DNA of 64,000 nt, taken from assembly GCF_000022085.1 (NCBI RefSeq), contig NC_011894.1:141001-205000 (forward strand), written 5' to 3'. The notes beneath the pieces were generated by a model, which saw only the letters and a list, made by a program, of their open reading frames with translations, ran no database searches and had not been told where the DNA came from. The position numbers and the translations under genes were made by a program. Shown here in pieces: positions 1 to 64,000 of the stretch (positions are counted from its first letter, which is position 1; the number at the start of each line of letters is the position of its first letter). The stretch is from Methylobacterium nodulans ORS 2060. GTDB taxonomy: Bacteria > Pseudomonadota > Alphaproteobacteria > Rhizobiales > Beijerinckiaceae.

Positions 1-449
1 GTCGCCGTGCCCGCATTGCTCGCGGCGGCCGTCAGGCCATCCGCCCGGATCACGTAGATGACCGCGGCCCCCGTCGCGCCGGCGATCTCGGAGAGACGGA
101 AGCTCACCCTGTCCGCGAGGCCCGGCTCCGCCTGCGCCGCGACGACCCGCGCGATCTCCGGATCGGCGGCGAGCGCGAGCGGGAGCGACGCCTGTTTCTG
201 CATCTCGGCCCGCAGCGCGGCCACCTGGAGGGTGAGACCGGACAAGGCCGAGCGACGCAGATCCGCCAGCGCCGCCCGCTCCGCAATGCGCCCGCCGCTC
301 CAGGCCGCCAGCACGACGATCGCCAGGGCCGCAGCCCAGGCCAGGGCCTGCCGCCGGCGGGGCTCCGTCGGCGTTGCGGATTTCCGCACGCGGCCCCGCA
401 GCGTCGTGCGGGAGGCCGGAACGGGGCCGGGCCGCGTCTCCTCCGGCAT
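1..449 (-). CDS. dctB: C4-dicarboxylate sensor histidine kinase DctB, N-terminal part (runs off left edge)
   Basis: The visible 149 residues form the start of a membrane sensor kinase: a basic N-terminus, one hydrophobic segment near residues 36-52 (ALAWAAALAIVVLAAW), then the start of a periplasmic sensing domain with the DctB-like stretches LPLALAADPEIARVV and ATGAAVIYVI. The ATG at 449 has a GGGAGGG ribosome site. It is divergent from dctA, the usual arrangement. DctB senses succinate, fumarate and malate and phosphorylates the sigma-54 activator DctD, which would be expected downstream, outside the window. The kinase domains are not visible, so the assignment rests on the N-terminus and on context. 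Confidence 0.85.
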   Translation of the reverse strand, partial: MPEETRPGPVPASRTTLRGRVRKSATPTEPRRRQALAWAAALAIVVLAAWSGGRIAERAALADLRRSALSGLTLQVAALRAEMQKQASLPLALAADPEIARVVAAQAEPGLADRVSFRLSEIAGATGAAVIYVIRADGLTAAASNAGTA

Positions 450-505
450 CGGAAATTCCCTCCCTTTCACAACATCTTAACAAATTATTTGCCGGCCCGA
501 CGCGC

Positions 506-520
506 TGGCACGCCGGTTGC
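506..520 (+). promoter_or_regulatory. sigma-54 (RpoN) promoter of dctA
   Basis: TGGCACG-N4-TTGC matches the RpoN -24/-12 consensus, with GG at 507-508 and GC at 519-520 at the correct distance. Transcription would start near 532, leaving a leader of about 130 bases before dctA. dctA is sigma-54 dependent in rhizobia, which fits. An AT-rich stretch at about 462-490 is the only candidate for upstream activator (DctD) sites. Confidence 0.85.
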
Positions 521-665
521 CATCACGCCAGCCGATCGCGGCCTTTTCCGTCGGCAGAGGCTGCACACCGAAAGGTCAAGAGCAAGAGCCGGAATCGGTC
601 GGGCGCCTCATGCCCGGCGCGTCGACCGGCCCTGTCCGCAACCCTGAAAGCCGGGAGAACGCCCC

Positions 666-2015
666 ATGGCCGTGACCGTCCCATCGCCCCTGACTGCTCC
701 GCAGGCGCCGCCGGCGCCCAAGCCCCTCTACAAGACCCTCTACTTCCAGGTTCTCGTCGCGGTTGCGATCGGCATCCTGCTCGGTCACTTCTACCCGCAG
801 CTCGGCGCCGAGATGAAGCCGCTCGGCGACGCCTTCATCAAGCTCGTCAAGATGATCATCGCGCCGGTGATCTTCCTCACGGTCGTCTCCGGCATCGCCG
901 GCATGACGAATCTGGAGAAGGTCGGGCGCGTGGGCGCCAAGGCGCTGATCTACTTCATCACCTTCTCGACGCTGGCGCTGATCGTCGGGCTGGTGGTGGC
1001 CAATGTGCTGCAGCCGGGCCACGGCCTGCACATCGACCCCAAATCCCTCGACCCCAAGGCCGTCGCCACCTATGCGGGCAAGGCCAAGGAGCAGAGCATC
1101 GTCGAGTTCCTGATGCACATCATCCCCTCGACGGCGGTCGGCGCCTTCGCGGGGGGCGAGATCCTTCAGGTGCTGTTCTTCTCGGTGCTGTTCGGCTTCG
1201 GCCTCGCCTTCATGGGTGACCGCGGCAAGCCGGTACTCGATCTCATCAAGGTCACGGCCGAGGCGATCTTCGGCGTCGTCCACATCATCATGAAGGTGGC
1301 CCCGATCGGCGCCTTCGGCGCGATGGCCTTCACCATCGGCAAGTACGGCGTCTCGTCGCTCGCCAACCTCGCCTATCTGGTCTTCGCCTTCTATCTCACC
1401 TCGGCGATCTTCGTCCTCGTCGTGCTCGGGCCCGTCGCCCGCTACAACGGCTTCTCGGTGATCAAGCTGGTGCGCTACATCAAGGAGGAACTCCTCCTGG
1501 TGCTCGGCACCTCCTCGTCGGAATCGGCGCTGCCCACGCTCATCGACAAGATGGAGCGGGCGGGCTGCTCGCGGCCGGTGGTCGGCCTCGTGGTGCCGAC
1601 CGGCTATTCCTTCAACCTCGACGGCACCAACATCTACATGACCATGGCGGCCCTGTTCATCGCCCAGGCGACCGACACGCCGCTGTCGCTCGGCGAGCAG
1701 GCTCTGCTCCTCCTCGTGGCGATGCTGTCCTCGAAGGGCGCGGCGGGCGTGACCGGGTCGGGCTTCATCACGCTCGCGGCGACGCTGGCGGTGGTCCCCT
1801 CGGTGCCGGTCGTCGGCATGGCGCTGATCCTCGGCATCGACCGCTTCATGTCCGAGTGCCGGGCGCTCACCAACTTCATCGGCAACGCGGTGGCCTGCAT
1901 CGTCGTCGCCCGCTGGGAGGGCGAGGTCGACGAGGCCCGCCTCGCCGCAGCCCTCAACGGCAACCCGCTGCCGCTGGCGGAGGACGTCCCCGCCATCCTG
2001 CAGCCGGCGGAGTGA
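666..2015 (+). CDS. dctA: C4-dicarboxylate:cation symporter DctA
   Basis: A 449-residue inner-membrane transporter of the glutamate/dicarboxylate symporter family, importing succinate, fumarate and malate for growth on organic acids. It has about eight hydrophobic segments, the serine-rich re-entrant loop [10 protein letters not shown] near residue 280, the transport-core motif NLDGTNIYM near 320 and the second loop [13 protein letters not shown] near 358. Length is normal for the family. The ATG follows GGGAGAAC. It is divergent from dctB and has a consensus sigma-54 promoter upstream, so induction by dicarboxylates through DctB/DctD is expected. Confidence 0.97.
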
Positions 2016-2060
2016 CGGCACGCCTCCCCGGCCCACCTCCCCGATCGGCTGTCGCAAAGG

Positions 2061-2085
2061 CCCCTCTCTCGCCCGGAGAGAGGGG
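2061..2085. terminator. Hairpin between convergent dctA and histidine phosphatase gene
   Basis: A perfect 10-bp stem, CCCCTCTCTC (2061-2070) with GAGAGAGGGG (2076-2085), and a 5-base loop. The T-run after it is weak. It lies between convergent genes and could serve both. Its sequence resembles the hairpins near 43.6 and 49.3-49.5 kb. Confidence 0.6.
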
Positions 2086-2120
2086 CTCGTCGTTTCCGAG
2101 CGCGTCGCTCGCTCCCCGAG

Positions 2121-2663
2121 TCACTCCCCGAGCGTGATCCTCTCGTCGCGCTCCAGGCGGATCCAGGCTCCGTTGTCGAGACTCCGGCCCGTGAGGGCCA
2201 TGATGACCCCCCAATGGCAGACGACGAGGGTGTGGGCCCAGTCGGGATCGGCCGCCATCTCGCTGCGGAATGCCGTCGTGCGCGCATGGAAGAGATCGTG
2301 CGGCTCCTCCGCGTCCGGCCACCAGACCTCCGCGACGGCGCCGAAATCGAGCTGCGGCCACGCCGAAGCGAGGGCGGTCCGTCCCGTGCCGATGTCGCAG
2401 CTCGCCGCGAACCGCTCGCGCACCGCACACGTCACCAGGACCGGGAGGCCGAGCCGCGCCGCCACGGGCGCCGCCGTCTGCAGGGCGCGCGTATAGGGCG
2501 AGCAGAGGATCCGTCGGATTCCCTCGCCGGCGAGAGCCTCCGCGGCGGCCTCGGCCTGCCGGTGCCCCAGGGGCGTGAGCGGCGCGTCCGGGATGTCCGG
2601 ATCCTCGCCGGTGGCGCCGTAATGCAGGTTGAACACGCTCTGTCCGTGCCGGAGAAGGATCAT
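2121..2663 (-). CDS. Histidine phosphatase superfamily protein
   Basis: 180 residues. The N-terminal LLRHGQSVFN carries the RHG phosphohistidine motif; SPYTRALQTA is the second arginine motif and VCHWGVIMALTG holds the second catalytic histidine. The family includes phosphoglycerate mutases and small-molecule phosphatases; the substrate cannot be read from sequence. It overlaps the upstream fusion gene by four bases (ATGA), so the two are translationally coupled and probably act in the same pathway. Confidence 0.85.
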   Translation of the reverse strand: MILLRHGQSVFNLHYGATGEDPDIPDAPLTPLGHRQAEAAAEALAGEGIRRILCSPYTRALQTAAPVAARLGLPVLVTCAVRERFAASCDIGTGRTALASAWPQLDFGAVAEVWWPDAEEPHDLFHARTTAFRSEMAADPDWAHTLVVCHWGVIMALTGRSLDNGAWIRLERDERITLGE

Positions 2664-4426
2664 CCACCATCCCTCAGAAGTCGGCCGAGGCGGGCGCCGT
2701 AGGCCGAAGCCGCGCGCCGGAGCCGCTGCGCCTCATCGGGGGCGGCTCCGCTCTCCGCGGCGAGGCTCGACGCGCCGAGCCGGAAGGCGAGGTAGCACAG
2801 GGCCAGGAGGGCGAGGAGGTCGGGATCGGGCCATCGGGCGCCCTCCCGAACCATTGTGCTGGCCAGGCACTCCTGCGCGTCCGGCGGCAGATCGAGTTCG
2901 ATGGCGGCCCCGGCCACGTCCCAGGCGATGTCCTGGCAGCCGACGAGGTCGTGGCCGGCATGATGCTCGAGGGCATCCGCCTTGCGCAGGCTCCCGTCCG
3001 GCAGCAGGAGCCATTCCCAGGGCTGGAGACGCCCGTCGATCAGGACGGGCCGGACCCGCTCGGCGAGGCCGGCGACCCGCCGCTCGTCCCAAGGATCGAA
3101 AAGTCGTGCGGTATCGTGTCCGAGCGCCTCGGCGGTGTTGTGGCGGGCCATCGCGACGAGGTCGGACAGGGCGGCGCCGCGCCCGGGCTCCGCCGGAAGA
3201 GTGCGGGCCCGGAAGGCGAGGTAGTGCCCGACCGCCTCGGCGAGCCGTAGAGGATCGATCGCGCCTGAGGTGAGCGGACGCGCCTCGGCGAGCCAGCGCT
3301 CCACCAGGAAGCCATGCACGAGGCCCGCCACGGGCGGCGTGAAGCCGGCCGCCTGCAGCTGCCGCGCGAGGGCCAGGGCCTCGTCCCCGGCAGCGCCCAG
3401 CCCGGCGAACTTGACGAGCCAGGTCGCTCCATCCGCCCGCGCCAGGAACTTGCGCCGCTCCTGCTGCGCATGGACCGGAGGCCATGCATCGAACGGCGCG
3501 GCCTGAAGGCTCCGCCAGGCGCCACCCGAGATGTCGTCGAGCGGCCCGTCGAGGGGTCCGATCAGGGATGCGACCCAGCTGTCGAGCCGGTGCACAGGTT
3601 CGCGCGCATCCAGGACGAGTTCGTCGAAGCCGATCGCGATCCGGCGGGTCGTCGCCCAGCGGGCGCGGTGGCGCGCCCGGGCCATCGGCCCCGGCTCGCC
3701 GGTGTGCCCGGGGAAGAAGACGAGCCGGGCCGGCGCGACGCCGCGCGCCTCCAGGTGATCGGCGACCGCGCCGAAGGAACTGCCGGACAGGCCCGGCCCC
3801 TCGTCGACGATGGCGATGTCGCCGCGGAGATCCCCGCACAGCGCGTCGTCCATCGCGCGGCTCAGCGAGAGCCGCCTCTCGAACGGATGGCCGACGGGTC
3901 GAATCGTCAGGGGCGGCGAGGCGCCAAGGGCCGAGGCCGTCATGGCGGCGAGCGGCAGGCCGATGCTGCGGATCCCGACGACGCGGGTGTCGCCCCCCAA
4001 TCCGGAGGTCTCGGCCGCCGCCGCATAGGCTTCCGGATACAGGGCGTAGAAGGCGAAGCCCTCGGCGCGCTTTCCCGTGATGCTCGTCGGAAGCAGCGTC
4101 CGCTCCACCGCCTCAAGCAGCCCGGGCGGTATCGCCTCGCAGGAGGTGAAGCCGCTGCTCCAGGAGCGCCGGACGGCGCGGGCAAGCGCCATCAGCAGGG
4201 CCGTCACGGCCTCCGACCCGGCCGAGGGCGTATCGGCGCCGTGCTGTACGAAGATTGCGTCGGCGATGCCCTGGCCCAGTTCGCCGACCTCGATCAGGGC
4301 TGCGACGAGCCGCCCGTGGCGCTCGATCCCCGGCGGGAGCGCCGCGGCCTGCCGGCAGAGCGCGGCGACCCGGGCGAGCCATTGCGGCGGATCGCCGGTC
4401 CGGGCCGTGTCCCCGTAGACGAGCAT
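2660..4426 (-). CDS. Phosphoribosyltransferase-like / kinase-like fusion protein, function unknown
   Basis: 588 residues. The first half looks like a type I phosphoribosyltransferase: a GIRSIGLPLAAMTASALG helix near residues 151-168 and a PRPP-loop-like AIVDEGPGLSGSSFGA near 205-220. The second half resembles aminoglycoside-phosphotransferase-type kinases: TWLVKFAGLG could hold the ATP lysine, and LEHHAGHDLVGCQDIAWD the catalytic and metal residues. I do not recognise a characterised member. The start has a strong GGAGGAGG site. The downstream overlap with a histidine phosphatase suggests a small-molecule route combining ribosyl transfer, phosphorylation and dephosphorylation; that is inference. 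Confidence 0.6.
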   Translation of the reverse strand: MLVYGDTARTGDPPQWLARVAALCRQAAALPPGIERHGRLVAALIEVGELGQGIADAIFVQHGADTPSAGSEAVTALLMALARAVRRSWSSGFTSCEAIPPGLLEAVERTLLPTSITGKRAEGFAFYALYPEAYAAAAETSGLGGDTRVVGIRSIGLPLAAMTASALGASPPLTIRPVGHPFERRLSLSRAMDDALCGDLRGDIAIVDEGPGLSGSSFGAVADHLEARGVAPARLVFFPGHTGEPGPMARARHRARWATTRRIAIGFDELVLDAREPVHRLDSWVASLIGPLDGPLDDISGGAWRSLQAAPFDAWPPVHAQQERRKFLARADGATWLVKFAGLGAAGDEALALARQLQAAGFTPPVAGLVHGFLVERWLAEARPLTSGAIDPLRLAEAVGHYLAFRARTLPAEPGRGAALSDLVAMARHNTAEALGHDTARLFDPWDERRVAGLAERVRPVLIDGRLQPWEWLLLPDGSLRKADALEHHAGHDLVGCQDIAWDVAGAAIELDLPPDAQECLASTMVREGARWPDPDLLALLALCYLAFRLGASSLAAESGAAPDEAQRLRRAASAYGARLGRLLRDGG

Positions 4427-4839
4427 GCGCGGGCCTCCTCCGGGGATGTCCGATCATGCCCGGCACAGCCCGTATCGCGCCGTCCGGGTCGAAGTTCCCA
4501 CCCGCTCATCGTTCCGGTTCCGTTGCCGGCCGTCCCAATCGAAGACTCACCATCTTGGGACGCGGCCCTATCCATGGCGCATCCAGAAGCGTTATCCGTC
4601 AGGGGCGGCGCAGCCAGTGACGAACGAAGCCGAGGCCGCCCGTTCCTGCGCTCGTGGAGGCCCCACCGGCCCGCTCGCCGGCGCATGGCCGCGATGGCAT
4701 CAACTCCATTTACCATAATGACGAAAAATCCTGTTCTTTCAGTCTAGCACATTGCAACGGCGATTTTCTTGGATAAGAATTCCTTAATCTCCCAAGCAAA
4801 GATTCCTGAAGATCGGCGGCGAGCCTCCGGGGGCCCTCC
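4427..4839. other. Divergent intergenic region with a possible promoter
   Basis: About 410 bases between divergent genes. The part nearest the cytochrome gene (4705-4810) is markedly AT-rich for this genome. It contains TTGCAA (4752-4757) and TAAGAA (4774-4779) with a 16-base gap, a plausible sigma-70 promoter on the plus strand. No gene or known repeat is visible in the rest. Confidence 0.4.
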
Positions 4840-6588
4840 ATGAACGAGATGGTGTCGAAGGATCGGCTCGCGGCTGTGCGGCCGCAGGCGGTCGGCGCTC
4901 GACCGAAGGGCGATCGCCTGCCGACGAGCGATGTCGGCACCGTGATCCTGCACTGGTCGAGCGCGGTCGCCATGGTGGCAAGCCTCGTGACGGGCTTACG
5001 CATCTCGGCCGATGCGCTCGATGCGGTGGTGTCGCGCTGGATATCGCCGGTGCTGCCGCAGGGCGAGGTCTGGACCGTTCACATCTTTGCCGGTCTGCTG
5101 CTCTTCGCGGTGTCAGTGGCCTATGTCGTCTACATGGCGCGCAGCGGCCTCGCGAACCGGATCACGCTGCGCAAGATGCGGGCGCTCCAGTACGCCCAGA
5201 CCGCGTCGCTGCGCTGGATGGGCGTCAACGTCCTCCTGCACTGGCTGCTGTTCGGGCTCGTCACCGTGCTCGCCGCGACCGGCATCCTGCTCTATCTCGG
5301 CCATGGCGGCTGGGTCGTGACGGTGCATGAGGCGGCGGCCTACGGCACCCTCGCCTATACGCTGGCCCACCTCGTCGGGCATTTCGGCTATGGCGGCTGG
5401 CGGCAATGGCTGCGGATCTTCCGGCCGGCCGCGCTCGTGCCGAGCCCGGCCCAGCGCAGCCGCCGGCCGATGCTGGTGGCGGGCCTCGTCACGGTCCCGG
5501 CGGTCGCGGGCGCCGTCGCGCTCGATCTCGGCAGCCGCGGCACGCTCACGGTGGAGCGGGTCGAGACGCCCCCGGTTCTCGACGGCGTGCTCGACGACGC
5601 CGCTTGGCGGGCCGCCCGCCCGGTGCGGGTGCGGACCCAGCAGGGTGCCAATCTCGGCGGCAGCGGCGAATCCACCGTCGAGATCCGCGCCGTGCAGGAC
5701 GGCAGCCGGATCCATTTCGCCTTCCGCTGGCAGGATCCGACCCGCTCCCTCGCGCGGCTGCCGATGGTCAAGCAGGCGGATGGCTGGCATGTCCACGGCA
5801 AGGGCGCCGGCGAGGCCGACGTCGTCGACTTCTACGAGGACAAGTTCGCGGCGATCTTCTCGCATGCGGACGGATTCGGGGCCGCCGGCGTCACCCATCT
5901 CGGGCAGAAGCCTCTCGCCGACAAACCCTCCTCCCTCAACCGGCGCGGCCTGCACTACACCACCGACGGCTCCATCGTGGACATGTGGCAGTGGAAGGCC
6001 TCCCGCGGCGGCCTTCTCGGCCATGTGGACGACCAGTATATGGGCCCGCCCCGCGAGCCGACGCCGGACGAGGCGGCCCAGCGCGCCCGCTACCAGGGCG
6101 GCTACTGGAATGATCCCGGCACGACGATCTACAGCTACAATTTCCCGTTCGAGGGGCCGGGCGGCTATGCGGGGCCGGTGAAGCCGAAGCGGCTGCCGGT
6201 CGACGCGGCGGCCACCATGGCGGCGCTCGGCCGGTTCGACCTCGCCAACCCCGACGCGTCCTACGACGAGGGCAGCCGCTGGTGGCTCACCGAGGCGGAT
6301 TCCCGTCCCTACAGCGAGGAGGACGATGCCCGCATTCCGGTCGGCACGGTGATACCCGGCGTGCTCAATATCGGCCGCTACGAGGGCGACCGGGCGGATC
6401 TGCGCGGCGGCGCCCGCTGGAAGGACGGGTTCTGGACTCTCGAAGTGTCCCGCGCCCTGAGGACCGGCAGCCGCTACGACGTCGATTTCGTGAAGGGCGA
6501 ACCGCTCTACCTCTGGGTCGCAGTCTTCGATCACACCCAGACCCGACACACGCGGCATGTCCGCCCCGTCCGCATCGACCTGCGCTGA
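4840..6588 (+). CDS. Cytochrome b561-type membrane domain fused to ethylbenzene-dehydrogenase-type heme-binding domain
   Basis: 582 residues. Residues about 30-200 form a four-helix cytochrome b domain, with histidines placed for heme in helices containing ILHWSS, VHIFAGLLLF, LLHWLLFG and VHEAAAYGTLAYTLAHLVGHF. A further hydrophobic helix near 212-230 leads into a C-terminal domain of about 340 residues beginning VERVETPPVLDGVLDDAAW, typical of EB_dh (DMSO-reductase gamma-subunit-like) heme-binding domains, probably periplasmic. The next gene is a flavoprotein reductase 20 bases away, so a membrane electron-transfer pair is likely. No molybdoenzyme subunit is nearby, so donor and acceptor are unknown. 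Confidence 0.75.
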   Translation: MNEMVSKDRLAAVRPQAVGARPKGDRLPTSDVGTVILHWSSAVAMVASLVTGLRISADALDAVVSRWISPVLPQGEVWTVHIFAGLLLFAVSVAYVVYMARSGLANRITLRKMRALQYAQTASLRWMGVNVLLHWLLFGLVTVLAATGILLYLGHGGWVVTVHEAAAYGTLAYTLAHLVGHFGYGGWRQWLRIFRPAALVPSPAQRSRRPMLVAGLVTVPAVAGAVALDLGSRGTLTVERVETPPVLDGVLDDAAWRAARPVRVRTQQGANLGGSGESTVEIRAVQDGSRIHFAFRWQDPTRSLARLPMVKQADGWHVHGKGAGEADVVDFYEDKFAAIFSHADGFGAAGVTHLGQKPLADKPSSLNRRGLHYTTDGSIVDMWQWKASRGGLLGHVDDQYMGPPREPTPDEAAQRARYQGGYWNDPGTTIYSYNFPFEGPGGYAGPVKPKRLPVDAAATMAALGRFDLANPDASYDEGSRWWLTEADSRPYSEEDDARIPVGTVIPGVLNIGRYEGDRADLRGGARWKDGFWTLEVSRALRTGSRYDVDFVKGEPLYLWVAVFDHTQTRHTRHVRPVRIDLR

Positions 6589-6608
6589 TCCTGCCCGGCG
6601 GCCCCGCC

Positions 6609-7652
6609 ATGTCCTCGACCTGCTCGCTCGTCATCAACGGCAAGGCCATCCGGGCCGCGCGGGGGGATACCCTCGTGGAGGCTGCACTGGCGGGCAAGAT
6701 CGTCATCCCGCACGATTGCGGCACGGGCCAGTGCGACACCTGCCGGGTGCGTATCTATGCGGGCGAGGTGGATGCGTGCGGCACCCGGCAGGGGAGCACG
6801 GTGCTCGCCTGCCAGGCCAGGGTCTCGGGCGACGCGGTGATCGAGTTCGACGCGGTCCCGGCCGTGGTGAAGCGCAAGGGCACGGTCACCGGTCTCGTCG
6901 CGCTCTCGCCCGAGATCGTCGAGGTGACGGTCGCGTTGGGCAAGGGGCTCGGCCACCGTCCCGGACAATACGTCGCCTGCAGCTTCGCGGGCTTTCCGGC
7001 GCGGGACTACAGCCCGACCCTGCGCAGCGACGGATCGGGCGAGCTGAACGAGCTGATCTTCCACATCCGGCGCATCCCCGACGGGATCGTCTCGTCCGAG
7101 CTCGGCCGGCGCATCCGCGTCGGCCATGAGGTGCGGGTGCGCGGGCCCTTCGGCAGCGCCTTCCATCGGCTCGGATCGGGCCGACTCGTGCTGATCGGCG
7201 CGGGAACCGGCTGGGCGCCGATCTGGAGCATCGCCCGCGCCGCGCGCTTCCGCGAGCCCGACCGCGAGATGGTGGTCATCGCGGGTGCCCGCGATCCCCA
7301 CAACCTCCACATGGGCGAGGCGCTCGACTGGCTGAGCCGCAGCGGCGTCGGGCAGGTGGTCGCCACCGCGAGCGGCGGCGAGCCCAAGCCCGGGCAGCTG
7401 GCGGGGCGCCCCACGGCCCATCTCCCGCACCTGCGCGAGAGCGACGTGGTGCATGTCGCCGGCTCCCCGGCGCTCGTCGCGGCAATCCGCCTGCTCGCGG
7501 CGAGCGTGAACGCCACCTGCTACGCCGATCCCTTCGTGGCCTCCGCGCGCAAGCGCTCGCTCCGCCACAAGCTGTTCGATCTGCTCTTCGCGCGCCGTCC
7601 CTCCGCCGATCCGGAGGTTCCGGTCCCGGCGGCACCCCGGAGCGCGGCCTGA
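6609..7652 (+). CDS. 2Fe-2S ferredoxin-type oxidoreductase with FAD/NAD(P)H domain
   Basis: 347 residues. An N-terminal plant-type 2Fe-2S ferredoxin domain has Cys37, Cys42, Cys45 and Cys68 in the usual spacing (HDCGTGQCDTC). It is followed by a ferredoxin-reductase FAD domain (RDYSPTLRS near residue 136) and an NAD(P)H-binding domain (LVLIGAGTGWAPIWSI). This is the layout of oxygenase and methane-monooxygenase-type reductases. The ATG at 6609 was chosen because the ferredoxin fold begins there. It probably passes electrons from NAD(P)H to the cytochrome b protein encoded just upstream. Confidence 0.85.
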   Translation: MSSTCSLVINGKAIRAARGDTLVEAALAGKIVIPHDCGTGQCDTCRVRIYAGEVDACGTRQGSTVLACQARVSGDAVIEFDAVPAVVKRKGTVTGLVALSPEIVEVTVALGKGLGHRPGQYVACSFAGFPARDYSPTLRSDGSGELNELIFHIRRIPDGIVSSELGRRIRVGHEVRVRGPFGSAFHRLGSGRLVLIGAGTGWAPIWSIARAARFREPDREMVVIAGARDPHNLHMGEALDWLSRSGVGQVVATASGGEPKPGQLAGRPTAHLPHLRESDVVHVAGSPALVAAIRLLAASVNATCYADPFVASARKRSLRHKLFDLLFARRPSADPEVPVPAAPRSAA

Positions 7653-7670
7653 GGGCGAGACCTTCCCTCG

Positions 7671-7715
7671 CCGTTAGAGCAGAAGCCCGTCGGGCTTCGC
7701 GGAAGCGGAATCACT
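7671..7715. repeat. Repeat family 3 (TAGAGCA), short copy
   Basis: TTAGAGCAGAAGCCCG followed by an inverted GGGCTTC and GCGGAAGCGGAATC. It shares the TAGAGCA start and hairpin form with copies at 19188 and 63233. Confidence 0.5.
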
Positions 7716-7794
7716 GCGGCGGCGTCGGCAGGGTGCGAGCGTCCGCTCGCCCGAACGTCGCCATCAACCTTTTACCCACGGCTACACACGGAGC

Positions 7795-7828
7795 TTGTAA
7801 TTCAGAGCGCGTTGTGTATCTATACACA
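7795..7828 (+). promoter_or_regulatory. hicAB promoter overlapped by an operator-like palindrome
   Basis: TTGTAA (7795-7800) and TATCTA (7817-7822), 16 bases apart, form a plausible -35/-10 pair. The palindrome TGTGTA-N4-TACACA at 7813-7828 covers the -10. HicB antitoxins carry a C-terminal DNA-binding domain and repress their own promoter, so this is the likely HicB site. Confidence 0.6.
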
Positions 7829-7893
7829 TCAGAGGGCATTAGCCGCCCTTGGAGGCCCGAGTCGATGGTTAGGAATCGTATGGGGAGCCGACG

Positions 7894-8103
7894 ATGTCGG
7901 GTCGCAAACGTAGTCGGAAGACACGCGATGTAATTGCCGCCCTGTTCAAAGACGATTGGGAATTATATCGCAAAGGCCCGGGCGATCATATTCAATTCAA
8001 GCATCAGAATAAGCTCGGCAAGGTTACTGTTGACAACGGCGAGCCGGAAATCCCCACAGGGACGCTTCGTAACATCTACAGGCAGGCCGGCTGGGAGTGG
8101 TAA
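7894..8103 (+). CDS. hicA: HicA family mRNA interferase toxin
   Basis: 69 residues, the usual HicA length. The protein has the double-stranded-RNA-binding-like fold pattern of the family: an N-terminal helix (RDVIAALFKDDWELYRK), the GDHIQFKH strand with the probable catalytic histidine at residue 32, a TVDNG turn, and PTGTLRNIYRQAGW at the C-terminus. HicA cleaves mRNA and is neutralised by HicB, encoded 54 bases downstream. The ATG has GGGGAGC upstream. The region before it is less GC-rich than the neighbouring DNA, as expected for a transferred module. Confidence 0.9.
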   Translation: MSGRKRSRKTRDVIAALFKDDWELYRKGPGDHIQFKHQNKLGKVTVDNGEPEIPTGTLRNIYRQAGWEW

Positions 8104-8157
8104 TCTCCTCTGTGCCGCCTGCGACCGCCCGGAATGGGCAGAGCCAGGGGCAAGGGT

Positions 8158-8574
8158 ATGGCCCGTATCGTTATGCTGATTCACGAGGAAGGGGGCGTCT
8201 ACGGCGCCTCCTTTCCTGACTTCCCCGGCGCGACGACCGTCGCGGGAGATCTGGACACGCTCTACACCAAGGCCGCCGAGATGCTGGCCTTCCACGTCGA
8301 GGGCATGGTCGAGGACGGGGACGAGATCCCGGTCCCGCGCACCCTGCAGGAGCTCCGGGAGGACCCTGTCTTCCGGGAAGATGCCGAGGGCGCAATCATC
8401 GGCCTCGTGGAGGTCGAGCTGCCCGGCAAGGCGGTGCGCGTGAACATCTCCATTGAGGAGAGCATCCTACGCCGCATCGACCGCGCCGCCGAGACGGCGG
8501 GCGAGACCCGCTCGGGCTTCCTCGTTGCCGCCGCGAAGGCACGTCTCGCGCAGACCAGCGGCGTCAGCCGGTAG
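8158..8574 (+). CDS. hicB: HicB family antitoxin
   Basis: 138 residues from the ATG at 8158, which has an AGGGGCAAGGG site; an in-frame ATG at 8134 would add eight residues. The N-terminal half is the HicB fold (GVYGASFPDFPGATTVAGDL, with an EM-LAFHVEGM helix) that blocks HicA. The C-terminal half (VNISIEESILRRIDRAAETAG) is a ribbon-helix-helix-type DNA-binding domain that would bind the upstream palindrome. Gene order toxin-antitoxin is typical. A strong hairpin follows the stop codon. Confidence 0.9.
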   Translation: MARIVMLIHEEGGVYGASFPDFPGATTVAGDLDTLYTKAAEMLAFHVEGMVEDGDEIPVPRTLQELREDPVFREDAEGAIIGLVEVELPGKAVRVNISIEESILRRIDRAAETAGETRSGFLVAAAKARLAQTSGVSR

Positions 8575-8588
8575 AGATCGACAGTGCA

Positions 8589-8632
8589 CTAAGCAGAATT
8601 GCCTAAGACAATTCTGCTTAGGCTCTTGTTTT
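8589..8632 (+). terminator. Strong hairpin terminator after hicB
   Basis: A perfect 13-bp stem, CTAAGCAGAATTG (8589-8601) with CAATTCTGCTTAG (8609-8621), a 7-base loop, then a T-rich tract (TTGTTTTT). The stem is AT-rich compared with the genome, which suggests it came with hicAB. Confidence 0.8.
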
Positions 8633-8679
8633 TGCATCATTTTCTCCGCCGAACCGGTGACCACTTCGGCGAATGACGC

Positions 8680-9543
8680 TTAGCGCTCGATCGGCACCGC
8701 GCCGAAGCTGCGGATGACCTCGTGCGCCGTGGCGGCCTGTTGCGCGAAGCTGACGAAGCGGGAAGCGGCGGGCGGCAGCTGCCCGTTCATGTGGACGAAG
8801 GCGAGTTCGCCCGCGCTCGGATAGCCGGGATCGGTCGGGAGCCGCCCGTCGATGGCGAGAACCCGGGTTCCCACCTCGAGCGTGCGGCTGTAGGGGCCGA
8901 AGCCGATCGCCCCCTCGACCAGACGCACCGTCTCGATCGCCTCCTGGGTCGAGACCGCGGTCTTGGAGCGTTCGGTGATGACGAGATCGGCCCAGCCCGG
9001 CATGCTGGCGCGCAGGATCCGCAGCGTGCTGTCGGCCTCCTCCCGGCGCACCACGCGGATGCGCAGGTCGGCGCCGCCCACCTCCTTCCAGTTCGTCACC
9101 CGGCCGGCATAGATGGCCAGGAGCTGGTCCGCAGTCAGCCCCGCGACCCTCGCGCTCGGGTGGACGAAGATCGCGGAGGGAAGCCGGGCGATCGGCGTGT
9201 AGACGAGACCGCGGGCGGTCTCCGCCTCGGTGAGCCGCCGCGCCACGCGGGCGAGCGGCGACTTCCCCGAGCCGACCGCCGCGATTCCCCCGTCCGACCC
9301 GATGCTGGGCGGCACGGCGATCTCAAGGCTCGCATCGGCCTCGTGCGCGCTGGTCCCGAGGGCCCGCAGCAGATCGATCCCGTCCCCGGTCCCGACGACG
9401 GCGAGCTCGGCAGCGAGGCTTGGGCGTGCGAACAGACAGGCCGCAAGGGCCAGGGCGAGGCGCGGGGCGGACGGCATGGCGGGTGCTGCGGTTCGGAGGA
9501 GCCTGCGGGCAAGGCTGCGCGCCCACGGTAAAGATTGGCTCAC
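8680..9543 (-). CDS. PstS-like periplasmic substrate-binding protein
   Basis: 287 residues from a GTG at 9543; an ATG at 9477 would give a tidier signal peptide (ALALAACLFARPSLA) and may be the real start, as neither has a clear ribosome site. The mature part has the phosphate-binding-protein pattern: GSDGGIAAVGSGKSPLA early, then FVHPSARVAGLTADQLLAIYAG and TNWKEVGG, which are typical of PstS-like proteins. No ABC permease or ATPase is adjacent, so it may be a stand-alone binding protein. The ligand is unknown. Confidence 0.7.
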   Translation of the reverse strand: MSQSLPWARSLARRLLRTAAPAMPSAPRLALALAACLFARPSLAAELAVVGTGDGIDLLRALGTSAHEADASLEIAVPPSIGSDGGIAAVGSGKSPLARVARRLTEAETARGLVYTPIARLPSAIFVHPSARVAGLTADQLLAIYAGRVTNWKEVGGADLRIRVVRREEADSTLRILRASMPGWADLVITERSKTAVSTQEAIETVRLVEGAIGFGPYSRTLEVGTRVLAIDGRLPTDPGYPSAGELAFVHMNGQLPPAASRFVSFAQQAATAHEVIRSFGAVPIER

Positions 9544-9625
9544 CGCCAGCGGACGGATCAGGAATTTTTGCCGATACCGGACCCGACGGCCGGATCTCGG
9601 CGGCCGCGCCCCGACCCGGCCCGGC

Positions 9626-10825
9626 TCAGCCGGGGAGGATCGTGTCCTCGACCATCTCGCTTGCCGGATCGGCGCTCTCGCTCTCCTGGCGCGGGAAGCC
9701 GGCGAGCGGTCCGAGAGGCTTCACGTCGCGGCCGAACAGAACGTCGCTCTGCAGGTACAGGCAGGAGAGCTCCGCGAGCGAGCGCAGGGCATTCACATGC
9801 GTGCGCTCGTAGCCGTGCGAGGAATCCACGCCGAAGCAGATCAGCGCGGTGCGCAGATCGTTGCCGGCCTCCAGCGCCGAGGCACTGTCGCTGCGGTAGT
9901 ACCGGAAGGCGTCCCGCTCGTAGCGGATGTCGTTGGCCTCGCAGAGCTCGATCAGCCGGCGCGTCAGGTGATAGTCGAACGGGCCGGCCGAATCCGCCAT
10001 GCAGATCGTGACGCCGGATTCGCGGCTCGCCTGGCCGGGCGCCACGGTGCCGTTGTCGATCGTCACCATCTCGGCGATGTCCCCATGCAGCACGGAGGAT
10101 GCCCCGACGCCGATCTCCTCGGCGATGGTGAACAGCATGAAGGTATCGACCGTCGGCTTGCGGCCGGCATCCGCCATGGCCTTCATGGCCGCGATCATCA
10201 CGGCGACGCCCGCCTTGTCGTCGAGATGGCGCGAATTGAGGTAGCCGCGCGGCGAGAATTCCGGATTCGGATCCACGGCGACGAAATCGCCGACGTTGAA
10301 GCCGAGCCGGCGCAGGTCCTCCACCCGATAGGAGAAGGCGTCGACCCGCATCTCCACGTTGGTCCAGTCGACCGGCTGGGTATCGACCTCCTCGTTGAAG
10401 GTATGGCCGGAGGCCTTCAGCGGCAGGATGGTGCCGCGGTAGCTGCCCTGATCGGTGAAGATCGTGCAGCGGGCGCCCTCCGCGAAGCGGGCCGACCAGG
10501 TCCCGATCGGCACGAGCGCGAGACGGCCGTTGTCCTTGAGCTGCTTGACCATCGCCCCGAGCGTGTCGAGGTGCGAGACCATGGCCCGCGCCGGCCCCGG
10601 CCCGGCGCCCTTGAGGGTCGCCCGGATGGCTCCGCGCCGCGTCAGCTCGAAGGGCACGCCGAGCCGCTCCAGCTCGCGCCCGCAGAAATGCACCGCCTGA
10701 TCGGTGTAGCCCGTCGGGGACGGGATCTCGATCAGGCGCTTGAGGAAGTCGAGCATGTAGTCGACGTCGATCCGCATCGGCGCGGATGCGATCGCCGCGG
10801 ACGCGGCCGCGAAGGGCTTGTTCAC
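9626..10825 (-). CDS. NAGGN-system M42 family aminopeptidase-like protein
   Basis: 399 residues from a GTG at 10825 with GGAGG ten bases upstream. M42 metallopeptidase metal ligands are visible in order: MVSHLDTLG (His), NSRHLDDKAGV (Asp), TIAEEIGVG (Glu-Glu) and the C-terminal FGVDSSHGYERTH (His). It is the third gene of the N-acetylglutaminylglutamine amide operon, two bases after ngg. This companion is conserved in NAGGN loci; a role in trimming or recycling the dipeptide is plausible but not shown. Confidence 0.85.
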   Translation of the reverse strand: MNKPFAAASAAIASAPMRIDVDYMLDFLKRLIEIPSPTGYTDQAVHFCGRELERLGVPFELTRRGAIRATLKGAGPGPARAMVSHLDTLGAMVKQLKDNGRLALVPIGTWSARFAEGARCTIFTDQGSYRGTILPLKASGHTFNEEVDTQPVDWTNVEMRVDAFSYRVEDLRRLGFNVGDFVAVDPNPEFSPRGYLNSRHLDDKAGVAVMIAAMKAMADAGRKPTVDTFMLFTIAEEIGVGASSVLHGDIAEMVTIDNGTVAPGQASRESGVTICMADSAGPFDYHLTRRLIELCEANDIRYERDAFRYYRSDSASALEAGNDLRTALICFGVDSSHGYERTHVNALRSLAELSCLYLQSDVLFGRDVKPLGPLAGFPRQESESADPASEMVEDTILPG

Positions 10826-10827
10826 GA

Positions 10828-12537
10828 TCAATGCCTCCGGACCCGCGCGGCGGCGATCGTCTGGGGAAACAGCATGTCGACGAAGCGCTCGGCCGTCGGC
10901 TGGGGCTCGTGGTTGGCGAGCCCGGGCCGCTCGTTGGCCTCGATGAACCAGTGTTCGGGCCCGCGGATGTCCGGGACCATCAGGTCGAGCCCGACCACCG
11001 GAATGTCGATCACCCGTGCGGCCTTGACGGAGGCCGCCACGAGCTCCGGGTGAATCGCGTCGGTGACGTCGTGGATGGTGCCGCCGGTATGGAGATTGGC
11101 GGTGCGCCGCACCAGGAGCGTGGCGCCGGCCGCCGGCACGTCGTCGAGGCTGTGACCGGCCCGCTCGACGCAGCGCCTGGTCTCGTCGTCGAGCGGGATC
11201 CGCGACTCGCCGCCCGTCGCGGCGGCCCGCCGCCGGCTCTGCCGCTCGATCAGCTCGCGCACGCTGTGCCGCCCGGTGCCGACCACCTGCGCGGGCCGGC
11301 GGATCGCCGCCGCCACCACCTTGAAGTCGATGACGATGACGCGCAGGTCCTCGCCCTCCACGAATTCCTCGAGCAGGACCGTGTCGCAGACGCGCTTCGC
11401 CTCCGCCACCGCCGCGCTCACCTCCTCGGGCGTGGTGAGATTCACGGCGATGCCGCGGCCCTGCTCGCCGCGGGCCGGTTTCACCACCACGGCGCCGTGT
11501 TTCTTGAGGAAGGCGCGGGCCGCCGCCTCGTCGGTGGCGACGCCCTGGTCGGGCACGCGCAGGCCCGCTCCGGCGAGAAGGCGCCGGGTCAGGGCCTTGT
11601 CGTCGCAGATCGTCATCGCGGCGGCCGAGGTCGCCGAGGAAAGGCTCTCGCGGCAGACGAAGCTGCGCCCGCCATGGGAGAGGCGGAACAGCGAGGTCGG
11701 CTCGTCCACCACCTCGACGGTGATCCCACGCCGGCGCGCCTCGTTGGTGATGATCTGGGCGTAGGGGTTCAGGGCCCCATCCGGCGAGGGCCCGATATAG
11801 AGCTTCTCGTTGAAGGAATTCTTGGTCTTGATGGTGAAGACCGGCAGCCGGACGAAGCCGAGCTTCTCGTAGAGAGCGATCGCCTGCGCGTTGTCGTGCA
11901 TGACCGACAGGTCCATGACCTCGCGCCCGCGCGCCCGAAAATGCCCGGCGAGCGCCCGCACCAGCCCCTCGCCGACGCCCGGATGCGGCGTCTGCGGATC
12001 GACCGCGAGGGACCAGAGCGAGGAGGCGTTCTCGGAATCGCCGAAGGCCGCCACGTGGTCGATGCCCGTTGCCGCGCCGAGGATCGCGCCGGTCTGGGAA
12101 TCCTCCGCGACGAGGTAGGTCAGGACCCCGTCCTCCCGGGGCGGCCACGCGAAGGCCGGGTCGATCTGCACCATGTGGCGGGCGCGGCAGATGCGGTTGA
12201 TCTCCGCGATGTCGGCCGATCCCGTCACCGGCCGCACGCGGAATCCCTGCGGCGCTCCGGCCGCCGCGTCGAAGCCGCGCAGGTCGAGCCGGTAGGCGTG
12301 CGACGGGTCGAGGAACAGCTCGGTCGGGGCGAGCGCCAGCACCACATGCGGCTCGGCGACGTAGAAGGCCACGTCGCGCCGGCCCGGCTGCTCCTGGAGC
12401 AGAAGGTCGACGAGGTCCGCCGGATCGCGGAAGGTCTGGCCGAAGATCAGCCGTCCCCAGCCGCACTCGACGGCGACGTTGGCCGCCGCGGGGGCGGATT
12501 GTTCGGCAGAGGACGGCATCGGGATGGGATTCGCCAT
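10828..12537 (-). CDS. ngg: N-acetylglutaminylglutamine synthetase (GNAT + ATP-grasp)
   Basis: 569 residues. Residues about 95-235 form a GNAT acetyltransferase domain (DPQTPHPGVGEGLVRALAGH, the acetyl-CoA loop region). Residues about 260-560 form a cyanophycin-synthetase-like ATP-grasp domain (VVVKPARGEQGRGIAVNLTT, VIVIDFKVVAAAIRRPAQVVG, IEANERPGLANH). Together they join and acetylate two glutamines to make the osmolyte precursor. It lies three bases after asnO in the same operon. The length and domain order match the family. Confidence 0.93.
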   Translation of the reverse strand: MANPIPMPSSAEQSAPAAANVAVECGWGRLIFGQTFRDPADLVDLLLQEQPGRRDVAFYVAEPHVVLALAPTELFLDPSHAYRLDLRGFDAAAGAPQGFRVRPVTGSADIAEINRICRARHMVQIDPAFAWPPREDGVLTYLVAEDSQTGAILGAATGIDHVAAFGDSENASSLWSLAVDPQTPHPGVGEGLVRALAGHFRARGREVMDLSVMHDNAQAIALYEKLGFVRLPVFTIKTKNSFNEKLYIGPSPDGALNPYAQIITNEARRRGITVEVVDEPTSLFRLSHGGRSFVCRESLSSATSAAAMTICDDKALTRRLLAGAGLRVPDQGVATDEAAARAFLKKHGAVVVKPARGEQGRGIAVNLTTPEEVSAAVAEAKRVCDTVLLEEFVEGEDLRVIVIDFKVVAAAIRRPAQVVGTGRHSVRELIERQSRRRAAATGGESRIPLDDETRRCVERAGHSLDDVPAAGATLLVRRTANLHTGGTIHDVTDAIHPELVAASVKAARVIDIPVVGLDLMVPDIRGPEHWFIEANERPGLANHEPQPTAERFVDMLFPQTIAAARVRRH

Positions 12538-12540
12538 AGT

Positions 12541-14313
12541 TCAGATCGCGTGGGTCTGGAGCCAGAATTCGAGCAGCGCGACCTGCCAGAGCTTGGAGCC
12601 GCGCAGCGGGGTCATGTGGGCCTCGGGCTCGGCCAGCAGCCGGTCGACATAGGCCCGGTTGAACAGGCCGCGCTCGCGGGCGACCGGCTCGTTCAGGACG
12701 TCGCGCACGAGATCGAGGAAGGGCCCGCGCAGATACTTGAGCGCCGGCACCGGGAAGTAGCCCTTCGGGCGGTCGATCACCTCCGAGGGCACGACCCGGC
12801 GGCCCGCCTGCTTGAGGATGAACTTGCCCCCGTCCCGGATCTTGAGATCGGCGGGCACCCTCCCTGCGAGTTCGACGAGATCGTGGTCGAGGAAGGGCAC
12901 GCGGGCTTCGAGCCCCCAGGCCATGGTCATGTTGTCGACCCGCTTCACGGGGTCGTCCACCAGCATGATCTCGGTGTCGATGCGCAGCGCCTTGTCGATC
13001 GGCCGCGGCGCGCCGGCCCGTGCGAAATGCGCCTCCACGAAGGCGCGGCTGACATCGCCGTCGACCAGGCTCGGCGACAGCGCCTCCCGCATCTCGGCGT
13101 GGTCGCGGTCGAAGAAGACGCGCGCGTAATCCGCCACCGCGTCGGTCGATTGCATCATCGGCGGATACCAGTGATAGCCGCCAAAAATCTCGTCGGCCCC
13201 CTGCCCGCTCTGCACGACCTTGACGTGCTTCGAGACCTCCTCGGAGAGGAGATAGAAGCCGACCGCATCGTGGCTGACCATCGGCTCGGACATGGCCGCG
13301 ACGGCCCCGTGCAGCGCCGGCAGGGCGCGCGCCGAGTCGATGCGGATGCGGTGGTGGTCGGTGGCGAAGCGCTCGGCGATGATGTCGGAATAGGTGAACT
13401 CGTCGCCCGCCTCGCCGCCGACGCTCTCGAAGCCGATCGAGAAGGTCTTGAGGCCCCGCTGCCCGGCCTCCGCCAGCAGCGCCACCACGATCGAGCTGTC
13501 GAGGCCGCCCGAGAGCAGCACGCCGACCGGCACGTCGGAGACGAGCCGGCGCTCCACCGCCTTGCGCAGGGTGGCGAGGACCGCCTCGCACCAATCGCTT
13601 TCCGTCATGTGGCGGTCGTCCGGCCGCTCAGTCACGACGGCCTCCCAGTAGGTCTCCTGCCGGCGCCGTCCGTCCGGCTCGATCGTGATGATCGTCGCCG
13701 GCGGCACCTTGCGCACGCCCTTCAGGATGGTGAGGGGCGCAGGCACCACCGCATGGAAGCTCATGTAGTGGTGGAGCGCCGCGGGATCGATCGAGCGGTC
13801 GAGGTCGCCGGCGGCGAGAAGCGCCGGCAGGCTCGACGCGAAGCGCAGGCGAGAGCCCGATTCCGCATAGTAGAGAGGCTTGATCCCGAGCCGGTCGCGC
13901 GCGATGACGACGCGTCCGCTGTCGCGCTCCCACAGCACGAAGGCGAACATGCCGTAGAAGCGCTCGACGCAGCGCGGCCCCCAGGCGTGATAGGCCTTGA
14001 GGATCACCTCCGTGTCGCCCTCCGAGAAGAACGCGTATCCTTTCGCGCGCAACTCCTCGCGCAGGCTGCGGAAATTGTAGATGCAGCCATTGAAGACGAT
14101 GGCGAGGCCGAGCCCCGGATCGACCATCGGCTGCTGCGAGGCCGGGCTGAGGTCGAGGATGCTGAGGCGCCGGTGCCCGAAGGCGATGCCGCCCTGCGCA
14201 AAGCTGCCGCCGGCATCGGGGCCCCGCGCCCGGAGCGGCACGGCCATCGCCGCCACCGCCGCCGCGTCCGGCGGGGCGCCGTCCAGCCGGATTTCGCCGC
14301 AGATTCCGCACAT
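12541..14313 (-). CDS. asnO: N-acetylglutaminylglutamine amidotransferase (asparagine-synthetase-like)
   Basis: 590 residues. MCGICGE places the glutaminase nucleophile Cys at residue 2. VFNGCIYNFRSLREEL and SEGDTEVILKAYHAWG belong to the glutaminase domain, and GVLLSGGLDSSIVVALLA is the PP-loop of the synthetase domain. This paralogue of AsnB amidates N-acetylglutaminylglutamine to the neutral osmolyte NAGGN. It is first in the asnO-ngg-peptidase operon. Osmotic induction is known for these loci elsewhere; no specific site was recognised in the 230-base gap upstream. Confidence 0.95.
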   Translation of the reverse strand: MCGICGEIRLDGAPPDAAAVAAMAVPLRARGPDAGGSFAQGGIAFGHRRLSILDLSPASQQPMVDPGLGLAIVFNGCIYNFRSLREELRAKGYAFFSEGDTEVILKAYHAWGPRCVERFYGMFAFVLWERDSGRVVIARDRLGIKPLYYAESGSRLRFASSLPALLAAGDLDRSIDPAALHHYMSFHAVVPAPLTILKGVRKVPPATIITIEPDGRRRQETYWEAVVTERPDDRHMTESDWCEAVLATLRKAVERRLVSDVPVGVLLSGGLDSSIVVALLAEAGQRGLKTFSIGFESVGGEAGDEFTYSDIIAERFATDHHRIRIDSARALPALHGAVAAMSEPMVSHDAVGFYLLSEEVSKHVKVVQSGQGADEIFGGYHWYPPMMQSTDAVADYARVFFDRDHAEMREALSPSLVDGDVSRAFVEAHFARAGAPRPIDKALRIDTEIMLVDDPVKRVDNMTMAWGLEARVPFLDHDLVELAGRVPADLKIRDGGKFILKQAGRRVVPSEVIDRPKGYFPVPALKYLRGPFLDLVRDVLNEPVARERGLFNRAYVDRLLAEPEAHMTPLRGSKLWQVALLEFWLQTHAI

Positions 14314-14542
14314 GCCGTCACACCCCGTCCCGTTCCAAACCAGAGGGCGCCCGCACGCAATCCTCCGGCGACCGTGCGATGCCCGGGCCGAAACAGCGCT
14401 GCCGTTGGGGCGCGGTGGGCCAATGCATGGCGCCGGACGAGGTTCCGCCGAACGGCGGGCTGCGGAGCCGGAACGGCCGTCTCTTCCGGGAGTCCGGCAG
14501 AGCCGATAGGATCACCGCTCATCAGTGCGAGGCTGGCGTGAG

Positions 14543-14935
14543 ATGGGCGGCGGACGGGTGGAGAACGTGCTGGTCGTCGAGGACGAAGTGCTTCTCCTCG
14601 ATCTCGTGACGGCGGAACTGGAAGATGCCGGGCTCACCGTCCTCCAGGCCGACAACGCCAATGCCGCGCTCGGGATGCTGGCCACCGATACTCCCGTCGA
14701 TCTCCTGTTCACGGATATCCGCCTTCCCGGCCCGATGGACGGCTGGACCCTCGCCGAGGCCGCCCTGAAGCTGCGGCCCGGCCTGAAGGTGATCTATGCG
14801 ACGGGCTTCGCCGGCGACGCCCCGCGGCTGGCACCGGGCAGCCTCTTCTTCACCAAGCCCTACCGCCCCTCCGCGGTCATCGCGGCGATCGCGGCATTCG
14901 GGACGGCTGAGCCGCCGAGTCCCGCAGTCCCCTGA
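14543..14935 (+). CDS. Single-domain response regulator (CheY-like receiver)
   Basis: 130 residues, one receiver domain and nothing else. VLVVEDEVLL carries the acidic pair, LLFTDIRLPG the phospho-accepting Asp, IYATGF the conserved Thr, and FFTKPY the Lys. The ATG at 14543 has GAGG ten bases upstream. It is divergent from asnO and lies 300 bases before a hybrid kinase on the same strand, so it may be that kinase's partner. It lacks an output domain and would act by protein contact. Confidence 0.88.
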   Translation: MGGGRVENVLVVEDEVLLLDLVTAELEDAGLTVLQADNANAALGMLATDTPVDLLFTDIRLPGPMDGWTLAEAALKLRPGLKVIYATGFAGDAPRLAPGSLFFTKPYRPSAVIAAIAAFGTAEPPSPAVP

Positions 14936-15107
14936 CCCGGTGCCTGCCGTCGATTAGGACGTCTCCACCGGATCGTGGCCGAATGCCGCCGGGCCCTGCG
15001 GCGCAGCGGCGTTTCCCGCGGGTCTGTTCATCCCGGGCTGCAGTTCCGCGGTCGGGAGTTCGAAGCTAGACTGTCGCGGCAGAGCGCTTGATATGCCTTC
15101 ATTTAGA

Positions 15108-15136
15108 TTGTGCGCAATCGAAATCCTTGATATTAC
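15108..15136 (+). promoter_or_regulatory. Possible sigma-70 promoter of the hybrid kinase
   Basis: TTGTGC (15108-15113) and TATTAC (15131-15136) with a 17-base spacer, inside a locally AT-rich stretch. Nothing else was recognised in the 300-base gap 14936-15241. Confidence 0.4.
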
Positions 15137-15241
15137 CGCGACCACCGGGTCAGGGGGCAGACCCGACGCCAGCCGCGACGAGTCCCGAATCGGCGCAACG
15201 CCGCGCCAGCGCAGCGGGAGGTGAATGGGTTGGATGATGGA

Positions 15242-18271
<3,030 letters not shown>

Positions 18272-18293
18272 ATCGAACCAATCGAACCTAACC

Positions 18294-18530
18294 TAACGTG
18301 GGTGGAAGCCGCCCCGCTCCTCATGCTGAGGTGCGCGTGAAACGCGCCTCGAAGCACACCTGACCGCGCGTCCAAGATCCGGGTGGCCGGGAGCACCGAT
18401 CCGGGGTGCTTCGAGGCAGCCTGCGCGATCTTCGATCGCCAGCACCTCAGCATGAGGGCCGGGGTTGGCTGCCACAGCCGGGAGCGCTCTTCTGCCGGGT
18501 TCATCCGTCAGGGTCGGCAAGGCCGGTAGT
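18294..18530 (+). repeat. Repeat family 1, copy A (long form)
   Basis: Begins ACGTGGGTGGAAGCCGCC, continues into CCGCTCCTCATGCTGAGGTGC, then about 100 variable bases, the inverted GCACCTCAGCATGAGG, and a conserved tail with TTCATCCGTCAGGGTCGGCA. It fills most of the gap 18272-18592 after the hybrid kinase. Other copies: 22701, 25113, 39752 and a minus-strand fragment at 45748. Confidence 0.85.
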
Positions 18531-18592
18531 GGAGCCGATCCGGTTTCCGGACGATCGTTCGGAGACCGCATCTCCATGCTCGTGTGGGGCGG

Positions 18593-19138
18593 TCAGCGCT
18601 TCTCGATGGTGAGCTTCTGAAAGCCCCTGGCGGCGAGCTTCGGCCGCTTGGCGCTCAGGATCCGGGAGTTCACGCCGGTCCAGCCGATCTCGCCCGAGAG
18701 ACGTCCGTACTCGATCTTCGGGCAGCGGTTCATCACGACGGTGATGCCACGGGCCTCCGCCTTCGCCGCCGCCGCGTCGTTGCGCACCCCGAGCTGCATC
18801 CAGATCACCTTAGGCAGCGGATCGAGCGCCAGCGCCTCGTCGACGAGGGGACCGGCCGCCTCCGAATTGCGGAAGATCTCGACCATGTCGACCGGGCGGC
18901 CGAGCTCCGACAGGCGCCCGACCACGCGACGCCCGAGCAGCTCCTGGCCGGCGAGGCCCGGATTGACCGGGATCACGTCGTAGCCGCGCTCCAGCAGGTA
19001 CTTGGTGACGATCCAGCTCGGCCGGGCCGGGTTCGCCGAAGCCCCCACCAGCGCGATGGAGCGCACCGACCGCAGAAGGCCCCGCAGGTGCTCGGTGTCG
19101 TAGTCATCGTGACGGGCGGCATTGGAGACGTCGGGCAT
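18593..19138 (-). CDS. CoA-binding (YccU-like) protein
   Basis: 181 residues with a Rossmann CoA_binding domain like the N-terminus of succinyl-CoA synthetase alpha and E. coli YccU. IALVGASANPARPSW is the nucleotide/CoA loop, followed by YDVIPVNPG and VDMVEIFRNSE. No catalytic domain is attached. The cellular role of these stand-alone proteins is not established. It is transcribed leftward, away from the crotonase gene by a 110-base gap that holds a repeat-3 hairpin. Confidence 0.85.
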   Translation of the reverse strand: MPDVSNAARHDDYDTEHLRGLLRSVRSIALVGASANPARPSWIVTKYLLERGYDVIPVNPGLAGQELLGRRVVGRLSELGRPVDMVEIFRNSEAAGPLVDEALALDPLPKVIWMQLGVRNDAAAAKAEARGITVVMNRCPKIEYGRLSGEIGWTGVNSRILSAKRPKLAARGFQKLTIEKR

Positions 19139-19187
19139 GGCGGATCCGAAACGCGGGGCGGCAAGAGGGCCTGCTCAAGAGGGCCTG

Positions 19188-19226
19188 CTAGAGCAAAATC
19201 CGGCTCGGTTGAATCGGATTCTGCTC
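19188..19226. repeat. Repeat family 3 (TAGAGCA), hairpin copy
   Basis: TAGAGCAAAATCCG and the inverted CGGATTCTGCTC form an imperfect stem. Same family as 7671 and 63233. It lies between two minus-strand genes and could act as a terminator for the crotonase gene. Confidence 0.55.
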
Positions 19227-19251
19227 CGGGTCCCGGCCGCGCCCGTCCCGG

Positions 19252-20034
19252 CTACCCCTTCCGGTTCAGGAAGGCGGCGATCCCCTCCTCCGCCGCGCGC
19301 GCCAGCATGTTCTCGGTCATGACCCGGCCCGCATGGGCATAGGCTTCGGCGAGCGGCATCTCGACCTGCTCGTAGAAGGCGCGCTTGCCGACCCGCACCG
19401 TGTAGGAACTGCGGGCCGCGATCCCGGCGGCGAGCGCCTGCGCCTCCGCGAGGGCCGTGCCGGCAGGGACCACCCGGTTGACGAGGCCGAGATCCTTCGC
19501 CTCCGCCGCCTCCACCATCTCGGCGGTGAGCAGCATCGCCATCGCGGCCTTGCGCGACAGGTTGCGCGAGAGCGCCACCATCGGCGTCGAGCAGAACAGC
19601 CCGATCTGCACCCCCGGCGTCGCGAACCGGGCCTCCTCGCCGGCCACCGCGAGGTCGCAGCTCGCCACGAGCTGGCAGCCGGCCGCCGTCGCCACGCCCT
19701 CCACCGCCGCGATCACCGGCTGCGGCAGGGCCGGGATCGCCATCATCACCTGCGAGCAGAGGTCGAATAGGGCGGCAAAGCGCGCCGCCCCGCGGTCCGG
19801 CTCGGTCCGGTAGGACGTCATCTCCTTGAGGTCGTGGCCCGCACAGAAGGCCGGCCCCTCGGCGGCGAGCACCACCACCCGGATCGTCGTGTCCTCGGCG
19901 AGGCGGGCGAATTCCTCGCGCAAAACCGTCAGCAACGCCGCCGACAGGGCGTTGCGTGCCCGCGGGCGGTTCAGGGTCAGGGTCGCGATGCTGTCATGGT
20001 CGCGGCGGGTGAGCAGGGGGGCGGTCTCGTCCAT
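19252..20034 (-). CDS. Crotonase-fold protein lacking both catalytic glutamates
   Basis: 260 residues of the enoyl-CoA hydratase/isomerase family with the oxyanion loop AFCAGHDLKEM. The position of the first catalytic Glu (GGGCEL in hydratases) reads ATAAGCQLV, giving Gln. The second (QPEIxLG) reads TPGVQIG, giving Gly. It is therefore unlikely to be a true hydratase; the closest type by pattern is the ECHDC3-like branch, whose reaction is unclear. It is a single gene, divergent from a thioesterase that may act on the same acyl-CoA. Confidence 0.82.
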   Translation of the reverse strand: MDETAPLLTRRDHDSIATLTLNRPRARNALSAALLTVLREEFARLAEDTTIRVVVLAAEGPAFCAGHDLKEMTSYRTEPDRGAARFAALFDLCSQVMMAIPALPQPVIAAVEGVATAAGCQLVASCDLAVAGEEARFATPGVQIGLFCSTPMVALSRNLSRKAAMAMLLTAEMVEAAEAKDLGLVNRVVPAGTALAEAQALAAGIAARSSYTVRVGKRAFYEQVEMPLAEAYAHAGRVMTENMLARAAEEGIAAFLNRKG

Positions 20035-20144
20035 CGTAGGCGCGGGCTCCGGAGCAGGTCGGCCATTGTCGGGCGGCCGGCGCCGTGCTGCAAGGCGGCC
20101 GTGCGTAAGCGCGCGTGAGCGCGCCTGACACGGACCCGGAGCCC

Positions 20145-20582
20145 ATGCCGACAGACAGCCTGATGAGCCGCGAGGCGGTGATCGCCTTCCTCGACGAGGT
20201 CTTCCCGCAGATCCACCATGGCGGCCCGGGTCCGGTCATCGAGGCGGTGGGGCCGCTCTCGGCTACCTTGCGCCTGCCCTATCATAAGCGGCATCTGCGG
20301 CCGGGCGGCACGATCTCGGGCCCCGCCATGATGGCGCTCGCCGACCTCGCGCTCTATGCGGCGATCCTCGCGAATATCGGCCCGGTGGCGCTCGCGGTGA
20401 CCACCAATCTCTCGTTCAACTTCATGCGCAAGCCGGCCCCCCGCGACCTGATCGGCGAGGCGCGGCTGATGAAGCTCGGCCGGCAGCTCGCGGTCGGCGA
20501 GGTGCTGATCCGCAGCGAGGGAGAGACCGCTCTCGTCTGCCACGCCACCGGCACCTACGCGATCCCGCCGCGCAAAAGTTAG
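20145..20582 (+). CDS. PaaI-type hotdog thioesterase
   Basis: 145 residues from the ATG at 20145 with CCGGAG upstream; an in-frame GTG at 20115 is less likely. The hotdog core is visible as HLRPGGTISGPAMMALADLALYAAI, with the active-site helix motif, and VALAVTTNLSFNFMRKP. These enzymes hydrolyse acyl-CoA thioesters, often of aromatic acids. The substrate is unknown. It is divergent from a crotonase-like gene. Confidence 0.82.
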   Translation: MPTDSLMSREAVIAFLDEVFPQIHHGGPGPVIEAVGPLSATLRLPYHKRHLRPGGTISGPAMMALADLALYAAILANIGPVALAVTTNLSFNFMRKPAPRDLIGEARLMKLGRQLAVGEVLIRSEGETALVCHATGTYAIPPRKS

Positions 20583-20657
20583 CGGTATCATATTACCTCA
20601 ACGGCGAACCCCCTCGACCCGCTTGCTTTTTTCCGGGCTTCCTCACCCTGAAACCGA

Positions 20658-20686
20658 TTGACGGCGCCCCCGGCGTCGCGTAGACA
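20658..20686 (+). promoter_or_regulatory. Promoter of rplM-rpsI
   Basis: TTGACG (20658-20663) and TAGACA (20681-20686) with an ideal 17-base spacer, 73 bases upstream of rplM. This is the best sigma-70-type match I saw in the window, as expected for ribosomal protein genes. Confidence 0.75.
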
Positions 20687-20759
20687 GCCGCCATCGCCGC
20701 TGCGCACCTTAGCGCGGCGGCGTCCTGTTTCTGAAGAAAGCTCTCGGGATTCCAGCGCG

Positions 20760-21221
20760 ATGAAGACCTTTTCGCTGAAGCCCGCCGACGTCGAGAAGAA
20801 GTGGGTGATCATCGACGCTGAGGGCCTCGTGGTGGGCCGTCTCGCGTCGATCGTCGCGATGCGTCTGCGGGGCAAGCACAAGCCTCAGTATACGCCCCAC
20901 GTCGATTGCGGCGACAACGTCATCGTGATCAATGCGGACAAGGTGAAGTTCACCGGCCGCAAATACGATCAGAAGGTGTACTACCACCACACCGGCTATC
21001 CGGGCGGCATCAAGGAGCGCTCGGCGAAGTTCATCCTCGAAGGCCGGTTCCCGGAGCGCGTGGTCGAGAAGGCGGTGGAGCGCATGCTGCCGCGCGGGCC
21101 GCTGTTCCGGAAGATCCTCGGCAATCTGCGGGTCTACAAGGGCTCGGAGCACCCCCACGCCGCCCAGCAGCCGGAGACGCTCGACGTCGCCGCTCTCAAC
21201 CGCAAGAACGTGAGCGCGTAA
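20760..21221 (+). CDS. rplM: 50S ribosomal protein L13
   Basis: 153 residues. [21 protein letters not shown] and [22 protein letters not shown] are the standard L13 N-terminus, and [20 protein letters not shown] is the C-terminal signature. The ATG at 20760 gives the usual family length, although the open frame extends 102 bases upstream. It is followed one base later by rpsI, the universal pair. L13 is an early-assembly protein of the large subunit. Confidence 0.98.
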
Positions 21222-21222
21222 G

Positions 21223-21711
21223 ATGGCGACCCTTCAGTCCCTCGCCGATCTCGGCCAGGCCAACAAGGCGGCTCTCGCCACGGCCGACACCGAGGCCCCG
21301 GTCCACGTCCAGAAGCTGGACGCGCAGGGCCGTGCCTATGCCACCGGCAAGCGCAAGGACGCGGTCGCCCGTGTCTGGATCAAGCCCGGCGCCGGCACCA
21401 TCACGGTCAACGACCGCCCGGTGGACACCTACTTCGCCCGTCCGGTGCTGCGGATGATCCTGCAGCAGCCGCTCCACGTCGCGAACCGCGTCGACCAGTA
21501 CGACATCGTCGTGACGGTGACGGGCGGCGGCCTCTCGGGCCAGGCCGGCGCGGTGCGCCACGGCCTCGCCAGGGCGCTGACCTACTACGAGCCGGAGCTG
21601 CGCTCGCCCCTGAAGCGCGAGGGCTTCCTCACCCGCGACCCGCGCGTCGTGGAGCGCAAGAAGTACGGCCGCAAGAAGGCCCGTCGCAGCTTCCAGTTCT
21701 CGAAGCGCTGA
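21223..21711 (+). CDS. rpsI: 30S ribosomal protein S9
   Basis: 162 residues, with an extra N-terminal stretch of about 35 residues that is common in alphaproteobacteria. The core begins [19 protein letters not shown] and ends [17 protein letters not shown]; this basic tail reaches the P-site tRNA. It is cotranscribed with rplM and followed by a strong terminator. Confidence 0.98.
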
Positions 21712-21737
21712 CGGACCGATCCCGGTTCAGGCATGCG

Positions 21738-21771
21738 AAGGGCGGCTCGGGCATCCGGGCCGCCCTTTTTG
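21738..21771 (+). terminator. Rho-independent terminator of rplM-rpsI
   Basis: AAGGGCGGC (21738-21746) pairs with GCCGCCCTT (21759-21767), followed by a run of Ts. Strong, classical form. Confidence 0.9.
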
Positions 21772-21896
21772 CTGGCCGCGCAGGCCGTCCTGTTGGCGCG
21801 GCTCCGCCAAGTCCGCGCGCCGGGTTGATCGGGGGGCGTGACGGCCTAGGTCAGACATGCGAGGCTGCCGCACCGCTCCTGGGGATTGCCACGCGC

Positions 21897-22703
21897 ATGG
21901 GACGCATGACGTGCATCGTCGCCGCAGCGGCGCGCCGCCTCGCTGTGGCCCGGTCGCTCCTGATCGCGGGCGGTCTCGCCGCGAGCCTGCCCGCGCAGGC
22001 CATTGAAGGCGGTGTGCCCGCGAGCGCGCGGGACGCGCTCGCCCGTGCGACGGTGGCGCTCGGCACGCTCAACCAGTCCGGGGACAACATCCAGATCACA
22101 CGCTGCTCGGGCGTGCTGATCAGGCGGGATCTCGTCCTGACGGCCGCCCATTGCGTCGGAGAGAGCCCGCTCGGCGCGGTCGTGGTGTTCTATCGCGGGA
22201 GCAAGCCGGTCGGCCCGGCCTATCGGGCCGCCGCGGTCTCGCGCTTCGCGGTCGCCCGCGACGGGGCGGAGGCGGGCGACCTCGGCATCAACCTCACGGC
22301 CCTGTCCCTCGACATCGCCGTGCTGCGGCTCGCCGCCCCGGTGCGCGACCGGGCCCCGTTGCCCGTGGGCCGCGCCGTTCGCCGCTTGCCCGGCCATCTG
22401 CTGATCGCCGGCGTCGGCCTGTCGGGCGGCGCGCCCGGTACGCTCAAGACCGCGCGCCTGACGCCGCTCGCCGTCACAGAGAGCGGCCTCACCTTCGCGC
22501 GGGCGGAGGGCGCCCTCGTCTGCCTCGGCGATTCCGGCGGCCCGGTCGTCACCGGCGGCGGTGGCGGCGTGCGGCTCTGGGGCGTGGCGAGCGCCGTCAT
22601 CACCTCGACGCCGCCCTGCGGCAGCCTCGTGGTGATCGCCCCGGCGGGCCGGCGCCTCAGCGCGGAACGGGGTCCGGTCCGCGCGGCGCTTCTGCGGCGC
22701 TAA
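21897..22703 (+). CDS. Secreted trypsin-like serine protease
   Basis: 268 residues. A signal peptide (RSLLIAGGLAASLPAQA) is followed by IEGGVPAS, like the start of activated trypsins. The triad is His85 in LTAAHCVG, Asp139 in LDIAVL and Ser213 in LGDSGGP. Length suits a single chymotrypsin-fold domain without PDZ domains. Starts at 21897 and 21906 are both possible. The TAA stop is the first three bases of a repeat-family-1 copy, so the gene's 3' end appears to have been set by that repeat. Confidence 0.9.
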   Translation: MGRMTCIVAAAARRLAVARSLLIAGGLAASLPAQAIEGGVPASARDALARATVALGTLNQSGDNIQITRCSGVLIRRDLVLTAAHCVGESPLGAVVVFYRGSKPVGPAYRAAAVSRFAVARDGAEAGDLGINLTALSLDIAVLRLAAPVRDRAPLPVGRAVRRLPGHLLIAGVGLSGGAPGTLKTARLTPLAVTESGLTFARAEGALVCLGDSGGPVVTGGGGGVRLWGVASAVITSTPPCGSLVVIAPAGRRLSAERGPVRAALLRR

Positions 22704-22784
22704 ATAGAAACTGAGGTGCGTGGAAGCCGCTCATCCAGCCGCGGTTTCATCCATCAGGGTCGGCCCGGCCGGTGGTGATCTGAG
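22701..22784 (+). repeat. Repeat family 1, copy B (internally deleted)
   Basis: TAAATAGAAACTGAGGTGCG and TGGAAGCCGC are joined directly to the tail TCATCCAGCCGCGGTTTCAT and CAGGGTCGGC. The palindromic middle seen in copies A and C is missing. Confidence 0.8.
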
Positions 22785-22793
22785 GTTCCCGCA

Positions 22794-23342
22794 TCAGCTG
22801 TGGACGGAGATCTCCGCCCTGCCCTCCTCCGGCTCCGGCTGGGGCTCCGGAAGGGTCATCACGCGCGGCGCGTGGCCGGTCGCCTGCAGGAAGCGGATCA
22901 GGTCGCCCGGCGCGATCGCGGTGGTGGCCGCATTGTGGAGCGGGTGGAAGTTGACCGGATCGTGCGCCATCAGGGCGGCGTCGAGGATCACGCTCACGAG
23001 GCCGTCCCGGTCGTTGAGCAGGCCGAAGGGCGTCACCGAGCCCGGCCGGACGCCGAGCACGGCGTGAAGCTGCTCGGCCGAGCCGAAGGACAGACGGCCG
23101 CTGGCGCCGATCGCCCCATGCAGGCGCTTGAGATCGATGCGGGCCTCGGCCTCGGCCACAACCAGGAACAGCTGGCCGCGCCTGTCCTTCAGGAAGAGGT
23201 TCTTCGAGTGGCCGCCCGGCAGGCCGGCCTTCAGATCGCGCGACTCGGCCACCGTGTGGACCGGCCGGTGCGCGACGGTGCGCACCGGGATGCCGAGATC
23301 GGCGAGATACGCGAGGAGATCCTCAGGGGTGACCGGGCTCAT
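22794..23342 (-). CDS. Aminoacyl-tRNA trans-editing protein (ProXp-ala/YbaK type)
   Basis: 182 residues of the YbaK/ProX deacylase fold. GGHSKNLFLKDRRGQLFLVV carries the conserved Lys of ProXp-ala proteins, and VTPFGLLNDRDG and VNFHPLHNAATTAI are also typical. Such proteins free-stand and hydrolyse Ala-tRNA(Pro), compensating for prolyl-tRNA synthetase error. It overlaps the upstream threonine-dehydratase-like gene by four bases, the last gene of a three-gene operon. Confidence 0.87.
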   Translation of the reverse strand: MSPVTPEDLLAYLADLGIPVRTVAHRPVHTVAESRDLKAGLPGGHSKNLFLKDRRGQLFLVVAEAEARIDLKRLHGAIGASGRLSFGSAEQLHAVLGVRPGSVTPFGLLNDRDGLVSVILDAALMAHDPVNFHPLHNAATTAIAPGDLIRFLQATGHAPRVMTLPEPQPEPEEGRAEISVHS

Positions 23343-24295
23343 GCGGCGAGAAAACGGGCGAGCGCGGCCGGATCGACGTTGCCGCCGGACAGGATCACGC
23401 CGACGCGCTTGCCCGCAACCGGCACGATGCCCTCGAAGGCCGCCGCCGCGGCGAGGCAGCCGGTCGGCTCGACCACGAGCTTCATCCGCTCGACGAAGAA
23501 GCGCATCGCCGCAACGAGCTGGGCGTCCGAGACGGTGACGATGCCGGTCACCTCGCGGCGAATGATCGGGAAGGTGTGCTGCCCGAGATGGGTGGTGAGC
23601 GCGCCATCGGCGATCGAGACCGGGACCGGGATGCGCACGATCTCGCCCCTGGCGAGCGACATCTGCCCGTCATTGCCGGCCTCCGGCTCGACCCCGTAGA
23701 TCGCGGCCTCGGGCGCAAGCGCGCGGGCCGAGAGCAGCGAGCCCGCGAGCAGCCCGCCCCCGCCGAGGCAGACCAGGATCACGTCGAGGGGGCCGGTCTC
23801 CTCGATGAGCTCCTTCACGGCCGTTCCCTGGCCGGCGATCACGTCCGGATGGTCGTAGGGCGGGATCACGGTCAGGCCGCGCTCCTCCGCGAGGCGCCGG
23901 CTCACCGCCTCGCGGTCCTCGGTGTAGCGGTCGTAGCGCACCACCTCGGCCCCGTATCCTTCCGTCGCCGCGACCTTGATGGCGGGCGCGTCGTGCGGCA
24001 TCACGATGACGGTCGGCGCCCCCTGGAGCGCGCCCGCATAGGCGATGGCCTGCGCGTGGTTGCCCGACGAGAAGGCGAGGACGCCGCGCCGCCGCTCGGC
24101 CTCGCCGAGCGCCGCGATGGCATTGTAGGCGCCCCGGAACTTGAAGGCGCCCGCGCGCTGCAGCGGCTCGGCCTTGAAGTAGAGCTTCGCGCCCGTGCGG
24201 GCATCGGCCGTGCGGGAGGTGAGCACGGGGGTGCGATGCGCGACCCCGGCGAGGCGGCGAGCCGCCGCCTCCACATCCGCATAGGTGATCGTCAT
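23339..24295 (-). CDS. PLP-dependent threonine/serine dehydratase or racemase-like enzyme
   Basis: 318 residues of fold type II. The PLP lysine is in GAFKFRGAYNAI; SSGNHAQAIAYAG and the glycine loop CLGGGGLLAGSLL bind the cofactor phosphate. It has no C-terminal ACT regulatory domain, so it is of the catabolic dehydratase or serine-racemase type rather than IlvA. Overlapping starts and stops (TGATG with the crotonase, ATGA with the editing protein) show tight coupling. The exact substrate is not readable. Confidence 0.85.
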   Translation of the reverse strand: MTITYADVEAAARRLAGVAHRTPVLTSRTADARTGAKLYFKAEPLQRAGAFKFRGAYNAIAALGEAERRRGVLAFSSGNHAQAIAYAGALQGAPTVIVMPHDAPAIKVAATEGYGAEVVRYDRYTEDREAVSRRLAEERGLTVIPPYDHPDVIAGQGTAVKELIEETGPLDVILVCLGGGGLLAGSLLSARALAPEAAIYGVEPEAGNDGQMSLARGEIVRIPVPVSIADGALTTHLGQHTFPIIRREVTGIVTVSDAQLVAAMRFFVERMKLVVEPTGCLAAAAAFEGIVPVAGKRVGVILSGGNVDPAALARFLAA

Positions 24296-25071
24296 CAGCG
24301 GTGCTCGAAGTTGGGCTTGCGCTTCTCCAGGAAGGCCGCCATGCCCTCCTTCTGGTCGGCGGTGGCGAAGAGGCCGTAGAACAGGCCGCGCTCGTAGCGC
24401 ACGCCCTCGGCCAGCGTGGTCTCGAAAGCCCGGTCGACGCAGTCCTTCGCCACCATCACAGCCGGCAGCGACATCGACGCGATGGTCTCGGCGGTCTGCC
24501 ACGCCTCGGCCAGGAGGTCGGCGGCCGGCACGATCCGGGCCACGAGGCCGGCGCGCTCGGCCTCGGCGGCAGCCATCAGGCGCCCGGTGAGGCACAGCTC
24601 CATCGCCTTGGCCTTGCCGACGGCCCGGGTCAGGCGCTGGGTGCCGCCGGCCCCCGGGATCACCCCGAGCTTGATCTCCGGCTGGCCGAACTTGGCGGTG
24701 TCGGCGGCCAGGATGAAGTCGCACATCATGGCGAGTTCGCAGCCGCCGCCGAGCGCGTAGCCCGCGACGGCGGCGATCATCGGCTTGCGCCGCCGGCCGA
24801 CCCGGTCCCATTCCCCGAAGGGGTCGGCGACGAAGAACTCCGGGTGGGTGCGGTCGCGCATTTCCGGAATGTCGGCACCTGCCGCGAAGGCCTTCTCGGA
24901 GCCGGTGAGGATGATGCAGCCGATGCCTTCGTCGCGCTCGAAACCGTCGAGCGCCGCGTTGAGCTCGGCGATGAGCGGCCCGCACAGCGCATTGAGCTGC
25001 GCCGGCCGGTGCAGGGTGATGAGGGCCACCCGCCCGCGCGTCTCGACCCGGATGTTCTCGTATTCCACCAT
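24295..25071 (-). CDS. Enoyl-CoA hydratase
   Basis: 258 residues. Both catalytic glutamates are present, in [11 protein letters not shown] and [15 protein letters not shown], and the oxyanion loop is [11 protein letters not shown]. The ATG at 25071 was chosen by alignment to the family start ([13 protein letters not shown]); the open frame extends upstream only into repeat DNA. It hydrates trans-2-enoyl-CoAs in fatty or branched acid breakdown. It heads the operon with the PLP enzyme and the tRNA-editing protein. Confidence 0.93.
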
Positions 25072-25112
25072 GCGCCTCCCGCTTCGCCCCCGCCCCCGGC
25101 CGGAGAATCGTC

Positions 25113-25395
25113 TAAATAGAAACTGACGTGGGTGGAAGCCGCCCCGCTCCTCATGCTGAGGTGCTGCGTAGCAGCCTCGAAGCACGCCGAACCGGTGCTC
25201 CCAGCCACCACAGCCTCGGACCAGCGGTCAGGCGTGCGTGCCGGCTGATGCCGGCCAGAGGCTCCGTGCGATCTGCGATCGCCAGTGCGATGTGCGATCG
25301 CCAGCACCTCAGCATGAGGAGCGGGGTTGACTGCCATGAGCGGGAGCGCTCAGTCAGCCGGCTTCATCCCTCAGGGTCGGCAAAGGCCGGTGGCA
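25113..25395 (+). repeat. Repeat family 1, copy C (longest)
   Basis: TAAATAGAAACTGACGTGGG starts the element; CCGCTCCTCATGCTGAGGTGC and GCACCTCAGCATGAGGAGCGG form the inverted arms about 150 bases apart, with GCGATCGCCAG repeated inside. Tail TCATCCCTCAGGGTCGGCA. It occupies most of the gap 25072-25480 upstream of the enoyl-CoA hydratase. Confidence 0.88.
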
Positions 25396-25480
25396 ACCGA
25401 AACCAATGGTCATTGGACATGATCGTTGGTTTCGCTCTCGGATTTTCACCAAAGAAGAGCCCGGGCGGGCACCGCAAGGC

Positions 25481-26230
25481 TCACGCGGGCGGCGGCGGAT
25501 CGGGCGCCTCGACCACCTGCTGGCGCTGGAGCTGGAGGGCGACGAACCAGCAGAGCGACGCCCAGGCGGCGCCGATGCACCAGCCGGCGAGCACGTCGCT
25601 CGGCCAGTGCACCCCGAGATAGACCCGGCTGATGCCGACGAGGAGCGTCGTCACCACTCCGAGCGCGAGCACGAAGGCCTTCACGCGCCGCCCCCGCGAG
25701 ATGCGGGCGAGCAGGATCGCCAGGGTGAGATAGGCCACCGCCGACAGCATGGCGTGGCCGCTCGGGAAGCTTGCCGTGAAGGTCTCCATGCCGTGGGGCA
25801 CGAGATCGGGCCTCGGCCGCTGGAAGAACAGCTTGAGCCCCGTCGAGAGGATCTCGCCGCCCCCGACCGAGGCGGCGACGAGGATCGCCGCCCGCCAGCG
25901 CCGCGTGCCCGCGAGATAGAGGACCACGCACGCGGTGACGTAGACGATGCCGAAGACGCTGCCGAAGGCCGTGATGTCCCGCATCGTCTCCGGCAGCCAG
26001 CCCGGCCCGATCGGCCGGGCGAGATCGTCGGGCCGGCGCAGCGCCAGGAGCAGCTTCTCGTCGAGGCCCTTGGTGTCGCCCTCGGCGACCTCGCCCGCCA
26101 CCTTGAAGAAGCCGAACCCGAACAGGCTCACGGCCAGGAGCGAGGCGAGCGGGCCGACCTCGTTGAGGCGCAGGCGGCGCCACAGGGCGGTGGCCTGGCT
26201 CCGGATCGGCAGGCGCGCGAGCCGGCTCAT
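25481..26230 (-). CDS. PAP2-family membrane phosphatase
   Basis: 249 residues with about six hydrophobic segments. The three phosphatase motifs are in order: KLFFQRPRPD, FPSGH and SRVYLGVHWPSDVLAG. Enzymes of this family remove phosphate from lipids such as phosphatidic acid or undecaprenyl diphosphate at the membrane's outer face. The C-terminal tail is proline-rich. It is divergent from the AlgJ/AlgX-like gene. Confidence 0.92.
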   Translation of the reverse strand: MSRLARLPIRSQATALWRRLRLNEVGPLASLLAVSLFGFGFFKVAGEVAEGDTKGLDEKLLLALRRPDDLARPIGPGWLPETMRDITAFGSVFGIVYVTACVVLYLAGTRRWRAAILVAASVGGGEILSTGLKLFFQRPRPDLVPHGMETFTASFPSGHAMLSAVAYLTLAILLARISRGRRVKAFVLALGVVTTLLVGISRVYLGVHWPSDVLAGWCIGAAWASLCWFVALQLQRQQVVEAPDPPPPA

Positions 26231-26427
26231 CGGCCGGCCTCCCCGGCGGAGCGGAACGGCGCGAGGGCGGCCTCGTCCCTCTCAAGGGTGAGGATCGGGG
26301 GAGCGTGCGGCATCGTTGCTGCGAGATGGCGCACAGGGCCGGCCTTGTCCATCCGGCTCCCGCGTCGCGGCGACACGAGGCGGCGCGGCCGCTGTTCAGG
26401 CGCGCCCGGGGCCGCTACAGCGCCGGC

Positions 26428-27354
26428 ATGACCCATGACGGCAACGCGGTTCACATCGGGCGGGACGGCTGGCTCTTCCTCGTCGGCGGCACCAATCAGG
26501 TGCTCCGTCAATACCGGGCGACGCCCTGGGCGGCTTGGCGCCTGTGGCGCTGGCAGCGTCTGATCGAGCGGCGCGCGGCGCGCGCGGCGGCGCTCGGCCT
26601 GCGCTTCCATCAGGTCGTGGTGCCGGAGAAGATCAGCATCTACGAGGATCGGCTGGACGGCGTCGCGATCGATCCCGCCCTGTCCCCGGCCCGCCGCCTC
26701 GGGCAGCGCATGGCGCGCTCGCCGGCCGCGGGCAGCTGGATCGACCTCGTCGGGCCGATGCGCGCCGCGCGGGACGAGGGCCGGCCGCTCTACCTGCGCA
26801 CGGACACGCATTGGACCGAGCGGGGCTGCCAGCTCGCCCATGCGGAGATCATGCGGGGGCTCGGGGCAAAGCCGCGCCCGGATCTCGCCGAGCGGCCCTA
26901 CCAGGACATCCAGGCCGTGCTCGACCTCGGCCGGAAGCTGCCGTCCCACCCGGTCGAGACGGTGCGGATGGTCCATTACCTGCGCGACGCGCGCCGCGTC
27001 GAGGCGAATGCACTCCTCGAAACCTTCGAGACGCAGGGCCGCGCGATGGAACTCCATGTCGGCGCCCGGGCGGTGTTCCGCAACGACAGCCCGCAGGCCG
27101 ATCCGCGCCGGCTCGTCCTGTTCGGCGATTCCTGCGCGCATTTCGGGTCGTTCTTCCTCACCGCCCTCCTCGCCGAGAGTTTTCGCGAGGTGCATTTCCT
27201 GTGGTCGGCGAGCCTCGACTGGTCCTACGTGGCGCGGCTGCGCCCGCACCTGCTCCTCGTCGAGATGGCCGAGCGCTTCCTGGCCCGCCTCCCCGACGAC
27301 CGGTTCGACAGCGAGGCCGTCGCGCGCCAGAAGCTCGACCGCGAGCGCCGCTGA
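26428..27354 (+). CDS. AlgJ/AlgX-like SGNH acyltransferase-type protein
   Basis: 308 residues from the ATG at 26428. IGRDGWLFLVGG at the start, YLRTDTHWTERG in the middle and VLFGDSCAHFGSFF (the nucleophile Ser motif) match the AlgX/AlgJ SGNH fold used in polysaccharide O-acetylation. No signal peptide or membrane anchor is evident and there are no alginate genes nearby, so it may modify another glycan or work inside the cell. A role in sugar decoration is inference. Confidence 0.7.
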   Translation: MTHDGNAVHIGRDGWLFLVGGTNQVLRQYRATPWAAWRLWRWQRLIERRAARAAALGLRFHQVVVPEKISIYEDRLDGVAIDPALSPARRLGQRMARSPAAGSWIDLVGPMRAARDEGRPLYLRTDTHWTERGCQLAHAEIMRGLGAKPRPDLAERPYQDIQAVLDLGRKLPSHPVETVRMVHYLRDARRVEANALLETFETQGRAMELHVGARAVFRNDSPQADPRRLVLFGDSCAHFGSFFLTALLAESFREVHFLWSASLDWSYVARLRPHLLLVEMAERFLARLPDDRFDSEAVARQKLDRERR

Positions 27355-27409
27355 ACGCTGGCAAAGCCGGCCGCCCGATCCATGTCATGCGGGACCTCGG
27401 GAGGACCGC

Positions 27410-28396
27410 ATGGGGCTGCTCGTCAACGGCGTCTGGCAGGAAAGCTGGTACGACACCAGGGAGACCGGCGGACGCTTCGTGCGCAAGGAATCCGCGTTCC
27501 GCAACTGGGTGACCGCGGACGGGGCGCCCGGCCCCACCGGCAAAGGCGGCTTTCCGGCGGAGGTGGGCCGCTACCACCTCTACGTCTCGCTCGCCTGCCC
27601 GTGGGCTCACCGCACGCTGATCGTGCGTGCGCTGAAAGGTCTGGAGGAGGCGGTCTCGGTCGCGGTGGTCGATCCGCATATGGGCGCCGAGGGCTGGGTG
27701 TTCGGCGACACGCCCGGCGCCGGCCCCGATACCCTGAACGGCGCGAGGCGCCTCTCCGAGATCTATCTCAAGGCCGATCCCGGCTATACGGGCCGCGTCA
27801 CCGTGCCGGTGCTCTGGGACAAGGCGCGCGGCACGATCGTCTCGAACGAATCCGCCGAGATCATCCGGATGCTCAACGGGGCCTTCGGCGCCCTCGGCGC
27901 CACCGGCCCGGACCTCTACCCCGCCGATCTGCGCGAGGAGATCGACGCCCTCAACGCGCAGGTCTACGACCGGGTCAATAACGGCGTCTACAAAGCGGGC
28001 TTCGCGACGACCCAGGACGCCTATGCGGAGGCGGTGACGGCCTTGTTCGAGGAACTCGATCGCCTCGAGTCCCGCCTCGATCGCGGACGCTATCTGTTCG
28101 GGCCCCGCCTGACCGAGGCGGATATCCGCCTGTTCACCACGCTGGTCCGCTTCGATCCGGTCTATGTCGGGCACTTCAAGTGCAACCTGCGCCGGATCGC
28201 CGATTATCCGAACCTTTCGGGCTATCTGCGCGACCTCTACCAACATCCGGGCATCGCCCGGACCGTGAACCTGACGCACATCAAGCGCCACTATTACGAG
28301 AGCCACTCGACCATCAACCCGACCGGGATCGTGCCGCTGGGGCCCATCCTCGACTACGACGCGCCGCACGGGCGAGCTGGGCGCTTCGCGGCCTGA
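27410..28396 (+). CDS. Glutathionyl-hydroquinone reductase (YqjG/ECM4 type)
   Basis: 328 residues, the normal length for this xi-class glutathione transferase. The catalytic Cys63 is in SLACPWAHRT, SNESAEIIRML is the glutathione-binding loop, and the C-terminal domain has LTEADIRLFTTLVRFDPVYVGHFKCN. It reduces glutathionyl-hydroquinones with glutathione. The ATG follows CGGGAGGACC. It precedes the P450 operon by 190 bases and could handle quinone products, which is speculative. Confidence 0.93.
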   Translation: MGLLVNGVWQESWYDTRETGGRFVRKESAFRNWVTADGAPGPTGKGGFPAEVGRYHLYVSLACPWAHRTLIVRALKGLEEAVSVAVVDPHMGAEGWVFGDTPGAGPDTLNGARRLSEIYLKADPGYTGRVTVPVLWDKARGTIVSNESAEIIRMLNGAFGALGATGPDLYPADLREEIDALNAQVYDRVNNGVYKAGFATTQDAYAEAVTALFEELDRLESRLDRGRYLFGPRLTEADIRLFTTLVRFDPVYVGHFKCNLRRIADYPNLSGYLRDLYQHPGIARTVNLTHIKRHYYESHSTINPTGIVPLGPILDYDAPHGRAGRFAA

Positions 28397-28589
28397 CGGC
28401 GAATTGGTGCCCTGACGGCGACTTGGTGGCCGATCGTAACCTTTGCGGCGGCGCGACGAATCCGCCCGTGCAAGAACCGGACGGCGCCCCTGCGGCGTTG
28501 TCGGCTTTGCCGATGCTGCACTGCGGTGCGCAGGCGCGCTGCAGCGCAGTTGCGCCCTGCAACGCAGCGCCCGGACGTGGAGGAATGCC

Positions 28590-28802
28590 ATGCGCGTCGT
28601 CGTCGACCTGAACCGCTGCCAAGCCTATGCCCAGTGCTGCTTTGCGGCGCCCGACAGCTTCGCGCTGCATGGCATCGAGGTGCTGGTCTACGATCCGGCT
28701 CCGCCGCCGGAGCGACGCCGGGAGATCGAGCGGGCGGTCCAGGCCTGCCCCGTGCGGGCGATCATGCTGGAGGTCGAGCCGGAGGCCGAGCGCCATGACT
28801 GA
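28590..28802 (+). CDS. 3Fe-4S ferredoxin of a P450 system
   Basis: 70 residues. DLNRCQAYAQC gives Cys10 and Cys16 separated by five residues, and ACPVRAI gives Cys53 followed by Pro, the three-cysteine pattern of a 3Fe-4S ferredoxin. Cys17 is extra. It carries single electrons from the reductase encoded next (8-base overlap) to the P450 encoded third. The ATG at 28590 has GGAGGA upstream. Confidence 0.9.
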   Translation: MRVVVDLNRCQAYAQCCFAAPDSFALHGIEVLVYDPAPPPERRREIERAVQACPVRAIMLEVEPEAERHD

Positions 28803-30093
28803 GCCCGGGATGACCGAGCCCGGGCGGACCGTGATCGTCGGCGCCTCGCTGGCGGGGCTTCGCGCCGCGGAGGCCCTGCGGCACGGGGGCCATCGCGGTC
28901 CGATCACCCTGGTGGGCGACGAGCCCTACCTCCCCTATGACCGGCCACCCCTGTCGAAGCGCGTGCTCACCGGGGAGGAGCGCCCCGACCAGATCACCCT
29001 GCCGTCGCGCCCGGGCCTCGATCTTAGTTGGCGGCTCGGCGCCGCCGCCGTCGGGCTCGATCTCACGGCCCGCGAGGTGGCGCTGGCGACGGGTGACCGG
29101 ATCGCCTTCGACACGCTGCTGATTGCCACCGGCACCCGGGCGCGGCCCTGGCCGAAGCCGGAGGAAGCCGCCCTCAAGGGCGTCCACGCGATCCGCCACC
29201 GGGACGATGCCGAGCGCCTGCGCCGGGCCCTCGCCGCCTCGCCGCGGCGGGTGCTGATCATCGGGGCGGGCTTCATCGGCTGCGAGTCGGCCTCCGCCTG
29301 CCGCGCGATCGGCCTGCCCGTGACGGTGATCGATCCCAATCCGACGCCGCTCGCCTCGGTGCTCGGCACGCGGATCGGTAGCGTCGTCGCCGGGATGCTG
29401 GGCCGAGCGGGTGTCGATTACCGTCCGTCCACGCGCGTGGAGGCGCTGGAGGCGGATGCGGAGGGCCGGGTCCGCGCGGCCCGCTTCGTCGGCGGCGGCG
29501 CGATCGAGGCCGACATCGTCATCGTGGCCCTCGGGGCGGTGCGCAACACCGAGTGGCTCACCGGATCCGGCATCGCGGCGGATCCCGGCGGCGTCTCCTG
29601 CGACGGCTTCTGCCGCGTTCTCGACCGGGCGGGCCAGCCGGTCGACGGCGTGGTCGCGGCGGGCGACGTCGCGCGCTTCCCCCACCCGCTCATCGAGAAC
29701 GGACCCGTCGCCTTCGAGCATTGGGGCCATGCGGTCGCCCAGGCCGCGCATGCGGCCCGCACGCTGCTCGGCCGTCACGACCGGCCCTATGCCGAGCTTC
29801 CGGCCTTCTGGTCGACCCAGTTCGACGTGAACATCAAGTCGGTCGGCCTGACGAACGGCGCCGACAGCGTTGCGGTCACGCAGGGCAGCCTCGCCGAGCG
29901 CCGCTTCGTGGCGGTCTACGGCCGGGCCGGACGCACGGTGGCGGCAATCTCTTTCGATTCGACCCGCTGGCTCCCGGCCTATGCGGCCCGCATCGAGGCC
30001 CGCGACGCCTTTCCCCCGATCCTCGGCGCGACGGACCAGGGCCGCGTCGCCCCCGCCGATCCCGGTTTCCCGTCCCGTCCGGCGCGAGCCTGA
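28795..30093 (+). CDS. FAD-dependent ferredoxin reductase of the P450 system
   Basis: 432 residues. The FAD-binding GASLAGLRAAEALR follows a short N-terminus; YDRPPLSKRVL is the signature of putidaredoxin/rhodocoxin-type reductases; VLIIGAGFIGCESAS is the NAD(P)H-binding loop; VDGVVAAGDVARF is the second FAD motif. It reduces the ferredoxin encoded just upstream. The N-terminus repeats MTEPG, so two starts are possible. It ends five bases before the P450. Confidence 0.93.
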   Translation: MTEPGMTEPGRTVIVGASLAGLRAAEALRHGGHRGPITLVGDEPYLPYDRPPLSKRVLTGEERPDQITLPSRPGLDLSWRLGAAAVGLDLTAREVALATGDRIAFDTLLIATGTRARPWPKPEEAALKGVHAIRHRDDAERLRRALAASPRRVLIIGAGFIGCESASACRAIGLPVTVIDPNPTPLASVLGTRIGSVVAGMLGRAGVDYRPSTRVEALEADAEGRVRAARFVGGGAIEADIVIVALGAVRNTEWLTGSGIAADPGGVSCDGFCRVLDRAGQPVDGVVAAGDVARFPHPLIENGPVAFEHWGHAVAQAAHAARTLLGRHDRPYAELPAFWSTQFDVNIKSVGLTNGADSVAVTQGSLAERRFVAVYGRAGRTVAAISFDSTRWLPAYAARIEARDAFPPILGATDQGRVAPADPGFPSRPARA

Positions 30094-30098
30094 GAGCC

Positions 30099-31340
30099 AT
30101 GCCCGATCCGAACCTGTTCGCCGCGGTCAAGGACCCGGCCAACCGCCCGAATCCCTATCCGCTCTACGCGCGCCTGCGCGAGACGCCGGTCGCGCTCCAG
30201 CACGACGGCAGCTACGTGGTGACGACCCACGCGGCTTTGCGCGCCCTCGTCTTCGACCCCCGCCTCAGCTCCGAGGATCTGCCGCCCATCTCTCATCCGC
30301 GCACCGGCAATCCCTTCAAGGACTGGATCGTCAACCCGATCAAGGACTACGTGCGGACCAAGCACCGGCCCTTCATCTTCCGCGACCCGCCCGACCACGA
30401 CGTGCTGCGCCGCCACGTGACGCGCCAGTTCACGCCCGAGCGGCTGCGGACGATGCACGGGCGGGTCGATGCCCTCGTCGCCGACCTGCTCGACCGCTGC
30501 CGCGATGCCCGCACGATCGACCTCGTGGACCACTTCTCCTATCCGCTCCCCGTCATGGTGATCTGCGAACTCCTGGGCGTACCGCACGAGGACGAGCCGC
30601 GCTTCCACGGCTGGGCGACGCAGCTCGCGACCGCCCTCGAGCCCGATGCCCGCGAGGACGAAGAGACCAAGGGCCGCAACATCGAGACCTTCGACGTGAT
30701 CGCCGCCTACATGCAGGATCTCATCAGGGAGAAGCGGCGGCATCCGCAGGACGACCTCCTGACCGGGCTCGCGACCTACGAGGACCCGAAGGTCGGCCGG
30801 ATGGGCGACTACGACCTGATCGCGACGGCGATCCTCCTCCTCATCGCGGGCCACGAGACCACGGTGAACCTGATCACCAACGGCATGCTGACGCTCCTGC
30901 GCTTCCCCGAGCATCTGGAGCGGCTGCGGGCGGATCCGGAGATCGCGCCCCGGCTGATCGAGGAGCTTCTGCGCTACGAGCCGCCGGTCCATTTCCGCAC
31001 CCGCAAGGCGCTGGCCGACATCCGCATGGAGGGGGTGACGATCCCGCAAGGCGCCCCCATCGTGCTGCTCTTCGCCTCTGGCAGCCGCGATCCGGCCCGG
31101 TTTCCCGACCCCGACCGCTTCGACCCCGATCGCGAGGACAACCAGCATTTCGGCTTCGGCGGCAGCCTGCATTTCTGCGTCGGCGCGCCGCTCGCACGCA
31201 TGGAGGCCGAGGCGGCGCTCGTCGCCCTGGCGCAACGGCTGCGCAACCCCCGTCTGATCGAGGATCCTCCGCCCTACCGGCCCGGCGCTTCCTTGCGCGG
31301 GCCGCAGCATCTGCGGCTCGCCATCGAGGGGGTCGCCTGA
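30099..31340 (+). CDS. Cytochrome P450 monooxygenase
   Basis: 413 residues, soluble bacterial type. The I-helix oxygen-binding AGHETT is at 250-255, the K-helix ExxR in EELLRYEPPVHFRTRK, and the heme ligand Cys360 in FGFGGSLHFCVGAPLARMEAE. It hydroxylates an unknown small molecule. With its own ferredoxin and reductase it forms a complete class I operon, so the whole electron chain is encoded in 2.8 kb. A repeat-2 copy follows the stop by about 40 bases. Confidence 0.95.
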   Translation: MPDPNLFAAVKDPANRPNPYPLYARLRETPVALQHDGSYVVTTHAALRALVFDPRLSSEDLPPISHPRTGNPFKDWIVNPIKDYVRTKHRPFIFRDPPDHDVLRRHVTRQFTPERLRTMHGRVDALVADLLDRCRDARTIDLVDHFSYPLPVMVICELLGVPHEDEPRFHGWATQLATALEPDAREDEETKGRNIETFDVIAAYMQDLIREKRRHPQDDLLTGLATYEDPKVGRMGDYDLIATAILLLIAGHETTVNLITNGMLTLLRFPEHLERLRADPEIAPRLIEELLRYEPPVHFRTRKALADIRMEGVTIPQGAPIVLLFASGSRDPARFPDPDRFDPDREDNQHFGFGGSLHFCVGAPLARMEAEAALVALAQRLRNPRLIEDPPPYRPGASLRGPQHLRLAIEGVA

Positions 31341-31380
31341 CGTGCATGGATTCGTGGTCGGCGTCCCGTCCCCCGCCCCC

Positions 31381-31500
31381 TGTCCCGGGCGCATGCAGCG
31401 ACAGCGGAATGCGACCCGGGACCCAGCACGAGAGCTTGCCGCGCAGCGGCTCCGCCTTTCAGCAGCGCTGCTGCCGAACGGGCGCTTCGCGACGTCTTTG
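31381..31500 (+). repeat. Repeat family 2, copy a
   Basis: Contains CCCGGGCGCATGCAGCGACA, GCGGAATGCGACCCGGGA, then AGCTTGCCGCGCAGCGGCTCC and GGGCGCTTCGCGACGTCTT. Related to copies at 39488, 52691/54222 and 57324. A short match to repeat family 4 (CAGCAACCGGATATCGGATG) follows at about 31517-31537. Confidence 0.75.
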
Positions 31501-31543
31501 ACCTCCGCAGGACGATGCCAGCAACCGGATATCGGATGACATG

Positions 31544-33295
31544 CTACCGGACGGCCGCCATCCCGGCGGCCCAGGCGTCGAGCGCCCCTTCCGCCAGCCG
31601 CGCGCGGGCGTCGCGGTAGCCGATCTCGGCCACCGCCGCGTAGCTGCGCCACGCCCGCAGGTCGATGCCGGCGAGGGGCGGACGCAGCACCGCGGTCGCC
31701 CGGTCCCGGGCCATGGCGGCCGAGGCGTCGCTCGACACCGTGGCCGCGCGCAGCAGGATCTGGGCGATGCTCGGCATCGCGAAGGGCACGCCCAGCGCCC
31801 GGCGCAGCACCCGCGAGCGCAGGCTGCGCCGGGGCATGGTGTCGAGGGCGAGATCGCTCGCGACGTCCACGGCGAGCACCGTGCCGCGGCCCAGCGCCGC
31901 CATCAGGTCGGCCGGCAGGTTGTTCATGACCCCGCCATCGACGAGCACCCCCTCGGCATCGAGCACCGGCGGCAGCAGCCCCGGGATCGCGATGCTGGCG
32001 CGCAGGGCCGGGACGAGCGGACCCTCGCGATGGACCATCGCCGCGCCGGTGGTCAGGTTCGACGACACGCAGAAGAAGGGCAGCCAGAGATCCTCGATCC
32101 GGGCATCGCCGAAATGCAGCGCGAGCCTGCGGTCGACCTTGGCGCCGCGGGTGAGCGCGGTGATCGGCAGCGTGTAGTCGTTGAGGGGCGAGCTCTCGAC
32201 AAAGGCCGCGACCGTATGGGCCACGATCTCCTCCAGGTCCCATCCCATCGCGAGGCTCGCACCCGTGACGGCGCCCATGCTGGTGCCGGCAACGAGGTCG
32301 ACGGCGAGCCCGGCCTCCGCCAGCGCACGCATCACCCCGAGATGCGCGAAGCCGCGCGCGCCCCCGCCGCCGAGCACGAGGCCGCGCGCGCGCCCGCCGG
32401 CGAGCCGCGCGATCCGGGCCAGATCCTGCGCGTTGCCCGCGCGCGCCTGGAGCCGCAGGGCGACCGGCAGGGCCGTCACGGCCGGATCGAGCGGGCCTGG
32501 GCGCGTCGCGCCCTGCGCGTTGAGGACGACGAGATCCTGTCGCGTCCAGCCCGGCACCGGCATGACGATGCGGCCGGCGAGCGCTCCCCGCGGCGGATGG
32601 CGCGGTGCGGCGAGCAGCAGGACGTGATCGGCCCGGCGCAGGCAGAGATTCGCCCAGCCGGAGCCCGGCGCCTCGGCCGCGTAGACGACCTGATCATGCG
32701 CGGTCTCGAGGGCGTGGAACCAGGTCTCGTCCGCCTCCTCGGGCCAGGTGGCGAGCGCGGTGGAGCGGCCGGGCAGCGCCGCCGCGAAGGCGCTGGCAAA
32801 GCCCGCGGCCTCGACGCCCTCGGTCACGCCGATCACCGCGAAGGTCATCGGCGCGGTGGCGAGCGGCTGCTGCGAGGAGACGCTGCGCAGCCTGGCCGCC
32901 AGGAGCCGGGCGAAATACAGCATGGTCGCCGGATGGCACTCCACGAGATCGTCGAAGGCCGACTTCGACAGGCGCAGGAGGTAGGAATCGCGCAGCACCG
33001 TCGCGGTGGCCGAGCGCGGCTCGCCGGAGAGGAGGGCCATCTCGCCCACGGTTTCCGGCGGGCGCACCCGGGCGACGGGGCGCATCTCGCCGCTCGCCGG
33101 GTCGCGGGCCGAAATCCCGATCGCGCCGGAGACGAGCGCGTAGAGCGCATCGGCGGGAGCATCCTGCTCGAACAGGATCTGCCCGCCCGCGACCGCGATC
33201 GGTTCGAGCCGCTCGCGCACGGCGGCGGCCGTCGCGAGGTCGAGCGGGGCAAGGAACGGGATCTCCGGATGTGTCGCCCCGTCCACGATATCCAT
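31544..33295 (-). CDS. Cyclic-nucleotide-binding patatin-like phospholipase
   Basis: 583 residues from the ATG at 33295. Residues about 15-130 are a cyclic-nucleotide-binding (CAP-type) domain: GGQILFEQDAPADALYALVSG and ETVGEMALLSGEPRSATATV, the phosphate-cassette region. Residues about 300-480 are a patatin domain with the oxyanion loop GGGGARGFAHLG, nucleophile Ser in GTSMG, and catalytic Asp in LVDGGVMNNLP. This is the bacterial neuropathy-target-esterase arrangement. It is the third gene after a class III cyclase and a DUF3095 protein, so its activity may be controlled by a nucleotide made by them. Confidence 0.9.
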   Translation of the reverse strand: MDIVDGATHPEIPFLAPLDLATAAAVRERLEPIAVAGGQILFEQDAPADALYALVSGAIGISARDPASGEMRPVARVRPPETVGEMALLSGEPRSATATVLRDSYLLRLSKSAFDDLVECHPATMLYFARLLAARLRSVSSQQPLATAPMTFAVIGVTEGVEAAGFASAFAAALPGRSTALATWPEEADETWFHALETAHDQVVYAAEAPGSGWANLCLRRADHVLLLAAPRHPPRGALAGRIVMPVPGWTRQDLVVLNAQGATRPGPLDPAVTALPVALRLQARAGNAQDLARIARLAGGRARGLVLGGGGARGFAHLGVMRALAEAGLAVDLVAGTSMGAVTGASLAMGWDLEEIVAHTVAAFVESSPLNDYTLPITALTRGAKVDRRLALHFGDARIEDLWLPFFCVSSNLTTGAAMVHREGPLVPALRASIAIPGLLPPVLDAEGVLVDGGVMNNLPADLMAALGRGTVLAVDVASDLALDTMPRRSLRSRVLRRALGVPFAMPSIAQILLRAATVSSDASAAMARDRATAVLRPPLAGIDLRAWRSYAAVAEIGYRDARARLAEGALDAWAAGMAAVR

Positions 33296-33341
33296 GCGCG
33301 CCCTCCCCCGGCGCAACCGGGGCGCCCCGGCGGCGTCCGGT

Positions 33342-34523
33342 CTACGCGGCGGCCTTGGCCTTCAGCATCCGCGCCGCGCGGGTGTAGCCGCCATCCTCCC
33401 CGTCGATGAAATGCACGTGGTTGCTCTCGCTCGGCACCGGCGTGATGCAGGTCGTGAGCGCCGCCGCCTGCCGGTGGAGGCCGTAGCGGACGAGCCCGGC
33501 CGCCTCGGCCGCCCTGAGCCGCGCTTCGATCGCGTCCGCCGTCGCCGCGTCGCAGTCGAGCGTCATGCGCAGGCCATCGTCGTATTTCTGGAAATCCGCA
33601 TTAGCGACGAGTTCGCACAGGTAGCGGTCGGGCGAGAAGCGGCCGACCGGGACGTGCAGGCGGAAGATGAGAAGCGCGGCCAGGGTGCGCAGCAGGAGCG
33701 CGATCCGGCGCAGGCCCCGCGGCGCCCCGCCCGCCCGCACCTCGTGGGCAAGGCCCTCCGGCGGCCAGCGCAGGGGCGGCCCGCCCTCGGGCAGCGGGCG
33801 TCCCATGGCGGGGGCCGCGGCGACGAGCCGGAGCACCTCCGCAATCACGGCCCGCGTGGCGCCCGGATCGGCCCCCTCTGCCCCGACGACGATGACCGAG
33901 AGGACCATCCCGTGGCGGGCGCGGGCCGGCGAGAAGCGGCAGGAGAGGCCGGTCAGGTCCGGGCGGGCCCCGTCCGCCGGCGGCACCGCGTAGAGCCCCC
34001 GTTTCAGGGCGCGCTCCGCGAAGGCCAGTCCCCCGCCGGTCATCATCGCGTAGGCCACGTGCGGCGACGGGGCGTAGCGGGCCACCTGCAGATCGCAACC
34101 GGCCTCCCGGATCGCCGAGACCGGGACCAGAGCGGCCCGGAGGGTCAGGCCCATCTCGGCCCGGACCCAGGCCACGGTGGCGGCGAGCGCCGCGCGGGCG
34201 GTCTCGACCTCGTCCGGCGCGAGAAGGAGGCTCGCCCCGTCGCCGCCGAACACGAAGGGAATGTCGCGGCCCCGGAGGGCGTTGCGCAAAGCCGCGATGG
34301 CGGCGGCCCCGGCGAAGTTGACCGCCTTGTAGCGGCCGGCCGCGATGGCGGCGGTCGACTCGACCACATCCGTCATGGCGACCCACCATGCATCCGGCAC
34401 CGGCCGGTAGACGGACTCGTCGAGGACGCGCTGGAAGTCGGTGATGGGCGCGATGGCGGCGTAGCGGAAGCCGGCCCCTGATCCGTCGCCCCCCCCGACC
34501 CTCGACATCGTGCCCGCCGCCAT
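33342..34523 (-). CDS. DUF3095 protein, nucleotide-cyclase-like
   Basis: 393 residues of the DUF3095 family. MTDVVESTAAI, GRYKAVNFAGAAAI and FVFGGDGASLLLAP look like a diverged class III cyclase core: DVVxST in place of DxxGFT, and GGDGA at the second metal position. The C-terminal half (FQKYDDGLRMTLDC, CITPVPSESNHVHFIDG) is specific to the family. Activity has to my knowledge not been settled. It sits 76 bases after the adenylyl cyclase gene and 46 bases before the patatin gene on the same strand. Confidence 0.75.
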   Translation of the reverse strand: MAAGTMSRVGGGDGSGAGFRYAAIAPITDFQRVLDESVYRPVPDAWWVAMTDVVESTAAIAAGRYKAVNFAGAAAIAALRNALRGRDIPFVFGGDGASLLLAPDEVETARAALAATVAWVRAEMGLTLRAALVPVSAIREAGCDLQVARYAPSPHVAYAMMTGGGLAFAERALKRGLYAVPPADGARPDLTGLSCRFSPARARHGMVLSVIVVGAEGADPGATRAVIAEVLRLVAAAPAMGRPLPEGGPPLRWPPEGLAHEVRAGGAPRGLRRIALLLRTLAALLIFRLHVPVGRFSPDRYLCELVANADFQKYDDGLRMTLDCDAATADAIEARLRAAEAAGLVRYGLHRQAAALTTCITPVPSESNHVHFIDGEDGGYTRAARMLKAKAAA

Positions 34524-34599
34524 GGCGGCATCTCCCCCGGCCTGTTCGTCGCCACCCTAGCACGGGACGGGTACCGGCCGCACGCCACCACGGCCCCGA

Positions 34600-36009
34600 T
34601 CACGCCGGCCGGGGAACCGTCGGCGGATGCCCGGTCCAGACCCGAACCCGGATCGGCTGGCTGCGCCCGCGCAGGGTGAGTTCGCGGCTGTCGCCGAAGC
34701 CGTCGAGGGCGAGGCCGGCATCGATGGCTGCCGCGAGGCATCCTTCCGAGGCCACGATGCCGCCGCCGAGGTCGCGGGTCGCCTGCTGAAGCCGGCTCGC
34801 CACGTTCACGACATCGCCCACCACGGTGAACTCGACGCGCTGCTGCGCACCGATCGTCCCGACGACGACCGGCCCGCAATGCAGGCCGATCGAGAGGGCG
34901 ACGCAGGGCTGGCCCGCCGCCTCGCGCTCGGCATTCCAGCGCGCCATCTCCTCCTGCAGCGCCAGCGCGCAGGCGAGCGCCGTATGCGGCGCGTCCGGTT
35001 CGTCCTCAAGGCAGCCGAAGGTCGCCATGAAGCCGTCGCCCAGGAACTTGTCGAGGGTGCCGCCATGCGCGAAGACGATGCGGCAGCTCCGCTCGCGGAA
35101 CGCCTTGAGCAGCGCCAGGACCGTCTCCGGCTGGAGCCGCTCCGCCAGCGTGGTGAAGCCCACGAGGTCGGCAAAGAGCACCGCGACCACCCGCTCGCGC
35201 GGCGCACCGAAGCCGGAATGCGCCGTGGCGGTGAGCGCATCGGCCACGTCCGGTGACACGTACCGGGCGAGATCCGCGCGCGCCACCTCGCCCCGCACCC
35301 GCGCCAGCAGCGTCGCCCGGGCCCGCGCCACCGCACAGGCCAGGAGACTGGTGAGCAGGGCCGTCAGCACCATCTGGGTCCACCAAGGGGTGAGCCCGAC
35401 ATAGCGCGGATCGAACACCGTCTTGAGCGCCATCTCGTCCGAGAGCGGGCCGAGCTGCGCGACGACGTCGCGGTAGCGCACCGTGTCGGGCCGACAATAG
35501 ACCGCCACGACGGCGACCGACCACGCCCCCATGATCGAGAATCCGGTCCAGACGACCGCGAGCGGCGAATAGGACAGGCTCGCCTCGCCGAGCAGCAGCA
35601 GGAGGTAGAGGTATTCCACCGCGCGCAGGCGGGTCTGGATCGGCCAGTCGACGCCGAGCTCGGCGGGCGGCGGCAGCACCACGACGAGCGTGACCAGCAC
35701 GGCGTCGAGCAGGATGAAGCCGAGCTTGATCGCGAGCGCGCGCCGGTGGCGGCGCAGCCGGAACGGGATCCAGCCGAGGCCGAAGAACAGGGCCGCGAAG
35801 GCGAGATAATAGAGGTCGCGCGGCGTCGGAACGAGGAAGAGGAGCCAGAGCGACACCACCAGGATGGCGGCCTGCCGGGCCCGGAACGCGAAGGCGAGGC
35901 CCGCATCCTCCTGCTGGCGCAGCACGCGCCGCATGCGGCCGGACGCATCGACCGCTCGCAGCGTGCCCAGTTCGGCGAGGAGCCGGCCGAGAGAGATGGC
36001 CCCGGTCAC
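34600..36009 (-). CDS. Membrane class III adenylyl cyclase
   Basis: 469 residues from a GTG at 36009, which has GGGAGGG five bases upstream; a TTG at 36033 is less likely. About six hydrophobic segments (residues 45-240) precede the cyclase domain. The metal-binding Asp is in LFADLVGFTTLAE, Lys and Asp in LDKFLGDGFMATFG, and VVGDVVNVASRL gives the second base-selecting Asp and the N-x3-R pair. The Lys/Asp pair predicts ATP, giving cAMP. It is the first gene of a likely operon with a DUF3095 protein and a cyclic-nucleotide-binding patatin. Confidence 0.92.
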   Translation of the reverse strand: MTGAISLGRLLAELGTLRAVDASGRMRRVLRQQEDAGLAFAFRARQAAILVVSLWLLFLVPTPRDLYYLAFAALFFGLGWIPFRLRRHRRALAIKLGFILLDAVLVTLVVVLPPPAELGVDWPIQTRLRAVEYLYLLLLLGEASLSYSPLAVVWTGFSIMGAWSVAVVAVYCRPDTVRYRDVVAQLGPLSDEMALKTVFDPRYVGLTPWWTQMVLTALLTSLLACAVARARATLLARVRGEVARADLARYVSPDVADALTATAHSGFGAPRERVVAVLFADLVGFTTLAERLQPETVLALLKAFRERSCRIVFAHGGTLDKFLGDGFMATFGCLEDEPDAPHTALACALALQEEMARWNAEREAAGQPCVALSIGLHCGPVVVGTIGAQQRVEFTVVGDVVNVASRLQQATRDLGGGIVASEGCLAAAIDAGLALDGFGDSRELTLRGRSQPIRVRVWTGHPPTVPRPA

Positions 36010-36162
36010 GGGTGCCCTCCCGCCCGGGTCCAAGACATTCGCGGGCAGGACATTCGCGGGTGCTGCACGAAGACCTCTCGCCGCCGGGGCGCACGGCCCT
36101 TGTACGGGGAGGTGGTGCGATCCGCCGCGCCGTCCAGGCCGGTGCGCGGCGCAGGTGGCGTG

Positions 36163-36399
36163 TCAGTGAAGCGTGGGCAGTGCCGAGGTAAAGGGCACGC
36201 GCATCAGTTCCTCATCGTCCTCGTCGCCAACGCAGACGAACCAGTCCGAAAAATCCTGGTGGCCGTAAGCCGTCTCCATGACGGAGCGAGCGACCGCAAG
36301 AGCGCGGTCCCGGGCCTCCTTGAGGTCGGTCACATCCGCCCCGCGGTAGTCGAGGAGCAGCTCGCCGGAGTGACCGCAGTGAAAATACAGGTGGGTCAT
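36163..36399 (-). CDS. DUF6894-type small protein
   Basis: 78 residues from MTHLYFHCG. The pattern (a YFH strand, LLLDYRGADVTDLKEARDRALAVARSVM) is that of the DUF6894 family, which is abundant in Methylobacterium and Bradyrhizobium and has no known function. The C-terminus is acidic (CVGDEDDEELM). A longer start at 36432 is possible. Confidence 0.6.
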   Translation of the reverse strand: MTHLYFHCGHSGELLLDYRGADVTDLKEARDRALAVARSVMETAYGHQDFSDWFVCVGDEDDEELMRVPFTSALPTLH

Positions 36400-36546
36400 G
36401 ACTCGATCCGCTTTCGAACCTGGTGCCAGCATCCGGCAAGCCGGCGTCCGGTTCTGTGAGAATCGTCACATAGTAGTGGATCAAGTCTGAACGATGGCTG
36501 TCTGGCGCGGCGCAAAGCCTGTCTGCGGCGCGGCGTTGCAATACGG

Positions 36547-36852
36547 TCACGCTGTGCGATCGGGAAAAACCTTCCGCCAGAGGCGTTCGATCCCGCGGGC
36601 GGCGTGCTCGAGGGGCACCTTGAGGACCGGCCAATCCTCGCTCAGGAGCGCGAGGCCGAGCGGCAGCATCCACAGGCCGAGAACCGGCAGGATCGACAGG
36701 AAGCCGCCGAGGACCAGCAGGAAGGCCGCCGGGATGCGGATCCAGCGCCGCGAGGGCGCGCGCAGCCATGCGAGCCAGCGCTGCCCGCGCTCCGGCAGCC
36801 GCTCGGTCAGACGGTCGACGCGGGCATCCCAGGCTTCGGCGGTCGGGTTCAA
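36547..36852 (-). CDS. Small membrane protein with TTG start
   Basis: 101 residues. Two adjacent hydrophobic segments near residues 40-70 (IPAAFLLVLGGFL, ILPVLGLWMLPLGLALL) form a short hairpin membrane domain, flanked by charged helices. The start is decided by an excellent AAGGAGG six bases before a TTG at 36852; no ATG or GTG fits that site. I know similar proteins only as uncharacterised, often misnamed tryptophan synthase. It is divergent from the FemAB-like gene. Confidence 0.75.
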   Translation of the reverse strand: MNPTAEAWDARVDRLTERLPERGQRWLAWLRAPSRRWIRIPAAFLLVLGGFLSILPVLGLWMLPLGLALLSEDWPVLKVPLEHAARGIERLWRKVFPDRTA

Positions 36853-36951
36853 AGGCACCTCCTTGTGGCAGGCACCAACGCGGTGCCGGCCGATCGGCTC
36901 CGGGGTCGCAGCGTCTTGCCGGAAGCGGGCGAGCGGCTTAGGTGCGGTGCA

Positions 36952-38169
36952 ATGGAGAGCGGCGGACAAGCGGCAAGCGGCCCGGCCTCGCCGGACGCCC
37001 TGACGGTGCGCGTCGTGCCGCGGATCGCCGAGATCCCGGCGGCGGAGTGGGACCGCTGCGCCCTCTCTCGGGAATCGCTCGCGGGCACCGGCGAGAGCCA
37101 TAATCCCTTCGTCACGCATGCCTTCCTGTCGGCGCTGGAGGAGGCGGGCTGCGTCTCCGGCCGCGCCGGCTGGCTGCCGCTCCACCTGGCGGTCGAGCGC
37201 GCCGGCCGCCTCGTCGGCGTGGCCCCCTGCTACCTGAAGTCCCATTCGCGGGGCGAATACGTCTTCGACCACGGCTGGGCCGACGCCTATGCCCGGGCCG
37301 GGGGCGATTACTACCCGAAGCTCCAGGTCAGCGTGCCGTTCACGCCGGTGACGGGGCCGCGCCTCCTCCTCGCGCCCGGCGAGCCCGCCGAGGAGGCCAT
37401 TGCGGCGCTCATCGCCGGTCTTCGGGCCCTGCGCCGGGAGACCAAGGCCTCCTCGATCCACGTCACCTTCATGCCGGAGGCGCAATGGGCGGCGGCCGGC
37501 CGGCTCGGCTTCCTGCAGCGCGTCGACCAGCAATTCCATTGGGACAACCAGGGCTACGGGAGCTTCGAGGCGTTCCTCGGCGCGCTGGCCTCCCGCAAGC
37601 GCAAGGCCGTGAAGCGGGAGCGGCGCGACGCGCTCGCGAGCGGCGTCACGGTGGAATGGGTGACCGGCTCCGACCTGACGGAGGCGCATTGGGACGCCTT
37701 CTTCCGCTTCTACATGGATACCGGCTCGCGCAAATGGGGCCGGCCCTATCTCAACCGGCGCTTCTTCTCGCTCCTCGGCGAGCGCATGCCGGAGCGCGTG
37801 CTTCTGGTGATGGCGCGGCGGCAGGGCCGCTATGTGGCGGGGGCGCTCAACCTGATCGGCGACACGGCGCTCTACGGGCGCAACTGGGGCTGCATCGAGG
37901 ACCATCCCTTCCTGCATTTCGAGGTCTGCTATTATCAGGCGATCGACTTCGCCATCGCCCGCGGCTTGGCCCGCGTGGAAGCCGGCGCGCAGGGCGAGCA
38001 CAAGCTCGCGCGCGGCTACCGGCCGGTGGTGACGCATTCCGCCCACGACATCGCCGATCCGGGGCTGCGCGCGGCCATCGCCGACTATCTCCGCCGCGAG
38101 GCCGGCTATGTGCGGCAGGCCCTGTGCGAGTACGAGGCCAGCACCCCGTACCGGCAGGGCGAGGAGTGA
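36952..38169 (+). CDS. FemAB-like GNAT acyltransferase (peptidoglycan-type, PF04339 family)
   Basis: 405 residues. SHNPFVTHAFLSALEEAGCV, PCYLKSHSRGEYVFDHGWA, SRKRKAVKRERR and NWGCIEDHPFLHFEVCYYQ are diagnostic of this FemAB-like family. FemAB relatives transfer amino acids from aminoacyl-tRNA to peptidoglycan precursors, but the substrate for this branch has not been shown. The short divergent gap (99 bases) with the small membrane protein holds both promoters. Confidence 0.85.
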   Translation: MESGGQAASGPASPDALTVRVVPRIAEIPAAEWDRCALSRESLAGTGESHNPFVTHAFLSALEEAGCVSGRAGWLPLHLAVERAGRLVGVAPCYLKSHSRGEYVFDHGWADAYARAGGDYYPKLQVSVPFTPVTGPRLLLAPGEPAEEAIAALIAGLRALRRETKASSIHVTFMPEAQWAAAGRLGFLQRVDQQFHWDNQGYGSFEAFLGALASRKRKAVKRERRDALASGVTVEWVTGSDLTEAHWDAFFRFYMDTGSRKWGRPYLNRRFFSLLGERMPERVLLVMARRQGRYVAGALNLIGDTALYGRNWGCIEDHPFLHFEVCYYQAIDFAIARGLARVEAGAQGEHKLARGYRPVVTHSAHDIADPGLRAAIADYLRREAGYVRQALCEYEASTPYRQGEE

Positions 38170-38440
38170 TCCGGCATCCGCTCGCTTCGCCCTGTTGCCG
38201 TCGGCTGAGCAGCCGGCCTTTCCGAGCCTCCGCTCCTTATCCCGGATGATGGCCCGCGTCCGCGCAACGGCGTGATCGGGCGCTGCGCATCCGCACCCGT
38301 GAAGGCCGGCCGGCTGGCGCCGGGGCGCCCGTTCGGCAGGTTTAAGAGTTTGGAAGACAAGCGGTTCGTCCGACAGCCGCCATGGCGACGGGTGGCGGCC
38401 GCGTGATAAGGCCTCGTGCGGACCCGAAGGAGCGTGCAGG

Positions 38441-39400
38441 ATGGCGGAGGCGGAGCGGGCGCGGCTGGAGCCGATGACGGTCTCGTCGGCGCCTTCGGTC
38501 GGCCTTGCCGCCGTGATCCTCGCGGCGACGCAGGACGAGCCGCGCGTCCTCACGGTGCCGGTCCCGGACCAGCCGCCCGGCCGCGGCGAGGGCCTCCCCT
38601 CCGGCCCCTTGGAGCCGGCCCATCCCACCCTGGAGCGGGGCCTGCGCGCCTGGGTCGAGCGCCAGACCGGACAGACGCTCGGCTATGTCGAGCAGCTCTA
38701 CACCTTCGGCGACCGCAACCGCCGCCCCGGCGGCGACGGGCAGCACGCGCTCTCCGTCGCCTATCTGGCCCTGGCGCGGGAAGCGCGCCCCACCGCCGAT
38801 TCGGCCTGGCAGAACTGGTACCGCTACTTCCCCTACGAGGACTGGCGGACCGGACGCCCGGGTTCCCTCGACGCCATCGCGGCCCGGCTCGATGCCTGGG
38901 CGCGCGCCGCGCCCGATTCGGGCGAGCGCCGCCGCCGGCTCGACCGGATCGGCCTCACCTTCGGCGTCGCGGGCGGCGGCTGGAACGAGGAGCGCGTGCT
39001 GGAGCGCTACGAACTCCTGTTCGAGGCCGGGCTCGTGCCGGAGGCGGGCGCGCCGGATCCCCTCGCGGGCCAGCCCATGGCGCTCGACCATCGCCGCATG
39101 CTCGCGACCGCCCTCGGCCGCCTGCGGGGCAAGATCAAGTACCGGCCGGTCGTGTTCGAGCTGATGCCGCCGACCTTCACCCTCGGCCAGCTCCAGCGGG
39201 TGGTCGAGGCGCTCTCGGGCGTGCTCCTGCACAAGCAAAATTTCCGCCGCCTCGTCGCCCAGCAGGGCCTGGTCGAGGAGACCGATGCGATCAGCGCCGA
39301 GACCGGCGGGCGCCCCGCCCGGCTGATGCGCTTCCGCCGCGAGGTGTTGCTCGAACGCCCGGCGCCCGGAGTGCGCCTGCCGCCCGGGCGTCGCCTCTGA
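38441..39400 (+). CDS. nadQ: NadQ-type NUDIX/winged-helix regulator of NAD synthesis
   Basis: 319 residues. An N-terminal NUDIX-like domain (LGYVEQLYTFGDRNRRPGG, no intact Nudix catalytic box) is followed by a C-terminal winged-helix domain (KYRPVVFELMPPTFTLGQLQ, LHKQNFRRLVAQQGLVEET). This is the layout of alphaproteobacterial NadQ (COG4111), which senses an NAD-related ligand and represses nadABC. nadABC lies 800 bases downstream on the same strand with two matching palindromes at its promoter. The ATG follows AAGGAGCG. Confidence 0.85.
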   Translation: MAEAERARLEPMTVSSAPSVGLAAVILAATQDEPRVLTVPVPDQPPGRGEGLPSGPLEPAHPTLERGLRAWVERQTGQTLGYVEQLYTFGDRNRRPGGDGQHALSVAYLALAREARPTADSAWQNWYRYFPYEDWRTGRPGSLDAIAARLDAWARAAPDSGERRRRLDRIGLTFGVAGGGWNEERVLERYELLFEAGLVPEAGAPDPLAGQPMALDHRRMLATALGRLRGKIKYRPVVFELMPPTFTLGQLQRVVEALSGVLLHKQNFRRLVAQQGLVEETDAISAETGGRPARLMRFRREVLLERPAPGVRLPPGRRL

Positions 39401-39487
39401 TCCGATCCCAGTTGCTGGCTTCGCCCTGCGGATCTCGGCTTCGCTTAAGGGGGCGCGGTGATCCGGCCTCCGCCCCTTTCCGCTCCC

Positions 39488-39672
39488 TCTTTCCGGGCCC
39501 GTTCGGGCCTGCACGACTGCAGCGTCAGCGGAAGGAGATCCACGATCCAGCACGGTGAATTGCCGCGAAGCGGCTCCGACTTCCAGCGCCGCGGGTGACA
39601 AGCGGGCGCTGCGCGACGTCTTGTGCTGGATCCCGGGTCGCATTCCGCTGCCGCTGCATGCGCCCAGGAGAG
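39488..39672. repeat. Repeat family 2, copy b (both arms)
   Basis: A diverged left arm (GCAGCGTCAGCGGAAGGAGA, ATCCAGCACG) and a well-kept right arm (GACGTCTTGTGCTGGATCCC, GGGTCGCATTCCGCTGCCGC, TGCATGCGCCCAGG) are inverted around GCGAAGCGGCTCC and GGGCGCTGCGCG. This copy shows that the whole repeat is one imperfect palindrome of about 180 bases. It lies in the long gap 39401-40195. Confidence 0.75.
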
Positions 39673-39751
39673 GGAGAGCGGGCGACAGCAGGCCGGGCGA
39701 GACGATCCTTGATCGTTGCTGGACGCGTCAGGCGGACATCCTCGCCTGGGC

Positions 39752-39901
39752 TAAATAGAAACTGGCGTAGTGGAAGCCGCCCCGCTCCTCATGCTGCGGT
39801 GCAGCCGCAGCATGAGGGCCGGAGTTCGCTGCCATGAACGGGAGCGCTCATTCAGCCGCGGTTTCATCCGTCAGGGTCAGCCCGGGCCGGTGGTGAACTG
39901 A
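39752..39901 (+). repeat. Repeat family 1, copy D (collapsed loop)
   Basis: TAAATAGAAACTGGCGTAG opens it. CTCATGCTGCGGTGC is followed at once by GCACCGCAGCATGAG-type sequence (GCAGCCGCAGCATGAG), so the variable middle is nearly absent. The tail TCATTCAGCCGCGGTTTCAT and CAGGGTCAGC is intact. Confidence 0.85.
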
Positions 39902-39965
39902 TACGGTCTCAATCGAAGCCGAAGAGCGCTGTGTTCGCCGGAGGCGAATCCGGCTGGACGAAAGC

Positions 39966-40017
39966 CCTCATCCGGCTTCCGGTTACTTGCTGCACCATGC
40001 GGATGTCGGCTTCAGGT
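39966..40017 (+). repeat. Repeat family 4, copy a
   Basis: CCTCATCCGGCTTCCGGTTA, CTTGCTGCACCATGCGGATG and CGGCTTC match, on the opposite strand, the sequence at 58617-58668. Confidence 0.65.
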
Positions 40018-40102
40018 GCCGCGCAGGCTTGGTGACGCGATCTCCGAACCAACCATCCGGAAACCGGATCAGGCCGGCCCGAGGCGGTGCGCCCTCGGGC
40101 TT

Positions 40103-40119
40103 ATGCTCAATCCCAGCAT
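40103..40119 (+). promoter_or_regulatory. Candidate NadQ operator O1 (diverged)
   Basis: ATGCTCA-ATC-CCAGCAT has the same 7-3-7 form as O2 with two mismatches in the right arm. It lies just upstream of the proposed nadA -35 box. Confidence 0.55.
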
Positions 40120-40122
40120 ATC

Positions 40123-40151
40123 TGGACAGGAACGCCGACGCAGATTACCCT
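40123..40151 (+). promoter_or_regulatory. Candidate nadABC promoter
   Basis: TGGACA (40123-40128) and TACCCT (40146-40151) with a 17-base spacer lie between the two palindromes, so a repressor bound at both could block or loop the promoter. Confidence 0.45.
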
Positions 40152-40161
40152 AGCCGGATAA

Positions 40162-40178
40162 ATGCTCATTTTGAGCAT
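40162..40178 (+). promoter_or_regulatory. Candidate NadQ operator O2 (perfect palindrome)
   Basis: ATGCTCA-TTT-TGAGCAT is a perfect 7-3-7 palindrome 17 bases before the nadA ATG, at the expected start of transcription. Its centre is 59 bases from that of O1. Confidence 0.7.
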
Positions 40179-40195
40179 AAAGGGTGGAGACGAGA

Positions 40196-41197
40196 ATGGC
40201 TGCGGTGACCCAAGCGGTGCAGGAGGCGCTGCCCCTGCCGGATCTCTATGCCCGGGTGAAGGGCCATGTTCCGGCGATCGAATGGCCGGCCCTCGCCGAG
40301 GACGTGGCGGCGATCCAGATGCTGAAGCGGCAGCGCAATGCCGTGGTGCTCGCCCACAATTATCAGGCGCCCGAGATCTTCCACACGGTGGCGGACATCG
40401 TCGGCGACAGCCTCGCGCTCGCCCGCGAGGCCGCGCGCACCGACGCGGACGTGATCGTGCTCGCGGGCGTGCACTTCATGGCCGAGACCGCGAAGCTGCT
40501 GAACCCGGAGAAAACCGTGCTGATTCCCGATCAGGCGGCCGGCTGCTCCCTTGCGGATTCGATCACGGCGGCGGATGTGCGGGCGCTCCGCCGCAGCCAT
40601 CCGGGCGTGCCGATCGTCACCTACGTCAACACCTCGGCGGCGGTGAAGGCCGAGTCCGATCTCTGCTGCACCTCCGGCAACGCGAAGGCAGTGGTCGAGT
40701 CCCTCGGCGTACCGCGCGTGCTGATGATCCCGGACGAGTACCTCGCCCGCAACGTGCAGGCCGAGCTGCCGCAGGTCGAGATTCTGTCCTGGGCCGGCCA
40801 TTGCGAGGTGCACGAGCGCTTCTCGCCCGCAGACATCCGCGAGGTGCGCGAAGCCTATCCGGGCGTGACGGTGCTGGCCCACCCCGAATGCCCGCCCGAG
40901 GTGGTGGCCGAAGCGGATTTCGCCGGATCGACGGCGGCGATGCAGGATTTCGTCGAGACCCGCCGCCCGGCGCAGGTGGTGATGATCACCGAATGCTCAA
41001 TGGCCGACAATCTCGCGGTCCGCAATCCGGAGGTGGCATTCGTCAAGCCCTGCAATCTCTGCCCGCATATGAAGCGCATCTCGCTGTCCAAGATCCGGCG
41101 GGCGCTCGAAACCATGACCCACGAGGTCACGGTGCCCTCCGACCTGATCGCCCCCGCGCGCCGGGCGGTCGAACGGATGCTGGCGGTGCGGCCGTGA
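40196..41197 (+). CDS. nadA: Quinolinate synthase
   Basis: 333 residues from the ATG at 40196 with GGAG six bases upstream; a GTG at 40184 is less likely. The 4Fe-4S ligands are Cys157 or 158 ([10 protein letters not shown]), Cys232 (HPECPPEV) and Cys286 or 289 (PCNLCPHMK). It condenses iminoaspartate with dihydroxyacetone phosphate to quinolinate, the second step of NAD synthesis. It is first in nadABC and overlaps nadB by four bases (GTGA). Confidence 0.97.
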
Positions 41198-42693
41198 GCG
41201 CGGACCGCACCCTCGTGGTCGGGGCCGGCGTGGCCGGCCTCGCCACGGCCCTGCGGCTGGCGCCGCTCCCGGTCACGCTGCTGACGGGCGCCCCGCTTGG
41301 CGAAGGAACGGCGACCGCCTGGGCGCAGGGCGGCATCGCGGCGGCGATCGGCCCGGACGACGACCCCGCCCTCCACGCCGCCGACACGCGGGCGGCCGGC
41401 GCGGGCCTGACCGATCCGGATGTCGCGCAGCGGGTCGCCGAGGCCGGTCCCGGTCTCGTCGCCTGGCTCTCCGCCCTTGGCCTTGCCTTCGACCGCGGGC
41501 CGGACGGGGCGCTCGCGCTCGGCCTCGAAGCCGCGCATGGCCGCCGCCGCATCGTGAAGGCGGGGGGCGACGCCACCGGCCGGGCGGTGCTGCAGACCCT
41601 CGCCCGCGCGTCCGCCGCGAGCCCCTCGATCTCCGTCGTGGTCGGGCAGGCGACGGCGCTGGCGCAGGATGCGAACGGCCGCGTCGCGGGCCTGCGCGCC
41701 TGCGTGAACGGGGCGAGCGTCGATCTCCCGGGGCGCGCGGTCGTGCTGGCGACGGGCGGCCTCGGCGGGCTCTATCGCGCCACCACCAATCCGGCGGGCG
41801 CGCTCGGCTCCGGCCTTGCGCTCGCGGCGCGGGCCGGCGCGGTGCTGCGGGACGTCGAGTTCGTGCAGTTCCATCCGACCGCGATCGCGACCGGGGATGC
41901 CGGCCCCCTGCCGCTGGCGACCGAGGCCCTGCGCGGTGAGGGCGCCATCCTGGTGAACGCGGCGGGAGAGCGGGTGATGGCCGGCATTGCCGGGGCCGAG
42001 CTCGCGCCGCGGGATGTCGTCGCCCGGGCGATTTTCTCCCGGACGAGCCGCGGCGAGGCCGTCTTCCTCGACGCGCGCCGCCTCGACGTCGCGCGCCGCT
42101 TCCCGACCGTGGCGGCCCTCTGCCGCAAGGCCGGAATCGATCCGGCCGCGACGCCGATCCCGGTGAGCCCCGCCGCCCATTACCACATGGGCGGCATCCG
42201 GGTGGATGGAAGCGGACGGACCTCCCTGCCCGGCCTGTGGGCCTGCGGCGAGGTGGCCTCGACCGGGCTGCACGGGGCGAACCGGCTCGCCAGCAATTCG
42301 CTGCTCGAAGCGATGGCCTTCGCGGCCTTCATCGCGGCGGACATCCGGGGCCTGTCCTCCAGTGCCGGCCGCGCCGCCGCCGAGGACGCGCCGGTGCCCC
42401 GGCCCGCCGCCCTGCCGGAGATCCGCCGGATCATGGAGGCCGAGGTCGGGCTGGTGCGCAATGAGGCCGGGCTGGCCCGGGCGGTCGCCCGCCTCGGCGC
42501 CCTTGCGGAGGCCGGCTCGCCCGAAGCCGCAATCGGCCTCCTCGTCGCGGCCTCCGCCCTGTCCCGCCGCGAGAGCCGCGGCGCCCATTGGCGGGAAGAT
42601 CATCCGGGGCAGCAGGAGCCCCGCCACGCCGAGATCACCCTGGCGCAGGCGCGCCGCCTCTCCGCCTCGCTTGCCCCTCTGGAGGTCCCATGA
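41194..42693 (+). CDS. nadB: L-aspartate oxidase
   Basis: 499 residues from a GTG overlapping the nadA stop. [18 protein letters not shown] binds [16 protein letters not shown] and EFVQFHPTA are family motifs, and [12 protein letters not shown] with [21 protein letters not shown] is the active-site and C-terminal FAD region. It oxidises aspartate to iminoaspartate for NadA. It lacks any frameshift or loss and overlaps nadC (ATGA). Confidence 0.97.
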
Positions 42694-43553
42694 CCGACGC
42701 TCTCCCCCTCAGCCCCCTGCCCCGCCTGCTCGTCGAGCCGATCGTGCGGGCGGCGCTCTGCGAAGATCTCGGCCGGGCGGGCGATCTCACCACCGACAGC
42801 ATCGTCCCGGCCGAGGCCCGGTTCTCCGGCGCCATCGTCGCCCGCCAGACTGGCGTGGTCGCGGGCACGGACGCGGCCGCGCTCGCCTTCGCGCTCCTCG
42901 ACCCTGCGGTGTCGGTGTCGGTCGCGCGGCCGGACGGCAGCGCGGTCGCGCCCGGCGAGGCGGTGATCACCCTCGACGGGCCGGCCCGGGCCATCCTCTC
43001 CGCCGAGCGGGTGGCGCTCAACCTGCTCTGCCGGCTCTCGGGCATCGCCACCGCCACCGCGTCCCTCGTCGAGGCCGCCCGCCCGCACGGGCGCGCGCGC
43101 ATCGTCTGCACGCGCAAGACGACGCCGGGTCTGCGGACCCTGGAGAAGCATGCGGTGCGGGCCGGCGGCGGATCGAACCACCGCTTCGGCCTCGACGATG
43201 CGGTGCTGATCAAGGACAACCATCTGGCGGTGGCGGGCGGCGTCGGCCCGGCCATCCGCCGTGCCCGCGCGGGCGTGGGGCATCTGGTCAGGATCGAGGT
43301 GGAGGTCGATACCCTGGCCCAGCTCGAAGAGGCCCTGGCTTTGGGCGCCGATGCGGTGCTCCTCGACAACATGACGCCCGACGAGTTGCGCCGTGCGGTC
43401 GCGATGATCGACGGGCGGGCGATCAGCGAGGCATCGGGACGGATCACGCGCGACTCGGTCGGTGCCGTCGCGGCCTCGGGGGTGGACCTGATCTCCACGG
43501 GCTGGATCACGCACAGCGCGCCGATCATCGATCTGGGCCTCGACGTCGCTTAA
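42690..43553 (+). CDS. nadC: Nicotinate-nucleotide pyrophosphorylase (carboxylating)
   Basis: 287 residues. ALCEDLGRAGDLTTDSIVP opens the protein, CTRKTTPGLRTLEKHAVRAG holds the quinolinate-binding basic residues, NHRFGLDDAVLIKDNHL is the signature, and EVEVDTLAQ and LLDNM carry the PRPP/metal acids. It converts quinolinate and PRPP to nicotinate mononucleotide. It is the last gene of nadABC; GGAGG lies six bases before the ATG. Confidence 0.97.
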   Translation: MTDALPLSPLPRLLVEPIVRAALCEDLGRAGDLTTDSIVPAEARFSGAIVARQTGVVAGTDAAALAFALLDPAVSVSVARPDGSAVAPGEAVITLDGPARAILSAERVALNLLCRLSGIATATASLVEAARPHGRARIVCTRKTTPGLRTLEKHAVRAGGGSNHRFGLDDAVLIKDNHLAVAGGVGPAIRRARAGVGHLVRIEVEVDTLAQLEEALALGADAVLLDNMTPDELRRAVAMIDGRAISEASGRITRDSVGAVAASGVDLISTGWITHSAPIIDLGLDVA

Positions 43554-43587
43554 GCGACGTCCCCGGCCGAACGGGGTCGTCACGAAA

Positions 43588-43615
43588 AGACCCTCTCCCG
43601 GGCGGAAGAGGGTCT
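43588..43615. terminator. Hairpin between convergent nadC and DUF1236 gene
   Basis: AGACCCTCT (43588-43596) pairs with AGAGGGTCT (43607-43615). It lies between convergent genes and could serve both strands. It resembles the CCCTCTC hairpins at 2061 and 49304. Confidence 0.65.
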
Positions 43616-43628
43616 CTCGACCGACCGA

Positions 43629-44363
43629 TCAGCCGCGGATCACGTCGACGATCTCGTAGGTGTCCGGATCGATGATGACGATCTCGTCGTCGACCAGCAC
43701 GTAGCGCAGGCCGCGATAGGCCGGCACCAGCGAGACGATCGTGGGCGGCAACGCATGCAGGGTCACCGAGCGCGGCACCGCCGTGCCCACCGACAGCGAG
43801 AAATTGACCCCGTGCATCGGCCGGACGCCGGACTTCACGATGGTCTGGCGGAACTCGGTGCGCTGGTGCGTGTCGAGGCGCGAGGAGGCGCCGCGCGCCT
43901 CGCTGATCGCACCTGTGCGCTCGCCGCGTTCCGTGCGTTCGCCTCTGTGCTCGCCGCGTTCGGCGCCGCGCTCGCCGCGCTCACCCGTGCGCTCGGCCCC
44001 TCCGCGCTGGGTGCCCTGGTCCGCCGTGCCGCCTGCGCGCCCCGGCGCCTCGCCCGCCCGGCCGGCAGTGCCGCCCGGCTGCTGCGCCGTGCCGCGTTCG
44101 CTCCCCGTGGTGGCGCCGCCCGCACCGCCCGGGCCGCCCTGCGCCCCGCGCGCACCGCCGGCTCCGCCACCGCCCCCCGTTCCGGGGGCGCCGGCGCCCC
44201 CGCCACCACCGGCGCCGCCGCCGGCTCCCCCGCCGACACCCGCGCCGCCAGCGCCGCCGCCGCCTGCGCCGGCACCGCCGCCCGGGCCACCTTGCGCGAA
44301 GGCCGTTGCGGCGCCAAGAACCAGAATACTGGCAGTCAAGGTTCCACGAACGAGCTTGTTCAT
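43629..44363 (-). CDS. Secreted glycine-rich DUF1236 protein
   Basis: 244 residues. The signal peptide ends near AATAFA. Residues about 24-90 are almost entirely glycine and alanine, residues about 90-150 are charged repeats of the type GERGERGAERGEHRGERTER, and the C-terminus is a DUF1236 domain (VNFSLSVGTAVPRSVTLHAL, YVLVDDEIVIIDPDTYEIV). DUF1236 proteins are common exported proteins of Rhizobiales with no proven function. The low-complexity middle probably forms an extended linker. Confidence 0.85.
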   Translation of the reverse strand: MNKLVRGTLTASILVLGAATAFAQGGPGGGAGAGGGGAGGAGVGGGAGGGAGGGGGAGAPGTGGGGGAGGARGAQGGPGGAGGATTGSERGTAQQPGGTAGRAGEAPGRAGGTADQGTQRGGAERTGERGERGAERGEHRGERTERGERTGAISEARGASSRLDTHQRTEFRQTIVKSGVRPMHGVNFSLSVGTAVPRSVTLHALPPTIVSLVPAYRGLRYVLVDDEIVIIDPDTYEIVDVIRG

Positions 44364-44764
44364 CTGCGTATCCTCCTGTCAGCGAGGCAGCAGCCCTGCT
44401 CCGGATCGATTTGAAACGTGCCCGCAACGACAAGAGGATGAGATTGGTTCCGAGTTTTCGTTCGAAGAACCGCACCGGATGAGGCTGCGCCGGGCCAGCG
44501 GAGCCGCCGCCGCCGTGTTGACGTTGGAGGCGGCCTCCTGGATCCGGATCGATCAAGAACAGAAGCGGGACAATCGGAGCGTGGTTGACGAAGACGGCCC
44601 TGCACGGCCGAACGACGGCCGCCATGCAGATGCCGCGCGCATATTTCGGAGATTTTAGGCCTCTTCAGGCGGCGCAGGCGCTCGGGCGGGCGCAGGACAC
44701 GGGTCGGGCCAGGGACGCGCGCTTCTTCGGTCCGAGATCTTGGGCGGGGCCCGCAGCACCTGCG
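44364..44764. other. Intergenic region, no gene recognised
   Basis: 400 bases between two minus-strand genes. It should hold the promoter of the DUF1236 gene, but I found no convincing -35/-10 pair, hairpin or known repeat. Open frames here have shadow-like composition. Confidence 0.5.
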
Positions 44765-45592
44765 TCAGCGGGAGGCGGCTTCCTCGATCCGCCAGCGGGT
44801 CACCTCGGCCATGGCGGTGCCGAAGGTGGTGCCGACCTCGATCCGTACGGGAGCGAGGACGCGGGAATGCCCGACCGGAGCGAGCCAGACCCGCAGGTCG
44901 CGGTTCTCGCGCATGTACTGCACGACCCAACGCTTCGGCCGATGGCCCGAGAGGGGAACGTAGCGCGCCCGGCACAGCACCACGGGTCCCGCATAGCCCG
45001 TGCCGCCAAAGGTCTGCGCCTCCCCCTCGCCGAGGGGAATGTCGAAGCGCGCCGTACCGTCATGCACCGGCAGGGTGCGCTCGCAGTCGCGCGGGGTCGG
45101 CGCGCCCGGAGGGCTGAGCTGCGGGCCGATCAGGGCCGAGAGCGGATCGACCACGTTGCGGTCGTCGCCCGGACGCGGCGGCACCCGGTCCGGTCGCACC
45201 CGCGCGTCGGGGGACATGCTGACGGAGGTGATCCGGCCGTCATCGAGCATGATCCGCTCGCTGATCGGCGTGCCGCCGTAGAGGGCATCGAGCTGAAAGG
45301 CCCGCGGGCGGACGGCCGCCCCGTCGAGCACGCCCCGGGACTGGGCCGATCCTTGGCCGCCCCAGAGCATGCGCGCCAACCCGTTCAGGGCGGCATCGAG
45401 ATGCAGCTCGTAACGCCGCCTGTCGGTGATCTCCATCCGCAGGGCGGCTTTCCCGACGGACAATCCGGCGAGCGTGACGCGGTAGGTCGCCTCCAGCGTC
45501 GCGGCGCCGGCTGGCGCCGCGGACAGTCCGGCGGCCAGAGCCAGGACGGGCAGCCATCGTCCGATGGATGGCGCGGTCAGGATCGAGCGCAT
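44765..45592 (-). CDS. Exported DUF3108 protein
   Basis: 275 residues from the ATG at 45592. A signal peptide (LPVLALAAGLSAAPAGA) leads to a domain starting ATYRVTLAGLSVGKAALRME, typical of DUF3108, with Cys residues in PRDCERTLP and VVLCRARYVPLSGH that could form a disulfide. The family is predicted to be a periplasmic beta-rich protein, sometimes linked to lipid or outer-membrane functions. No function is known here. Confidence 0.78.
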   Translation of the reverse strand: MRSILTAPSIGRWLPVLALAAGLSAAPAGAATLEATYRVTLAGLSVGKAALRMEITDRRRYELHLDAALNGLARMLWGGQGSAQSRGVLDGAAVRPRAFQLDALYGGTPISERIMLDDGRITSVSMSPDARVRPDRVPPRPGDDRNVVDPLSALIGPQLSPPGAPTPRDCERTLPVHDGTARFDIPLGEGEAQTFGGTGYAGPVVLCRARYVPLSGHRPKRWVVQYMRENRDLRVWLAPVGHSRVLAPVRIEVGTTFGTAMAEVTRWRIEEAASR

Positions 45593-45747
45593 GCGTGCGG
45601 AGCCTCGCAGGACACGGCAAGCGTAGCCGCGGCACATGAACGGGGGAGGAACGGGCACGCGTCCCGAACGGCACCGGCGCGACATGGAATCCGCTCATGC
45701 GTGACGCATGGTCACTCCACTTTGGTCACTCCTGGACCGATCGGCAT

Positions 45748-45800
45748 GATTTCACCACTGGCCGAGGCGACCTTGATGGATGAAACCGCGGCTGACATGA
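45748..45800 (-). repeat. Repeat family 1, copy E (tail fragment, opposite strand)
   Basis: TTTCACCACTGGCCGAGGCG and TGATGGATGAAACCGCGGCT are the reverse complement of the conserved tail of copies B and D. Only the tail is present. Confidence 0.7.
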
Positions 45801-45818
45801 GGCCACTCCCGGGGGCTT

Positions 45819-46124
45819 TTAGTCCTCGTCTCCCTCCCCGGTCTCCAGGGTCGCCCGCACGGTTTCGAGAACCCGCCGGGCAAGGTCGGAATCCGGGTCG
45901 TCGCGCGTCAGCGCATCCTCCAGCATGCCGAGATAGCCGGCGAGCTCATGCCGGTAGTGATCGGAATCGATCGAGCGCAGGATCCGTGCCAGGAACCCGA
46001 TCGCCATCTGCAACGCCACCTGCTTGGCCGCGACATCGGCCTGCGCCTCCGAGAGCCGGGCGATCATCTCGCCGTGGTTCGCCGACAGCACGGTGAGGCC
46101 GTTGATCTTGTCGTCCGAGGTCAT
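45819..46124 (-). CDS. Small helical protein, unknown
   Basis: 101 residues from the ATG at 46124, which has GGGAGA upstream. Predicted all-helical: MIARLSEAQADVAAKQVALQ is heptad-like and the C-terminus is acidic (LETGEGDED). No known domain was recognised. It lies between the acnA terminator and a repeat fragment. Composition and codon use look genuine, so I keep it as a hypothetical gene. Confidence 0.6.
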   Translation of the reverse strand: MTSDDKINGLTVLSANHGEMIARLSEAQADVAAKQVALQMAIGFLARILRSIDSDHYRHELAGYLGMLEDALTRDDPDSDLARRVLETVRATLETGEGDED

Positions 46125-46175
46125 GGCGGTTCTCTCCCGATCACGATGAGCCGTTTCCGACAATCGTCGCGGCAT

Positions 46176-46209
46176 GAAAAAGGGCCCCTTCTCGTGGCGA
46201 AAGGGCCCT
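46176..46209 (-). terminator. Rho-independent terminator of acnA
   Basis: Read on the minus strand, AGGGCCC, a loop, GGGGCCC and then TTTTTC. It lies about 40 bases after the acnA stop codon. Confidence 0.8.
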
Positions 46210-46246
46210 GTTCGAGGTGTCGGTGCCGGGCTTCACCCGGCCGCAG

Positions 46247-48949
<2,703 letters not shown>

Positions 48950-49300
48950 GGCGTGGTCCTCGCGAGGGGTTGTCGAACACGGCGCAGGCATGAGCTTGCG
49001 CCAGACTACAGTGTTCGGCCGGATGCGCGAGCGGCGCCGGCCCCGTATGCGGGCACAACTCCGCTTCCCGTGCGGCATCCTGGAGACAGGTCCGCGAATG
49101 CCACGGTGCGCGCGCCGCCCCGGGGGTGCCCGGACTGGATTGCGCGAGAGACGGTTTGGACGCCTCTAAGGTCGCGCGGCGCAGCCAGGGATGCGTATAG
49201 AACACTTCGAAACTGCCCGCTACGGGTGCGGCGTGGGGAAACGAGGGGTGGACGTGAGACGGTCTGGTGGAGTTGGGCGCGGGAACCGCGGGAAGCGCGG
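48950..49300. other. Intergenic region upstream of acnA
   Basis: 350 bases that must hold the acnA promoter on the minus strand. No convincing promoter boxes, operator palindrome or gene was recognised. The MITE-like element begins at 49301. Confidence 0.5.
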
Positions 49301-49472
49301 GAACCCCTCTCCCGTGCGGGAGAGGGGCAGGCGATCGAAGATCGCGCGTGAGGGCCCAGGTGGTTCAGCAAGTATCCTGAACCGTCCCGCTGCCAGCACT
49401 GCCGTTTCAGCCATACTGCGGAAGGGTCCGGGACCCTCACCCCTGCCCCTCTCCCGCACGGGAGAGGGGTTC
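49301..49472. repeat. 172-bp MITE-like element with 31-bp perfect inverted ends
   Basis: The left end 49301-49331 and right end 49442-49472 are exact reverse complements. Each end is itself a hairpin, CCCCTCTCCC-N4-GGGAGAGGGG. The 110-base core contains further pairing segments (GGTTCAG with CTGAACC; GTGAGGG with CCCTCAC), so the whole can fold into one cruciform. It lies 56 bases before ccmA. It may be a mobile miniature element or a compound terminator. Confidence 0.75.
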
Positions 49473-49528
49473 CCCGCGCCTCAGGGGTCCACTGCGCCTC
49501 ACATGGCCCGCGCCGGGATGTCCTTGCC

Positions 49529-50176
49529 ATGCGCCTGATCGCCAAGGGGCTCGCCTGCCGCCGCTCGGGACGGCGCATCTTCTCCGGCCTCTCCTTCACC
49601 CTGGATCCGGGCGAGGCGCTGATCGTCACCGGCCGCAACGGAGCCGGCAAATCCTCGCTGCTCGCCATCCTGTCCGGCCGCCTGTCGCCGGAGGCCGGAT
49701 CGCTGCGGGCGGAGGATGTCGGCGAGCGCACCATTCCCGAATGCCTGCACGGCGTCGGTCACCGCGACGGGCTGAAGAGCGCGCTCACCGCGGAGGAGAA
49801 CCTCGCCTTCGCCCGCGATCTCCTCGGCGCCGCGACGCTCGCGCCCCGGGAGGCGCTCGCCCGGATGGGCCTCGCCCATGCGGCGGGCCTGCCGGTCGCT
49901 TATCTGTCGGCCGGCCAGCGGCGACGGGTCGCGCTCGCGCGGCTCCTCGTCTGCCGCCGCCCGCTCTGGCTCCTCGACGAGCCGACCGCCGCCCTCGACG
50001 CCGCCTCGCAGGCCGTCCTCGCCGGATTGATGCGCGATCACCTGGCCGAGGGCGGGCTCGTGGTCGCCGCGACCCACCAGGCGCTCGGCCTCACGACGGC
50101 CCGGGAACTGTCGATCGAGGCTTTCCGTCCCGCCGCAGCGGCGCACACCGACCCCTTCGCCGAGACCGCCCGATGA
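49529..50176 (+). CDS. ccmA: Heme exporter ATP-binding protein CcmA
   Basis: 215 residues, an ABC ATPase. Walker A is TGRNGAGKSSLL, the signature YLSAGQRRRVALARL and Walker B LWLLDEPTAALD. With CcmB and CcmC it drives release of heme-loaded CcmE during cytochrome c maturation at the inner membrane. It overlaps ccmB by four bases. The MITE-like element sits just upstream and may contain or disturb its promoter. Confidence 0.95.
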   Translation: MRLIAKGLACRRSGRRIFSGLSFTLDPGEALIVTGRNGAGKSSLLAILSGRLSPEAGSLRAEDVGERTIPECLHGVGHRDGLKSALTAEENLAFARDLLGAATLAPREALARMGLAHAAGLPVAYLSAGQRRRVALARLLVCRRPLWLLDEPTAALDAASQAVLAGLMRDHLAEGGLVVAATHQALGLTTARELSIEAFRPAAAAHTDPFAETAR

Positions 50177-50841
50177 TCCGTCCCTTCCTGGCGGTGCTCC
50201 TGCGCGACCTGCGGCTGGCCGGCCGCATCGGCGGCTCGGGCGCGCTCTCGCTCGTCTTCTTCCTGATGATCGTGGTGCTGGTGCCTTTCGCCCTCGGGCC
50301 CGACCTCAACCTCCTGTCGCGGATCGGCCCGGCGATCCTCTGGCTCGCCGCCGTGCTCGCCACCCTGATCGGGCTCGACCGCCTGTTCCAGGCCGACGAG
50401 GAGGACGGCTCCCTCGACCTCCTCACCGGGGCCCCCGTGCCGCTCGAACTCGTGGTCCTGGCCAAGGCCCTCGCCCATTGGCTGACCACGGGCCTGCCGC
50501 TCGCGCTCGCCGCCCCGCTCTTCGGGCTCCTCGTCGCCCTCACGCCGAGCGCGATGGCGGCGACGAGCCTGACGCTCCTCGTCGGCACGCCCGCGCTCAC
50601 CTTCATCGGAGCGGTCGGCGCAGCGCTCACGGCGTCGATCCGCCGCGGCGGGCTGATCCTCGCCGTGGTGGTGCTGCCCCTGATGATCCCGACCCTGATC
50701 TTCGGGGTCTCGGCGGCGGATTCCGCCACCGGCGGCACCGTGCCCTTCGCGACGCCGCTCGGGATCCTGGGCGCGCTCAGCCTCGTCGCCGGCGTCGTGG
50801 GGACGCTCGGCGCCGCGGCAGCCCTGCGCTGGAGCGAGTGA
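50173..50841 (+). CDS. ccmB: Heme exporter permease CcmB
   Basis: 222 residues with six hydrophobic segments. LDRLFQADEEDGSLDLL and LVVLAKALAHWLTTGLPL are the CcmB signatures. It is the membrane partner of CcmA, with which it overlaps. Unlike most ccm operons, the next gene (DUF1328) is on the other strand, so ccmA-ccmB and ccmC-ccmD-ccmG are probably separate transcripts. Confidence 0.95.
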   Translation: MIRPFLAVLLRDLRLAGRIGGSGALSLVFFLMIVVLVPFALGPDLNLLSRIGPAILWLAAVLATLIGLDRLFQADEEDGSLDLLTGAPVPLELVVLAKALAHWLTTGLPLALAAPLFGLLVALTPSAMAATSLTLLVGTPALTFIGAVGAALTASIRRGGLILAVVVLPLMIPTLIFGVSAADSATGGTVPFATPLGILGALSLVAGVVGTLGAAAALRWSE

Positions 50842-50850
50842 TCCGGAGGC

Positions 50851-51024
50851 TCAGAACACCGCCTGCCCGACCGCGAAGGCGAAGATCACGATCACGACCG
50901 CGATGGCGAGGAAGAGGCCGAACAGCAGGCGGGCGATGCCGCGGGCGCCCGCCGCCACGTTGGTGAAGCCGAGCGCGCCCGCGACGAGCGAGATCACGAA
51001 GAAGATGAGGGCCCATTTCAGCAT
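50851..51024 (-). CDS. DUF1328 (YtjA-like) small membrane protein
   Basis: 57 residues: [20 protein letters not shown], then [20 protein letters not shown] and a second hydrophobic stretch ending in VGQAVF. Two membrane helices and the FTNVAAGA turn are typical of DUF1328. It is too short for many gene finders. It is transcribed against the ccm genes and lies exactly between ccmB and ccmC. Its function is unknown; relatives respond to envelope or osmotic stress in some bacteria, which I do not claim here. Confidence 0.85.
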
Positions 51025-51139
51025 GTCGGCGAACCTTGACCTTGAACCCGCACCTTAACGAAGCGCGGCCGCCTGCGTTCCGGCGCTGCGCCCATCGTCC
51101 GCATTGCCGGACCCATCGGCCGCGGGGTAGACCGCCGCC

Positions 51140-51904
51140 ATGGCACAAGGCCTCTTCACCCGGCTGGCCCAGCCGAGCCACTTCCTGCGCTGGTCGGGCG
51201 CCGCCCTGCCCTGGATCTCCGGGCTCGCGGCCCTGCTTCTGGCCGCCGGCCTCTATCTCTCCGTCTTCGTCGCGCCCGCGGATTATCAGCAGGGCGAGAC
51301 GGTGCGGATCATGTTCATCCACGTCCCGGCGGCGTGGCTGGGGGTGTTCTTCTACGGTGCCATGGCGGTGTCGGCCCTGGGCACGCTCGTCTGGCGCCAC
51401 CCCCTGGCCGACGTGGCGCAGCGCGCCGCCGCGCCCGTGGGCGCCGCCTTCACGCTGATCTGCCTCGTCACCGGCTCGCTCTGGGGCAAGCCGATGTGGG
51501 GCACCTACTGGGTGTGGGACGCGCGCCTGACCTCGATGCTGGTGCTGCTCCTGATCTATTGCGGGCTCCTCGCCCTGTGGCGGACGATCGAGGATCCGGG
51601 CCGGGCGGCCCGCGCCGTCGCCATCCTCACCCTGGTCGGCGCCGTGAACCTGCCGATCATCAAGTTCTCGGTGAACTGGTGGTCGACGCTGCACCAGCCG
51701 GCCTCGATCCTGCGGATGGGCGGCCCGACCATTCATCCCACCATGCTCTACCCGCTGCTGGTGATGATCGCCGCCTTCTCGGTGCTCGGCATCGCGCTGC
51801 ATCTCGCCGCGATGCGCACCGAGATCCTGCGCCGGCGGGTGCGCACGCTCGCGATCCTGGAGGCCGAGCGCCTCGACGGCCTGCCGGCGCCCCAGGCGGC
51901 CTGA
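51140..51904 (+). CDS. ccmC: Heme exporter protein CcmC
   Basis: 254 residues, six membrane helices. The WWD-type heme motif is WGTYWVWDARLTS, and two periplasmic histidines (FIHVPAAW and STLHQPASI) are the usual heme ligands. It loads heme onto CcmE. It is followed by ccmD after 27 bases. CcmE, CcmF and CcmH are not in this window. Confidence 0.96.
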   Translation: MAQGLFTRLAQPSHFLRWSGAALPWISGLAALLLAAGLYLSVFVAPADYQQGETVRIMFIHVPAAWLGVFFYGAMAVSALGTLVWRHPLADVAQRAAAPVGAAFTLICLVTGSLWGKPMWGTYWVWDARLTSMLVLLLIYCGLLALWRTIEDPGRAARAVAILTLVGAVNLPIIKFSVNWWSTLHQPASILRMGGPTIHPTMLYPLLVMIAAFSVLGIALHLAAMRTEILRRRVRTLAILEAERLDGLPAPQAA

Positions 51905-51931
51905 CCCCCTCACGCCACGAACGGACATCCC

Positions 51932-52078
51932 GTGGATTTCGGACCGCACGCCACTTTCATCATCGGAGCCTACGGCTTCACGGCTCTCGTCGTCGGAGCG
52001 ATGATCCTGCACGCGATCCTCGATCATCGCGCCCAGCGGCGCGCCCTCGACCGGCTTCAGGGCGGGAGAGGCGCGTGA
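51932..52078 (+). CDS. ccmD: Heme exporter protein CcmD
   Basis: 48 residues from a GTG: MDFGPHATFIIGAYGFTALV begins a single membrane helix, followed by a basic C-terminal tail (HRAQRRALDRLQ). This is the normal size and pattern of CcmD, which helps release holo-CcmE from CcmC. It overlaps ccmG by four bases (GTGA). It is easy to miss because of its length and GTG start. Confidence 0.92.
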   Translation: MDFGPHATFIIGAYGFTALVVGAMILHAILDHRAQRRALDRLQGGRGA

Positions 52079-52662
52079 GCGCGACAGAGGAGAGCGAGGG
52101 CGCCTCGCCCCGGCGGGGGCTGCTGTTCCTGCTCCCGCTTCTCGTCTTCGCGGCGCTCGCGGGCCTCTTCCTCGGCCGGCTCCTGACCACTGGCTACGAT
52201 CCCTCCGCGGTGCCGTCCGCCCTGATCGGCAAGCCGGTCCCGGCCTTCAGCCTGCCGGCGCTGACGGGCCTGACCGCCGACGGGCAGCCGGTGCCGGGCC
52301 TGTCGAGCGACGATCTCAAGGGCAAGGTCACGGTCCTCAACGTCTGGGCCTCGTGGTGCACGCCCTGCCAAGCCGAGCATCCGATGCTGATGCGCCTCTC
52401 TCAGGACGGCGTGAACCTCGTCGGCATCGACTACAAGGACGCGCCGGAGAACGGCCGCCGCTTCCTCGGGCGGCACGGCAACCCCTTCCGCGCGGTCGGC
52501 ATGGACGAGAGCGGGCGGACGGGCATCGATTTCGGCGTCTACGGCGTGCCGGAAACCTTCGTGATCGGCCCGGACGGTCGCATCCGCGACAAGCTTGTCG
52601 GGATCCTCACACCCGAGAACTATGCGGGCTTCCTGGAGAAGGTGCGCGCGGCCGCGAAGTGA
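52075..52662 (+). CDS. ccmG: Thiol:disulfide interchange protein CcmG/DsbE
   Basis: 195 residues from a GTG overlapping ccmD. One N-terminal membrane anchor (LLFLLPLLVFAALAGLFLG) is followed by a periplasmic thioredoxin fold with Cys95 and Cys98 in NVWASWCTPCQAEHPM. FGVYGVPETFVIGPDG carries the cis-proline loop. It reduces apocytochrome c cysteines for heme attachment. A repeat-2 arm begins 30 bases after the stop. Confidence 0.95.
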   Translation: MSATEESEGASPRRGLLFLLPLLVFAALAGLFLGRLLTTGYDPSAVPSALIGKPVPAFSLPALTGLTADGQPVPGLSSDDLKGKVTVLNVWASWCTPCQAEHPMLMRLSQDGVNLVGIDYKDAPENGRRFLGRHGNPFRAVGMDESGRTGIDFGVYGVPETFVIGPDGRIRDKLVGILTPENYAGFLEKVRAAAK

Positions 52663-52690
52663 GGGCCGGCTGCCCATCCCTGCCTCTCCG

Positions 52691-52820
52691 CTTCCCTTTC
52701 CCGGGCGCATGCAGCGACAGCGGAATGCGACCCGGGAATCCGCACAAGACTTCGCGCAGCGACCGCTGTCCAACAGCGTTCTTGAAAGGCTGAGCCGCTT
52801 CGCGGTGAGTTCTTATGCTG
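52691..52820 (+). repeat. Repeat family 2, copy c, left arm (split by the IS)
   Basis: CCCGGGCGCATGCAGCGACA and GCGGAATGCGACCCGGGAAT lead to GAGCCGCTTCGCGG near the insertion point. The matching right arm (TCCCGGATCTCCTTCCGCTG) is at 54222-54275 on the far side of the IS110 element. Confidence 0.75.
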
Positions 52821-52896
52821 ATGGTGTGGACGGCCCCCCACGGCATCAGTGTGTGCCAGAATGAGGTCGTCAGGATCTCATCCGAGGAGGCCGTCC

Positions 52897-53949
52897 ATGA
52901 GCGAGATTATCCGCATTGGGCTGGATACGTCCAAGTCTGTTTTCCAGCTGCACGGGGTCGATGCGGCCGAGCGGCCGGTGCTGAAGCTGAAGCTGTCGCG
53001 CAGCAAGATGCTGGCCTTCTTCGCCCAGCAGCCGCCCTGCCTGGTGGCGCTGGAAGCCTGCGGGGCCTCGCATCACTGGGCCCGCACCCTGGCCGGGCTG
53101 GGCCACACGGTGCGCCTGATCGCGCCCCAGCACGTCAAGCCCTACGTGCCCGGCTCCAAGACCGACGCGGCCGATGCGGCGGGCCTGTGCGAGGCGGTCA
53201 GCCGGCCGCAGATGCGCTTCGTGCCGGTCAAGACCGCCGAGCAGCAGGCGGCGCTGATGCTCACGGGCCTGCGCGAGCAATGGCTCAAGCGGCGCACCCA
53301 GGTCAGCAACAGCCTGCGCGGGTATGCGGCCGAGTTCGGGCTGGCGGCGCCTCAGGGGCTGGCCCGTCTCGCGGAACTGGTCGCGCGCCTGGCCGAGGAC
53401 CCGCGCGTGCCGGCTCTGGCCCGCCCGCTGTTTGCGGCGCTGTGGGCCGAGTACCAGGAGATCGAGGCCCGGGTGCAGGAGGCCGACCGCCAGCTCAAAG
53501 TGTGGCAGCGGGGCAACGCCAGCTGCCGGCGGCTGAGCGCCGTGCCGGGGATCGGTCCGGTGGGCGCGGCGCTGCTGGTGCTGAAGACGCCGGCCCCCCA
53601 GGCGTTCCGCAGCGGGCGGGACTTTGCGGCCTGGCTGGGGCTGACGCCCAAGGATCACGCGACCGCGGGCAAGCCGCGGCTGGGCGGGATCACGCGGGCG
53701 GGCGACGAGCAACTGCGCAGCGTGCTGGTGGCCGGCGCGATGGCGGTGCTGCGCCAGCTCAAGCCGGAGAGCGCGGGGCTGGCGGGCTGGCTGACGCGGC
53801 TGGTGGCGCGCAAGGCGCGGCGGCTGGTGGCGGTGGCGCTGGCCAACAAGCTGGCGCGGATCGCCTGGCGGCTGTTGGTGAGCGGGGCGAGCTACGACCC
53901 GGCCCGGGCCGGCCCGCCGATGGGAGGGGCGGAGCCGGCCCGGGCCTGA
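52897..53949 (+). CDS. IS110-family transposase (DEDD recombinase)
   Basis: 350 residues. The RuvC-like N-terminal part has RIGLDTSKSVFQLHG (first Asp), LVALEACGASHHWA (Glu) and KTDAADAAGLCEA (Asp). The C-terminal transposase_20 part has LSAVPGIGPVGAALLV (helix-hairpin-helix) and FAAWLGLTPKDHATAGK with the conserved Ser region after it. Full length and uninterrupted, so probably active. IS110 enzymes recombine through an element-encoded guide RNA rather than by sequence-specific ends. Confidence 0.95.
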   Translation: MSEIIRIGLDTSKSVFQLHGVDAAERPVLKLKLSRSKMLAFFAQQPPCLVALEACGASHHWARTLAGLGHTVRLIAPQHVKPYVPGSKTDAADAAGLCEAVSRPQMRFVPVKTAEQQAALMLTGLREQWLKRRTQVSNSLRGYAAEFGLAAPQGLARLAELVARLAEDPRVPALARPLFAALWAEYQEIEARVQEADRQLKVWQRGNASCRRLSAVPGIGPVGAALLVLKTPAPQAFRSGRDFAAWLGLTPKDHATAGKPRLGGITRAGDEQLRSVLVAGAMAVLRQLKPESAGLAGWLTRLVARKARRLVAVALANKLARIAWRLLVSGASYDPARAGPPMGGAEPARA

Positions 53950-54206
53950 CCGGGCCGGTGGCGCGATCAGGAGGGAACCGGGGGCCGGTGAGGCGCCCAT
54001 GAGCTTGCAAGCGGGAGATGGTTGGTCAGCTCGGCTGTCGTGACATGCCTCACTCCGGGGGATCCAAGGGCCGTTCGAGGTCACTGTGCTGATTGGGCGG
54101 CGTGTCGCGCACCACCACCTGGGCCGCGGTCGGCAGAGCCGCACCCGAAGGCCGAACATATGGATGCAACGGCAGAGCCGGACCGGGATTGTCCGCTTGC
54201 GAGAAC
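53950..54206 (+). ncRNA. Candidate bridge/seek RNA region of the IS110 element
   Basis: 257 non-coding bases between the transposase stop and the right inverted repeat. In IS1111-type elements the guide RNA that pairs with donor and target DNA is encoded in this position. Several GC-rich inverted segments are present, but I could not fold it. The call is by position, not by a recognised RNA motif. Confidence 0.45.
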
Positions 54207-54221
54207 GGGCCGTCCACATAT

Positions 54222-54275
54222 GGGTCCCGGATCTCCTTCCGCTGCCGCTGCAGTCATCCGGGAAAGGGAGAGCGG
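54222..54275 (+). repeat. Repeat family 2, copy c, right arm (split by the IS)
   Basis: GGGTCCCGGATCTCCTTCCG, CTGCCGCTGCAGTCATCCGGG and AAAGGGAGAGCGGGC. Continues the palindrome begun at 52691 before the IS110 element. The stop codon of the minus-strand GyrI-like gene is only nine bases beyond it. Confidence 0.7.
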
Positions 54276-54283
54276 GCAATGCC

Positions 54284-54994
54284 CTATTTCGGCAGCGCGT
54301 AGATGTTGACCTCCAGCCCGGTATCGGACGCGCTCTTCAGGTCCGTCAGATATTCCTCCACGAAGGCGTCCTGGACGATGATGCCCTTGGCGTCGAGATA
54401 GGCGGTCACGGTCTCGTAGGTCTGGTCGATCTCGTCGTAGGCGCCCTTGTGCACGAAGCGCAGAGCCTTGCCGCTCGGCGTGCTGCCGAAGCGCAGCTCG
54501 GCCGGAAGGCCGGCCGGCTTCGGATCGGGCACCTGCTCGATCGGGATCATCGCCTCGTACTGGAAGCCGTCGTCATCCGTGCGGGTGAAGACCGCGACCG
54601 GCCGCCCGACCGCCTTGATGCCCGCCTTGGCGAGGTCGGACTCGATGCGGGCGAAGCTGTCGCGCAGGGTCGGCACCGCCGCATCCCACTTGGCATTGCC
54701 CGAGACGATCGCCACGGGCTTGGCCGGCAGCGTGACCTCGTCGACGTCGGAGGGGTCGCCCGGTGCCTGGACGAGGGTCTGGCGCGCCCCGGCGGGCGGC
54801 GGAGCGGGCGGCACCGCCTTCTCGGGCAGCGGCGGCTGCGGGGCCTCGCCGGGCCGGGAGCCCTGTCCCGGATCGGTGGTCGTCGGCAGCGGATTGGCCT
54901 GCGCGGGCGGCTGCTGGGCACGCGGCGCGCCGGGCCCAGCCGCAAGGGCGAGGACGAGGCCGAGCGCGGTCAGCGGGAGACGGGAAACAGTCAC
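54284..54994 (-). CDS. Exported GyrI-like effector-binding-domain protein
   Basis: 236 residues from a GTG at 54994. A signal peptide ([16 protein letters not shown]) and a proline-rich linker of about 60 residues lead to a GyrI/SOUL-like small-molecule-binding domain: [20 protein letters not shown] and [22 protein letters not shown]. Such domains usually act in regulators in the cytoplasm; an exported version may bind heme or another hydrophobic ligand. The stop lies nine bases from a repeat-2 arm. Confidence 0.7.
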
Positions 54995-55164
54995 GGGCGA
55001 GGCGCTCCGGTCGGGATCAGGTTCGGGCCCACGAATCGCGGCGCTCGCGAACGCGCCCGACCGTAATGCGGTTTCGGCGCCCCCGCGAGGCCGGTGCTCG
55101 CATGCACGGCCTTTTGGCGCCATATAGCAGCCGACCTGAACCGAAATCTGCCGAAGCCCCTGCC

Positions 55165-56046
55165 ATGTCCCCTCTCGCGCATCGCCGGTTCCTGAAGATG
55201 AACGGCCTCGGCAACGAGATCGTGGTGCTCGACCTGCGCGGCACGCCCCACATCGTGCAGCCGCAGGAGGCGCGGGCGATCGCGGCCGATCCGCGCTCGC
55301 GCTTCGACCAGTTGATGGTGCTGCACGATCCCGTCACGGCCGGGACCGACGCGGCGTTGCGCATCTACAACACGGACGGCTCGGAATCCGGCGCCTGCGG
55401 CAACGGCACGCGCTGCGTCGCCTGGGCGATGCTGGAGGACCCCGTGATGGGGCGCCCGGCCGAGCGCCTGACCCTTCAGAGCCGGGCGGGGCTTCTCGCC
55501 GTCACGCGCGTCTCGGCCACCGACTTCACCGTCGATATGGGGCCGCCGCGGCTGCGCTGGGACGAGATCCCGCTTGCGGAGCCTTTTCCGGACACGCGGC
55601 GGATCGAGCTGCAGATCGGCCCGATCGACGATCCGATCCTGCATTCGCCCGGGGTCGTCAGCATGGGCAACCCGCACGCGGTGTTCTTCGTCGACCGCGA
55701 CCCGGCGAGCTACGATCTCGCCCGCATCGGCCCGCTGCTCGAAGCCCATCCGATCTTCCCGGAGCGCGCCAACATCTCGGTCGCGCAGGTGCGGGGCCCC
55801 GAGCACATCGTCCTGCGGGTCTGGGAGCGCGGCGCCGGACTCACCCGGGCCTGCGGCTCGGCGGCCTGTGCGGCGCTGGTGGCCGCCGCCCGCCTGCGCC
55901 TCACCGGGCGCCGTGCCGTGGTGACGCTGCCGGGCGGCGATCTCGTCATCGACTGGGGCGAGGACGACCACGTCCGCATGACCGGCCCGACCGAACTCGA
56001 ATGGGAGGGCACGCTCGCGCCGTCCCTGTTCGCCGGGGCCGCCTGA
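55165..56046 (+). CDS. dapF: Diaminopimelate epimerase
   Basis: 293 residues. The two catalytic cysteines are Cys78 ([10 protein letters not shown]) and Cys230 ([12 protein letters not shown]). [17 protein letters not shown] opens the protein and [11 protein letters not shown] is a binding loop. It converts LL- to meso-diaminopimelate for lysine and peptidoglycan. The stop overlaps the ATG of mtaB (TGATG). It is divergent from the GyrI-like gene. Confidence 0.97.
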
Positions 56047-57284
56047 TGCCCGTCGAGGTGCTGAGCTTCGGCTGCCGGCTCAACACGGCCGAGGGCGAGG
56101 TCCTGCGCCGGGCGGCCGAGACCGGACGGCCCGGGGAGGATCTCGTCGTCGTCAACACCTGCGCGGTCACCGCGGAGGCGACGCGGCAGGCACGCAAGGC
56201 GATTCGCGGCGCCGCGCGCCGCACGCCCGGCGCGCGGATCGTGGTGACGGGCTGCGGCGCACAGGTCGAGACCGCGGCCTATGCGGCCATGCCCGAGGTC
56301 GCCGCCATCATCGGCAACCATGCCAAGCTCAGCCCGGCCGCCTGGGCGGATCGCGCCGGAGGGCGGGTCCGCGTCGAGGACATCATGGCCGTGCGGGAGG
56401 CTGCCGCGGCGCCGACGCCCCGGATGCCCGGTCGCACCCGCGCCGTCCTTCCGGTGCAGAACGGCTGCGATCACCGCTGCACCTTCTGCGTAATTCCGTT
56501 CGGGCGGGGCCCTTCGCGCTCTCTGCCGGTGCAGGAGGCCATCGCACAGGCGCGCGCGCTCGTCGAGGACGGCGCCCGGGAGGTGGTTCTCACCGGCGTC
56601 GACCTCACCGCCTACGGGCGGGACCTGCCGGAAGCCCCGAGCCTCGGCGGGCTGGTGAAGGCGATCCTGCGCGCCCTGCCGGACCTCGACCGCCTGCGGC
56701 TCTCCTCCATCGATTCGGTCGAGGCAGATGCGGATCTTCTCGACGCCCTCGCGAGCGAGAGGCGACTGATGCCGCATCTGCACCTCTCGCTGCAGGCAGG
56801 CGACGATCTCATCCTCAAGCGGATGAAGCGCCGTCACGCGCGCGCAGATGCCATCGCCTTCTGCGAGACCGTGCGGCGCCTGCGGCCGGAGATCGTGTTC
56901 GGCGCCGACCTGATCGCCGGCTTTCCGACCGAGACCGAAGCGCAGTTCGGCCGCTCGGTCGCGCTCGTGGAGGAATGCGGGCTCGCGCATCTCCACGTCT
57001 TCCCCTACTCCCCCCGGCCCGAAACCCCGGCCGCCCGGATGCCGCAGCTTCCCGCAGAGATCATCCGCGACCGGGCCGCGCGCCTGCGCGCGGCCGGGGA
57101 AGCGGCGCTCGGCCGCCGCCTCGACCGGGAGGTCGGGCAGGTGCGGGCGGTGCTGGCCGAGCGCGGCGGCATCGGCCGCACCGAAGGGTTCCTGCCCGTC
57201 CGGCTGCCGGATGGCGTCGCGCCCGGGACTTTGCGCGCTGTTGCCATCACGGGGCATGACGGTCGGGTGCTCGCGGCGGCCTGA
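56046..57284 (+). CDS. mtaB: tRNA (N6-threonylcarbamoyl-A37) methylthiotransferase MtaB
   Basis: 412 residues. The N-terminal UPF0004 domain binds one cluster through Cys residues in FGCRLNT, VNTCAVT and VTGCGAQ. The radical SAM cluster motif is CDHRCTFC near residue 142, and the TRAM-like C-terminus follows. FGADLIAGFPTET and HVFPYSPRPETPAA identify the MtaB branch. It adds methylthio to t6A37 of tRNA. The dapF-mtaB pair is common in alphaproteobacteria. Confidence 0.93.
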   Translation: MPVEVLSFGCRLNTAEGEVLRRAAETGRPGEDLVVVNTCAVTAEATRQARKAIRGAARRTPGARIVVTGCGAQVETAAYAAMPEVAAIIGNHAKLSPAAWADRAGGRVRVEDIMAVREAAAAPTPRMPGRTRAVLPVQNGCDHRCTFCVIPFGRGPSRSLPVQEAIAQARALVEDGAREVVLTGVDLTAYGRDLPEAPSLGGLVKAILRALPDLDRLRLSSIDSVEADADLLDALASERRLMPHLHLSLQAGDDLILKRMKRRHARADAIAFCETVRRLRPEIVFGADLIAGFPTETEAQFGRSVALVEECGLAHLHVFPYSPRPETPAARMPQLPAEIIRDRAARLRAAGEAALGRRLDREVGQVRAVLAERGGIGRTEGFLPVRLPDGVAPGTLRAVAITGHDGRVLAAA

Positions 57285-57323
57285 TCCGTCTCCGGACGCT
57301 CGGTCCGGCGACCGGATCACCAA

Positions 57324-57392
57324 GGCGGCGCGGCAACTCACTGTGCTGGTTCCCGGATCTCCTTCCGCTATCGCTGCAGTCGTCCGGGAAAG
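57324..57392 (+). repeat. Repeat family 2, copy d
   Basis: GCGGCAACTCACTGTGCTGG, TTCCCGGATCTCCTTCCGCT and CGCTGCAGTCGTCCGGGAAAG. This copy shows the uninterrupted sequence across the site where the IS110 element entered copy c. It directly abuts the second IS110 gene. Confidence 0.75.
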
Positions 57393-57407
57393 CATCTGTG
57401 TTTGGCG

Positions 57408-58408
57408 TCAAGCCTGTTGGGGCTGATTTGGCGTCCAGAGGCGGTCCTGAGCGATGAGGCTGTTGGCCAGCACGGCGAGCTTGCGGGCCACGGCGATGAT
57501 GGCGCACTTTGGCTTCTTGCCGTTGGCGATCAGGCGTTCGTGGAAGGCTTTCAGGCCGGCGTTGTGGCGGGCGGCCGAGAGCGCCGCGAGGTAGAGGACG
57601 CGGCGCACGGGCGGGCGGCCGCCCCAGATGACCCGCACGCCCTGGCGCGCGCCGGAATCGTCGGCGACCGGCGCCAGGCCCGCCAGCAGGCCGATCTGCC
57701 GGCTGCTGCAGGTGCCCAGCTCGGCCAGGCTGGCCACCAGGGTGGCCGCGATCGTGTCCCCGATCGAGGGGATCGAGACCAGGATGGCATGCCGCCGGGC
57801 CAGTCCGGGATCGGCCGCGATGAGCCGGCGGATCTCGCCGGCAAGGGCCTCGATGTCCGCGGCGATCCTGGCCAGACGGTCCTGGAGCTGGCGGATCAGG
57901 AACGGGCTTGCGGCCGCGGCCAGCTGGTTCTTGAGGGCGGTTTGTTCGGCCACGGCGCTGTCGCGGGCCGCGACCAGTTCCTGGAGCGCTTCGAGCGCGT
58001 CCGAGGCCGGCGGGCGCTGCGGGGGGCCATCACCGCGGCAAACTGCGCCAGCACGCGGGCATCGAGCCGATCGGTCTTGGCCCAGATGCCTTGCGCCTTG
58101 GCGAACATGCGCACCCGAAACGGATCGACGACGGCGACCGGCAGGCCCGAGGCATGCAGGCTGCGGCGGGTCTGGCGGTGCCACTTGCCGGTGGCCTCGA
58201 CCACGACCAGCCCCAGAGCAAAGCGCCCAAGCCAGCGCTTGAGCTGCCGGATGCCGACCTCGGTATTGGCGAACCGCTGGGCTTGGCCGGAGGGGAGGAC
58301 GTGGACGTCGAGCCAGCTCTTGCTGACGTCGATCCCCACGCTAGACTTGCCCGCGGTCTCTTGTTTGGACACTTCCTTGCCTTGCATACGGGACTTGCTC
58401 CCCAGCAT
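57408..58408 (-). pseudogene. IS110-family transposase, frameshifted
   Basis: The N-terminal part (from the ATG at 58408 or 58387) has SSVGIDVSKSWLDVHVLPSG, VVEATGKWHRQ and KTDRLDARVLAQFA. The C-terminal part, in another frame, has ILVSIPSIGDTIAATLVAS and IGLLAGLAPVADDSG. The break is at a run of six Gs (58021-58026); one extra base restores a single protein reading MAPPQRPPAS. It is probably an inactive IS, but a homopolymer sequencing error or slippage cannot be excluded. It is a different IS110 branch from the intact copy. Confidence 0.85.
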
Positions 58409-58715
58409 CTGTTCAGGACAAGAGCCAGAGGGCGGCCGGATCCTGCTTTCCCACGGTGCCAATCCTAGAGGGAGATCGATCCCGGCCGCCCGCGTCGCGG
58501 CCGGTGGCCACCGGCCGCGACGCACCTCACAGCTTGGTGCGCTGGTCGGCCCGTCAAACATGCAAGAGGGAGCCGGAAGAGCGGAGAATCCGGGAAGGGG
58601 CGGAGAACTGTCCCACCTGAGCGAAGCTGCCATCCGCATGGCGCAGCAAGCAACCGGATGTCCGATGAGGCACGGAAGTCGAACCTGACGCGCCGGCCGC
58701 CCACCGCGTCGATGC
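58409..58715. other. Upstream non-coding end of the second IS110 and flanking repeat
   Basis: About 300 bases without a gene. The part nearest the transposase probably belongs to the IS; in IS110-group elements the guide RNA lies at this 5' end. No clear inverted repeat marks the boundary. A repeat-4 copy occupies 58617-58668. Confidence 0.5.
58617..58668 (-). repeat. Repeat family 4, copy b
   Basis: Reverse complement reads CCTCATCGGACATCCGGTTG, CTTGCTGCGCCATGCGGATG, GCAGCTTC, matching 39966-40017 with few differences. Confidence 0.65.
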
Positions 58716-59144
58716 TCATGACTCGCCCGGCCGGCGCGACGCCGGCTCCCGCAGCCCGGTCGGCTTGAACACGCCGCTCGCGCTCGCCACCAGCGTTCCG
58801 GCCTCGCCACGAACCTCCGCATCGCAGAACAGGATCGATTGGCCAGCGCGCACGACCCGCCCCTCGGCCAGGAGCACGCCACGCCCCGGCGACAGGAAGC
58901 GCGTCTGCATGTCGAGCGTCACCACGGGCCGCCCGGCGGTGAGCCGCGCCACCGTGCCCATGGCGATGTCGAGAAGCGTGCAGAGCACGCCGCCATGGGC
59001 GATGCCCAGATTGTTGGCGTGCTCGGGCCCCAGAACCAGGCGCAGATGCGTGCGCCCGTTCTCGAAGCGCAGGGCTTCGACCCCGCAGAGCCGCGCGAAC
59101 GGAATCTCCGCTCCAAAGATCGTCCCGCCCTGCCCTTCATCCAT
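58716..59144 (-). CDS. PaaI-type hotdog thioesterase
   Basis: 142 residues from the ATG at 59144, which has GGAGCGAGG upstream. NNLGIAHGGVLCTLLDIAMG is the PaaI active-site motif with HGG and the helix Asp, and VTLDMQTRFLSPGRG follows. It hydrolyses an acyl-CoA thioester; the substrate is unknown. It differs clearly from the thioesterase at 20145. It is divergent from a histidine phosphatase gene with only 74 bases between them. Confidence 0.88.
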   Translation of the reverse strand: MDEGQGGTIFGAEIPFARLCGVEALRFENGRTHLRLVLGPEHANNLGIAHGGVLCTLLDIAMGTVARLTAGRPVVTLDMQTRFLSPGRGVLLAEGRVVRAGQSILFCDAEVRGEAGTLVASASGVFKPTGLREPASRRPGES

Positions 59145-59218
59145 GGCCTCGCTCCGCATCTTCGAAAGAACGGTATGGAGAGTTCGCCGTCCCGGCAATT
59201 CCCGCTATAGGTCGGGCC

Positions 59219-59908
59219 ATGAGCCGATCCACCTCCCATTCCTTCGTCCGCACCCGCTGGTGGTGGGTGCGCCACGCCCCCGTGCGGGGCGACGGCGGCC
59301 GCATCTACGGCGGCTCCGACATTCCCTGCGACTGCGGGGACGCGCATGTCTTCGCGGGACTGGCCCCAGTGCTGCCGCGGGGCGCCATCTGGGTGTCGAG
59401 CCATCTCGGGCGCACCCGCCAGACCGCCGAGGCCCTGTGGCAGGCCGGCGACTTCTCGGTCGACGGGGCGGCCCCGGCCCTGACGGCCCTGCCGGCGCTC
59501 GCCGAGCAGAATCTCGGCGACTGGCAGGGGCAGGACCGTGCCCGCTTCTTCGCCGAGCGTCAGCCGATGGCGGAGAGCTACTGGTTCGCCCCCGCCGAGG
59601 AGCGCCCGCCGAACGGCGAGAGCTTCGCGGAGATGTGCGGCCGGGTCCATGCGGCCATCGCGGATCTCACCGACGAGCATCGTGGCCGCGACATCGTCGC
59701 GGTGGCGCATGGCGGCACGATCCGGGCGGCGATCGCCCTCGCGCTCGCGCTGCCCCCGCAGGGGGGCCTCGCCTTCGCGATCGAGAACTGCTCGCTCACC
59801 CGCCTCGACCATTACGACAGCCCGGACGGGTCCGGCTGGCGAATCGGCATGGTGAACGGGCAGCCCTGGCTCGGCGCCGGCCTCGAGGGCGGCGGGCCGG
59901 CAGCCTGA
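59219..59908 (+). CDS. Histidine phosphatase family protein (alpha-ribazole-phosphatase-like)
   Basis: 229 residues. WWWVRHAPVRGDGGRIYGGSD carries the RHA motif, VSSHLGRTRQTAEAL the arginine motif, LAEQNLGDWQGQ the family loop and IVAVAHGGTIRAAI the second histidine. RHAP rather than RHG is typical of the CobC-like branch, but no cobalamin genes are nearby, so the substrate is open. It is convergent with malate synthase. Confidence 0.85.
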   Translation: MSRSTSHSFVRTRWWWVRHAPVRGDGGRIYGGSDIPCDCGDAHVFAGLAPVLPRGAIWVSSHLGRTRQTAEALWQAGDFSVDGAAPALTALPALAEQNLGDWQGQDRARFFAERQPMAESYWFAPAEERPPNGESFAEMCGRVHAAIADLTDEHRGRDIVAVAHGGTIRAAIALALALPPQGGLAFAIENCSLTRLDHYDSPDGSGWRIGMVNGQPWLGAGLEGGGPAA

Positions 59909-59927
59909 GCCCCGGCCCTGCCCTACC

Positions 59928-62129
59928 CTAGGCCGTCGCGCCCTCGCGGGCCTTTTCGGTCGGCGCTCCGGCGGCCTTGGCCTCGCGGCGCCGGGCGTGC
60001 AGAATCCATTCGGTGTAGCCGTTCGGCTGGACGCGGCCCTTGAAGACGAGGTCGCAGGCAGCCCGGAAGGCCGGGCCGTCGAAGGCGGGAGCCATCGGCC
60101 GATAGAGCGGATCGCCGGCATTCTGCCGGTCCACCACCTTCGCCATGCGCTTGAGCGTCTCCACGACCTGCTCCTCGCTGACGACGCCGTGGTGGAGCCA
60201 GTTGGCGATGTGCTGCGAGGAGATGCGCAGGGTCGCCCGATCCTCCATCAGGCCGACATCGTGGATATCCGGCACCTTGGAACAGCCGACGCCCTGGTCG
60301 ATCCAGCGCACCACGTAGCCGAGGATGCTCTGGGCGTTGTTGTCGATCTCCTGCTGCACGTCGTCGGGCGCGAAGTTCGAGCGCGCGAGCGGGATCTGCA
60401 GGATCTCGGCCAGGGCCGAGCGGGGCCGGCGCGCCAGCTCCTCCTGGCGGGCGTGCACGTCCGTCTCGTGATAGTGCAGCGCGTGCAGGGTGGCGGCCGT
60501 CGGCGAGGGAACCCAGGCCGTGCTGGCACCGGCCTTCGGGTGCGCGCCCTTCTGCATCAGCATGTCGGCCATGGCGTCGGGTGCCGCCCACATGCCCTTG
60601 CCGATCTGCGCCCGGCCGAGCAGGCCGCAGGCGAGGCCGACATCGACGTTGTTCTCCTCATAGCCCTTGATCCAGGGCGTCGCCTTCATGTCGTTCTTGC
60701 GGATGACCGGACCCGCCTCCATCGCGGTGTGGATCTCGTCGCCGGTGCGGTCGAGGAAGCCGGTGTTGATGAACACCACCCGCTCGTCGGCGGCCTTGAT
60801 GCAGGCGGCGAGGTTCACCGTGGTGCGGCGCTCCTCGTCCATGATGCCCATCTTGAGCGTGTTGCGCTCGAGCCCGAGCATCGCCTCGACCCGGCCGAAG
60901 AGCTCGACCGCGAAGGCGACCTCCTCGGGGCCATGCATCTTCGGCTTGACGATGTAGACGGAGCCCTTGCGGCTGTTGCGTAAGCCCGACTCGTTGCGCA
61001 GGTCGTGGATCGCGATCATCGCCGTCACGGCGGCGTCGAGGATGCCCTCCGGCACCTCGTTGCCCTCGGCGTCGAGGACCGCGTCCGTGACCATGTGGTG
61101 GCCGACATTGCGCACCAGCATCAGGCTGCGGCCGGGCACCGTCACTTCGCCGCCGTTCGGCGCGGTGTAGTGGCGGTCGGGATTGAGGCGGCGCTCCATC
61201 ACGCGCCCGTCCTTCTCGAACCGCGCCGAGAGGGTGCCGTTCATCAGGCCGAGCCAGTTGCGATAGACCTCGACCTTGTCGTCGGCATCCACCGCGGCGA
61301 CCGAATCCTCCAGGTCCATGATGGTCGAGATCGCCGATTCGATCAGGATGTCGGCGACGCCCGAGGCGTCGAAGCGGCCGATCCGGTGCGTGCGGTCGAG
61401 GACGATCTCGATATGCAGGCCGTTGTGGCGCAGAAGCAGGGCCGAGGGCATGCTGGCCCGGCCGCGATAGCCCACGAAGGCCTCGGGCCGCGCCAGGGGG
61501 ATGGTCTCGCCGGTATTCATGTTGCCGACGAGGCCGCCATTCTCGACCGCGTAGGTCACCACGTCTGCGTGGCGCCCGCCGGCGAGCGGAACGGTGCGGT
61601 CGAGAAAGGCGCGGGCGCGGGTGACGACGCGGGCGCCGCGGGTGCGGTTGTAGCCCGGGCCGCGCGTCGCGCCGCCCTCCTCGGAAATCGCGTCCGTGCC
61701 GTAGAAGGCGTCGTAGAGCGATCCCCAGCGGGCATTGGCGGCGTTGAGCGCGTAGCGGGCGTTCGAGACCGGCACCACGAGCTGCGGACCCGCAATTGTG
61801 GCGATCTCGTCGTCCACATTCTCGGTCCGGGCCTTCACGGGGCCGGGATCGGGCAGCAGGTAGCCGATCTCGCGCAGGAAGCGCTCATATTCGGCGGCGT
61901 CGATCGGCCGGCCGACCCGCTCACGGTGCCACGCGTCGATGCGGTCCTGCAGGGCGTCGCGCTTGGCGAGCAGCGCGCGGTTCTTCGGCGTGAGATCGCG
62001 CAGGATGGCGGCGAGCCCGCCCCAAAAGACCTCCGGCGATACGCCCGTGCCCGGCAGCGCCTCGCGGACCACGAAATCGTGGAGCACCCGCGCCACCTTC
62101 AACCCGCTGACCGTCTGTCGATCCATCAT
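59928..62129 (-). CDS. glcB: Malate synthase G
   Basis: 733 residues, the normal size of the single-chain G form. The ATG at 62129 has GGGAGG five bases upstream; a second ATG follows. [50 protein letters not shown] and [14 protein letters not shown] (catalytic and metal acids) are visible, and the C-terminal plug domain is complete. It condenses glyoxylate with acetyl-CoA. No isocitrate lyase or glycolate oxidase gene is in the window. Confidence 0.97.
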
Positions 62130-62446
62130 CGTCCTCCCGGCGGCAAGCCCGTCACGCGTGCCGCGCGCGCCGTCCTTAACAGGCGAATCCGGGGCCAGAT
62201 AGGCACCTCGGCGCTCCACGCCCGCGCCCGGCGCGCGGAACCATTTCAATTCTCGCGAACTGTCAGGGTGAGTGGAGCATGGCTTTGCCCGCGCGGCGGG
62301 ATGATCGAACGTGACCAAAACGTAATGCAATCGGGGCGGCAAAACGTCGAGGTTTGGCTATCGGCCCCCGTGACAAACAGCAATGCCCCTCCCATCTGGA
62401 GGTCGCCGGGAGGTTCGCCGCCCGGTGCCGAGAGGAGTACGACTCC

Positions 62447-63169
62447 ATGAACAGCGAAGAACGCGACGTCATCAACGGCATTTTCCAGCGTCTCGAGCAG
62501 GCCGCGCAGCAGCCCCGCGATGCCGACGCGGAGCGCTTCATCGCCGACAAGCTCCGGGCGCAGCCCTACGCACCCTACGCGATGGCGCAGCTGATCTATG
62601 TCCAGGAAGAGGCGATCAAGAGCCTCAACCAGCAACTCGAACAGGCTCGCGCCGAGCTGCAGCAGGGTCAGGGCGCCGGACAGGGGTCGGGCGGCGGCTT
62701 CTTCTCCAGCATCTTCGGCGGCGGATCGCGACAGGAGCCGCCGCGGCAGAGCGCGTGGGGCGGTCAGCCCGGCTACGGGCAGCAACCGCCCGGCTACGGG
62801 CCCGGCGGCTATCCGCAGCAGGGCGGCTACGGACAGCCCGGATACGGGCAGCCGGGCTACGCGCCCCAGCAGGGCGGCCCGTGGGGCGGCCAGCCCGCGC
62901 CTCAGCGGAGCGGCTTTCTGGCTTCGGCCCTGCCGATGGCGGCGGGCGCCGCGGGCGGCATGCTGCTCGGCAGCGCGCTGGCGAATGCCTTCAGCGGCGG
63001 GCATTCGCAGCTCGGCAGCCTGGGCGCGGCCGACCTCGGCGGCGCGGCTGGCGCGCAGAATGCGGGCGGCGAGGATTTCGGCGCTCCGCTCGGCGGCGGC
63101 GCCGACTTCCAGGACGCCTCGTTCGATGACGGGGACGGGGATTCGGGCGGCGGGGACGATTGGGTCTGA
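62447..63169 (+). CDS. DUF2076 protein with YGQ-rich low-complexity region
   Basis: 240 residues. The N-terminus (MNSEERDVINGIFQRLEQA, then YAPYAMAQLIYVQEEAI and a short coiled coil) is the DUF2076 core. Residues about 98-145 repeat GYGQ, PGYG and GGYP units. A hydrophobic Ala/Gly segment (SALPMAAGAAGGMLLGSALA) and an acidic tail (DDGDGDSGGGDDW) follow. Some relatives are described as periplasmic ligand-binding or stress proteins; the function here is unknown. The ATG has AGAGGAG upstream. Confidence 0.85.
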   Translation: MNSEERDVINGIFQRLEQAAQQPRDADAERFIADKLRAQPYAPYAMAQLIYVQEEAIKSLNQQLEQARAELQQGQGAGQGSGGGFFSSIFGGGSRQEPPRQSAWGGQPGYGQQPPGYGPGGYPQQGGYGQPGYGQPGYAPQQGGPWGGQPAPQRSGFLASALPMAAGAAGGMLLGSALANAFSGGHSQLGSLGAADLGGAAGAQNAGGEDFGAPLGGGADFQDASFDDGDGDSGGGDDWV

Positions 63170-63195
63170 CGCCGGAACCCTGACCGAACGTCCAG

Positions 63196-63226
63196 AACCC
63201 CCGCTGCGGCGACGCGGCGGGGGTTT
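63196..63226 (+). terminator. Terminator after the DUF2076 gene
   Basis: AACCCCCGC (63196-63204) pairs with GCGGGGGTT (63217-63225), 12-base loop, short T-run. Confidence 0.75.
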
Positions 63227-63232
63227 CGCATC

Positions 63233-63339
63233 TTAGAGCAGGATCCGTTCACGGTGGAACGGCTTCTGCTCTCGCTCTTTCGGGTCTGTCGCATTGTCTG
63301 CGACGAACCGGCATCCACTTCGTCGGAAAATGCTCTAGC
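63233..63339. repeat. Repeat family 3 (TAGAGCA), full copy
   Basis: Opens with TTAGAGCAGGATCCGTTC and its inverted partner GGAACGGCTTCTGCTCT, then CGCATTGTCTGCGACGAACC, GGCATCCACTTCGTCGGAAA and ATGCTCTAG. It ends with the inverted form of its own start. The GAAGTGGAT-CCGGTTCG signature is one I know from intergenic repeats across Rhizobiales. The stop codon of the next gene lies inside it. Confidence 0.75.
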
Positions 63340-64000
63340 TGACGATGACGGTGGCGCCGACCGGAACCCGCTCGTAGAGGTCGATCACGTCCTCGTTCAT
63401 CATGCGGATACAGCCCGACGACACGGATTGCCCGATCGTGTGCGGCTCGTTGGTGCCGTGGATGCGGTAGAGCGAGGAGCCGAGATAGAGCGCACGCGCA
63501 CCCAGCGGGTTGGCGGGCCCGCCCTCCATGTGGCGGGGCAGGTCGGGGCGCCGGCGCAGCATCTCGGGCGGCGGCGTCCAGTCGGGCCACTCGCGCTTCT
63601 GCGTGATGGTCTTGATGCCGGCCCAGGTGAAGCCGGGACGCCCGACGCCGATGCCGTACCGGATCGCCTGACCGCCGGGCTGCACCAGATAGAGGAAGCG
63701 CGAGGTGGTATCGATCACCACGGTCCCGGGCTTCTGGCCGCCCGCATAGGGAACGATCTGGCGCCGATAGCGTCCGTCGAGCGCACGGCCGATCCCGGCG
63801 GCGTCCTCCGGCAGGCCCTGCGGCAGGGCCGCCATACGGGTGCGCGGAGGGGTGGGCTCGTAGGCCGCCATCGGCGACGCGCGCACGAGGTCGCCCGAGC
63901 GCAGGGACGTCGCATAGGCCGGCGCCATGCCTTGCTCGCGCGGGATCAGCGTGCCATCGGCGGCCACGGGAGCCGGCCGAAGCGGACGGGCGACGCTGCC
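63335..64000 (-). CDS. L,D-transpeptidase (ErfK/YbiS/YcfS/YnhG), runs off right edge
   Basis: The visible 221 residues contain a full YkuD domain: VVIDTTSRFLYLV, GRPGFTWAGIKTITQKREWPDW, RIHGTNEPHTIG and the catalytic Cys in SVSSGCIRMMNEDV. It makes 3-3 crosslinks in peptidoglycan or attaches proteins to it. The frame is open to the window edge; a signal peptide is expected beyond it. The TAG stop at 63335-63337 is part of a repeat-family-3 element. Confidence 0.92.
   Translation of the reverse strand, partial: GSVARPLRPAPVAADGTLIPREQGMAPAYATSLRSGDLVRASPMAAYEPTPPRTRMAALPQGLPEDAAGIGRALDGRYRRQIVPYAGGQKPGTVVIDTTSRFLYLVQPGGQAIRYGIGVGRPGFTWAGIKTITQKREWPDWTPPPEMLRRRPDLPRHMEGGPANPLGARALYLGSSLYRIHGTNEPHTIGQSVSSGCIRMMNEDVIDLYERVPVGATVIVS

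Follow-up and report, generated by a model that had tools for sequence, protein, structure and literature searches.

The window, a stretch of 64,000 nucleotides from Methylobacterium nodulans ORS 2060 (NC_011894.1, positions 141,001 to 205,000), contains three consecutive minus-strand genes between positions 31544 and 36009, with gaps of 76 and 46 bases between them. The genome has 8.84 Mb in 8 contigs, and the window's contig is 7,772,460 bases long. The genes, the residues discussed below and a neighboring plus-strand gene set are listed here in coordinates of the window.

34600..36009, minus strand: membrane class III cyclase, IIIb-type Lys321/Thr395 (GTG start, 469 aa; Pfam Guanylate_cyc, 3.7e-21)
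33342..34523, minus strand: DUF3095 protein, first gene of the conserved pair (ATG start, 393 aa; Pfam DUF3095, 1.2e-137)
34368..34370, minus strand: DUF3095 Asp52, first metal-site Asp (99/99 sequences)
34239..34241, minus strand: DUF3095 Asp95 (FGGDGA), second metal-site Asp (99/99 sequences)
33402..33449, minus strand: DUF3095 second-half motif Cys359...His369-x-His371-Phe-x-Asp374 (family-specific, 99/99 sequences)
31544..33295, minus strand: phospholipase with cyclic-nucleotide-binding (CNB), NTE P-loop-like and patatin domains, second gene of the pair (ATG start, 583 aa)
33014..33043, minus strand: CNB phosphate-binding cassette, Glu85 to Arg94
32279..32281, minus strand: patatin nucleophile Ser339 (GTSMG)
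31937..31939, minus strand: patatin catalytic Asp453 (DGG)
30099..31340, plus strand: cytochrome P450, convergent neighbor of the patatin
28795..30093, plus strand: FAD-dependent ferredoxin reductase of the P450 set
28590..28802, plus strand: single-cluster ferredoxin of the P450 set

The three adjacent genes described in the earlier note are borne out by an open reading frame check, by the Pfam matches and by a codon-usage gene caller, which chose the identical three. A promoter scan found none, with 0.1 in shuffles. The patatin matches the Pfam models cNMP_binding (1.7e-18), NTE_Ploop (9.1e-9) and Patatin (3.4e-31), all above cut-off, and its CNB domain retains the ligand-binding residues, so the N-terminal cyclic-nucleotide-binding domain read from the sequence earlier is also sound.

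Members of the DUF3095 family occur in 41 of 111 Methylobacterium genomes, at 43 places. At 20 of these a patatin gene directly follows DUF3095, judged by eye from coordinates; it does not at the other 23, of which G289 is truncated by the end of its contig. Flanks were examined for 37 of the 42 places other than the window; one (L198) lies at a contig end and has no DUF3095 call, and the flanked set, window included, comprises 20 linked and 17 unlinked places. The genes overlap in 16 of the 20 linked pairs, each time by four bases; gaps measure 87 bases in two pairs, 46 in the window and 28 in one. In genome G305 (L191) the patatin reads as a single uninterrupted frame that begins with GTG and overlaps DUF3095 by four bases. 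The pair is kept across differing flanks, and it is adjacent also on a named replicon, NZ_LR743510.1 of M. bullatum. On a DUF3095 tree of 45 rows most linked copies group together, and four changes of patatin linkage are needed, so the linkage has been lost or gained within the genus. The conserved unit is two genes, DUF3095 and then the CNB-patatin, not three; the coupling of these two that the earlier note proposed holds up as a conserved and mostly overlapping pair.

Two unlinked places show other arrangements. At one (L176:5751-6893) a different patatin-like protein, with Patatin and DUF3734 domains and no CNB domain, is encoded 625 bases downstream of DUF3095 on the same strand. At another (L190:9337-9789), in a relative that lacks the patatin, a small CNB protein is encoded 98 bases upstream of DUF3095; its cassette is degenerate, with Gln for Glu by eye.

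CNB-patatins also occur in the genus without DUF3095. Among 23 such orphan loci, 16 sit at a common locus, flanked by the same genes, four (L201, L205, L206, L207) lie with the P450 set and three lie elsewhere. No residue distinguishes linked from orphan patatins above 90%. The second CNB-patatin of the M. nodulans genome (L199:7140-10190) has a diverged class III cyclase gene as its convergent neighbor, 138 bases away; the other 22 orphan loci have no cyclase neighbor (0/22), and a general link between CNB-patatins and cyclases, seen at this paralog only, was rejected.

CNB-patatin genes repeatedly have the ferredoxin, ferredoxin reductase and P450 genes as neighbors, in several orders and orientations (window 28590-31340; L174-L197, L201, L205-L207), often accompanied by a UDP-glycosyltransferase-like gene. 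Of the 20 linked pairs, 19 have a P450, which was called at 18 (L191 included) and identified by coordinates at L185; the linked pair of L166 sits at a contig end. No P450, ferredoxin or reductase of the set was called at the 17 unlinked places. The set may precede the pair on the same strand, follow it on that strand after an intervening glycosyltransferase gene, or, as in the window, lie downstream on the opposite strand. Because 102 of the 111 genomes encode the P450, its placement rather than its presence is informative, and a strict module that includes this nearly genus-wide gene was rejected.

The DUF3095 family is large: a single search, in which 7,997 candidates were scored, gave 4,557 proteins at E up to 0.001. 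No paper on the family was found in the literature searched. The modeled structure is a single-chain tandem (C1-C2-like) class III cyclase fold, in keeping with the earlier suggestion of a diverged cyclase. Asp52 and Asp95, invariant in 99 of 99 sequences, align with the cyclase metal Asp residues in a weak profile match (first half against cyclases, E 0.0021, probability 13%); the second half gave nothing useful in the same comparison. More than 15 further residues are invariant in all 99 sequences. Lys313, present in 96 and replaced by Arg in three, would by inference sit at the hairpin expected for the base-specifying Lys. The canonical transition-state Asn and Arg were not recognized at canonical spacing; other invariant residues are present. 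A sequence search of solved structures gave no convincing relative, with one match at E 0.56.

Mammalian AC9 and sAC carry their metal Asp residues in the first half. DUF3095 resembles them in a C1-C2 pseudo-heterodimer fold across its full length and in the first-half position of the metal Asp. It differs in identity, which is 8-11%, and in its second half, where the Asn and Arg are not recognized and the family-specific Cys/His/Asp motif is found instead.

A scan of named genomes covered the best 80 of at least 566 confirmed DUF3095 loci (at least 591 stretches). Among these 80 loci, five have a CNB-patatin next to DUF3095 and none has a cyclase of the window's type. At one (L046) a different cyclase gene precedes DUF3095 on the same strand, at a distance of 319 bases, and two (L067, L079) have a cyclase on the opposite strand no more than about 2 kb away. 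A broader set comprises 34 loci beyond the genus, and none of them has a patatin within 5 kb of DUF3095. DUF3095 has a function of its own, since 23 of 43 places in the genus and 34 of 34 broad loci lack the CNB-patatin. An HMM tally found a cyclase within 5 kb of DUF3095 at 3 of the 80 named loci (best 80 of at least 566), at 5 of 38 in the genus, at 3 of 34 in the broad set and at 4 of 5 on plasmids, in sets that are related by descent and partly overlap. Chance alone would give about 2-3% (17 cyclases in 8.8 Mb). We do not claim a general link between DUF3095 and class III cyclases, because the figure for the named loci is near that expectation.

Several individual arrangements were seen. 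Four Methylobacterium genomes (L182, L183, L186, L187) carry a different DUF3095 lineage with three genes upstream, encoding a CRP-family regulator, a small FecR-domain protein and a class III cyclase of 603-629 aa; the domains were checked for L182. On Rhizobium and Sinorhizobium plasmids (L159, L161-L163) DUF3095 has a class III cyclase gene on each side at a distance of about 1.7-2.9 kb, which is probably one inherited arrangement. One alphaproteobacterial genome (G051; L096, L099) has two DUF3095 genes side by side.

The reading we prefer is a nucleotide-signaled lipase pair, in which a signal from DUF3095 is read by the CNB domain of the coupled patatin; we regard it as evenly poised between right and wrong. 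DUF3095 would be a soluble, single-chain tandem cyclase-like protein, with two metal-binding Asp residues in its first half and a second half that completes the nucleotide site, and it would either make the signal or control it by binding nucleotide. The CNB domain would read this signal, ligand binding would open the patatin active site, and the opened enzyme would deacylate membrane or storage lipid. The upstream cyclase may add a cAMP input in this species and would not be needed elsewhere. Repeated linkage to the ferredoxin-reductase-P450 set suggests lipid remodeling rather than cell suicide. Several points weigh against this reading: the transition-state Asn and Arg that were not recognized, the ATP-binding title of the closest solved fold, the weak profile match to cyclases, the many places where either gene occurs without the other, the four changes of linkage on the tree, and the window's own 46-base gap in place of an overlap. 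A more specific version is put forward tentatively: DUF3095 could be a new family of nucleotide cyclases, single-chain and tandem, whose catalytic set is altered (the invariant Asp pair plus Cys/His/Asp). In Methylobacterium it would switch the coupled CNB-patatin, forming a cyclic-nucleotide-controlled lipase circuit tied to the P450 set, and the messenger might be one other than cAMP.

The alternative that survives best, although we find it somewhat doubtful, makes DUF3095 a pseudo-cyclase. It would bind ATP through the tandem fold and control the patatin either through contact or by sensing energy, and the CNB domain would read the cAMP that the cell's class III cyclases produce; the genome has 17 PF00211 matches. 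It is a strong rival because the closest solved fold to the DUF3095 model, 6yii, is titled a class III adenylyl cyclase-like ATP-binding protein; the unrecognized canonical Asn and Arg also favor it. We take 6yii to be PaAClp, a tandem cyclase-like protein that reportedly has a swapped C2-C1 order and no cyclase activity. However, identity to 6yii is 12%, a sequence search with the DUF3095 profile does not retrieve 6yii up to E 10, DUF3095 differs from PaAClp in carrying its metal Asp residues in the first half, and the invariance of both metal Asp and of the many further residues goes beyond what a degenerate site needs.

We consider it unlikely that the upstream cyclase feeds cAMP to the CNB-patatin in this species as part of a three-gene cassette. 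Several observations do favor it: the cyclase is on the same strand at a 76-base distance, no terminator-like sites were found in the gaps between the three genes, the active site appears intact, and the genome's other CNB-patatin has its own convergent cyclase close by. The motif starting at F394 reads FTVVGDVVNVASR; its second residue, the base-specifying position, is Thr395, not the Asp four residues on. A Lys/Thr pair is the class IIIb adenylyl cyclase pattern. The window cyclase has this pair (Lys321, Thr395) together with its catalytic residues, and the enzyme looks active from its residues, because the metal Asp281 and Asp325 and also Asn402 and Arg406 are all present. Of the ATP-type Lys/Asp pair assigned in the earlier note, the adenylyl-type pattern thus stands and the Asp partner does not. 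A small DUF6894 protein (36163-36399) is encoded directly upstream of the cyclase and is kept in two syntenic relatives.

The distribution of this cyclase argues against the cassette. A search of 111 Methylobacterium genomes found 17 counterparts at 59% identity or more in other genomes, and by coordinates the cyclase adjoins DUF3095 in only 1 of the 18 genomes that carry it, the window's own; one of the others (G382) has no DUF3095 at all. Ten counterparts were viewed with flanks. Six lie directly beside ABC-transporter genes and two more within a few genes of them (permease domains were confirmed by Pfam for two clusters), and none of the ten has DUF3095 or a patatin nearby; one (L225) adjoins a weak CNB match (26.5 bits) on the other strand. 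With this single case among ten, a link between the window's cyclase family and CNB proteins was rejected. In G336 and G337 the genes flanking the pair on both sides match those of the window, and no cyclase is present there. At DUF3095 places in G292, G311, G391, G393 and G396, no cyclase match above 90 bits occurs within short flanks of up to 1.5 kb. The cyclase neighbor of the paralogous patatin, too, is absent at the 22 other orphan loci. Because, among the genomes examined, the adjacency occurs only in the window's genome and the syntenic G336 and G337 lack it, the cyclase either reached its current spot or was lost from that spot elsewhere, in one lineage. It is an ordinary membrane adenylyl cyclase outside the conserved unit. 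The three-gene module with which the earlier note began is accordingly rejected as a conserved unit: the cyclase adjoins the pair in a single genome, syntenic relatives lack it, and its counterparts sit elsewhere.

That the two genes are simply old neighbors, kept together by descent and chance without a shared function, we hold to be improbable. The pair is confined to one genus within what was searched and most linked copies group on the tree, as this explanation would have it, but the four-base overlap in 16 of 20 pairs and the retention of the pair across different flanks speak against it.

The preferred lipase pair can be compared with known systems. Its patatin has in common with the bacterial NTE/PNPLA6-like family the CNB, NTE P-loop-like and patatin domains and the Ser-Asp dyad; it differs in that the window patatin has one CNB domain, with an intact binding cassette, and is coupled to DUF3095 in the genus. 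The NTE P-loop-like domain and the single locus shared by 16 of 23 orphan patatins agree with the earlier note's warning that this lipase could be an NTE-like enzyme with a housekeeping role. The patatin effectors of CBASS, CapV and CapE, share the patatin fold and are nucleotide-activated. The CBASS nucleotide synthase, a CD-NTase, is a different enzyme, and the Methylobacterium patatin has a separate CNB domain; it scores 26.5 bits against the CBASS lipase model NF041079 (cut-off 200), and the ten flanking genes, in which a CBASS partner was sought, have no PADLOC match of any kind.

With Pycsar (PycC plus PycTIR or PycTM) the pair shares a two-gene logic, a class III-type cyclase fold with an N-terminal CNB effector whose CNB domain has the conserved Gly-Glu and Arg. 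PMC11224242 describes Pycsar effectors as CNB proteins with a TIR or transmembrane output. The window patatin scores against PycTIR models through its CNB part, and its output domain is a patatin. The window cyclase matches PycC models (best 1.1e-32), has the IIIb ATP pattern and lies outside the pair; DUF3095, a single-chain tandem, falls in no PycC family and matches no PADLOC family at E up to 1; and the neighbors are metabolic. The pair thus resembles cyclase-plus-CNB-effector systems in logic and fails Pycsar membership. The Pycsar-like defense raised in the earlier note, in which infection would trigger DUF3095 and the activated lipase would destroy the membrane, is very improbable, since PADLOC has no match for DUF3095 or the ten flanking genes, no DUF3095 match occurs in 50,697 phage records, none of 50 pattern matches in viral contigs is a relative, and the P450 set and shared orphan-patatin locus look metabolic. 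A housekeeping role for the pair is more likely than phage defense.

A further parallel comes from mycobacteria, where PMC4886424 describes the cyclase-like DUF2652 family as clustering with the CNB genes Rv2564 and Rv2565, and a table in PMC10865251 lists Rv2565 as an esterase in phosphatidylcholine metabolic process. Like DUF3095, DUF2652 is cyclase-like and unstudied, and its conserved clusters include CNB genes, among them the tabled esterase; it differs in being another cyclase-like family from another phylum. At nine Hyphomicrobiales DUF2652 loci no CNB or patatin gene lies within up to 1.5 kb (0/9), and DUF2652 was rejected as a shared partner of CNB-patatins in that order. The Panoptes (PMC12657218) and anti-Pycsar (PMC9117128) reports served for comparison only.

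What this locus really offers is a pair of genes conserved together and a fold for a family so far unstudied; conservation does not extend to the three-gene module. The fold and the conserved partner gene together give the large DUF3095 family its first testable function. If DUF3095 makes a nucleotide, it would represent an unrecognized family of single-chain tandem cyclases in bacteria; if it makes none, it would be another tandem cyclase fold turned nucleotide sensor. Either way, the pair offers a concrete route to test cyclic-nucleotide gating of bacterial NTE-like lipases.
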